A DNA stretch of 33,807 nt from an uncultured Chlorobiaceae bacterium. Lineage in GTDB: Bacteria > Bacteroidota > Chlorobiia > Chlorobiales > Chlorobiaceae. The position numbers and the translations under genes were made by a program. Positions within the stretch are counted from its first letter, which is position 1. The number at the start of each line of letters is the position of its first letter. This document shows positions 1 through 33,807 of the stretch, piece after piece. The notes below the pieces were generated by a model, which ran no database searches, had not been told where the DNA came from, and worked only from the letters and a program-made list of their open reading frames with translations. Where the stretch lies: contig CAIJWE010000114.1 of assembly GCA_903824295.1 (NCBI GenBank), positions 1 to 33,807 of the forward strand, in the 5' to 3' direction.

Positions 1-369
1 AAGATTTTAGCTAATGATTCTAATAGTGCCGTGCGTCGGGATGTAGCGACCTCGTTACACGGTGTGTCTGCGGATAAAGCATTACCTATTTTAATCACCC
101 TCGCTGCGAAGATTGATCACACCGACAAAAATTCCTTAACTGCTTTTGGTGTAGGTTCTGCCGGAAAGCAGGAAGAAGTTTGGGCAGCGATTAAAACCGA
201 TGCCAAGACCTGGACGCCTCAGATTGAAAAACTAGCCTGGATTTTACATCCAGCCTCCATCGTACAAGATTGTGTCACACGCGTTCGTTCCACTGAACTT
301 TCGAAAGAGCAAAAACATCATGCGCCAGCTCTTCAGTACCTGGCAGAAGCGAACCTCCGCCTGTTATAA
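1..369 (+). CDS. HEAT-repeat protein fragment, foreign to the neighbouring operon (5' partial, probable assembly chimera)
   Basis: The frame is open from base 1, so the N-terminus lies outside the window. The visible part has the alternating helical pattern of HEAT repeats (AVRRDVATSLHGV, then KALPILITLAAK) and a segment LAWILHPASIVQD. This resembles HEAT domains of large PVC-type cytochrome/dehydrogenase proteins known mainly from Verrucomicrobia and Bacteroidetes (from memory, no search). Homology appears to stop near base 325, at SKEQKHHA. The last ~15 codons are simply the antisense of ftsA. There is no intergenic spacer, and its AT-leaning codon choice differs from the dcw genes. I read it as sequence from another genome joined within ftsA. 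A real rearrangement is possible but less likely. Confidence 0.55.
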   Translation, partial: KILANDSNSAVRRDVATSLHGVSADKALPILITLAAKIDHTDKNSLTAFGVGSAGKQEEVWAAIKTDAKTWTPQIEKLAWILHPASIVQDCVTRVRSTELSKEQKHHAPALQYLAEANLRLL

Positions 370-1345
370 TAGCTCCCGCATTGAGATATTCATAATAGCC
401 TGACCGCTGCACAGAATCCCGCACCAGCTCCAGAATCTCCATCATCCTCGCTTCAATGATCATCGTCAGCGAACTTTTAGGAACCGATTTCTGCGTACGG
501 CCCTCTATACCCTCAATAAGGAGTTCCTCATCCTCTCCGCTCATCTTGCTGAATGCACATCCATGCTTTATTTTCAGCTCTTCGGCGACCTCATAAAGAG
601 CCCTCACCCCATGAGCAACGTCATGAGTAACATCGTTGGCAGCGACCTTGATAACCTCTGAATAGCGAATTGCTCCATCAATGTAGATGGCCACCTCGGT
701 CGTGCCTCCGCCAATATCAATAACCACCACACCACTTTTCTTCTCGCGCTCTTTCATGACAGCCATACCCGAAGCAACCGGCTCAAAGGTAACCGCACTG
801 ATCTCAAGTCCCGCCTTCTCGACACACTGCTTGATATTACGAATCTTTGTTCTCAGACCGACCACAATATAGGCGCTCCCCCTCATCGTCGTCCCAGCCA
901 TACCTATCGGATCAAGAAGTCCCTCCTGATCGTCAACAATGAATTCCTGCGGAATGACATGAATAATTTCATGATCAATATCCAGATACCGAATATTGGT
1001 TTTGGCCTTTTCCAGAAACCGTTTCACATCAGAATCATTGACTATACCAGTCTGGTTAATGCTGATTTCTGAATTACTGTGAATACAGTGGACATGTGCG
1101 CCGGAAATGCCTACATTGACACCGTGTATACGAATAGAGGACTCTCGCTCAGCATCAGCTACCGCAGATCTGATTGCGGCAACAGTCTTGTTGATATTGA
1201 CGACTGTTGCGCGTTGAAGACCGTCGGAATTAGAACGCCCTTTACCAAGAACGTTAAGCTTCCCTATTTCATCTTTTTCAGCAACCACTACACACACCTT
1301 GGTTGTGCCAATATCAAGGCCTACGGCGATATTGCTTTTCAGCAT
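275..1345 (-). CDS. ftsA: Cell division protein FtsA, C-terminus lost at the junction
   Basis: FtsA is the actin-like ATPase that tethers FtsZ to the membrane. The N-terminal phosphate-1 motif (VGLDIGTTKVCVVVAEKD) and phosphate-2 motif (VVIDIGGGTTEVAIY) are present, as is the adenosine motif region (GAIITGGGSLLPG). FtsA is normally about 410-440 residues; this frame gives 356. Recognisable sequence ends at GTEELAHDVF (about base 311), and the final 11 residues come from the foreign sequence at the left end. The C-terminal subdomain, the membrane-binding amphipathic helix and the expected ftsZ downstream are therefore missing. It starts 22 bp after ftsQ, in the same operon. The ATG at 1345 gives the standard N-terminus. 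Confidence 0.93.
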   Translation of the reverse strand: MLKSNIAVGLDIGTTKVCVVVAEKDEIGKLNVLGKGRSNSDGLQRATVVNINKTVAAIRSAVADAERESSIRIHGVNVGISGAHVHCIHSNSEISINQTGIVNDSDVKRFLEKAKTNIRYLDIDHEIIHVIPQEFIVDDQEGLLDPIGMAGTTMRGSAYIVVGLRTKIRNIKQCVEKAGLEISAVTFEPVASGMAVMKEREKKSGVVVIDIGGGTTEVAIYIDGAIRYSEVIKVAANDVTHDVAHGVRALYEVAEELKIKHGCAFSKMSGEDEELLIEGIEGRTQKSVPKSSLTMIIEARMMEILELVRDSVQRSGYYEYLNAGAIITGGGSLLPGTEELAHDVFALSKVQWNERV

Positions 1346-1367
1346 TTTTCTATTCTATACATAATTA

Positions 1368-2195
1368 TCACAGGGAAACATCCTGAGGCACCACCGGAGA
1401 TAGAGGATCCCTGGTAAAAATCCTGTCTCTGAACCTCAAATCCACGGTCTCATAGGAGTCAAAACCTTTTTTAGAAACCACCTTTTGCCAGAATATCTCG
1501 AATTTTTTCAACTTTTCCTTGTAATTCCCGTCATTGCCGACAATAAAACGGGCGGGAGATTGAGCCGTATTGCACCATGCCATATTGTTACGGGCAAGAT
1601 AAAGTTCACCGATAAGAAGGCTTGCATAATCAGTCTGTGACAGCGCATAAAGGAAATCCCTCATCAATGCGATGTCGCACCGGTCAAGTTGCCGCAAACC
1701 GTTGCTGGCAATGTGCAATCGGGTTATTCCTGAAATTTTCAGTAACTTTGGAGCATGCTCCGACAAATCCTTTCTCTCCGGCAAAAGAAACCCGTCACCA
1801 TCAATAGCCATAACCTGTCCATCAAAAACCGTTAACGCGACAGGCTCCCGCTCGAAAATCTTGATCCGGACGACTCCATTCATCTCCTTGCCAATCTCGG
1901 CATTCCTGAGATACGGAATGGTCATGATCCTCTTTTTCAGCTCTCCAATGTCAAGATTCTGTAAATTTCTACCCTTAAAGAGATTCAGGCGCAATATAAG
2001 CTCCCTTTCTGAAATAATTGAGGCCCCATCGATAACAAAATCCCTGACAACAACCTCCTTTTTCCACTGCGAGGCATAGGATGCCAGAACGACAAGAGCG
2101 GCAAGAAGTATTATAAAAATAAACAGCCGGGCAAACCAACTTCCACTTGAGGCTGGTAAATGACGAGGCTCTTCCTTGTATTCGCAATCAGACAT
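1368..2195 (-). CDS. ftsQ: Cell division protein FtsQ
   Basis: FtsQ is a bitopic divisome protein that links FtsB/FtsL to the rest of the machinery. The 275-aa product has a short cytoplasmic tail, one membrane segment at about residues 24-42 (LFIFIILLAALVVLASYA), then a POTRA-like domain (VVVRDFVIDGASIISERELI through RIKIFEREPVAL) and the FtsQ beta domain (VMAIDGDGFLLPE). It sits between murC and ftsA, its usual place in dcw clusters. The sequence is divergent, as FtsQ normally is, so the call rests on topology, the POTRA pattern and position. Confidence 0.88.
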   Translation of the reverse strand: MSDCEYKEEPRHLPASSGSWFARLFIFIILLAALVVLASYASQWKKEVVVRDFVIDGASIISERELILRLNLFKGRNLQNLDIGELKKRIMTIPYLRNAEIGKEMNGVVRIKIFEREPVALTVFDGQVMAIDGDGFLLPERKDLSEHAPKLLKISGITRLHIASNGLRQLDRCDIALMRDFLYALSQTDYASLLIGELYLARNNMAWCNTAQSPARFIVGNDGNYKEKLKKFEIFWQKVVSKKGFDSYETVDLRFRDRIFTRDPLSPVVPQDVSL

Positions 2196-2231
2196 AAAAA
2201 AATGCGTTTTCGAATCCGTTCATAGCACCGT

Positions 2232-3659
2232 TTAACCCAATATTGAAAGAGTGCTACACTGAGCTGAATCGCCCGTTCTGCAAACGTCAGCAACTCTTGA
2301 TGCAAGGTGGGTAATATCGCCAGCACCCATAAAAAGAAGCATATTTCCGTTGACGCATAACTCCTTGAGAGATAAAAAAAGAGTCTCCATATCGTCAATA
2401 AACTCAACATGCTTTCCTCCTGCCTTACGGACTGCAACAGCTACCAGCTCCCCGTTAACTCCCGGATAATCCACACCCTTTTCACGGGCAGGATAGACAT
2501 CAGCAATATAAACCATGTCCGCCCTTGAAAGAGCCCAGCCGTATTCGTGCGCAAACTCCCTTGTTCTTGAAAAAAGATGCGGCTGAAAAATTGCGACAAC
2601 GTTAGAGGTTGACCATCCGCTTTTGGCCGCCTTGACCGTTGCCTTGACTTCTGACGGATGGTGAGCATAATCGTCTACAACCAGAAGCCCCTGACCATTA
2701 TCATATTTTATCTGGAACCGTCTTCTCATGCCGCTGTACCTTCCAAGCCCGGCAATCAGCCGCTCAGGCATGATTCCCAGCTCAAGACCTGTCGAAAACG
2801 CGGCCAGGGCATTGAGCACATTGTGGCGTCCCGGCACATTGATGCAAATATCACGATACTCATGGCCATAAGCATGAATAGAAAAGCTGCTGCGCTGTTT
2901 TTCAAGAACAATATCGGAAGCCATCACATCAGCAGGCTCATCAATGCCAAATGTGGTATAGAGGCGGTTCATCGATGGAATGATCGTTCTGATTTCCGGC
3001 CAATCGACACAACAGATCACCCGTCCATAAAAAGGCACTTTATTGGCAAAAGTAACAAACGCCTGCTTCAGCTCATCAAGCGTACCATAAGTATCCATAT
3101 GCTCCGACTCAAGACTATTGATAACCGCTATGGTAGGAGTAAGCCGTAAAAAGGCACGATCATACTCATCGGCCTCAATAACCATAAATTTTCCCTCCCC
3201 AACAACGGTACTGCCTTTGAGATAGTCTGAAATTCCGCCAATCATGACTGTCGGCGACTCACCGGACTCAATCAGCATGGTCGCGATCATGGCAGTTGTC
3301 GTTGTTTTGCCATGCGTACCTGCAATGCATATTCCGTATTTATAGCGCATGAGTTCACCAAGCATCTCATCCCGCTTGATCACAGGAATACCTGCTTTTG
3401 CGGCGGCAATGACTTCAACGTTTTCTTCTGGCCTGATCGCAGAGGAGTAGACAACAACGTCACTCGACGTAACCTGCTCTGCCCGGTGTCCATGATAAAT
3501 TATGGCACCATGCTCGGCAAGCTTCTCGGTCACCTCGCCAGAAGCAAGATCAGAACCCGTCACCCTGAACCCCGACTTCAGAAGCAGTTCTGCGATCGCG
3601 CTCATACCTGCGCCACCAACCCCGACAATGTGGACGCTTTTTGTTTTCCCCAATTCCAT
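2232..3659 (-). CDS. murC: UDP-N-acetylmuramate--L-alanine ligase MurC
   Basis: MurC adds L-alanine to UDP-MurNAc, the first amino acid of the peptidoglycan stem peptide, in the cytoplasm. The N-terminal Rossmann motif [18 protein letters not shown] and the Mur-ligase ATP motif [20 protein letters not shown] are visible. The central domain ([12 protein letters not shown]) and a C-terminal domain with [10 protein letters not shown] and FQPHLFSRT follow. Its 475 residues match the family. The start at 3659 follows murG by 20 bp. MurB, often encoded just downstream, is absent: ftsQ follows after 36 bp. Confidence 0.97.
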
Positions 3660-3679
3660 ATTTGTACGTATCCTCTTTC

Positions 3680-4777
3680 TTAATAAAGTTTTGCAAGGCC
3701 AACGATTCGCAAAGCAAGCTGACGAGCTGCATCAGGATATGCCAGTTTCCGTGAAGCTGCTCCCATATATTCAAGCTTCTCTCTATCATGCAGCAACCCA
3801 AGAATGCCTTCTATTGAGGCATGCTGACCGAGATGGTCATCCTCAATCAGCATGGCTGCCCCGCTCGTAACAAGTGCCCGTGCATTATGACGCTGATGGT
3901 CGCCGGTTGCGTAAGGGTAAGGAACAAGAACCGAGGGCTTTCCAAGATTGGTCAGCTCGGCAATGGATGATGCGCCCGCCCGGCACAAAACAAGATCAGC
4001 AGCACTGTAAGCCGATCCCATCTCCGCAATGTACGGAGAAATCCATAAATAAGGGGAGCGCTTCACCTGACTGTTTATGCGTTCAAAATCGAGCGATCCG
4101 GTCTGCCATATCAGATTTGCTGATTCCGTAATGGCAGCAAGCCCGTCAAGCACCGCGTTGTTTATTGAGCGCGCACCACGACTTCCTCCAAAAACAAGAA
4201 GAGTTGGACGCGCCTCATGCAGAGAGAAGCGATCCCTCGCCGCTGCGGAGTGCTGCAACGCAAACGAGCGTGCCGGGTTACCGGAAACAAAAATCTGCTT
4301 TTTTTTTCTTATAAACCCGCGAGCCTCCTCAAACGAAAGGTGCACCTCACTGGCCAGCGCAGCAAGAAGTTTTGTAGTTACACCGGGAAAAGCATTTTGC
4401 TCCTGAATAAGTGTTTTTTTTCCCATAAGTTGAGCCGCAAGCAGCAGTGGAGCACTGACAAATCCCCCTGTACCGACAACAACATCAGGAGCTTCCCTGC
4501 TGATCAGGGCAACTGCACCTCCCAGAGCCGCAACAAAATCAGCGATAACACCAACATTTGCCAACAAAGCAGCAAGCGACCGTCCTCTTTTCAAGCCTCT
4601 GACAGGAATAAGATGCAACCGGTAACCAAGTCGTGGCACTTCGGTCGCCTCAATGCCACTGGTCGTACCAGCAAACGAAATAGCGGCATCCGGCACCAGT
4701 TTCCGGAGCTCTTCAGCCATAGCTACAGCCGGATACAAATGGCCGCCAGTCCCGCCGCCAGCAAAAAGTACGTTCAT
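3680..4777 (-). CDS. murG: UDP-GlcNAc:undecaprenyl-PP-MurNAc-pentapeptide GlcNAc transferase MurG
   Basis: MurG transfers GlcNAc to lipid I to make lipid II at the inner face of the membrane. The GT28 N-terminal glycine-rich motif is at the very start ([20 protein letters not shown]). The second loop ([17 protein letters not shown]) and the UDP-binding C-terminal domain ([46 protein letters not shown]) are all present. At 365 aa the length is typical. Its ATG overlaps the ftsW stop by 4 bases, so the two are translationally coupled. Confidence 0.97.
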
Positions 4778-6000
4778 GCACTCCTCCCTTCAGTGACGTT
4801 TGGCCGAATGCCTTTATCAAGCCCCGAACTCTTGTACCCGGATATACTCATGAGGATACCAACCCCGAGAGAGTTAAACAGAAGCGCTGTACCTCCATAA
4901 CTGATAAAAGGAAGAGCCACACCGGTTGTCGGGAGCAGGTGACAGGCAACAGCGATATTAACAAATGCAAAAAGAGAGATCGCCATCGTAATTCCTGTGG
5001 CAACATATTTACCAAAATTATCGGGCGCATGTTTGGCGATAAGAAGACCGCAGACTAAAAATCCCGCAAAAAGAGCAATGACGGCAAGCGCCCCGACAAA
5101 CCCGTACTCCTCACCGATAATGACAAAAACAAAGTCGTTATAGGAGAGTGGAAGATAGAGCTCCCTCTGCTTGCTGGCCCCGATACCGAGGCCAAACAAC
5201 CCCCCGTTGCCCAAACCAATCAATGCCTGCGTAACCTGATACGTAGCACCCTTTTCATTGCCGCTGGTAAAAGAAAGCAAACGGGCAAGCCGGTACGGTG
5301 CGGCGATTGCAAAAACCCCCGCAAGAGGAATAAGCAGCAAGCCGGTAGCCATGAGATGGCGAACACTGACACCCCCGATAAACATAAGCGTAAAACCAGT
5401 AATGGCAATAAGCGTCGCCGTACTGAAATTCGGCTCAATAGCCACAAGAAAGACAACGACCAGCAAAAGGAGGAGCATGGGATAATAGGAATTATAAAGA
5501 TCCTTTATATATCCCTGTTTTTCGCTGATAAGTCTTGAAAAGTGAAAGATAACGGCATATTTTGCAAAATCAGATACCTGAAATTTGAGCGGACCATAGC
5601 CTATCCAGCGTGCAGCTCCAGAGATAAGGCCGACCACTTTCATGGCAAAAAGAAGCATCAAAAGCAGAATACTGGCAAACAGAATGATTTTGCTGGTCTT
5701 CCAGAAAATATGATAGTCAAGCTGGGCCACAACGAGCACCGTGCCTATTCCAAGCAAAGAAAAAATAATCTGGCGCCACAAAAAATACTCGGAGCTTGAG
5801 TACTTCGTAACCGCCCATCCCGCTCCGCTGCTATAGACGACAACAATGCCGACGCTCATGAGAATGGCGACAATCAGTACCAGAAGCTTTCCAACAACCC
5901 CCTCCCTGCCCGAGTGCGGTGAGAGTTCGCTCTGTGCGGAAACCCCTGCTGGCTCCGCAGTATAATCCGTATTCACCATGGTGATAGCTGATGAACGCAT
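4774..6000 (-). CDS. ftsW: SEDS-family division glycosyltransferase/lipid II polymerase FtsW
   Basis: FtsW is the SEDS peptidoglycan polymerase that works with FtsI at the septum. The 408-aa product has a ~40-residue cytoplasmic N-terminus and then about ten hydrophobic segments. SEDS motifs visible are [32 protein letters not shown]-like ([17 protein letters not shown]), [12 protein letters not shown] and the conserved [10 protein letters not shown] near the C-terminus. The longest start (6000) overlaps murD by 28 bases. An internal ATG at 5979 would leave a 7-base overlap and is equally plausible. FtsI lies upstream in the same operon. Confidence 0.96.
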
Positions 6001-7370
6001 TGTTTAAACTGCATACCGCGATCCTCAAAATTGTTAAACATATCAAAGCTCGCACACCCGGGAGAAAAAAGCACCGTCTGACCGGGCCTGACAGCATGAT
6101 GTGCAAATAAAACAGCATCATTCAATGACGCCACCGATTCAACAGGAACGACTCCCTGAAAAGCTGCGGTTATTTTTTCCCGTGATTCGCCGATAGCGAT
6201 GATCAAAGATATCTTTTTTCGGGCAAGCCCGGTAATCGAAGCGTAATCATTCCCTTTATCCCTTCCTCCAGCAATAAGTACCGCCGTATCGGGAAGCGCT
6301 TCAAGCGCCTGACGCATGGCATTGATATTGGTCGCCTTTGAATCATTGACCCAATCAGCCCCGTTGATCGTCATGACATACTCCTGACGATGCTCAACGC
6401 CCCTGAACTCCCTGAGTACCCGGCGAACCACGTCATTGTCGATACCCAATGCCCTCGCTACAGCAACAGCCGCAAGCACGTTCGAGATATTATGGCGACC
6501 GCGAAAACTGTTTTTCAGAAACTCTGATGTCTCAATAACACGGTCATCCCCGTCAACAGTGCGGACACACAGTGCGTCGCCCTCAAGAAAAACGATACAA
6601 GAGGCTGACTTTGCTCCAACGACCAACTCCATACCAAACGGCATAATCCTGAATGGCAAACGCCCCGTACCATCGATAAAATGTTCCCTGAGCAGCGGAT
6701 CATCCTCATTATAGACCAGCGTATCGACTGCCCTCTGGTTGGCATAAATCCTGAATTTCGCCGCCGCATACCTGTTCATATCTCCGCCGTAACGATCGAG
6801 ATGGTCAGGAGTAATGTTCGTAATAACAGCGACATCAGGCCTGAATGTGGGGGAGCGCTCCAACTGGTAACTGCTCAACTCGACGACCGCAATATCACCG
6901 ATCTTCATATCCAGAACCATCGAAGAAAACGGCACTCCTATATTGCCGACACTGAACGCCCGATACCCATGCCGAAGACCATCCTCCTCACAGATACGAT
7001 GAACCAGTGTCGATGTGGTGGTTTTTCCATCCGTACCGGTAATCCCGACAATCCTTGCCTTGCAGAACCAACTTGCAATCTCAATCTCACTATAGAGAGG
7101 AATTCCCTTTGCCTGCATGGTTGTAACAACTTCTGCGTGGGGTGGAATGCCTGGACTAAGGACACAAAAATCCGCATCGTACACCCGCGCCGAATGACCC
7201 TCCTGTTCAAAGGAGAGCGGCATATCCTCGAGACGCAACCGGTCAACGGCACCGATCTGTCCAAACTCGCTGACCAGCACCTTCGCGCCTTTACGACAGA
7301 GCAGTTCCGCTGCCGCCATTCCGCTTTTCCCTGCACCAATGACCGATACTTTTTTACCCGTTAGATCCAT
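5973..7370 (-). CDS. murD: UDP-N-acetylmuramoyl-L-alanine--D-glutamate ligase MurD
   Basis: MurD adds D-glutamate to UDP-MurNAc-L-Ala. The N-terminal domain begins [17 protein letters not shown]. The ATP-binding motif [16 protein letters not shown], the central ELSSYQLE and [13 protein letters not shown] segments, and the C-terminal [11 protein letters not shown] and [12 protein letters not shown] motifs are all present. The 465 residues match the family. It starts 7 bases after the mraY stop, and its 3' end overlaps the ftsW start. Confidence 0.97.
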
Positions 7371-7377
7371 GTCGCTC

Positions 7378-8484
7378 TTATCTGAGTTTTAAGGTCATGA
7401 GACTGGCAAGAAAAAAAAGAATGGTCAAAATCCAGAACCTGATCACAATCTTCTGTTCAGCCCACCCTTTCAACTGAAAATGGTGATGCAGTGGCGCCAT
7501 CAAAAAAATTCTCTGACCCTGACCGTACCTCATTTTTGTGTACTTGAAATAGAGTACCTGAAGAGAAACCGAGAGTGTTTCAAGAAAAAATATCCCTGCA
7601 ATCAATGGCAGAAGCAGTTCCTGCTTGATCAAAAGCGCAATGACAGCAATGGCACTGCCAAGGGCAAGAGATCCGGTATCTCCCATGATAATCTCAGCAG
7701 GATTGGAGTTGAACCACAAAAAACCCACACACGCCATAACAATGGCAATGCAGACTACCGCAATTTCACCGCCACCAGGAATAAAAGGAATATTAAGGTA
7801 TGCCGCATAGACGGCATTTCCTGCCAGATAGGAAAAAGCGCCAAGACCCATGACCACAATAGCCGAACTTCCGGCAGCAAGACCGTCAAGACCGTCAGTC
7901 AGATTAACCGCATTCGATACCGCTGTGATAATAAAGATGACGATTGGAATATAAAAATAACCGTAATCAAGGGTCAGATTCTTGAAAAAAGGAACCGTGG
8001 TCGTAGACAGAAGTACAGAAAAAGCAGGATCAAACCAGGTATACAGCCCGACCAGCAAGCCCAGAGAGAACTGTCCAATCAGCTTGTAACGAGCCGAAAG
8101 CCCACCCTTGATTTTCAGAACAACCTTCCGGTAATCATCAATAAGACCAATGACGCCCATCCAGAGCATGGCAAGCATAATCAGCCAGACATGCGGATCA
8201 GTGAATTTCGACCAGAGCAGCACAGAAATCTCAATGGAAAAAATAATAAGCACTCCTCCCATGGTAGGCAGCGCTTTTTTCTTTTTATGCTCCGGAGGTG
8301 CTTCCTCCTTGATCGGCTCAATGAACCTTGATTTCAAATATCTGATAAATCCTGGGCCGGCAAAAAGAATAATCAGCAATGCCGTAATCCCTGCCGCACT
8401 TGCCCTGAAAGTCAGATACTCAATGACATGGAGCCCGGGAGGATCAAAAAGATCCTCGATATATTTCAGTAAATAGTAAAGCAT
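7378..8484 (-). CDS. mraY: Phospho-MurNAc-pentapeptide transferase MraY
   Basis: MraY moves phospho-MurNAc-pentapeptide to undecaprenyl phosphate, making lipid I in the membrane. The 368-aa product has about ten transmembrane segments. It carries the signature [13 protein letters not shown] near residues 68-80, the aspartate pair in [12 protein letters not shown], the [15 protein letters not shown] motif, and the C-terminal [13 protein letters not shown] histidine motif. It lies between murF and murD with spacers of under 10 bases. Confidence 0.97.
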
Positions 8485-8493
8485 ACCGTATTC

Positions 8494-9933
8494 TTATCTG
8501 GTTATAGTTCTTGCATCAATGAGCGCATCAACAACCTGCTCAAGCTTCATTCCCCTGGATCCTTTAAAAAGCAGTGTATCACCCTCCTCCAACACGCGGA
8601 GTAATGCTGCAAGAAGTTTTTCACGGCACTCGAAATGGCCCTGAAAAAGTTCTGGAGCCTCACGGCCAATAATCAAGGCCTTCTCTCCAAAAGTAAACAA
8701 CACGTCAACCGAGCTTTTTTTGATATACCGTCCAATTGCCTCATGTTCAGCCTCTCCTGCCACTCCAAGTTCAAGCATATCACCCAAAACAGCAACCCTT
8801 TTACCGTTACAGGGCATATCGCAAAGGGCGTCAATCGCACCGCGCATGGAGTCTGAATTGGCATTGTAGGTATCATTGAGGATTTTCAGACCGCATGAGT
8901 CGAGTACTTCAAGCCGTTTCCACCCAGGAGCAGGAGCAAGACGCTCAAGTCCCTCCCGGATCAGGGGGAGTGAAAGTCCAAAATGCTGCCCGACGGCAGC
9001 GGCGGCAATGGCATTAACGACATTATGCTTCCCGGTAAAGTTCAAACTGACCGACTCCGTCCCGGCCGTGGAACAGAAAAGAAAAGAGAGCGTGCCAGCC
9101 ATGTTTACCGAAATATCGCGAGCCCAACAGCTAATTCCCAGGCTTTTTTCAACTCCATAATTCACCGTACTCTCAAGCCCGACGGCTGCCTCGCAGAGCC
9201 GTGAATCATCGGTATTGACAAAGGCGGTACCTCCATGCTGGCGCAGATAGTCGAAAAGCTGTGCTTCAGCCTTCGCAACCCCGTCAAGATCAAGCAGAAA
9301 CTCCAGATGCTCATGACCGATATTGGTCAGCAAAGCATGAGTCGGCATGGCGATACGAGCAAGCAATTCCATCTCTCCGGGATGATTAATGCCCATCTCA
9401 ACAACGGCGATATCGGTGTCATGACGAAGCTGCAAGAGCGTCAGCGGAACCCCAAGATGGTTATTTCTGTTACCCTGGCTCATCTGAACCTTGAAACCTC
9501 TACCCAGTACCGACGCAACCATCTCCTTCGTTGTGGTCTTTCCATTACTGCCGCCGATAGCCACAACAGGAATGGAAAATTTGCTTCTGTAAATCGCAGC
9601 AAGCTGCTGCAGCCCTGCAACGGGGTCATCCGTAACAATAAACCCCTTGCCCAGCGGAGGCTCAACTGAACCCTGCGCCTCATACCATTGACGGCTTACC
9701 ATTGCCCAGCATGCACCCTTCTCAAACACCGTGCCAATAAAGCCATGACCGTCTGCATTCTCACCTTTCAGAGCAATAAAAATCTCACCACCATTCACCT
9801 CTCTTGAATCAATGACCACCACCGGAGACAAAATCTCACCTGGCGGGGGCACGCCATGGCCTGTCCCTACGACAACCTCTCCAACATTTCGGAAATCATC
9901 AATCGTCAACACGCCTTTCACCCTTACCTGCAC
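8494..9933 (-). CDS. murF: UDP-MurNAc-tripeptide--D-alanyl-D-alanine ligase MurF
   Basis: MurF completes the pentapeptide precursor by adding D-Ala-D-Ala. The N-terminal substrate domain (VVVIDSREVNGGEIFIALKG) is followed by the ATP motif VVAIGGSNGKTTTKEMVASV, the central NIGHEHLEFL and NTDDSRL segments, and the C-terminal LNDTYNANSDSMRGAI and VLGDMLELG motifs. These distinguish it from MurE. At 479 aa it is of normal length. Its start overlaps the murE end by 10 bases. Confidence 0.96.
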   Translation of the reverse strand: MQVRVKGVLTIDDFRNVGEVVVGTGHGVPPPGEILSPVVVIDSREVNGGEIFIALKGENADGHGFIGTVFEKGACWAMVSRQWYEAQGSVEPPLGKGFIVTDDPVAGLQQLAAIYRSKFSIPVVAIGGSNGKTTTKEMVASVLGRGFKVQMSQGNRNNHLGVPLTLLQLRHDTDIAVVEMGINHPGEMELLARIAMPTHALLTNIGHEHLEFLLDLDGVAKAEAQLFDYLRQHGGTAFVNTDDSRLCEAAVGLESTVNYGVEKSLGISCWARDISVNMAGTLSFLFCSTAGTESVSLNFTGKHNVVNAIAAAAVGQHFGLSLPLIREGLERLAPAPGWKRLEVLDSCGLKILNDTYNANSDSMRGAIDALCDMPCNGKRVAVLGDMLELGVAGEAEHEAIGRYIKKSSVDVLFTFGEKALIIGREAPELFQGHFECREKLLAALLRVLEEGDTLLFKGSRGMKLEQVVDALIDARTITR

Positions 9934-11483
9934 ACAAACTCCTTCTCCGGATGTCCGGATATATTTTCCTGCATATATGTTTTAATAAGCTCCTGATCCG
10001 AAAAATAATGTTTCCGTCCTGCAATCTCCTGATACTTTTCGTGCCCTTTTCCTGCAACAAGAAGAACATCTCCCTTTTTAAGCATCAACACCGCCCTTCT
10101 GATAGCTTCCGCCCGGTCGGAGATTCTCAGATAATGATCACCGGTAATACCTCGCTCAATCTCATCAAGAATTACCTCTGGCTCTTCATTGCGGGGATTG
10201 TCAGAGGTAAGGATAACCTCATCGGCTATTTCGGAAGCAATTCGACCCATTTCTGACCGCTTGGTGCGGTCCCTGTTGCCTCCACACCCGAAAACCACGA
10301 TAAGACGTGATCCGTCAGGCTTGAGTTGGCGTAAAACTTCGAGCACCTTGAACAGCGCATCCGGAGTATGAGCATAATCAACAAACGCACACCATCCCTG
10401 ACTACTCTCACCAACTCTTTCCATACGCCCCTCAACCGTGAAAATCGAAGAGAGTGAGCGGCAGATCTCTTCGGGAGCCAGTCCCATGCCGTTACCGATT
10501 GCCGCAGCCTCAAGCACATTCATAACATTGAAGCGTCCCGGAAGCCCGACCTTCACCTTCATAACCGTATCAGGAAAATGGAGATCGACCGTGCTTGACT
10601 CAAGAGTGCTTTCAAGAACCTCTGCCTCAAAAATCCTGCTGCACAAAAGCGCAGGCAGAGTTACCTGACGTAACGTACAACAATATACTTTATCATGAGC
10701 TACGCGCTCAGCCATCTGCGCGGCATAGGGGTCGTCACTATTGAAAACCGCAAACCCTTGAGGTGCAAGCTGGTCAAACAGTTGCTGCTTGGCGGCAGCA
10801 TACTCCTCCATGGATAGATGAAAGTCAAGATGCTCCCGGGTCAGATTGGTAAAAAGTGCCGCATGAAAGCGGATGCCAAAGACCCTCTGCAGCACAAGGG
10901 CATGAGAGGAAACCTCCATCACTGCCGCCCGGCATCCCGCATCCACCATCTGGCGGAAGAGCGCATGCAGACCGTGAGCCTCAGGGGTGGTACGATCAAG
11001 CGGAATATCAAGCTCTCCGATCCTGCAAAGATTGGTACCGATATAACCGGCAGGAATGCCGCCGGCGTTGAGCATTGCCGTTATCAGTTTTGCGGTCGTT
11101 GTTTTGCCGTTGGTACCGGTAACGCCGATAACCAGCAACTGATCAGAGGCATTTCCATAAAAAATCCGGGCCGCTTCAGCAAGCGCCTTTCGTGCATCAG
11201 AAACCTTTATATAGCAGCAGGAATCGGAGATAGCATTCGGAAACTCCTCACAGATAACCGCCACAGCTCCTCGCTCTATAGCACTGCTGATAAAACGGGA
11301 GCCATCGTCACAATAGCCTTTTATTGCAACAAAAAGTGAACTGGCACAAACCTCTCGAGAATCACTGGTAACCAGGCGAACCACGCCATGCTCGCAGCTT
11401 TTTCCCGCAAGCGCCAAAAAGGCAACTCCTTTAAGCAACTCCTCAAGTTGCACCCCCTCGGTACGCTCTCCTGAAACCATCAT
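9924..11483 (-). CDS. murE: UDP-MurNAc-L-Ala-D-Glu--meso-diaminopimelate ligase MurE
   Basis: MurE adds the third stem-peptide residue. Motifs visible are LVTSDSREV in the N-terminal domain, VIGVTGTNGKTTTAKLITAM for ATP, LTREHLDFH in the centre, and VDYAHTPDAL and FGCGGNRDRTKR in the C-terminal half. The substrate motif reads DNPR (SDNPRNEEPEVI), the form associated with meso-diaminopimelate rather than lysine. This fits a Gram-negative wall. Length is 519 aa, slightly long for the family because of a ~20-residue N-terminal extension. It overlaps ftsI by 4 bases. Confidence 0.96.
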   Translation of the reverse strand: MMVSGERTEGVQLEELLKGVAFLALAGKSCEHGVVRLVTSDSREVCASSLFVAIKGYCDDGSRFISSAIERGAVAVICEEFPNAISDSCCYIKVSDARKALAEAARIFYGNASDQLLVIGVTGTNGKTTTAKLITAMLNAGGIPAGYIGTNLCRIGELDIPLDRTTPEAHGLHALFRQMVDAGCRAAVMEVSSHALVLQRVFGIRFHAALFTNLTREHLDFHLSMEEYAAAKQQLFDQLAPQGFAVFNSDDPYAAQMAERVAHDKVYCCTLRQVTLPALLCSRIFEAEVLESTLESSTVDLHFPDTVMKVKVGLPGRFNVMNVLEAAAIGNGMGLAPEEICRSLSSIFTVEGRMERVGESSQGWCAFVDYAHTPDALFKVLEVLRQLKPDGSRLIVVFGCGGNRDRTKRSEMGRIASEIADEVILTSDNPRNEEPEVILDEIERGITGDHYLRISDRAEAIRRAVLMLKKGDVLLVAGKGHEKYQEIAGRKHYFSDQELIKTYMQENISGHPEKEFVCR

Positions 11484-13519
11484 GGCGATTTTCTGTTAAT
11501 GTGTTTTACAGCCAGCGCCACCCTTATCACTTTCTTTTTCACAACCCTGCTGCCGGGAGCAACGCTCTGGCGGACAACAACCCCCTCAAAATCTCCCGAA
11601 TAATCCATCTCCAGATCGAGCCATTTCAACAGACGCTGGGCATCAGCTCCCTTAAGCCCACGAAGTTCAGGCACTGCCACCGTTACAATCGAATCAAGAA
11701 GCGACTTCTCCGTAGAACGGATAGAAAGATTTTTCTGCATCTCCTCGGAGCAGGCAATGATCCTTGATGCAATACAGGAAAAGACCGGAGCCGCAACCGT
11801 AGCGGCATAATAGGCCGTCTTGGGATTTTCAACAATCACGATAATCGCATAACGGGGAGTCTCTACCGGAAAATAGCCGACAAATGAAGAGACATAGACC
11901 GGGTTGGCATACGAACCACCCGCAGCACGCCTCGCCGTTCCGGTCTTGCCAGCAACGGTCACACCTGGAACTGCCGCATTTTTTGCCGTTCCACTGTCAA
12001 CAACAGCCTTAAAATACTCCTTTCCGAGATATCGCGCCGTCTCTGCAGAAACCACTCGCCGGACTTTTTCAGGAGTGCACTCCCGAACAACCTGACCGGC
12101 AGCATCAGTAACCCGTTTTATAATGTATGGCTTCATTAAATCGCCATCATTGGCAATGGCCGCATAGGCCTGCAATGTCTGCAGTGGGGTGGCCATAACC
12201 TGATAGCCGTACCCCATCCAGGGAAGCGTGGTACGATCCCAGTGGGAAAGCGTTCGGACAAGTCCCGGTGCTTCTCCAACAAGTCCAACACCGGTTCTCT
12301 TTCCAAACCCGAAATTTCTTGTATAGGCATTGAACTGCTCACGCCCGATCTCCATTGCCGTCTTGGCTGCGACAATATTGCTTGAAAACATGATCGCCTC
12401 ACGGAATGTGATGTTACCATAAGGCTCATGATCCCGGATCTTGAGATTATAGATGGGCAGAACCCCATTATTGGCGAACACCTTATCATCAGCTTTTCTA
12501 TTCAGGAGTTCCGTTGCCCCGGCGGCCATGACCAGCTTGAACGTTGAGCCTGGTTCGTACATCTCTGTCACCGCGCGGTTTCGAGAATTCTGGCGAGTCC
12601 AGGTCGATCTCTGGTTCAGATCAAACGAGGGATTATTGGCCATGGCAAGAATCTCTCCGGTACGAACATCCATGACAATACTTGACGCCGCATCAGCATT
12701 GAATGAATTGACCGCCTTTGCAAGTTCGTCTTCAACAATACTTTGAATATTCCCATCAATAGTCAACTGTACTGTATTGCCTTTTATCGCATCTTGCTGC
12801 TCGGCATCGGGCGATGGATAACGGATACCCGTAGCCGATCTCTGGAAAATTCTCGTTCCATCACGACCTTTTAACTCCTTGTCAAGCTGCAATTCGAGAC
12901 CGCTGCTTCCCCATATTTCGCTCGATGCGCTCCCTATAGAGCCGATAACCTGAGCCGCAACATTCAGATAATAACGCTGCTGCTGGCGATCATACCAGAC
13001 GCCGGGAATTTTTTTCTGCATAAGCTGCATCAGCGGCAACGCCTTTGCAACAGGTATTTTACGACCAAGCACCGCAACGCCTTTGCGGCGACTCAGTTGC
13101 TGAAGACAAGCCGACCTGTCAGAGCCCAGATACCTGGAAAACAGCGTGGCAACAGCACCGGAATTATCGTAAGTCTTCTGTTTATTGCTCTTCCTGAACT
13201 TTACCGGCTTACCGTTTTTATCGAACAGAGGAGTATTGCGAACAATCAAAGGGTCGGCATAGAAGGAGATGGATTCGATACTTTCAGCAAGCATACGTGA
13301 ATGGCGGTCAAGAATAGCACCCCGCTGGGCACGTTCCGTGACCACCCGCTCATACTGTTTCGACGCTTTTATGTGGTATTTACCGGCATTAACCACCTGA
13401 ATACTGAGCAGCATCCCAATAATAGCGATAATAAAAATCGAAAACAGAGCAACGACAATACCCAGCCGCTTGCCAAACTCCCGATCGCTGGGTTTCCTGA
13501 TCTCCTGCTGGTCATTCAT
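11480..13519 (-). CDS. ftsI: Division-specific peptidoglycan transpeptidase FtsI (PBP3-like) with C-terminal PASTA domain
   Basis: This is the class B penicillin-binding protein that cross-links septal peptidoglycan beside FtsW. There is a cytoplasmic tail, a membrane segment at about residues 20-42, a dimerisation domain starting near RGAILDRHSRMLAES, and the transpeptidase domain. The active-site motifs are S325-TF-K328 (EPGSTFKL), S379-S-N381 and K525-TG (VAGKTGTARR). Residues ~610-672 form a PASTA-type domain (VPELRGLKGADAQRLLKWLD). PASTA is unusual in proteobacterial FtsI but occurs in Chlorobi/Bacteroidetes-type and Gram-positive division PBPs. Its start overlaps the ftsL-like gene by 4 bases. 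Confidence 0.95.
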   Translation of the reverse strand: MNDQQEIRKPSDREFGKRLGIVVALFSIFIIAIIGMLLSIQVVNAGKYHIKASKQYERVVTERAQRGAILDRHSRMLAESIESISFYADPLIVRNTPLFDKNGKPVKFRKSNKQKTYDNSGAVATLFSRYLGSDRSACLQQLSRRKGVAVLGRKIPVAKALPLMQLMQKKIPGVWYDRQQQRYYLNVAAQVIGSIGSASSEIWGSSGLELQLDKELKGRDGTRIFQRSATGIRYPSPDAEQQDAIKGNTVQLTIDGNIQSIVEDELAKAVNSFNADAASSIVMDVRTGEILAMANNPSFDLNQRSTWTRQNSRNRAVTEMYEPGSTFKLVMAAGATELLNRKADDKVFANNGVLPIYNLKIRDHEPYGNITFREAIMFSSNIVAAKTAMEIGREQFNAYTRNFGFGKRTGVGLVGEAPGLVRTLSHWDRTTLPWMGYGYQVMATPLQTLQAYAAIANDGDLMKPYIIKRVTDAAGQVVRECTPEKVRRVVSAETARYLGKEYFKAVVDSGTAKNAAVPGVTVAGKTGTARRAAGGSYANPVYVSSFVGYFPVETPRYAIIVIVENPKTAYYAATVAAPVFSCIASRIIACSEEMQKNLSIRSTEKSLLDSIVTVAVPELRGLKGADAQRLLKWLDLEMDYSGDFEGVVVRQSVAPGSRVVKKKVIRVALAVKHINRKSP

Positions 13520-13980
13520 GGTTCAAGTTCAACAGGAGGAATGCTTGAAGATACAAGTCCAAGTGCTGATGCATCTTGAGCAATATTACGAATACTATGC
13601 AGTTCATCCATTTTGAGCTCCTGTGACGTTATGACGCTGGAGGTCATCTGTATCTGTTCTCTGAGCCTTTCGTTCTGCAATGCAAGATTGTTAATGGCAA
13701 GATTGTTGTGTGTCTGGAAAAGAATAATCCCCACCCCGACCAGAATGTACAAAAAAGAGCTTGGGCGCAACAACGAACCAATATCGAACTCAAGCGTATT
13801 GCTGACCAACTCCCTGAGCCCTGAATTCTGCCACCCCCTGGCCTCACCAAAACGAGCAACAACCGGCCGATCACCAAACATTTTATTTCCAAATCCCTTT
13901 ATATGCCGTAAAATATTATGCAGATAAGGGCTAATCGCACTAAGGGCGTCCACAGCTTCCTCCCTGATAAATTTTTTCAA
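13516..13980 (-). CDS. FtsL-like small bitopic divisome protein
   Basis: The 154-aa product has one clear membrane segment at residues ~74-89 (SSFLYILVGVGIILFQ). A predicted coiled coil follows at ~91-130 (NNLAINNLALQNERLREQI). FtsL has this architecture but almost no sequence conservation. The N-terminal cytoplasmic region of ~70 residues is longer than in E. coli FtsL. Position between rsmH and ftsI is the standard place for ftsL. It overlaps rsmH by 41 bases and ftsI by 4. The call is from topology and synteny, not sequence recognition. Confidence 0.75.
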   Translation of the reverse strand: MKKFIREEAVDALSAISPYLHNILRHIKGFGNKMFGDRPVVARFGEARGWQNSGLRELVSNTLEFDIGSLLRPSSFLYILVGVGIILFQTHNNLAINNLALQNERLREQIQMTSSVITSQELKMDELHSIRNIAQDASALGLVSSSIPPVELEP

Positions 13981-14941
13981 TAACTCTCAACTTTGCACTT
14001 CTTGCCCTTGAATTTGACGCAATCTCCTCAGGGGATGCAATCATGGGCTTCCGGGTAATTGGAGTAACCGATCCCCATGCAAGAGGCTCCCTCAAGCCCA
14101 CCCCTTTAGGACCCCAGTCACTCCGGGATTTTTCGGCAAAAACCCTTTTCACGATTCGATCCTCAAGAGAGTGATAGCTGATGACCGCCATTCGGCCATA
14201 CTCATCAAGACAATCAATCCCATCATCAAGCGCCCTGCTGAGCACATCAAGTTCAGCATTCACCTCAATTCTCAATGCCTGAAACACCCTTGAAAGCGTC
14301 TTGATCACCCGCTCTCCGCCATGCGCATTGCCACGAATAATATCGGCAAGCTCCTGCGTACTGTTAACGGCCCCATTGCTCTGACGATACGCCACAATAG
14401 CCCTCGCAATACTTCGACTCCTGGGCTCTTCACCGTATCGGTAAAAAAGCTGCGCAAGTTGCTTTTCTTCATAAGTATTGACTATATCACAAGCACTTAT
14501 GGCAGCATTCATATCCATCCGCATATCAAGCGGCCCCTCCCTCATATAACTGAACCCTCGCTCCGCCGTATCAATCTGAAACGATGAAACCCCGAGATCA
14601 AGCAGGATTCCGGCAACTTTCGGCTCCACCCCTTTTTCACGGCAAACCCTTGTGATAATGCCCCCAATATCAAGAAAATTTCCTTTAACCAGAACGGCCC
14701 GAGCGTCGAACTCCCTGAGCTTTTCGCGAGCCGTCCTCAAAGCCGCATCGTCCTGATCAATGCCAATCAGCAGCGATCCTTCAAAAAAACCGCGATCAAA
14801 AAGCGCGCGCAAAATCGCCAGAGAGTGGCCTCCGCCACCAAGAGTCCCATCAACATAAATACCAGGTTTTCTGACCAGGAAAGCAACAATTTCGGTGACA
14901 AGCACCGGATCATGGAATAGATCCCGCGTTATAGCCATCAA
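13940..14941 (-). CDS. rsmH: 16S rRNA (cytosine-1402-N4)-methyltransferase RsmH (MraW)
   Basis: RsmH is an S-adenosylmethionine-dependent enzyme that methylates C1402 in the ribosomal decoding centre. The N-terminal substrate loop HDPVLVTEIVAFL, the SAM motif VDGTLGGGGHSLAIL and the family segments ILLDLGVSSFQIDTAERGFS, GPLDMRM and AVISYHSLEDRIVK are all seen. The 333 residues are family-typical. Its ATG overlaps the mraZ stop by 4 bases, and its 3' end runs 41 bases into the ftsL-like gene. Confidence 0.97.
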   Translation of the reverse strand: MMAITRDLFHDPVLVTEIVAFLVRKPGIYVDGTLGGGGHSLAILRALFDRGFFEGSLLIGIDQDDAALRTAREKLREFDARAVLVKGNFLDIGGIITRVCREKGVEPKVAGILLDLGVSSFQIDTAERGFSYMREGPLDMRMDMNAAISACDIVNTYEEKQLAQLFYRYGEEPRSRSIARAIVAYRQSNGAVNSTQELADIIRGNAHGGERVIKTLSRVFQALRIEVNAELDVLSRALDDGIDCLDEYGRMAVISYHSLEDRIVKRVFAEKSRSDWGPKGVGLREPLAWGSVTPITRKPMIASPEEIASNSRARSAKLRVIEKIYQGGSCGRP

Positions 14942-15384
14942 AAGTACCTTCCTGCAAGAGATGCAAAACGACCGGCACTCTCCTGCAAGAGAGAAAAAAG
15001 GCGCTCCGGTTCCCAGATAATCATTTTTGTATCAGCCCCAATAATCACAACATCCTTAGTTATACCAGCATGCTCCAGAAATTCCCTCGACAGTGCAACC
15101 CTCCCGTGACGATCCAGTTCGACCGTTTCAAGACTTTCATACATTAACGTCTTCAACAGACGCTCTTCCGGATTGAAATCCGAAAGCCCGGAGATCGACT
15201 TCCTCATCCCCGCCCAGATAAACGGCTCATACAGCTCAATAGAGCGATCGGGTGCCTTCAAAATATAAAGCACTTCCACAGGCTCCGAAACCACAGGCTC
15301 AAACTTCCGGCGAAACCTTGCAGGAATCATCAGACGTCCTTTCTCATCTACGGAATGCCTCTCTTTTCCGATGAAGCCTGCCAT
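14938..15384 (-). CDS. mraZ: Transcriptional regulator MraZ
   Basis: MraZ is the first gene of the dcw operon and in other bacteria represses it. The 148-aa product contains two tandem SpoVT/AbrB-like halves. Each has the conserved DxxGR-type core: DEKGRLMIPARFRRKF near residue 14 and DRHGRVALSREFLEHAG near residue 96. The ATG at 15384 fits the family N-terminus (GKERHSVDEKGR). The matching triple repeat operator is seen about 95 bases upstream. Confidence 0.96.
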   Translation of the reverse strand: MAGFIGKERHSVDEKGRLMIPARFRRKFEPVVSEPVEVLYILKAPDRSIELYEPFIWAGMRKSISGLSDFNPEERLLKTLMYESLETVELDRHGRVALSREFLEHAGITKDVVIIGADTKMIIWEPERLFSLLQESAGRFASLAGRYF

Positions 15385-15478
15385 AATGGCAATCCCATTA
15401 ATTCCTGTTGTGCATATACGGAGAAAAACAGACGTTTTTTACACCTTCAGAGGTAAAAAGATAGCTTAAAACAAAAAT

Positions 15479-15506
15479 GCTCCCACTTTTTACCACTTTC
15501 CTCCAC
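15479..15506 (-). promoter_or_regulatory. Probable MraZ operator: three GTGG direct repeats with 10-bp period
   Basis: Read on the minus strand, GTGGAG, GTGGTA and GTGGGA follow one another at exactly 10-bp steps. Their complements start at 15503, 15493 and 15483. MraZ of E. coli and other bacteria is known to bind three or four TGGG-like boxes spaced one helical turn apart ahead of its own promoter. The position, ~95 bp before the mraZ start, fits autorepression of the whole murein/division operon. The promoter core itself was not assigned; several AT-rich hexamers between here and the gene could serve. Confidence 0.75.
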
Positions 15507-15597
15507 CATAAAATGTATAAAAAAGGATGCACTAAAAAAATATTAGTCTATTTTATTACTTCATTTGAAAAAGATTTTTTGAATAAGAGAGAGCACG

Positions 15598-16128
15598 ATG
15601 AAAACCGGAGCAAAAGAGATCGTGGTCGATGGATATAACCTGATTCACAAGCTTTATCCCTCTCTGACCTCATCATCACTCACTGTTCTGCGCCAAAAAA
15701 CAGAAAAACAGCTCCTCTGTTTTCAGCAGCAAAGCCGTTGCCCGATCACCATTGTATACGACGGTAAAGGGAGTCACCATGAGTGTGCTTTTGGCGCCCC
15801 GCTGCACATTGTTTTTACTCCAGCCTCAAAAAGTGCCGACCTCTGGATCATTGATTACGTAAAGTCGTTGAACACAAAGGTAAAAATGGTTACTATTGTA
15901 AGTTCGGATGATGAGATTCGACGGTACACAACGGCATTCGGTGCCCGATGCGTCAAGTCTGAGGTGTTTGCCCTGCAACTGAGCGAGATGGCCTATTCTG
16001 GTTCCATGCAGAGCGATAATGAACGCTCGAACGGCAGAACGACCAAAGAAAATAACGGTAAGAGCGAATTGCTGAGCGACAGGGAAGTCGCCCGATGGAT
16101 GACGCTCTTCTCCCGCGAAAAAGAATAG
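15598..16128 (+). CDS. YacP-like NYN-domain ribonuclease
   Basis: The N-terminus IVVDGYNLIHKLYP is the typical first acidic motif of the NYN/PIN fold found in YacP (Rae1-type ribosome-associated endonuclease) proteins. ITIVYDGKGS supplies the second acidic position, and VTIVSSDDEIRRYTTAFGA the third. At 176 aa it matches the family. The C-terminal ~40 residues are low-complexity and polar. It is divergent from mraZ, with a 213-bp shared promoter region. Exact RNA target in this lineage is unknown. Confidence 0.82.
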   Translation: MKTGAKEIVVDGYNLIHKLYPSLTSSSLTVLRQKTEKQLLCFQQQSRCPITIVYDGKGSHHECAFGAPLHIVFTPASKSADLWIIDYVKSLNTKVKMVTIVSSDDEIRRYTTAFGARCVKSEVFALQLSEMAYSGSMQSDNERSNGRTTKENNGKSELLSDREVARWMTLFSREKE

Positions 16129-16199
16129 CAACAACACGACTGATTTTCTATATACTCCTTTTGTTTGACAACAACGCATCACTCTTAACAACCGTCATT

Positions 16200-16529
16200 A
16201 TGATGACAGACAGCACCGTCAATAATAGAGCACATTGGCAGGAACTTGACGAATGGAGAAAAAAAATCGATACTCTCGACCAGCAATTATCCTCCTTGCT
16301 CTGCGAAAGGCTCCATTGCGCTCAAAATATCAGCTCACTGAAGTCAAGAATTGGAGAGCAGGTACTTCAGCCTGAGCGCGAAAGAGAGGTATTGAGCAAT
16401 GTTCTCAGCCATGCCGACTCGCCGTTGAAAGCCCATGCACTGGAAAAAATCTATCAATGTATCATTGAAGAGACCAGGCTGTTTCAACATGAGTGGAAAA
16501 ACAGCCAGCCAGGTATTCAGGTCAGCTAA
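16200..16529 (+). CDS. Chorismate mutase, AroQ class
   Basis: This enzyme converts chorismate to prephenate for phenylalanine and tyrosine synthesis. The 109-aa product shows the AroQ helical pattern: WRKKIDTLDQQLSSLLCERL, then the AQNISSLKSRIGEQVLQPER segment, and a final helix with IIEETRLFQ. Arg20, Lys37-equivalent and Glu positions correspond to the usual active-site pattern. An open frame extends to 16095, but that extension overlaps the NYN gene and has no homology. I therefore prefer the paired ATGs at 16200/16203. mltG follows after 17 bases. Confidence 0.85.
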   Translation: MMTDSTVNNRAHWQELDEWRKKIDTLDQQLSSLLCERLHCAQNISSLKSRIGEQVLQPEREREVLSNVLSHADSPLKAHALEKIYQCIIEETRLFQHEWKNSQPGIQVS

Positions 16530-16546
16530 ACAAGCTCTCTTTAGAC

Positions 16547-17557
16547 ATGGCGTCAAAAAAAACGTTTCCGCGTAACCCGCTTATCGTAAGCATGGCCGCT
16601 CTACTGACGGTGTTGGCTTGCTTTTTATTTCTGCCAGGACTTAATACGGCTTCCAGTACAACCAGCCTGATTGTTCACCGCAATATGGGAGTGAGAGCCA
16701 TTGTGGATGAATTATACCGCAACGGTACGATCAACCGTAAATGGCCGGCACTCGTAACCGTCAGCATTATTCCACGGCTGCACCATATCAAGCCGGGGAG
16801 ATACACCATTGCGCCGGGAATGTCGAATTTCATGCTTATGTACTACCTCCACTCGCATCGCCAGGATGAGGTTCGTGTCACCCTCCCCGAAGGACTTGAT
16901 CTTAAAAAGGTTGCCCGCATTCTGTCGCGAAACCTTGATTTTGACTCAACATCCTTCATGGCCGCGGCTTCCAGCCCCAGCCTGCTCATGAGACGAGGCA
17001 TTATGGCAAAAAATGCGGAAGGCTACCTGCTTCCCGGAACATACGACTTCGCTTGGGCAAGCACGCCTGAGGAGGCCGCAGGATTTCTTATTGGCAGATT
17101 TCGCCATTTTTATACCGACAGCCTGAAGAGTATTGCTACCAAAAGGGGACTCAACGAAACCGGATTACTGACCCTCGCCTCCATTGTAGAAGCAGAGACC
17201 CCCCTTGATCGGGAAAAAAATCTTGTTGCAAGCGTCTATCTCAACCGGCTGAAAAAAAACATGCGGCTTCAGGCAGATCCAACAGTACAGTATGCCCTTG
17301 GAGGAGAGGCCCGCCGACTCTATTACAAGGACCTTGCGGCGGACTCTCCCTACAACACCTATCGCCATAACGGACTTCCTCCGGGGCCGATCTGTAACCC
17401 CGGAGCAGCATCAATCCTCGCTGTACTCAACCCTGCAGAGAGCAACTTTCTCTACTTTGTTGCCACAGGAAAAGGAGGGCATAACTTTGCAGAATCCCTT
17501 GCAGAACATTATGCAAACATAAAAACATACAAAAGCGCCCTCCACAACACACCGTGA
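16547..17557 (+). CDS. mltG: Endolytic murein transglycosylase MltG
   Basis: MltG is an inner-membrane lytic transglycosylase that cuts nascent glycan strands and sets their length. The product has a membrane anchor at residues ~11-30 (PLIVSMAALLTVLACFLFLP), a LysM-like region (IKPGRYTIAPGMS) and the YceG catalytic domain. The conserved glutamate lies in LASIVEAET (Glu215), and LQADPTVQYALGG and LPPGPICNPG follow. At 336 aa length is normal. The frame opens upstream at 16493, but the ATG at 16547 places the membrane segment correctly. Confidence 0.94.
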   Translation: MASKKTFPRNPLIVSMAALLTVLACFLFLPGLNTASSTTSLIVHRNMGVRAIVDELYRNGTINRKWPALVTVSIIPRLHHIKPGRYTIAPGMSNFMLMYYLHSHRQDEVRVTLPEGLDLKKVARILSRNLDFDSTSFMAAASSPSLLMRRGIMAKNAEGYLLPGTYDFAWASTPEEAAGFLIGRFRHFYTDSLKSIATKRGLNETGLLTLASIVEAETPLDREKNLVASVYLNRLKKNMRLQADPTVQYALGGEARRLYYKDLAADSPYNTYRHNGLPPGPICNPGAASILAVLNPAESNFLYFVATGKGGHNFAESLAEHYANIKTYKSALHNTP

Positions 17558-17655
17558 GCCAGAGAGAGCGGTCACATCGCAGTTGAGGAGATTGATATTA
17601 ATTGCCTATAATACGGTACGGACGCCGATCATTTTTTCAATAAATCATCAGAGCA

Positions 17656-18849
17656 ATGCAGAAAAAAAGTTTATCAGACATATCGATTCAAGGAAAACGG
17701 GTGTTGATGCGTGTTGACTTCAACGTTCCTCTCGACGGTAGCAAAAAAATTACTGACGATAAAAGAATTGTTGAATCCCTTCCTTCCATCAAAAAAATCA
17801 TGGAAAACGGGGGACGCCTTATTTTAATGTCCCACCTTGGACGACCAAAAGGAAAGGTAAATAGTGACTACTCGCTTGCACCCGTTGCGTTGCGGCTTGC
17901 TGAACTGCTCGATTGCCCGGTTACCATGGCCAAAGAGTGCATCGGTACCGAAGTGATGCAGCAGGTGCTCGCACTGCAGGATGGAGAGGTGATGCTGCTT
18001 GAAAACCTCAGATTTCACCCCGAGGAAGAGGCCAATGACCCCGATTTTTCCCGTGAGCTTGCTTCACTCGGCGAGGTCTACGTCAACGACGCATTCGGCA
18101 CCGCACACCGGGCCCATGCCTCAACAGAGGGAATTACACACTACGTCCAGACCGCCGTTGCCGGTTTTCTCATAGAGCGCGAGCTCCTCTATCTTGGCAA
18201 AGCACTGCAGGAACCCGAGCGCCCCTTTGTGGCAATTCTTGGCGGCTCAAAAATATCAGGCAAAATAGATGTCCTCGAAAACCTCTTCAAAAAGGTCGAT
18301 ACCGTCCTTATCGGCGGAGCCATGGTCTTCACCTTCTTCAAAGCTCAGGGTTACGAAATCGGCAACTCTCTGGTCGAAGAGAGCAAGATTGAACTGGCAC
18401 TGAAAATTCTTGCAGAAGCAAAAGCCAAAGGCATCAAACTGCTGCTCCCGACAGATGTCATTCTTACGGCTGAAATTTCAGCAACTGCCGACTGCCACGC
18501 AGAGATGATTACCGCCATACCTGAAGGGATGATCGGCGTCGATATCGGTCCCCTCACGATAGAAGCCTACCGGAACGAAATTCTCTCCGCACGAACCGTA
18601 CTCTGGAACGGCCCGATGGGCATCTTTGAAATCGACAATTTTGCTGCCGGCACCATGGCCGTCGCAAATGCGATGGCTGAAGCCACCGCAAAAGGGGCCA
18701 CAACGATTATCGGTGGCGGCGACTCTGCTGCTGCCGTTGCCAAAGCTGGTCTGGCACAGGAGATGACCCATATCTCAACCGGAGGTGGCGCAAGCCTTGA
18801 GTTCCTTGAAGGCAAGGAGCTTCCGGGGATTGCCGCCCTGAACGATTGA
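17656..18849 (+). CDS. pgk: Phosphoglycerate kinase
   Basis: The enzyme interconverts 1,3-bisphosphoglycerate and 3-phosphoglycerate with ADP/ATP. In an autotroph it would serve gluconeogenic carbon flow. Family signatures are [14 protein letters not shown] near the N-terminus, [56 protein letters not shown] and the nucleotide-binding [13 protein letters not shown]. The 397 residues are standard. It lies 98 bp after mltG. Confidence 0.98.
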
Positions 18850-18901
18850 GCGGCTCGATACAACAAGCGGATTAACGTAATTTACCACTTTGACGCTCAT
18901 G

Positions 18902-18923
18902 CCCGCTGCTGGTCGGCAGCGGG
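18902..18923 (+). other. Perfect 8-bp hairpin between pgk and the rhomboid gene
   Basis: CCCGCTGC and GCAGCGGG are perfectly complementary around a 6-base loop. No run of T follows on the plus strand, so it is not a classical intrinsic terminator. It could be a 3'-end stabiliser of pgk mRNA or part of the downstream 5' leader. It lies 23 bases before the rhomboid ATG, close enough to influence initiation. Confidence 0.6.
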
Positions 18924-18945
18924 ATGTGCAGAACAATATCTCTTG

Positions 18946-19764
18946 ATGAACTACTCCAACCAGCCATACAGCCCCGGCGGCTTTCAGTTTATACCTCCGG
19001 CAATTAAAACCATCATCATCGCCAATGTTGCGGTTTTTTTACTGCAATTCTTTACCCCATTCGGCGCAATCATTCAAGGGCTTGGTGCACTCTGGCCTGT
19101 CGGCTCCGAAAACTTCCGGCTCTGGCAGCCTGTGACCTACATGTTTCTGCATGGCAGCGGTACCCATCTCTTTTTCAACATGTTCGCACTCTGGATGTTC
19201 GGAGCTGAAATAGAAAACCAGTGGGGCACAAGGCAATTCAACATCTACTATTTTACCTGCGGTATCGGTGCTGCAATCATCAACCTGCTTGCCACCATAG
19301 GCGACCCCTACCCAACCGTCGGCGCTTCCGGCGCCATTTACGGTGTCCTGCTCGCCTTCGGTATGATGTTCCCCAACCGCTACATCTTTCTCTATTTCCT
19401 CTTTCCCGTCAAGGCAAAATATTTTATTGCCGGCTATGCCCTTATTGAGTTTATCTCCGGTTTCGGCAGCCGGGCCATGGGAAGCGGTAGCAACATCGCC
19501 CATTTCGCCCACCTCGGCGGCATGTTGATCGGCTTTATCTTTATCACCATCAAACGGGCAGAGTGGTCGTTTTCCGGGCTCTTCAGCAAATTCCGTCTAT
19601 CTGGAAAAAAGAAAAGCGGTCCGCGACTCCATACACAAAACAGGGTGGCGCCAACGGTTTCCGAAGCCGAAATCAACGCCATACTCGACAAGATTTCCGA
19701 GCGTGGTTATGGATCACTGACTGCAGAAGAGCGCCGGAAACTGCTCAAGGCTGGCGGAAAATAG
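18946..19764 (+). CDS. Rhomboid-family intramembrane serine protease
   Basis: Six or more hydrophobic segments are present in 272 aa. The catalytic serine lies in TVGASGAIYG (Ser128), and the histidine in SNIAHFAHLGG (His189). HGSGTHLFFNMFALWMFG is the conserved loop/TM2 histidine-asparagine motif, and the WGTRQF segment is also typical. The C-terminal ~60 residues (SEAEINAILDKISERGYGSL, then ERRKLLKAGGK) form a soluble tail seen in many rhomboids of this group. The TTG at 18943 is in frame, but the ATG at 18946 is the better start. Confidence 0.93.
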   Translation: MNYSNQPYSPGGFQFIPPAIKTIIIANVAVFLLQFFTPFGAIIQGLGALWPVGSENFRLWQPVTYMFLHGSGTHLFFNMFALWMFGAEIENQWGTRQFNIYYFTCGIGAAIINLLATIGDPYPTVGASGAIYGVLLAFGMMFPNRYIFLYFLFPVKAKYFIAGYALIEFISGFGSRAMGSGSNIAHFAHLGGMLIGFIFITIKRAEWSFSGLFSKFRLSGKKKSGPRLHTQNRVAPTVSEAEINAILDKISERGYGSLTAEERRKLLKAGGK

Positions 19765-19803
19765 TGGCGGAACCGGGAACTATACCCAAGCGAGGGAACG
19801 AAG

Positions 19804-20226
19804 ATGAAAAGAACATTGGATAAAGCTACACACAACGCAGAATCGATCATCAGCAACTCCCGGAAGAGAGGCAAACTTCTCGATACCGCAACGAGAATTG
19901 CCTCATCCGGAAAATACGCCCTGCAGTTTTCCGCCATAAAAGAAAAAATAAGCCCGCTCATACGCATGGTACGCTGCACGGTCAGCAAGGAGTACCTCGA
20001 TACTCCCTGGCAGACCGTTGTATCCATTACCGCCGCCCTCATCTATTTTGTATCTCCGTTTGATGCCATTGCCGATTTCCTCCCGCTCATCGGCTTTGTC
20101 GACGACGCCGCCGTCATCTCGGTGGTTTTTGCCTCAATCAGCAAGGATGTTGAAAAATTCATCACATGGGAAGCGACAAAATCACCATCTGACGCGGTGT
20201 TAATCAGCTCTGCAAAGCCTGAGTAA
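19804..20226 (+). CDS. DUF1232 (YkvA-type) membrane-associated protein
   Basis: The DUF1232 signature is clear at residues ~75-110: LIYFVSPFDAIADFLPLIG followed by FVDDAAVISVVFASI. The preceding region is helical and polar. Function of this family is not established. GAGGGAA lies 6 bases before the ATG. The gene follows the rhomboid gene by 39 bp and is probably co-transcribed. It converges on the rRNA methyltransferase, sharing 23 bases at the 3' ends. Confidence 0.85.
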   Translation: MKRTLDKATHNAESIISNSRKRGKLLDTATRIASSGKYALQFSAIKEKISPLIRMVRCTVSKEYLDTPWQTVVSITAALIYFVSPFDAIADFLPLIGFVDDAAVISVVFASISKDVEKFITWEATKSPSDAVLISSAKPE

Positions 20227-21667
20227 CCGGCACAGAATCGTCTCTCTCAAAACAGGCAACACTCTCGATATGGCTGGTATGCGGGAACATGTCAACCGGC
20301 TGCACGGACAGAAGCTTGTAACCCTGGATGCAGATCTCCTTGCCGTCACGGGCAAGACTTGCCGGATTGCAACTGACATAGATAATTCTCCTCGGCTTGA
20401 GCTGAAGCATGGTGGAGAGCGCCTTAGGGTGCATACCTGCACGCGGAGGATCGGTGATAATCACACCCGGAGCATCATAGCTTGCAAGCTTATCGTGCAT
20501 GGCATGAAAATCCTTGAGATCAACCTGGAAAAAAGCCGCGTTGTCAATCCCGTTAAAGGCCGCATTGGAACGAGCATCACTGATAGAACTCTCAACCACC
20601 TCAAGGCCCACAACCTGACAGCAATGCTTTGCCATATAAAGGGTGATCGTTCCCGTGCCGCAATAGAGATCATAAACCGTATCCTCCGGCCTCAGCCCGG
20701 CAACCTCCAGAATGCTATGGTAGAGCACCTCCGCCTGTGAAGAGTTTGTCTGAAAAAACGAGTTCGCCGATATCCTGAAATCAAGGCCACCCAAACGCTC
20801 GGTAATATATCCCGTGCCGCTGAGCGTAAACTCCTTTTCGCCGGTAGCAACCGTATTCTTCCGCTCAGTCACATTGTTGACCACCGTCATTTTCTGACCA
20901 GGCATACCTGATTCAAGATGCATCCGGTACCGCTCCATCAGCGCTTCGTCATACCATGAGGTAACAAGATTAACCATAACCTCCTCGCGGTTTTCACTGA
21001 ACCGCACCACCAGATTGCGCAAAAAACCGGTATGAGCCTTGGCGCCGTAGGGAGCAAGAGCGTTGTCGAGCGCAAACTGGCGGGTCAGGGCGAGCACCCT
21101 GTTCATCGACTCCTTTGCCAGATAGCAGTAGTCGATATCGATCACCTTCTCAAAATTGCCGGGAGTATGAAAGCCGAGCGCAAACCCCTTGGGACGCTCG
21201 AGCTCTTCAAGCGAAAGCTCCTCCGGCAGCAGGTAGCGCATGTTTGAACACGAAAATTCAATCTTGTTCCGGTAATGAACAGGATCGTGAGAAGCAAGAG
21301 CCGCCATGACCGGAGGAGCCACAAAATCTCCGAGATGCTCCAGGGCATCCTTCACCTTTTTCTGCTTGTATAAAAGCTGTGCATCATAACGGATGTGCAT
21401 CAGCTTGCACCCCCCGCAAACACCAAAATAGGAGCACACCGGCTCCGTCCTGTCGGGCGACGCCTCCAGCACTTCAACAGCAATAGCCTCAATGTAGCGC
21501 TGCTTCACTTTTTTTATTTTGGCCGACACCCGGTCACCAATCGCAAGCATACCGCTCACCATCACCGCCATACCATTATCCAGCCGCCCGAAACACTGCT
21601 CTTTCTCCGCCAGATCAGTGACCGTAAGCTCAATACTATCCCCTTTTCTTAAAATCTCTTCTGCCAT
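20204..21667 (-). CDS. rlmD: RlmD/RumA-type 23S rRNA (uracil-C5)-methyltransferase
   Basis: The product has an N-terminal TRAM domain (to about residue 68), an iron-sulfur cysteine set Cys78-X5-Cys84-X2-Cys87 with a later Cys in DYCYL, and a SAM-dependent methyltransferase domain (YDLYCGTGTITLYMA). TDPPRAGMHPKAL and the nucleophile Cys433 in VSCNPASLARD complete it. This is the RumA/RlmD architecture, which makes m5U in 23S rRNA. The exact uridine in this phylum is not certain, because RlmCD-like enzymes share the layout. Length is 487 aa. Confidence 0.92.
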   Translation of the reverse strand: MAEEILRKGDSIELTVTDLAEKEQCFGRLDNGMAVMVSGMLAIGDRVSAKIKKVKQRYIEAIAVEVLEASPDRTEPVCSYFGVCGGCKLMHIRYDAQLLYKQKKVKDALEHLGDFVAPPVMAALASHDPVHYRNKIEFSCSNMRYLLPEELSLEELERPKGFALGFHTPGNFEKVIDIDYCYLAKESMNRVLALTRQFALDNALAPYGAKAHTGFLRNLVVRFSENREEVMVNLVTSWYDEALMERYRMHLESGMPGQKMTVVNNVTERKNTVATGEKEFTLSGTGYITERLGGLDFRISANSFFQTNSSQAEVLYHSILEVAGLRPEDTVYDLYCGTGTITLYMAKHCCQVVGLEVVESSISDARSNAAFNGIDNAAFFQVDLKDFHAMHDKLASYDAPGVIITDPPRAGMHPKALSTMLQLKPRRIIYVSCNPASLARDGKEICIQGYKLLSVQPVDMFPHTSHIESVACFERDDSVPVTQALQS

Positions 21668-21878
21668 GACAATCTTTTTATACCTTATAAAATCAATACG
21701 TTACAGCCACTCGGCCACAAGAGAGTCATTATCAAACATCAAAAAAAATCGCTGTTACTTGACTCTGTCCGTTTCCCCGTAACATATTTATGGAGAATAC
21801 GGGTAAAAAGTGTTTGACAGGGTATCCCTTCTTCCAGAGCCTTGGTCTTCGGTATGAATGGACTGACATCAGGATTGC

Positions 21879-22202
21879 TTATGCAAATCCAAGCCACACT
21901 GCGAGCGCCCGGTTAACGGCAAGCATCAAGGCATCATCAAGTCTTCCGAAAGTCGGTCCAATTTTGTCACGCGGGACGGTCTGAACCTTGTCAACCATTA
22001 CCTGTGATCTTTTTTTCAGATTGTTACCCTCTGTCGGCTCAATCATAATCCTGAATAACGGGACTGACCGCAATTCACTTGTCACCGGCAGAATGGTCAG
22101 CGAGGGGTGTTCAGAAAAAAAATCAGACTGAACAACAACTGCAGGGCGAGGCTTACCGTAATCACCCTGTAATGCAATGGTAACCAGATCACCTCTCTTC
22201 AT
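21879..22202 (-). CDS. MazF/PemK-family toxin (mRNA interferase)
   Basis: The 107-aa product begins MKRGDLVTIALQGDYGKPRPAVVVQSD-like (split: MKRGDLVTIALQ, then GKPRPAVVVQSD). This is the classical MazF/PemK N-terminus, and ILPVTSEL and KKRSQVMVDKVQTVPRDKIG are the second half of the fold. Family members are sequence-specific endoribonucleases of type II toxin-antitoxin systems. An upstream in-frame ATG at 22211 exists, but the start at 22202 overlaps the antitoxin stop as ATGA and gives the family N-terminus. The pair lies at the border of the mobile zone. Confidence 0.88.
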   Translation of the reverse strand: MKRGDLVTIALQGDYGKPRPAVVVQSDFFSEHPSLTILPVTSELRSVPLFRIMIEPTEGNNLKKRSQVMVDKVQTVPRDKIGPTFGRLDDALMLAVNRALAVWLGFA

Positions 22203-22420
22203 GCCTCCCAACCCTCGCGGTCCGCAGCTTCATCAAGAAAATCAAGCAGTTCCTTTTCATGCGAATCATTTTTGACCAGCAGAGACTGCCGCCTGCACTC
22301 CTCCGCAAAACCGGAGCGACGTGTATCGGGAACCCATATCTGTATCGGTCGCATCCCCTCCGTGCGTAATTTCGCCCTGTACTTATGCACCCGTTCAAGA
22401 ACTCCGCCCATGTGTCTCAT
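22199..22420 (-). CDS. MazE-family antitoxin
   Basis: The 73-aa product carries the antitoxin MazE pattern HKYRAKLRTEGMRPIQIWVP, DTRRSGFAEECRRQSLLV and an acidic C-terminus (LLDFLDEAADREGWEA) suited to toxin binding. The stop overlaps the toxin start by 4 bases. Two ATGs lie near the beginning (22420 and 22411). The inverted repeat at 22446-22476, about 25 bp upstream, is a plausible autoregulatory operator. Confidence 0.85.
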   Translation of the reverse strand: MRHMGGVLERVHKYRAKLRTEGMRPIQIWVPDTRRSGFAEECRRQSLLVKNDSHEKELLDFLDEAADREGWEA

Positions 22421-22445
22421 TGTTAATTCATAGCCTTACTTGTGA

Positions 22446-22476
22446 CATGTAACATACAAAACACAGGCGTTACATG
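22446..22476. promoter_or_regulatory. Inverted repeat upstream of the MazEF-like pair
   Basis: CATGTAAC and GTTACATG form a perfect 8-bp dyad separated by 15 bases, directly upstream of the antitoxin start. Type II antitoxins usually bind such dyads to repress their own operon. Operator function is inferred from position only. Confidence 0.5.
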
Positions 22477-22654
22477 CAACAAGATTTTCTGCAGGAACAC
22501 AGTCAATCAGAGTTCACAATAATAGTATCGCTGGCTGCTCAAAATCGTCTTATCGGTGTATGCCCACGAAATAGAAAAAATGGCACTCCAAGGGATGTCC
22601 CTTCCGTGCTGACAACAGCATCCAAAAAGCAATGCTCAAACAAGCGATTTTCGA

Positions 22655-22739
22655 TGTCTTATAAAACGGTCGTTTGATGAGACGCTGAAAAGGGGGGCGA
22701 AACACCCCTCTTTTTCGGGCTCTTTTTGTCTTATAAAAC
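22655..22739 (+). promoter_or_regulatory. Candidate resolvase (res) site and terminator-like hairpin
   Basis: TGTCTTATAAAAC occurs at 22655-22667 and again at 22727-22739. The first copy is the left half of an imperfect dyad ending at 22684 (inverse half CGTCTCATCAAAC, 10 of 13 matches). This looks like the TGTCxxATAA half-sites bound by Tn3-type resolvases, and it lies just upstream of a resolvase gene. Between the repeats, 22687-22716 holds a G-run/C-run hairpin flanked by A and T tracts that could terminate transcription in either direction. Apart from this and the MazE dyad, the 22421-22791 gap contains no gene that I can support. Confidence 0.45.
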
Positions 22740-22791
22740 CATATCGTAAATCCGTTAAAACTGGCGCTTTTTAAGATTAGCAAGGAACTTC

Positions 22792-23362
22792 ATGGAAGGA
22801 CGACTGATCGGTTATGCCAGGGTCTCAACTTCGGGTCAGGAACTGAACCTGCAGCTTGATGCTCTCAAACATGCTGGCTGTAAAAAGCAGCATATCTTTA
22901 CCGAGCAGATAAGCGGGTCGAAAGCTGAACGACCGGGACTTACCGAGTGCCTGAAAGAACTGAAAGAAGGTGACACGCTCATCATCTGGCGGCTGGACCG
23001 CCTTGGTCGCTCACTTCGGAACCTGATCGATATTGTCGAACAGTTGCAGAAAAGGGGAGTAGGCTTCTGCTCTATCAATGACGGCGGCCTTGATACCACT
23101 ACGGCATCCGGTGAGATGATTTTCAACATCTTCGGCACTCTTGCCCAATTTGAGCGCGGTCTGATTCAGGTGCTTACCCATGCAGGCCTGACGGCAGCCA
23201 AGGGCAAGAGGAAGAAAAGGTGGGAGACCGAAAATTTCGAAAGACGATCCGAAAGTGCAGATGGCCAAAAAAATGAGCAAGAATATGAACATCAGCATCG
23301 GCGAGATCTGTGACACGCTGAAGATTTCACGGGCGACTTATTACCGGTATTTAGGATTGTAG
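22792..23362 (+). pseudogene. Serine recombinase (resolvase/invertase family), frameshifted
   Basis: The catalytic domain is recognisable: LIGYARVSTSGQELNLQLDA with Ser12, then WRLDRLGRSLRNLID, and FNIFGTLAQFERGLIQ. After about base 23205 the frame breaks. The original frame runs to 23313 as nonsense. The +1 frame reads GRKGGRPKISKDDPKVQM and then a complete helix-turn-helix ending RATYYRYLGL, with its stop at 23360-23362. A one-base insertion near AAGGGCAAGAGGAAG explains this. FERGLIQVLTHAG also departs from the usual FER.L..ERT.AG. It is either a decayed gene or a sequencing/assembly error. Confidence 0.85.
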
Positions 23363-23449
23363 GGGGAGCTATTATTATACTTGCTAAGTACGATCTTGTT
23401 CGGGAGCACTTTCAACTTTCAAATAAAAGTCAAAGGTTATTACCAATGA

Positions 23450-23487
23450 GGGGTCGCTTCAGGAAACGGATTTTAAAGTACGTTAAG
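23450..23487 (+). repeat. Tn3-family terminal inverted repeat (38 bp, left end)
   Basis: It begins GGGGTCGCTTCAGGAAACGG and ends TACGTTAAG. This matches the Tn3/Tn21 repeat form, which starts GGGGTC and ends CACG(C/T)TAAG over 38 bp. The outer end (GGGG) faces left. The tnpR stop lies inside the repeat, as is common in this family. It resembles the repeats at 33204-33241 and 33513-33550. Confidence 0.85.
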
Positions 23488-24040
23488 GATTATTGGATGC
23501 CGGAATCCACCGGTAAAGCGTCGGAACAGATACCCCGAGATTTTTTGCCACATCCCGTGGTGGAATACCGTTAGCCAGCAGCTTTTTTGCTGAAAGAATT
23601 TTACTGTCCGTCATCAGGCGCTTGCGGCCACCCTTCCTGCCAAGTTGGCGGGCCATTTCCAATCCTGCACGAGTACGCTCAACCGTCAGTTCCCGCTCCA
23701 TTTCAGCGAGGCTTGCCATGACGTGAAAGAAAAAACGGCCTGATGGCGTACCGGTATCAATCGCATCGGTAATACTTTTGAACTGAACCCCTTGTTTCTG
23801 AAGTCCGGCGACCAAATCAACCAAGTGCTTTACGCTACGTCCAAGTCGATCAAGTTTCCAGACAACAAGCGTGTCTCCCGTCCGCATCAGTTCCAGTGCC
23901 TTGGTAAGTCCAGGGCGTTCGGCCCGTGTACCACTCACTTTATCCTCGAAGACCTTTTCACATCCAGCCTTGGTTAATGCCTCAATCTGATGATTAAGAT
24001 TTTGATCCTGTGTTGAAACCCTGGCATAACCGATCAGCAT
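23483..24040 (-). CDS. tnpR: Tn3-family resolvase TnpR
   Basis: TnpR is the serine recombinase that resolves cointegrates formed by Tn3-type transposition. The 185-aa product appears intact. It has the nucleophile Ser9 in LIGYARVSTQDQNLNHQ, DTLVVWKLDRLGRSVKHLVD, the ASLAEMERELTVERT segment, GRKGGRKRLM and a C-terminal helix-turn-helix (IPPRDVAKNLGVSVPTLYRW). It is transcribed away from the transposase fragment, and its C-terminus ends inside the terminal repeat. It may still be able to act in trans. Confidence 0.93.
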   Translation of the reverse strand: MLIGYARVSTQDQNLNHQIEALTKAGCEKVFEDKVSGTRAERPGLTKALELMRTGDTLVVWKLDRLGRSVKHLVDLVAGLQKQGVQFKSITDAIDTGTPSGRFFFHVMASLAEMERELTVERTRAGLEMARQLGRKGGRKRLMTDSKILSAKKLLANGIPPRDVAKNLGVSVPTLYRWIPASNNP

Positions 24041-24198
24041 CTCTTTCTCCGTTTATTTTCTCAATACTCATTTAAAATACGATATATTAAGAATCAATAT
24101 CAAGAACTATTTTCGAGAAGCCTAACTCCATTGTTTTTGATAGTTCGATTTTCCCTGACAAGTATTCTCAAAAAACCTCGTTTTTAAGAGGAGTATCA

Positions 24199-24665
24199 AT
24201 GCCACGTCGTTCAGTTATTTCAGCATCAGAACGCGACAGATTGCTGGTTATGCCGAATGCTGAAGATGAGTTGATCCGGCACTATACTTTCAATGATTCG
24301 GATCTGTCGATTATTTTTCAGCATCGGGGTGCTGAAAATCGCTTGGGGTTTGCCGTGCAACTCTGCTATATGCGTTATCATGGAATGATAATACCTCCAG
24401 ACGTTGAACCGTTCGCTCCACTGCTTCGTATTGTTGCAAAACAGCTTAAGGGAAAAATATGGCCGACGCGCTGAAACACGCAGAGATCATTTAATAGAAT
24501 TGCCATCATTTTTTGGCTTCAAGGCATTTACTAATAGGCATTTTTGCCCTTCTGTACAAGGGTTAGATAATTTGGCATGGCAAACCGATAAGGGTATTGT
24601 GCTTGGCTGAAAAACTTCTCGATAGTTTACGCCATCAGCATATCATTATTCCAGCGATAGATACT
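24199..24665 (+). pseudogene. tnpA: Tn3-family transposase TnpA, N-terminal part, frameshifted
   Basis: The start is good: AAGAGGAG precedes the ATG. The first frame gives ERDRLLVMPNAEDELIRHYT, then FQHRGAENRLGFAVQLCYMR and ends prematurely at 24474 after AKQLKGK. A second frame continues with EKYGRRAETRRDHLIELPSF and LAWQTDKGIVLG (to 24610). A third continues AEKLLDSLRHQHIIIPAID to about 24660. These are successive parts of the N-terminal (DUF4158) region of Tn3 transposases. At least two indels are therefore present before the break near 24660. Confidence 0.88.
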
Positions 24666-25010
24666 TCGGATTGATGTGACCGGTACATTATCCATGGTTA
24701 CCAGCCTTGAATCGCTGTCCATCCGATGATGATGTCGTACCGTCACCCCAGTTTTGTGCAAACGGATGCTGGAGTTGAGCATTGACCAGTTCAGCAAGAG
24801 CAGCGGAGTATGTTTCATCTCGAATGTGCCAAGCTTGCAACCAAGAGAGCTTTGAGTATGTCGTGCCCGGACAGCATTCAGCCATTTTCGTCAGACAGAG
24901 GTTTATCGCATCTGCCAGAATGGCTGTCAGAAGCAGTGAGGTATCTTTGGCCATATCGCCAATCTTGAGGTATGTAAACCGGCGGGAGCAGCCAGTTCAC
25001 GCATCAACTA
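24650..25010 (-). pseudogene. tnpA: Inverted internal fragment of the Tn3-family transposase
   Basis: On the minus strand the segment reads [20 protein letters not shown], then [40 protein letters not shown] and [17 protein letters not shown]. It continues after a frameshift to GHINPKY at the very end. These are conserved blocks from the central/catalytic half of Tn3 transposases. It faces the opposite way to the N-terminal fragment and abuts it at about 24660, so an inversion with deletion has occurred. Upstream codons to ~25010 also resemble the family in shifted frames. Confidence 0.88.
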
Positions 25011-25071
25011 TGTGTTTTTCTTGTAGACAATTTTTTGAAAAGAAAGAAGAAATTTTTAATATTGACAGTGT

Positions 25072-25077
25072 TATAAT
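25072..25077 (+). promoter_or_regulatory. Candidate -10 box of the peptide ORF
   Basis: TATAAT lies 30 bases before the ATG at 25107, preceded by an AT-rich stretch. A TTGACA sits at 25062-25067 but only 4 bases away, too close to be its -35 partner. If used, transcription would start near 25084 and exclude the in-frame TTG at 25077 as start codon. Confidence 0.4.
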
Positions 25078-25106
25078 TGCATGAAAAGAGTAAACTTCAT
25101 ATTCAA

Positions 25107-25301
25107 ATGGAAAGTATTAGTCAGAAGAAAGAACAGAAAAAATGGCACGCCCCATTAGTGATTACGTTAAAGAAAGCCACTCATGGAAAGGCACAGGTGC
25201 TTAGCCAATGCCGGGCATCATTACAGCAATCCACCACATCCAGTAATTATTACGGGTGGTGTACTGCCCATTATTACGGATGCTCTTATTGTTCTTCCTG
25301 A
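25107..25301 (+). CDS. Candidate RiPP precursor peptide (64 aa) for the downstream radical-SAM cassette
   Basis: No family is recognised. The first ~29 residues are leader-like: charged SQKKEQKK, then WHAPLVITLKKATHGKA. That aromatic-x2-Pro-x-hydrophobic pattern followed by T-x-G-K is like leaders bound by PqqD-type domains (for example the YxxPxL motif of lasso precursors). The rest is polar and rich in Cys (35, 52, 59, 62), Tyr, Gly and Trp, ending SSNYYGWCTAHYYGCSYCSS. A TATAAT box sits upstream; no strong ribosome site is seen. Caveat: a +1 frame open at 25183-25386 reads LANAGHHYSNPPHP and could be the original continuation if the gene has suffered a frameshift. Random ORF is not excluded. 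Confidence 0.4.
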   Translation: MESISQKKEQKKWHAPLVITLKKATHGKAQVLSQCRASLQQSTTSSNYYGWCTAHYYGCSYCSS

Positions 25302-25821
25302 TCAGGATAAATTATTAATAAATATTGAATTAACATTCAATCACGGTGTCATGGTCGCTTGTGTTTGCGTTTTTTTTTACGGGTAAGTCTGGAGAGACTT
25401 TACATCTAAAACTTAAGTTTTAGTAACTATTGTTCACCTGTATAAGGTTCTTCTTGTTTGAAAAAAGGAACGTCAAATGCGCGAGGTAAATTCGGCGTAT
25501 TTAGACTCTTTTTTTTGATGTATATCATGAAACAGTGTAAAACCAAACAAACGGTATGTACCATTGAGCCAAGGAAGTGGCAGAAGCGGGGGATTACGGT
25601 CGTGAAGGGGCGAGATGTTAAAAGGCAAGACGTCTGAAGAACGTGTCGGTATAGGGAGAACATGAGTACATCAGGCTAGACATATGGCGGATGCAATGGG
25701 AAAGCTTGGGGAAACCAGAACTGTACTGAATTCCAATGGTAAGGCCAGTGCGGCTCGTTATTAATGGTGAGTGGGCTAGTTATTGGCCATAAAGCCTGTT
25801 GAGAATTCGTATTCATTTTAA
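25302..25821 (+). other. 520-bp stretch without a supportable gene
   Basis: Short ORFs exist on both strands but none resembles a known protein or has a good start. The part at ~25555-25800 is purine-rich with many short G and A runs and several complementary short words (GGCC repeats at ~25750-25790, an AGACGTCT palindrome near 25630), followed directly by a terminator-like hairpin. It could be a structured RNA or the eroded remnant of a mobile intron; I could not match it to either. Confidence 0.3.
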
Positions 25822-25858
25822 GCCGTCAGTCAAGGGCTGGCGGCCTATATTTTTATTT
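25822..25858 (+). terminator. Intrinsic-terminator-like hairpin
   Basis: GCCGTCAG and CTGGCGGC form an 8-bp stem (one G-U pair) with a 7-base loop, followed by CTATATTTTTATTT. It lies between the candidate precursor and the maturation enzymes. It could end the upstream transcript or allow partial readthrough, giving more precursor than enzyme mRNA. Confidence 0.65.
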
Positions 25859-25860
25859 AG

Positions 25861-26061
25861 TTGGTTCGCATCAATAATGTTGAGGTGCTTCAAAATATAT
25901 ATACAGTATCTGTTGATGCTGGGTTTGGTTGTTACCAGATCTTCGAGACCGCTACGGAGCCAGTAGTGCAAGTTGGAGAATTACCGGTGGGCACTTTCTT
26001 TGATGCGCTGCAGGCTCACTGCTCAAGGTCGGAGCCACTGTACGTGGCATTTTATATCTAA
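25861..26061 (+). CDS. Unrecognised 66-aa ORF directly ahead of the first radical SAM gene
   Basis: It opens at a TTG right after an in-frame TAG (a GTG at codon 9 is an alternative), and there is no convincing ribosome site. The product is mildly acidic with two cysteines (DAGFGCYQIFE and QAHCSRSEPLYVAFYI) and has no leader/core look. It ends 16 bases before the radical SAM ATG, so it may be co-transcribed. It may be a small cassette protein, an alternative precursor, or the 3' remnant of a larger gene cut off by the rearranged region upstream. Confidence 0.35.
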   Translation: MVRINNVEVLQNIYTVSVDAGFGCYQIFETATEPVVQVGELPVGTFFDALQAHCSRSEPLYVAFYI

Positions 26062-26077
26062 CCTTCAGCACTTTATT

Positions 26078-28072
26078 ATGTCAAAGCAACTTGTCGATTA
26101 TCGCCTGCCTCTTGAGGTGCATTTCGATCTGACATACCGATGTAACAATAACTGCCGTCATTGCTGGCTGAGAATTCCAGCTTCTGACCCTGAAAAAAGC
26201 AGGGAACTATCATTTGAAGAGATCAGGCGGATTGTGGATGAAGCGAGGGCTCTCGGGACGCGCCGCTGGTCACTTTCTGGCGGCGAACCAATGCTTCGAT
26301 CTGATTTTGTTGACATTTTTGACTATATCACGTCCAAAGCTATCTCCTATTCTCTCAATACTAACGGTACGTTGATGACGCCAGCTCTTGCCCGGCTGCT
26401 CAAGCGCAAAGGCAAGGTGATGGTTGCTCTCTACGGGGCTACCAGAGAGACCTATGACCATGTTGCCCGTCATCCCGGTGGCTTTGAGCTGGCAATGCAG
26501 GGGTTTCGCTACCTTCAGGAGGCAGGTGCCGACTTTATCGTGCAACTTGTTCCCATGAAGGCGAACTGGCATGAATGGGAGCAGATGACAGAGTTTGCAA
26601 AATCATTAAGCACGGTTTGGCGTGTCGGGGCGCCCTGGTTCTATCTCTCCTCTTCTCAGGACACTGAGATCAATGCTGCAATTGCCCGCCAGCGTCTTGA
26701 TCCCCGCGACGTGGTGGCGCTCGACAAACCTAGCCTTGCTGAAGATGATGATGAACAAGACCACCAGTGCGGCCATACTCAAGGTGACGGACGGCTGTTT
26801 GCCAGTTGCATAGCTGGCCGGCGCGATTTCCATATAGATCCTTATGGAGGTATGAGCTTCTGCTCGTTTGTAAAAGAACCCTCCATGCGCTACAATCTTC
26901 GCTCCGGAACCGTTCGTGAAGGGTGGGAAGAGTTTATTCCATCGCTTGCCAACCGGGTGTTTGACGGTGCCGAGCACCGGGAAAACTGCGGTTCCTGCGA
27001 TCTCCGCAACTATTGCCGCTGGTGTGCCGTCTATGGCTGGCTGGAGCATGGCCGCTTTTCAGCGCCGGTGGAGCATCTCTGCGACGTTGCCCGTGAGAAC
27101 AAACGCTTCAAGCAGGAACTGCGCACGCACCACCGCCGCTTTTTCACTATTGCCGGCATGACCATCAGGCTTGACAGTGACCTGCCGATTGGTGAAGAAA
27201 CCTTTCACCCAACGCTTGATGCCTTTTGTACGGATGAGCCCGGTGATGATATGGTGACCATACACCACCATTTCGATTTGCCTGATCTCAAGAGCAAAGA
27301 GTTTGGCATCGAGGTGTACCGCAAGGCGCCATGGGCGATTTTTGAACAGGGAGGCTCCTTTGTCTATCTGGGCATAGCTGATCAGCCTGATGACCATGCG
27401 CTTCATGGCGCAGCGACGATTTCCGATACCCATACCGAGCTGCGCATCTACAATGACGAGGTACAGAAGGAGTTGTGGCATCGCGGCGGCCTCCGTTCGC
27501 TCACCATGTTTCTTTCCGACCAGCTTGTTCTTGCAAGGCTGCTGGCCGATCGCCAGGGGTGTCTCTTCACGGCGGCAGCCGTCAACATCAATGGCCGCGG
27601 CCTGCTTATTGTGGGAAGTGAAGCTGACCAGACATCCATCATCAAGCACCAGATGGATGCCGCATCAACAGGCGGCGGAACGCTGGAAATCCTCTCTGAC
27701 CGCACTGCTCTTGTGCGTCGTACCGAGGTTGGCTGGCAATTGTATGGTGCTTGGTGCCACGGCGATGAAGAGCAGGTGTCGGCAGGTTCGGCTCGGCTGT
27801 GTGCCATCTGTTGTGTTAAAAACGGTGCAGAAAACAGCATAATTCTCCTCACCGATGGTGAAGAGGTGCTTCGCCGCCTGCTTGCATGCCTTGTTGTACC
27901 TCTGGTGATCGGCGCATGGTGGCAGCATACAGTTGACGGCGTCAGGTCGATGGTCGAGCAGATTCCATGCGCTGCGGTCTGCTTCGACATGAGTGGCACC
28001 ATTGACGCTGACCTCCATACACTGGCGGAGGAGTGCGATTCCCTCCTATCTTCTGAATCAATAACCGAATAA
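26078..28072 (+). CDS. Radical SAM/SPASM maturase fused to a degenerate HPr-kinase-like domain
   Basis: Residues 1-~350 are a radical SAM enzyme: Cys22-X3-Cys26-X2-Cys29 binds the 4Fe-4S cluster, SGGEPML is the SAM motif, and a SPASM region follows (CGSC...YCRWC...HLC) for auxiliary clusters. Residues ~355-664 resemble HprK-fold proteins of RiPP clusters (FTIAGMTIRLDSDLPIG; GWQLYGAWCHGDEEQVSAGS). In them the P-loop GPSGxGKS is expected, but here it reads GSEADQTS (from Gly513), so ATP use is doubtful. From memory this half matches the conserved protein ScmC of the SynChlorMet cassette, normally a separate protein. The start is the ATG at 26078, since the upstream frame lacks homology. It ends 7 bases before the next gene. 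Confidence 0.85.
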   Translation: MSKQLVDYRLPLEVHFDLTYRCNNNCRHCWLRIPASDPEKSRELSFEEIRRIVDEARALGTRRWSLSGGEPMLRSDFVDIFDYITSKAISYSLNTNGTLMTPALARLLKRKGKVMVALYGATRETYDHVARHPGGFELAMQGFRYLQEAGADFIVQLVPMKANWHEWEQMTEFAKSLSTVWRVGAPWFYLSSSQDTEINAAIARQRLDPRDVVALDKPSLAEDDDEQDHQCGHTQGDGRLFASCIAGRRDFHIDPYGGMSFCSFVKEPSMRYNLRSGTVREGWEEFIPSLANRVFDGAEHRENCGSCDLRNYCRWCAVYGWLEHGRFSAPVEHLCDVARENKRFKQELRTHHRRFFTIAGMTIRLDSDLPIGEETFHPTLDAFCTDEPGDDMVTIHHHFDLPDLKSKEFGIEVYRKAPWAIFEQGGSFVYLGIADQPDDHALHGAATISDTHTELRIYNDEVQKELWHRGGLRSLTMFLSDQLVLARLLADRQGCLFTAAAVNINGRGLLIVGSEADQTSIIKHQMDAASTGGGTLEILSDRTALVRRTEVGWQLYGAWCHGDEEQVSAGSARLCAICCVKNGAENSIILLTDGEEVLRRLLACLVVPLVIGAWWQHTVDGVRSMVEQIPCAAVCFDMSGTIDADLHTLAEECDSLLSSESITE

Positions 28073-28079
28073 GGAAACA

Positions 28080-29273
28080 ATGAGTTACGTACAAAGGCTG
28101 GAGCCACACGAGTTCACGCTTGGGGGTGGTAAAAAGCTGCTCTTGGGCCAGATTGATATTGAGCTGACCGAGCGCTGCAACAACAACTGCGTACACTGCT
28201 GCATTAACCTGCCGGAACATGATCCTGATGCTCTCAAGCGCGAAATGAGCACGGATGTGGTCAAAAAAATCTTGACGGATGCTGCAAATCTTGCCTGCAT
28301 GACGGTCCGTTTTACCGGTGGAGAGCCGCTTCTGCGTCCCGATCTGGCGGAACTCTATCTCTTTGCCCGGCGTCTTGGGATGATGGTTGTTCTTTTTACA
28401 AACGGCCGTCTGATTACCCGTGAGCTTGCTGAGCTACTCGCAAAATATCCGCCGGGGCGTGTTGTGGAAATTTCGGTATATGGCATGAGTGCCGAATCGT
28501 ACGATCGGGTTGCCGGTCATGCCGGAGCTTTTGTTGAGTTTCGCCGGGGTATTGAGCTGCTGCTTGAGTACAAGATTCCCTTTATTGTCAAAGCTCCAAA
28601 GCTCCAGTTCCTGAACGATGAACATGAGCAGTTTGAAGCGTGGGCAGCAACAATTCCGGCTATGGACAACATTCCCGGCTACTCCATTAATTTTGATCTT
28701 CGCTCCCGTCGAGATAATCTGGCAAAAAATACCCATATCATCACGCTTCGTGCCACACCCGAAAAGACGGTGGCTTTGCTCTCCCGTAATCCGGGTTACT
28801 TGAGCGATATGGGGCAGTTTTGCGCAAAGTTTATGAGGCCTGCGGGCGACAGGCTCTTCAGTTGCGGCGCTGGACACGGAACCTGTATTGATGCTTATGG
28901 CCAGGCGCAGGTTTGCCTGCCTCTACGCCATAAACACTACAGTGTTGATCTCCAAGAGGTAAGCCTGAAGCGAACTCTCGAAGAGATGTTTCCTGCCATG
29001 TGTGAGATGAAAGTAACCAACCCTGACTATCTTCGCCGCTGCGCCGTCTGTTTTTTGCACGGGCTTTGCGAGCAGTGCCCGGCAAAGTCGTGGGCGGAGT
29101 ATGGCACCCTCGACACACCGGTGGAGTACCTCTGCGAGGTTGCCCATGCTCAGGCACGTTTTCTTGGTCTCCTGAACGAGCATGAACGGGCTTGGGAGGT
29201 CGGGGATGCAAAGGAGCGCGTCGCCGCTTTTGTTGCCCAACACTGGCCGGATGGTCAAACGGCAGAAGGATAA
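28080..29273 (+). CDS. Radical SAM/SPASM peptide maturase
   Basis: The 397-aa product is PqqE-like. It has Cys33-X3-Cys37-X2-Cys40 (TERCNNNCVHCC) for the SAM-cleaving cluster and RFTGGEPLLRPDL as the SAM motif. The SPASM region has CGAGHGTCIDAYGQAQVC, CAVCFLHGLCEQC and YLCEVAHAQ. SPASM clusters in characterised relatives support C-C, C-S or similar crosslinks on peptide side chains. The spacing in the middle block is CX2CX5CX2C. AAGGAA lies 2-7 bases before the ATG, and the gene follows the previous one by 7 bases. From memory it corresponds to one of the two SynChlorMet enzymes ScmE/ScmF. Substrate is unknown. Confidence 0.88.
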   Translation: MSYVQRLEPHEFTLGGGKKLLLGQIDIELTERCNNNCVHCCINLPEHDPDALKREMSTDVVKKILTDAANLACMTVRFTGGEPLLRPDLAELYLFARRLGMMVVLFTNGRLITRELAELLAKYPPGRVVEISVYGMSAESYDRVAGHAGAFVEFRRGIELLLEYKIPFIVKAPKLQFLNDEHEQFEAWAATIPAMDNIPGYSINFDLRSRRDNLAKNTHIITLRATPEKTVALLSRNPGYLSDMGQFCAKFMRPAGDRLFSCGAGHGTCIDAYGQAQVCLPLRHKHYSVDLQEVSLKRTLEEMFPAMCEMKVTNPDYLRRCAVCFLHGLCEQCPAKSWAEYGTLDTPVEYLCEVAHAQARFLGLLNEHERAWEVGDAKERVAAFVAQHWPDGQTAEG

Positions 29274-29313
29274 TAGTTTTCATATCATGAATTATTAAAA
29301 CAACATACTACTT

Positions 29314-29610
29314 ATGGAACTGACACTTGAGCAGATCATTGTACCCTCAGAGGATATTGTGGCTCGTCTTATTGAAGATGACCTGATTATTGTTCCTCTG
29401 GTTGCCGGCATTGGCGATGCAGATGATGAACTTTATACCCTGAACGAAACCGGCAAGGCTATATGGTCGCTCCTTGATGGAGAAAAAACATTGGGAAGTA
29501 TTGCTGAAGAGCTGAGCCGGGAGTTCAATGCAGCTCCCGGTGAAATTGAGCAGGATCTGCTTGGACTGGCAGGTGAGCTGCTTCTACGGAATATTGTTGT
29601 TGCCCGTTGA
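29314..29610 (+). CDS. scmD: PqqD-family RiPP recognition element protein
   Basis: The 98-aa product has the PqqD fold pattern. An N-terminal strand region is followed by DELYTLNETGKAIWSLLDGE, where the LNETG.AIW motif is diagnostic, and helices TLGSIAEELSREFNAAPGEI and QDLLGLAGELLLRNIV. Such proteins bind the leader of a precursor peptide and present it to radical SAM partners. It sits between two SPASM enzymes. The symbol follows the SynChlorMet cassette naming from memory; orthology was not tested. Confidence 0.85.
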   Translation: MELTLEQIIVPSEDIVARLIEDDLIIVPLVAGIGDADDELYTLNETGKAIWSLLDGEKTLGSIAEELSREFNAAPGEIEQDLLGLAGELLLRNIVVAR

Positions 29611-29635
29611 GGCTCCCTCTCTGAGGCAGTTCGTC

Positions 29636-30142
29636 ATGAGCAGCGCTTCCTATGTACAGACGGGGAAAAAGCCCTATACGCTTTCGGGTCTCGGGCTTGC
29701 CATGATGATGAAGGAGGTGCTTAAAAAACGGGCGCAGTTCCGCTTTATTGCGCTTGGTTTGAGTATGTCGCCCTTTATTCGCGACGGCGATGTGCTGACC
29801 ATTTCAGCGATTGCATCTCCGCTCTGCGTGGGAGATGTTGTTGCCTTTATCAGCACAGATCGCACAAACCTTGTTGTGCACCGCATTGTGCAGCTCTCGT
29901 CAGCGGGCTATTGCATCAAGGGCGATAACAACAGGAGGGCGGATGGATGGATAGAGGCTTCAAGTATTCTTGGCCGTGTTGTTCGGGTAGAACATCGTGA
30001 CCGTCAGGTAAGGGGTGGCCTTGGTGTTGAGCGCTGTCTCATTGCATGGCTGTCGTATCGTGGCTTGCTGTCGCCGATCACCCGGCTGTTGTGGGGCAAA
30101 ATAAAGAGGTGTAACGAGATCATGATGAACAAAAATAATTAA
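29636..30142 (+). CDS. S24/S26-family peptidase (signal-peptidase-like), probable leader or precursor processing enzyme
   Basis: The 168-aa product carries the S26 box GLSMSPFIRDGDVL with candidate nucleophile Ser43. The VVHRIV box has His82 where bacterial signal peptidases have Lys, and IKGDNN follows. The Ser-His arrangement is the archaeal/ER (Sec11-like) type. No clear N-terminal membrane anchor is seen; a weak hydrophobic stretch lies near the C-terminus (CLIAWLSYRGLLSPITRLLW). The frame opens at 29528 inside the PqqD gene; the ATG at 29636 is preferred. In this setting it could remove the leader, since the exporter has no peptidase domain. Confidence 0.8.
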   Translation: MSSASYVQTGKKPYTLSGLGLAMMMKEVLKKRAQFRFIALGLSMSPFIRDGDVLTISAIASPLCVGDVVAFISTDRTNLVVHRIVQLSSAGYCIKGDNNRRADGWIEASSILGRVVRVEHRDRQVRGGLGVERCLIAWLSYRGLLSPITRLLWGKIKRCNEIMMNKNN

Positions 30143-30150
30143 ACCTTGTT

Positions 30151-31284
30151 ATGAGACAGCTTACAACCATTGACATTAAAGATTTTCCTCTCTGGGAAAA
30201 AATGAAAGAGCATCGTAGGCTTTTTTCGTTTGATCTTGAAATTACAGCCCGGTGCAATAATCATTGCCACCATTGCTATATCAATTTGCCATCCGGTGAC
30301 CGCGAGGCACGGGCAAAAGAGTTGACAGCGCAGGAAATCAACGACATTGCCGATCAGTCCGTGGCGCTTGGTGCTGTATGGGTGCTTATTTCCGGTGGCG
30401 AACCACTGCTTCGCGATGATTTTGAGGAGATTTATCTGCTGCTTAAAAGAAAAGGGCTGCTGGTTTCGGTCTATACCAATGCCACCCTGATTCGTGATGA
30501 ACATATTGCGCTGTTTAAAAAATATCCCCCACTGAATATTGAAGTGACCATTTATGGCGTTACAAAGGAGACGTATGAACGGGTGAGCGGCAGGCCAGGC
30601 TCTTATGATGCGTTTATGCGTGGCTTGAACCTTCTTTTGGAGGGTGGTATCAAGGTGCGTCTCAAGGCAATGGCGCTTCGCTCAAATTTTCATGAACTTC
30701 CGGCTATGGCTGCGTTTGGCCGTTACTATACCAAAGATTATTTCCGCTTTGATTTTCAACTCCACTTCCGGTTTGACCGTAACGAAGCGCGTAATCTTGA
30801 CATCAAATCGGAACGGCTTACTCCTGACGAGATTGTAGCGCTTGAACGCGGTGACGATGAGCGTTTTCCGGTGCTGGTTGAAGGTTGCAACGAGCTGATC
30901 AATGAAGAGTTCAGCCATGTTGGCTGCGATCACCTGTTTCATTGCGGGTTAGGTAACGGTGGGTTTAACGTCAGTTATGATGGTAAGTTCCGGCTTTGCC
31001 ATTCGCTCTGGGCAGCTGGTACCATCTATGATCTTCGTCAGGGCACAGTGCGCGAAGCATGGGAGAAGTTTGTACCAAAGGTGAGGGATATGCGTTCACG
31101 CCGGGCTGAATATCTGGAAAAGTGTCGTCGCTGCTCCATTGTCAATCTCTGCCTCTGGTGCCCCGCTCATTCCGACCTTGAGACCGGTGAGCTTGATTCG
31201 CCAATAGAGTATTTCTGTCAGGTTGCCCATGCAAGGTCGGCAGCAATTCAGGAAGCTGATGCTGCACGTCAGGAGCAAGCCTGA
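30151..31284 (+). CDS. Radical SAM/SPASM peptide maturase
   Basis: The 377-aa product has Cys35-X3-Cys39-X2-Cys42 (TARCNNHCHHCY), the SAM motif ISGGEPLLRDDFEEIY, and a SPASM region with CGLGNGGFNVSYDGKFRLC, CRRCSIVNLCLWC and EYFCQVAHARS. It is similar in layout to the enzyme at 28080 (both end the SPASM block with P-V/I-EY-L/F-C-VAHA) but clearly not identical. Duplication followed by specialisation is likely. It starts 8 bases after the peptidase gene. This is the third such enzyme in the operon. Confidence 0.88.
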   Translation: MRQLTTIDIKDFPLWEKMKEHRRLFSFDLEITARCNNHCHHCYINLPSGDREARAKELTAQEINDIADQSVALGAVWVLISGGEPLLRDDFEEIYLLLKRKGLLVSVYTNATLIRDEHIALFKKYPPLNIEVTIYGVTKETYERVSGRPGSYDAFMRGLNLLLEGGIKVRLKAMALRSNFHELPAMAAFGRYYTKDYFRFDFQLHFRFDRNEARNLDIKSERLTPDEIVALERGDDERFPVLVEGCNELINEEFSHVGCDHLFHCGLGNGGFNVSYDGKFRLCHSLWAAGTIYDLRQGTVREAWEKFVPKVRDMRSRRAEYLEKCRRCSIVNLCLWCPAHSDLETGELDSPIEYFCQVAHARSAAIQEADAARQEQA

Positions 31285-31313
31285 TTGGCCTCTCTTGTCA
31301 ACAATCAACCGTT

Positions 31314-33134
31314 ATGAGTACTTTCCGGTCGAAACTCGCCCAACTGCGTCGGCAGCTTCCCTTTATTCCTGCGACAGTGAGACTTGTCTGGCAAGCATCT
31401 GGTTTCTGGGTGCTGGTGTGGGTGATGCTCCTGTTGTTGCAGGGAGTGTTGCCGGTAGCCATTGTTTCCATGACAAAGTCTGTTCTTGATACCTTGACGG
31501 CAGTGTTCAAAAAGGGAGGCGGCAACGTACCGGCAAGCAGTAGCATGTTATTGCAAGTTGTTGTGCTTGGTGCTCTGTTGCTTGGTGAAAAAATTCTGAG
31601 CAGTGTGGGGCAGTGGATTCGTACAATCCAGAATGAACGTCTTCAGGATTATATGACAGGATTGATCCACGACAAGGCGCTGGAACTGGATCTTGGCTAT
31701 TACGATTCACCGGACTTTTACGATCGTCTCCATCGGGTACGGATAGATGCGATGCACCGGCCGCTTGAGCTTCTTGAAGGGATGGGGAATCTTGTGCAGC
31801 ACAGCCTTACGCTGGCTGGTATGGCTGTGCTGCTTGTTGCGTATGCACCATGGATTCCTTTGCTGCTGCTTGCAGGAACCATCCCTGCCCTATGGGTCAC
31901 GTTTAGTTATACAGGCAGGCTTGACCAATGGTGGCAACGCAACATTGCTGATCATCGCAGGAGTGATTACTTTGATTGGCTTATTGTCATGCGTGAGGCT
32001 GCTCAGGAGCTGCGGCTGTTTGATTTGGGCAATCATTACCGGGCATCGTATCAGCAATTACGTGCACACCTGAGGGGAGAAAAGCTTGGGATGGAAAAGC
32101 GCAAACTTCTTTCGGAACTTGGTGCGGAAGCTTTTGCCTTGATGACAACAGCCTTTGCCATGTTCTGGATGATCACCCGAACCATTGCCGGTCTGGCTGG
32201 TGTTGGAGACATTGTTCTTTTCTATCAGGCTTTTGCACAAGGGCAGCAACTGATGGCAAATCTGTTGCGCCATACAGGTGAAATCTACCGGAACGTGCTT
32301 TTCCTTGAGAATTTTTTTGACTTGATGCATACACAGTCCAGAATTTCTGATCCTGTAGCTCCTCTTCCCGTGCCCGTCATAAAAGAGAGTATTCGGTTTG
32401 AAGGAGTTGAGTTTCATTATCCTGAGAGTGATCGTCAGCTTCTCCACGATTTTAGTCTGACGCTTAAAGCGGGCGAGATCGCCGCGATTGTTGGTGAAAA
32501 TGGAGAGGGTAAAACAACACTGATTAAGCTTCTTTGTCGATTTTATGATCCTGAACAGGGAAGGGTTACTGTTGATGGTTGTGACCTGCGTGAGTTACGG
32601 CAATCGGAGTGGCGACGTCAGGTAACCGTACTCTTTCAGGAACCGGTTCGCTATAATGTGACAGTGGGTGAGAATATTGCTCATGGTGATATTACCGGCA
32701 ATCCGCTTCCGGCGGATATTCTGAGGGCTGCTGATGCTTCCGGAGCCTATGATATTATCACTCGGTTGCCGAATGGTTTTGATACGCTTCTTGGCAAGTG
32801 GTTTGGTGGTGCCGAGCTGAGTGCCGGAGAGTGGCAACGGGTAGCGCTTGCCAGAGCTTTTCTGCGCAATGCACAACTTATCATTCTTGATGAACCCACC
32901 AGTATGCTTGATGTATGGGCTGAAGCCAGATGGTTTTCGCGGTTTCGTGAGCTTGCCGCTGGATGCACCGTGTTGATTATCAGCCATCGACTCACCACAA
33001 CCATGCAGGCAGACGTTATTCATATTATGCGTGAAGGAGGAATAACGGAATCAGGGACCCATAAAGAGCTGATGAACTTGAAGGGGAGCTACTATAAGGC
33101 GTGGGAAAGCAGGGGTGATACACCGTCATCATGA
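31314..33134 (+). CDS. ABC-type peptide exporter (fused membrane and ATPase domains, no C39 peptidase)
   Basis: The 606-aa half-transporter has an N-terminal membrane domain with about six segments (to ~residue 330) and a nucleotide-binding domain. The latter has Walker A GENGEGKTT from Gly394, a Q-loop (VLFQEPVRYN), the signature LSAGEWQ from Leu502 (a variant of LSGGQ), Walker B LIILDEP with Asp526-Glu527, and the H-loop His558 (ISHRLTT). There is no N-terminal C39 peptidase, so the leader must be removed by another protein. It is last in the operon, 29 bp after the third radical SAM gene. Homodimeric export of the modified peptide is inferred from context. Confidence 0.9.
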   Translation: MSTFRSKLAQLRRQLPFIPATVRLVWQASGFWVLVWVMLLLLQGVLPVAIVSMTKSVLDTLTAVFKKGGGNVPASSSMLLQVVVLGALLLGEKILSSVGQWIRTIQNERLQDYMTGLIHDKALELDLGYYDSPDFYDRLHRVRIDAMHRPLELLEGMGNLVQHSLTLAGMAVLLVAYAPWIPLLLLAGTIPALWVTFSYTGRLDQWWQRNIADHRRSDYFDWLIVMREAAQELRLFDLGNHYRASYQQLRAHLRGEKLGMEKRKLLSELGAEAFALMTTAFAMFWMITRTIAGLAGVGDIVLFYQAFAQGQQLMANLLRHTGEIYRNVLFLENFFDLMHTQSRISDPVAPLPVPVIKESIRFEGVEFHYPESDRQLLHDFSLTLKAGEIAAIVGENGEGKTTLIKLLCRFYDPEQGRVTVDGCDLRELRQSEWRRQVTVLFQEPVRYNVTVGENIAHGDITGNPLPADILRAADASGAYDIITRLPNGFDTLLGKWFGGAELSAGEWQRVALARAFLRNAQLIILDEPTSMLDVWAEARWFSRFRELAAGCTVLIISHRLTTTMQADVIHIMREGGITESGTHKELMNLKGSYYKAWESRGDTPSS

Positions 33135-33165
33135 AATCAAAAAAAATAATTAAAACAAAAATCCT

Positions 33166-33203
33166 ATGAAACTTATGGCAAAAGAACACATCCGGCGTTT
33201 ATG
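33166..33203 (+). pseudogene. Start of a further cassette ORF, cut by a Tn3-type terminal repeat
   Basis: An ATG 31 bp after the exporter opens MKLMAKEHIRRLW, after which the sequence becomes a Tn3-family terminal repeat; the frame stops at 33252 inside foreign DNA. Too little remains to identify the product. It may be a chance ORF, but the spacing is like that of the genes before it. Confidence 0.35.
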
Positions 33204-33241
33204 GGGGGCGCTTCAGAAAAGGGAAAAAATAACACGTTTAG
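33204..33241 (+). repeat. Tn3-family terminal repeat, copy 2 (38 bp)
   Basis: It begins GGGGGCGCTTCAGAAAAGGG and ends ACACGTTTAG. It aligns over 38 bp with the repeat at 23450-23487 and in the same orientation. The element it belonged to is nearly absent: only 17 bp follow before another repeat begins. Confidence 0.7.
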
Positions 33242-33258
33242 GAATCCGTTGAGACTCA

Positions 33259-33275
33259 GGGTTCTGCTCACGAAA
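33259..33275 (+). repeat. Outer 17 bp of a third Tn3-type terminal repeat, interrupted by a group II intron
   Basis: The 17 bp differ by one base from the first 17 bp of the intact repeat at 33513 (both contain TCTGCTCACGAAA). The match stops exactly where the group II intron 3' end begins on the opposite strand. Confidence 0.65.
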
Positions 33276-33316
33276 GTCGGGTAACAGCAGCGCATTACTA
33301 CACCGCCGTCCCCTAA

Positions 33317-33350
33317 GAACCGTGCTTGCGACTTTCACCGCACACGGCTC
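33317..33350 (-). ncRNA. Group II intron domain V
   Basis: The 34-nt hairpin begins GAGCCGTGTGCGGTGAAAGT and closes with CACGGTTC. It has the AGC catalytic triad at positions 2-4, the GAAA tetraloop and the two-base bulge region. This is the most conserved part of group II ribozymes, so the identification is firm. Confidence 0.88.
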
Positions 33351-33512
33351 AAGCCTCTGCAAAGGCGCCTTGCGGCACCCGACAACACCACTGTGTTGAT
33401 TTGGTTCTCTGTTTGTTTCGACGGGCCTCAAAGTATTGCGTCCACGCTGGGTCGTGTGGGTTCGCCATGCCCTTGATCTGAACGTGTCGCTTTATAGGGG
33501 TGTCAGCTTCCA
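33349..33512 (-). pseudogene. C-terminal fragment of a group II intron maturase/reverse transcriptase
   Basis: The frame reads TPIKRHVQIKGMANPHDPAW and TQYFEARRNKQ, like the region ahead of the HNH endonuclease domain in intron-encoded proteins, and stops at the edge of domain V. The HNH cysteine/histidine motifs are not seen, so the C-terminus is shortened or belongs to a family without HNH. The N-terminal side is cut at 33512. Confidence 0.6.
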
Positions 33513-33550
33513 GGGGTCTGCTCACGAAACGGAAAAAATAGCACGTTAAG
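33513..33550 (+). repeat. Intact Tn3-family terminal repeat, copy 3 (38 bp)
   Basis: It begins GGGGTCTGCTCACGAAACGG and ends AGCACGTTAAG, very close to the Tn21-type repeat. The outer GGGG end faces left and touches the broken maturase gene. The transposon body therefore extends to the right, beyond the window. Confidence 0.82.
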
Positions 33551-33807
33551 CAGTTTTAGTAAAATCCAAAAGCCGGGTACGGGTCGGCAAAGGCGGAATT
33601 GGTTGCCGTCCACATTTTAGGTTCCAGTATGCCCATGAGCGCACATCAAAAACGCCAGGTGGAGCATGCTCCAAAACCTCACAGAATTCGTCATTCCCCA
33701 CGATGCCTTTCAGCGCTTTTAAATCTTCAGGCGTACCAAAAGTCATAACATGCGCAAGAAAATGCACTGGATCAGCAAGTTCTTCCTCTGGCGTATTGAA
33801 CCATACA
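33546..33807 (-). CDS. Unidentified passenger gene of the right-hand Tn3-like element (5' partial)
   Basis: The open frame runs off the window. Visible residues include WFNTPEEELADPVHFLAHVM, TFGTPEDLKALKG, EVLEHAPPGVFDVRSWAYWN and a C-terminus ending LLDFTKTA. The stop codon lies inside the terminal repeat. I recall similar small proteins encoded beside AbiEii-type nucleotidyltransferase toxins, which would make this part of a toxin-antitoxin passenger, common in Tn3-family elements; this is not verified. The good codon structure suggests a live gene. Confidence 0.6.
   Translation of the reverse strand, partial: VWFNTPEEELADPVHFLAHVMTFGTPEDLKALKGIVGNDEFCEVLEHAPPGVFDVRSWAYWNLKCGRQPIPPLPTRTRLLDFTKTA

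Follow-up and report, generated by a model that had tools for sequence, protein, structure and literature searches.

A gene cassette in a 33,807-nucleotide stretch of DNA from an uncultured Chlorobiaceae bacterium (the whole stretch is called the window below) probably directs the synthesis of a radical-modified ribosomal peptide, with the roles of leader, enzymes, kinase and exporter proposed here. It is also quite possible that the cassette represents an undescribed class of such peptides (RiPPs), present in Chlorobiota, Omnitrophota, Desulfobacterota-type and Chloroflexota genomes. Each SPASM enzyme of this class would serve its own cysteine, and one cross-link beside a phosphorylated C-terminal serine would be added or removed as a fused rSAM-kinase gene gains or loses its rSAM1 half. 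Novelty was judged against family libraries and the open-access literature; no paper on SynChlorMet or on this gene combination was found in the latter, which is weak evidence, as most subscription journals lie outside it.

Results and Discussion

All genes of the cassette lie on the forward strand. The precursor peptide of 64 residues (25107-25301) is followed by a fused gene (26078-28072), the first part of which encodes a radical SAM/SPASM enzyme, rSAM1 (26078-27154; PF04055, 85 bits), and the second a C-terminal extension of 305 residues with a degenerate HPr-kinase fold (27155-28072). Then come the radical SAM/SPASM enzyme rSAM2 (28080-29273; PF04055, 76 bits), a PqqD-like RiPP recognition element (RRE; 29314-29610; PF05402, 52 bits), an S26-type peptidase of the Ser/His type (29636-30142), the radical SAM/SPASM enzyme rSAM3 (30151-31284; PF04055, 85 bits) and an MsbA-like ABC exporter (31314-33134; PF00005, 116 bits). 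The CX3CX2C and SPASM cysteines, which all three radical SAM proteins of the window contain, are nearly invariant among 24, 37 and 35 homologues of rSAM1, rSAM2 and rSAM3, respectively. The peptidase scores 23.9 bits against PF00717, slightly above the cut-off of 23.3, and 51.5 bits against the archaeal-type signal peptidase model TIGR02228 (cut-off 51.85); the Ser of its GxSMxP motif and the His of its HR motif are invariant in 25 homologues and are both kept in the window. The exporter, with fused permease and ATPase and without a C39 peptidase domain, reaches 250 bits against TIGR02203, which is below the cut-off of that model.

The preliminary description of this DNA had listed three proteins with these cysteines, a PqqD fold, an S26-type peptidase and an exporter, on one strand with spacers of 7-40 bp. 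This is borne out, the spacers from rSAM1 through the exporter being 7, 40, 25, 8 and 29 bp. The positions in that gene list were all correct, and what had been omitted are the precursor ORF and the kinase-fold domain fused to rSAM1. In the 773-bp interval between the precursor and rSAM1 (25302-26074) we found no convincing gene, and no second copy of the interval was found in the genome. An ORF at 25861-26061 was considered as a second gene and discarded, as it has no family match in Pfam or NCBIfam. In a search for RNA elements at the cassette the sole match was a group II intron domain (33276-33352), and no match to the cassette was found among plasmids or viral contigs. Remnants of a Tn3 transposon are seen upstream of the cassette in the window.

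We now turn to the precursor. The window peptide consists of the leader MESISQKKEQKKWHAPLVITLKKATHGKAQVLSQ followed by the core C35R...C52...C59SYC62SS, and small ORFs near related cassettes share with it the pattern W-x-x-P-x-[LIV] ... E-x-x-VL-x-x-C-[KR], followed by a variable core that contains cysteines. Among 20 aligned precursors, W13, P16, L32, C35 and C52 (window peptide numbering) are invariant and E29, K36 and C62 nearly so, the cysteines being the sole invariant residues of the core. The W-x-x-P-x-[LIV] motif resembles the YxxPxL motif by which RREs read the leaders of lasso peptides (PMC10368454, PMC12710340). No model in Pfam or NCBIfam covers the family, and one member matches an unnamed PHROG (E 0.003). 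We also considered VLxxC as a lipobox and rejected this by inspection, as there is no hydrophobic signal segment and the −1 position is too variable.

Because the precursor alignment had been gathered by motif, three further tests were run. With a profile built from nine precursors of other phyla, the window ORF ranks first in a six-frame search with an E-value of 4.2e-6, the next match being at 0.89. Among 86 Chlorobiaceae genomes, strong precursor matches occur in seven of the eight with the cassette and in none of the 78 without it, one of the latter showing a weak match (E 4e-4); one strong match, in a genome outside the profile-building set (G064), lies on a contig other than that of the cassette. 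In genomes of other groups fetched by means of the cassette proteins, the precursor was found in 12 of 13 and in 18 of 20, the set of 20 having taken no part in profile building. Up to 20 dispersed precursor copies per genome are present in Omnitrophota (G087). A precursor, a PqqD-fold protein and modifying enzymes are thus found in one locus, as is characteristic of RiPPs with an RRE, and the RiPP pathway with a dedicated exporter proposed in the preliminary description is well supported, since a family of precursors exists and is found together with the cassette.

With some variation, the gene order precursor, rSAM1-kinase, rSAM2, PqqD, S26, rSAM3, (nucleotidyltransferase), exporter is found again in Chlorobiaceae, Omnitrophota and Chloroflexota, in several deltaproteobacterial MAGs and in one contig that was binned as Euryarchaeota; the carriers are mostly MAGs, and individual taxon labels may be wrong. 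The cassette is present in 8 of 86 Chlorobiaceae genomes, and in the genomes sampled elsewhere it was found in 16 of 384 (weak matches included), 9 of 395 and 4 of 396. This sparse occurrence across groups suggests horizontal spread.

A comparison of related cassettes indicates how the enzymes may be distributed over the cysteines. Some cassettes contain the kinase alone, with the rSAM1 half missing, and their precursors have three cysteines (CK...C...C). When rSAM1 is present, an additional cysteine is found 3-5 residues N-terminal of the last one, such that the two form a closing pair. With each locus or genome labelled manually according to its precursors, this pair occurs at 23 of 24 loci with rSAM1 and at none of 10 without it (p 8e-8). 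For the loci examined after the hypothesis had been formed, the numbers are 14 of 15 and 0 of 4 (p 0.0013). A true rSAM1 elsewhere in the rSAM1-minus genomes was not found, the best matches being paralogues with 171-217 bits, compared to 589-648 for real rSAM1. The association suggests one SPASM enzyme per cysteine. It has exceptions, as one locus has rSAM1 and lacks the closing pair (L133) and another has both gene forms yet a three-Cys precursor (L138), and genomes with multiple precursors vary in cysteine pattern. On the rSAM2 tree the presence of rSAM1 changes at least six times and independent pairs follow the prediction, but only three independent changes fall on well-supported branches, so kinship may account for part of the association.

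The kinase-fold half of the fused protein is recognized in the window by neither Pfam nor NCBIfam models; its relatives match ScmC/HprK-related models weakly. The AlphaFold model of the domain (pLDDT 90.8) aligns with HPr kinase/phosphatase (1knx) with a VIA-align Z-score of 12.2 (3.0 Å over 130 residues) and with PEP carboxykinase with a Z-score of 11.9. The window domain thus has the HPr kinase fold of RiPP kinases such as paeninodin K; however, it has lost the Walker A motif GxxxxGKST with its lysine, the CDDR motif and the conserved His, all of which are retained by nearly every one of 35 relatives. A candidate substrate is found at the end of the precursors, where the C-terminal residue is Ser in 50 of 58 and Thr in five more, while the preceding five positions show no comparable Ser/Thr bias. 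In 41 of 51 cores with three or four cysteines the last Cys stands exactly six residues before the final residue (Cys-x5-Ser in most). A gene for an NTP_transf_5 nucleotidyltransferase is also common in related cassettes. The terminal Ser recalls the paeninodin lasso peptides, with their kinase for the C-terminal Ser, and the domain is at present best read as a candidate kinase of this type.

In the window, this part of the pathway is different. The precursor ends two residues past the last Cys, so that the canonical tail is absent, and NTP_transf_5 was not found in the genome. In the kinase half, three close relatives share 76-84% identity with each other and 47-49% with the window, whereas for rSAM1 the corresponding values are 80-86% and 70-78%. 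The codon-position ratio is 0.53 for the kinase half and 0.25 for rSAM1. With motifs, nucleotidyltransferase and tail gone and the kinase half diverging faster, the facts agree with a loss of the C-terminal branch in the window lineage, the radical SAM part being still under purifying selection. Divergence is likewise higher in the PqqD protein and the peptidase of the window than in those of close relatives, which leaves room for a more general decay of the pathway.

From these data we infer the following pathway. The PqqD protein would hold the W-x-x-P-x-[LIV] leader while the SPASM enzymes modify cysteines of the core, thioether cross-links being the most likely outcome. Here, rSAM2 and rSAM3 would act on the cysteines common to all precursors and rSAM1 on the extra one that precedes the last by 3-5 residues. 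Phosphorylation of the C-terminal Ser would fall to the kinase domain joined to rSAM1, and the phosphate would in many relatives be decorated by the nucleotidyltransferase. Finally, the S26-type peptidase would cut off the leader and the ABC protein export the product. For the window, with the C-terminal branch lost, a cross-linked but unphosphorylated peptide would be expected.

It is important to weigh this pathway against other explanations. The enzymes could belong to a RiPP cassette and make other changes (cyclophanes, epimers or β-carbon modifications), with the cysteines forming disulfides or binding metal and the link between rSAM1 and the extra cysteine being indirect or inherited through kinship. 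We consider this rather unlikely, albeit the foremost of the alternatives: SPASM enzymes catalyse diverse chemistries, a conserved residue that could accept a thioether was not seen in the cores, and the tree support for independent rSAM1 changes is thin, but the cysteines are the only residues of the core that do not vary, and the extra one follows rSAM1 also at the loci examined after the hypothesis had been formed. A heme or other cofactor pathway, on the other hand, is very improbable. AhbD heme b synthase is indeed the top NCBIfam match of all three radical SAM proteins, at 89-106 bits (cut-off 500), which makes the matches generic, and the PqqD protein, peptidase, exporter and co-occurring precursor family do not fit such a role. 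The outcomes that the preliminary description had named as contrary to a peptide pathway are therefore absent, as a peptide substrate is indeed present in the conserved neighbourhoods.

Another option is that the cassette of the window, adjoining transposon remnants, is decaying and without function, such that a product would come only from the relatives. The degenerate kinase domain, the diverged peptidase and PqqD protein, the short precursor tail, the Tn3 remnants and the gap between precursor and rSAM1 are in line with this. Nevertheless, every ORF is open, the peptidase retains its Ser and His, and the three radical SAM genes retain all cluster cysteines and have ratios of codon positions 1+2 to 3 of 0.25-0.28, which correspond to strong purifying selection. 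Decay of the whole copy is thus clearly unlikely, more so than a different chemistry, and we retain the thioether pathway, with only its C-terminal branch lost, as the preferred reading.

The nearest named system is SynChlorMet (TIGR04248-TIGR04252, ScmA-F), which shares with the present cassette the SPASM enzymes, PqqD, an HPrK-like ScmC-type protein and a W-x-x-P peptide, and which occurs in the same bacterial family, both systems being present in two genomes (G038 and G065). In the preliminary description the cassette was regarded as a SynChlorMet-like pathway enlarged by a third radical SAM enzyme, a peptidase and an exporter. The third enzyme stands, but three SynChlorMet loci (L094, L095 and L097) also have S26 and ABC genes, and these are accordingly not the enlargement. 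The cut-offs of TIGR04248-TIGR04251 are also not reached: with TIGR04250/TIGR04251 (ScmE/ScmF; cut-off 400) the three radical SAM proteins reach 62-93 bits, and with TIGR04248 (ScmD; cut-off 100) the PqqD protein reaches 25.2 bits, while ScmC (TIGR04249; cut-off 125) has no match in the window or its genome and at most 45 bits in relatives. Nor is SynChlorMet without a known precursor, as had been stated, since the model ScmA (TIGR04252; cut-off 35) exists. None of the aligned precursors of the present family matches it at E 1; of the W-x-x-P peptides with Cys/Gly-rich cores that adjoin SynChlorMet genes (L091-L095 and L097), three of six match it weakly. SynChlorMet differs further in having two radical SAM enzymes of another lineage, with no rSAM-kinase fusion seen there, and a precursor core of repeated Cys/Gly units without VLxxCK. 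Judged by these scores, all far below cut-off, the window cassette is a sister of SynChlorMet and not a member.

Two other RiPP groups are related in their features. Like the sactipeptides and ranthipeptides (thuricin CD, ruminococcin C), the cassette combines SPASM radical SAM enzymes with Cys-containing cores, the thioether bonds being predicted here, and like thuricin CD, which has two, it has more than one radical SAM enzyme. Known sactisynthases, however, usually form several bonds each, and the two enzymes of thuricin CD act jointly (PMC12093266). One enzyme or a joint pair thus makes all thioethers in those systems, while here the number of enzymes appears to track that of cysteines; the leader is also different, and there is a kinase branch. 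With the lasso peptides paeninodin and pseudomycoidin the cassette family shares an RRE-read, YxxPxL-like leader, an HPrK-homologue kinase, a C-terminal Ser and a nucleotidyltransferase (PMC8498205, PMC10368454). It differs from them in its radical SAM enzymes and in the fusion of the kinase to rSAM1; moreover, neither a lasso cyclase (asparagine-synthetase-like) nor a transglutaminase-like B2 protease was found near the cassette, whose proteins belong to other families.

Conclusions

With both the precursor and the enzymes identified for a cassette that crosses phyla, the chemistry becomes directly testable. If one radical SAM enzyme per cysteine holds true, the number and place of the cross-links could be read from gene content, in contrast to ruminococcin C and thuricin CD, where each radical SAM enzyme forms several bonds or works jointly with another. 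The fusion of a cross-linking enzyme to a kinase for the C-terminal serine would, in turn, connect the radical SAM RiPPs with the phosphorylated lasso peptides.

Peptides with a W-x-x-P leader and a repeated Cys/Gly core adjoin the SynChlorMet genes of several compared loci, on the minus strand in L091 (9073-9285), L092 (8663-8920), L093 (8305-8532), L094 (10074-10355) and L095 (9033-9317), and on the plus strand in L097, which has two (6787-6987 and 8665-8943). Because three of the six such peptides tested match the ScmA precursor model TIGR04252, and only under its cut-off, divergent SynChlorMet precursors apparently escape this model.

Turning to the surroundings of the window cassette, two resolvase genes and Tn3-type transposase fragments (PF13700, PF01526) lie immediately 5' of it (22792-24954), and these remnants hint at a mobile origin. 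Shortly 3' of the exporter gene, on the minus strand, positions 33276-33352 match RF00029, a group II intron domain, with 62.5 bits. The ORF at 25861-26061, immediately ahead of rSAM1, resembles by eye an ORF of locus L061 (1502-1900) that adjoins a DDE transposase, and is possibly antisense to an IS remnant. Judged from sequence, the MazF-like toxin ORF at 21879-22420 (minus strand) and the small ORF upstream of it likely constitute a toxin-antitoxin pair.

In three Omnitrophota genomes (G115, G154 and G087, the last of which contains L012), 7-20 precursors per genome are spread across many contigs, reminiscent of RiPP systems in which one enzyme set serves many substrates. The L137 and L138 cassettes carry both a stand-alone kinase and the rSAM1-kinase fusion. 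Three-Cys and four-Cys precursors occur together in L137, and constitute a natural test pair.

Follow-up and report, generated by a model that had tools for sequence, protein, structure and literature searches.

A predicted RiPP precursor next to a three-enzyme radical SAM cassette in an uncultured Chlorobiaceae bacterium, a divergent member of a widespread short-peptide family

The open reading frame at 25107-25301 of the window (the whole stretch of 33,807 nucleotides analyzed, contig CAIJWE010000114.1 of an uncultured Chlorobiaceae bacterium) is, as judged from sequence comparisons, a RiPP precursor gene, and a divergent member of a widespread family of short peptides, apparently not previously described. 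That the radical SAM cassette at 26078-33134 acts on this peptide, and matures it along the full pathway proposed below, is the best explanation as a whole and a likely one. The features discussed are the following.

25107-25301, plus strand: predicted precursor peptide gene, 64 aa; ranks first among 977 window ORFs with a 97-sequence profile built without the window peptide (E 1.2e-8), and is the sole match in its own genome
25137-25214, plus strand: conserved leader part K11-R36 (W13, P16, L32, C35), without the usual PEE, from alignments
25215-25298, plus strand: core A37-S64, with Cys52, Cys59-x-x-Cys62 and the C-terminal Ser64, from alignments; putative leader/core boundary
25822-25844, plus strand: terminator-like hairpin between precursor and enzymes, by consensus match only
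26078-28072, plus strand: rSAM1, radical SAM/SPASM protein fused to a C-terminal HprK/PEPCK-fold domain (PF04055, 7.1e-24; fold Z 11-12.7)
27614-27637, plus strand: degenerate Walker A, GSEADQTS, compared with GHSEAGKS in relatives
28080-29273, plus strand: rSAM2, radical SAM protein (PF04055, 4.1e-21)
29314-29610, plus strand: predicted PqqD-like leader-binding protein (RRE) (PF05402, 8.5e-14)
29636-30142, plus strand: archaeal-type signal peptidase I-like protease, probable leader peptidase (TIGR02228, 52.1 bits, cut-off 51.85; PF00717)
30151-31284, plus strand: rSAM3, radical SAM/SPASM protein (PF04055, 6.7e-24)
31314-33134, plus strand: MsbA-like ABC exporter (PF00005, 2.9e-33, over cut-off; best NCBIfam match TIGR02203, under cut-off)

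The frame runs from the ATG at 25107 to the stop at 25301, as the first-pass annotation had it, and encodes MESISQKKEQKKWHAPLVITLKKATHGKAQVLSQCRASLQQSTTSSNYYGWCTAHYYGCSYCSS. Four Cys and two Trp were counted in agreement with that annotation, but five Tyr and not six; the aromatic-x-x-Pro-x-hydrophobic pattern proposed for the leader is present as W-x-x-P-x-V. Upstream, the frame is open as far as a TTG at 25077. A TATAAT motif is found at 25072-25077, upstream of the ORF, yet a promoter scan reported no sigma-70-type site using it, the closest sites listed ending at 25062-25063 with 9/12 matches. The gene lies upstream of the enzymes and on the same strand, as was claimed, the spacer from its stop to the ATG of the first radical SAM gene (26078) measuring 776 bp (~1 kb in the earlier description). 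Neither the peptide nor the products of the neighbouring short ORFs 25183-25386 and 25861-26061 match any NCBIfam or Pfam family.

Relatives of the cassette were monitored by means of rSAM3, which matches 9/98 genomes of the order at 1e-20. Besides the window genome, the cassette resides in G064, G038, G065, G066 (two copies), G057 and G013; of the two other matches, that in G003 is on a contig fragment and that in G046 is a distant protein. Short ORFs sharing the leader adjoin the cassettes in G065, G066 (two) and G057. Six precursor genes in a row, with diverse cores and one of them truncated, are found in G038 (L080:6242-8078), on the strand opposite to the adjoining cassette. The G064 precursor resides on a contig other than that of the cassette; the G013 precursor, found by model, is divergently placed beside its cassette. 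Overall, eight genomes carry all or part of the cassette, and a precursor was found in seven of them; the G003 fragment yielded none. A full-peptide model of five rows matched 6/394 genomes of the phylum at 1e-3, and all six carry the cassette; five had supplied rows to the model, G013 had not. Homologous leaders adjoin homologous cassettes, in line with the earlier view of the ORF as a precursor with a W-x-x-P leader of the PqqD-like/RRE-bound kind tied to the downstream cassette. The lack of a conserved leader near such cassettes had been named as an argument against that view; the leader was found in the relatives.

The rSAM3 alignment was then compared with one genome per species (84,980 species), yielding 136 relatives, the best of which were kept as 79 loci. 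These are distributed over bacteria and archaea: Chlorobiaceae, Geobacter and other Deltaproteobacteria, Omnitrophota, Aminicenantes, Chloroflexi, Acidobacteria, Actinomycetota, Planctomycetota, KSB1, WOR-3, Methanomicrobiales, Methanothrix and others. Genes for PqqD were found in 73 loci, rSAM2 in 69, the signal peptidase-like protease in 63, HprK-like proteins in 56 (Walker A complete in 54), rSAM1 in 46, ABC exporters and NTP_transf_5 proteins in 33 each. A profile of 11 Chlorobiaceae peptides (the window one left out) identified 97 ORFs at E <=1e-3 in 60/79 loci; six of the 79 are from genomes that trained the profile, and 55 of the other 73 have a match. Among the 19 loci with no adjoining precursor, L097 is that of G064, and 12 of the 18 remaining genomes have a precursor elsewhere, so that 73/79 loci lie in precursor-bearing genomes. 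Precursors share the strand of the cassette in 84/97 cases, and the median distance to a cassette gene is 111 bp. A single ORF of Methanoregula (L171:9067-9312) seemingly has two tandem W-x-x-P leaders.

The leader consensus of the family is KKxWxxPxLxVLxRxxPEExVLxxCK. Trp, Pro, the Cys at the leader end and two core Cys are invariant in 89 aligned peptides, core Cys being mostly two to three across the family. The leader Cys could be placed by pattern in 87 of the 94 ORFs of 40-100 aa; exactly three core Cys are found in 57/87, and a terminal Ser or Thr in 85/87. Across the full set of 97 precursors, 82 end in Ser and 7 in Thr. The window peptide has the family invariants W13, P16, C35, C52 and C62 and the Ser/Thr end (S64), and retains L32 and C59 as well; PEE is not retained, and the absence of its near-invariant Glu marks the peptide as a divergent member. 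Radical crosslinking of Tyr and Trp, suggested earlier, finds no counterpart in the alignments, where Cys and the C-terminal Ser/Thr are what is conserved in the core, the Tyr run being peculiar to the window copy.

Membership in the family was assessed with several profiles, the window peptide being left out of the 97-peptide and ten-peptide ones. With the 97-peptide profile the window ORF scores 31.7 bits, the runner-up among window ORFs having E 0.71; the score is higher than those of 10,000/10,000 shuffles, the best of which reaches 13.7 bits. The window ORF is the only match of an 89-row profile in its whole genome (E 7.6e-7). A model of ten relatives' peptides assigns it 21.1-21.7 bits, above 2,000/2,000 shuffles; this model alone is not enough, since a match in G074 (L057), which by reading resembles a transposase fragment, scores close to it (18.4 bits). 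Smaller models perform differently. The window ORF has E 3.7 with a four-row leader model, which did not report it in the search of its own genome at a cut-off of E 10, and the window copy is missed by the five-row full-peptide model at 0.001. Used as single query against 86 family genomes, the window peptide found no clear relative; one weak match, G013:C132:35931-36044 (E 0.49), turned out afterwards to be the precursor of G013.

Core Cys number follows rSAM1: loci that encode it mostly have three, and loci lacking it mostly two. Among 87 precursors scored, at least three core Cys are found in 51/60 from loci with rSAM1, in 3/15 from loci with HprK but lacking rSAM1 (2 of the 3 from loci with HprK at a contig end), and in 11/12 from loci with neither, many of which are on short contigs; with these 12 left out, Fisher p is 3.3e-6 over 75 precursors. 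Per locus, at least three core Cys occur in 34/38 with rSAM1 and 4/13 without (Fisher p 1.2e-4, kinship ignored). Counted here are the window, the loci considered uncut, and L113, L115 and L131, three loci that have neither rSAM1 nor HprK and show no further radical SAM ORF; L138 and loci cut by contig ends were left out. Seven independent pairs on the rSAM3 tree agree in 4.7 cases on average, oppose in 0.0 and show no difference in 2.3 (median p 0.0625; 0.031 before L113, L115 and L131 were added). Within Chlorobiaceae, the cassette of G066, lacking rSAM1, goes with two core Cys, those of relatives with three. The data suggest roughly one radical enzyme per core Cys; exceptions are the 4/38 rSAM1 loci with mostly fewer than three core Cys and the 4/13 loci with at least three in spite of lacking rSAM1.

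The pathway proposed is as follows. The PqqD-like protein (29314) would hold the leader, and rSAM1, rSAM2 and rSAM3 would modify the core at Cys, roughly one enzyme per core residue; the signal-peptidase-like protease (29636) would cut off the leader, and the MsbA-like exporter would ship the product. In most relatives, the HprK-like kinase would in addition phosphorylate the C-terminal Ser/Thr, the likely phosphate site by analogy with the LPP and paeninodin/pseudomycoidin systems compared below, and the nucleotidyltransferase may decorate this phosphate. Because their number goes with rSAM1 presence, Cys are the likely targets, and the modifications may be thioether links, a chemistry that we propose tentatively. 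According to a different reading, the Cys of the Cys-rich core are metal ligands or disulfide partners, and the radical enzymes target other residues, for carbon-carbon crosslinks, epimerization or decarboxylation. SPASM enzymes support varied chemistry, and all radical SAM scores of the window against named NCBIfam maturases are below cut-off among the matches listed, both of which are consistent with such a role; the correlation of Cys number with rSAM1 points instead to Cys as targets, and makes this reading rather unlikely.

The predicted structure of the rSAM1 extension (mean pLDDT 89.3) has the HprK/PEPCK superfamily fold, aligning with PEPCK at Z 12.7 (253 residues, 5.2 Å) and with HprK at Z 11.7 (132 residues, 4.0 Å). 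In L098 and L101 the Lys-Ser of Walker A is kept, and the preceding Gly is gone. The dN of the kinase domain is 0.38-0.48 between the window and four relatives and 0.09-0.25 among those relatives; corresponding figures are 0.38-0.49 and 0.14-0.32 for the signal peptidase, which also changes faster in the window, and 0.13-0.22 and 0.08-0.22 for the N-terminal part of rSAM1. Frames are open in the rSAM1 N-terminal part, rSAM2, rSAM3 and the exporter, with dN/dS of about 0.05-0.14 where dS is computable, ratios that are rough because of nearly saturated synonymous sites. A search of the window's own genome for a PF14907 nucleotidyltransferase found none. Six Chlorobiaceae relatives have at least one each, G065 none on the cassette contig; in L107 (Syntrophus), rSAM1 is devoid of the kinase domain, and no PF14907 was found in the genome. 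Coupling of kinase and nucleotidyltransferase is not strict, as the loop is damaged in L098 yet a PF14907 gene is present elsewhere.

The phosphate branch seems to be lost in the window genome. With Walker A lost and no nucleotidyltransferase found, the product of this genome probably carries radical modifications and no phosphate, and the radical branch, the enzymes of which are still constrained, probably functions alone. One may generalize to a RiPP class that spans bacteria and archaea and employs two to three radical SAM/SPASM enzymes, each forming one link at one core Cys, with enzyme number tracking Cys number, while the HprK-like kinase, in many cases a fusion partner of the first radical enzyme, and the nucleotidyltransferase make up a separable module marking the C-terminal Ser, shed in the window genome and in the Syntrophus relative with the radical module kept; in this complete form the scheme is doubtful.

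The surroundings of the gene are rich in debris of mobile DNA. Between peptide and enzymes, 25877-25969 is a remnant with 77-82% identity to the DNA of a reverse-transcriptase-like ORF. Such pieces, one region of which matches RVT_1 (PF00078), alternate with Nif11-type precursor ORFs in L186, and one is located just 3' of the G064 cassette exporter (L188). Debris of the Tn3 family, comprising two resolvase ORFs and two oppositely oriented transposase pieces, occupies 22792-24954, just upstream of the peptide gene. Further features are a PemK/MazF-type toxin ORF (21882-22211, minus strand) and a group II intron domain match (33276-33352, minus strand) near the contig end, which falls at 33807, downstream of the exporter. 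No second copy of the spacer 25302-26077 was found in the genome. The hairpin and the reverse-transcriptase remnant before the enzymes, and the transposon debris upstream, leave room for an uncoupled or decaying copy. The ORF might accordingly be a relic, descending from a precursor though no product is made here: Walker A, the leader PEE and PF14907 are missing, insertions separate ORF and enzymes, the kinase and signal peptidase parts change faster, and Tn3, reverse transcriptase and group II intron debris is nearby. Against this, the ORF is open and full length, with Trp, Pro and all four Cys, and the radical enzymes and exporter show the low dN/dS reported above. On these grounds we judge a relic improbable, and a functional precursor is preferred.

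The first-pass annotation had seen in the cassette a SynChlorMet-like system (TIGR04248-04252) and in the peptide its missing precursor. The two have in common radical SAM/SPASM proteins, at least two here, and a PqqD-like protein in a Chlorobiaceae-type genome; W..P is also the leader start of peptides at true SynChlorMet loci, and the stand-alone HprK protein of one relative weakly matches ScmC. Scores are nevertheless far below the equivalog cut-offs (ScmE 78.1 bits, cut-off 400; ScmF 93.1, cut-off 400; ScmD 25.2, cut-off 100). The precursor is not missing, ScmA (TIGR04252) being a different family already named in NCBIfam, which the window peptide does not match (no NCBIfam match at E 1). 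The family profile gave no significant match across four genuine ScmF regions (best E 0.58), and the SynChlorMet assignment is highly improbable. Peptides at the true SynChlorMet loci L184:8077-8358 and L181:10659-10940 have a W-x-K-P leader start; the former scores 22.1 bits against ScmA (cut-off 35). A chance ORF, for which shortness and the absence of NCBIfam or Pfam matches could be invoked, is practically dismissed by the held-out profile and the adjoining cassette.

Other known systems are comparable in part. No NCBIfam or Pfam family covers the 89 peptides, whose best recurring matches are weak hits (E up to 0.1) to lasso leader models (rhodolasso 6/89, PadeA 4/89); lasso macrolactam synthetase/cyclase and B2 peptidase are absent from the matches listed for the six cassette proteins and two short ORFs. 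Sactipeptides and ranthipeptides have radical SAM/SPASM maturases and Cys-bearing cores, as the window cassette does, and differ in leader, accessory set and Cys spacing. A PapB-type model scores 56.6 bits with rSAM3, the cut-off being 340. A search of mostly non-subscription literature found nothing joining HprK, RiPP and radical SAM, nor any paper on SynChlorMet or on a PEEAVL motif, and the part of PMC4289311 covered has nothing on the window cassette. The family supplies candidate substrates for a radical SAM cassette that is both widespread and orphan, the leader motif makes such peptides searchable, and the link between enzyme and Cys counts makes enzyme assignment directly testable.

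A kinase acts on the C-terminal Ser in the paeninodin type, which has a W-x-x-P leader (PMC13381572, in part), and hexose on Ser requires a nucleotidyltransferase in pseudomycoidin (PMC9266682, in part); the family has a leader of this kind, and its kinase and nucleotidyltransferase may act in a similar way. The closest parallels come from linear polyphosphorylated peptides (LPP) of Bacillota (Nat Commun 2026, PMC13381572). As far as this source was covered, the LPP accessory set consists of a signal peptidase I-like leader peptidase, a discrete RRE, an HprK-like kinase, an NTP transferase and an MsbA-like exporter; the kinase phosphorylates a Ser of the core, and the RRE assists the peptidase in removing the leader. 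Radical SAM, SPASM and rSAM are words absent from its main text. Accessory set and aromatic-x-x-P leader are common to LPP and the family, the LPP motif being YxxPxVLxHQxIxFETxxS and that of the window WxxPxV ... VLxxC. The window has the peptidase, the discrete RRE and the exporter; the HprK-like fold is there, but its nucleotide-binding loop is lost, intact at 54/79 loci, and the NTP transferase, present at 33/79, was not found in the window genome. Unlike LPP, the cassette has three radical SAM/SPASM proteins, Cys cores and a C-terminal Ser/Thr, and is distributed over many phyla and archaea. Within RiPPs, the family pairs radical SAM modification with an accessory module of the LPP/paeninodin kind, and would bring together two chemistries, the former and C-terminal Ser phosphorylation.
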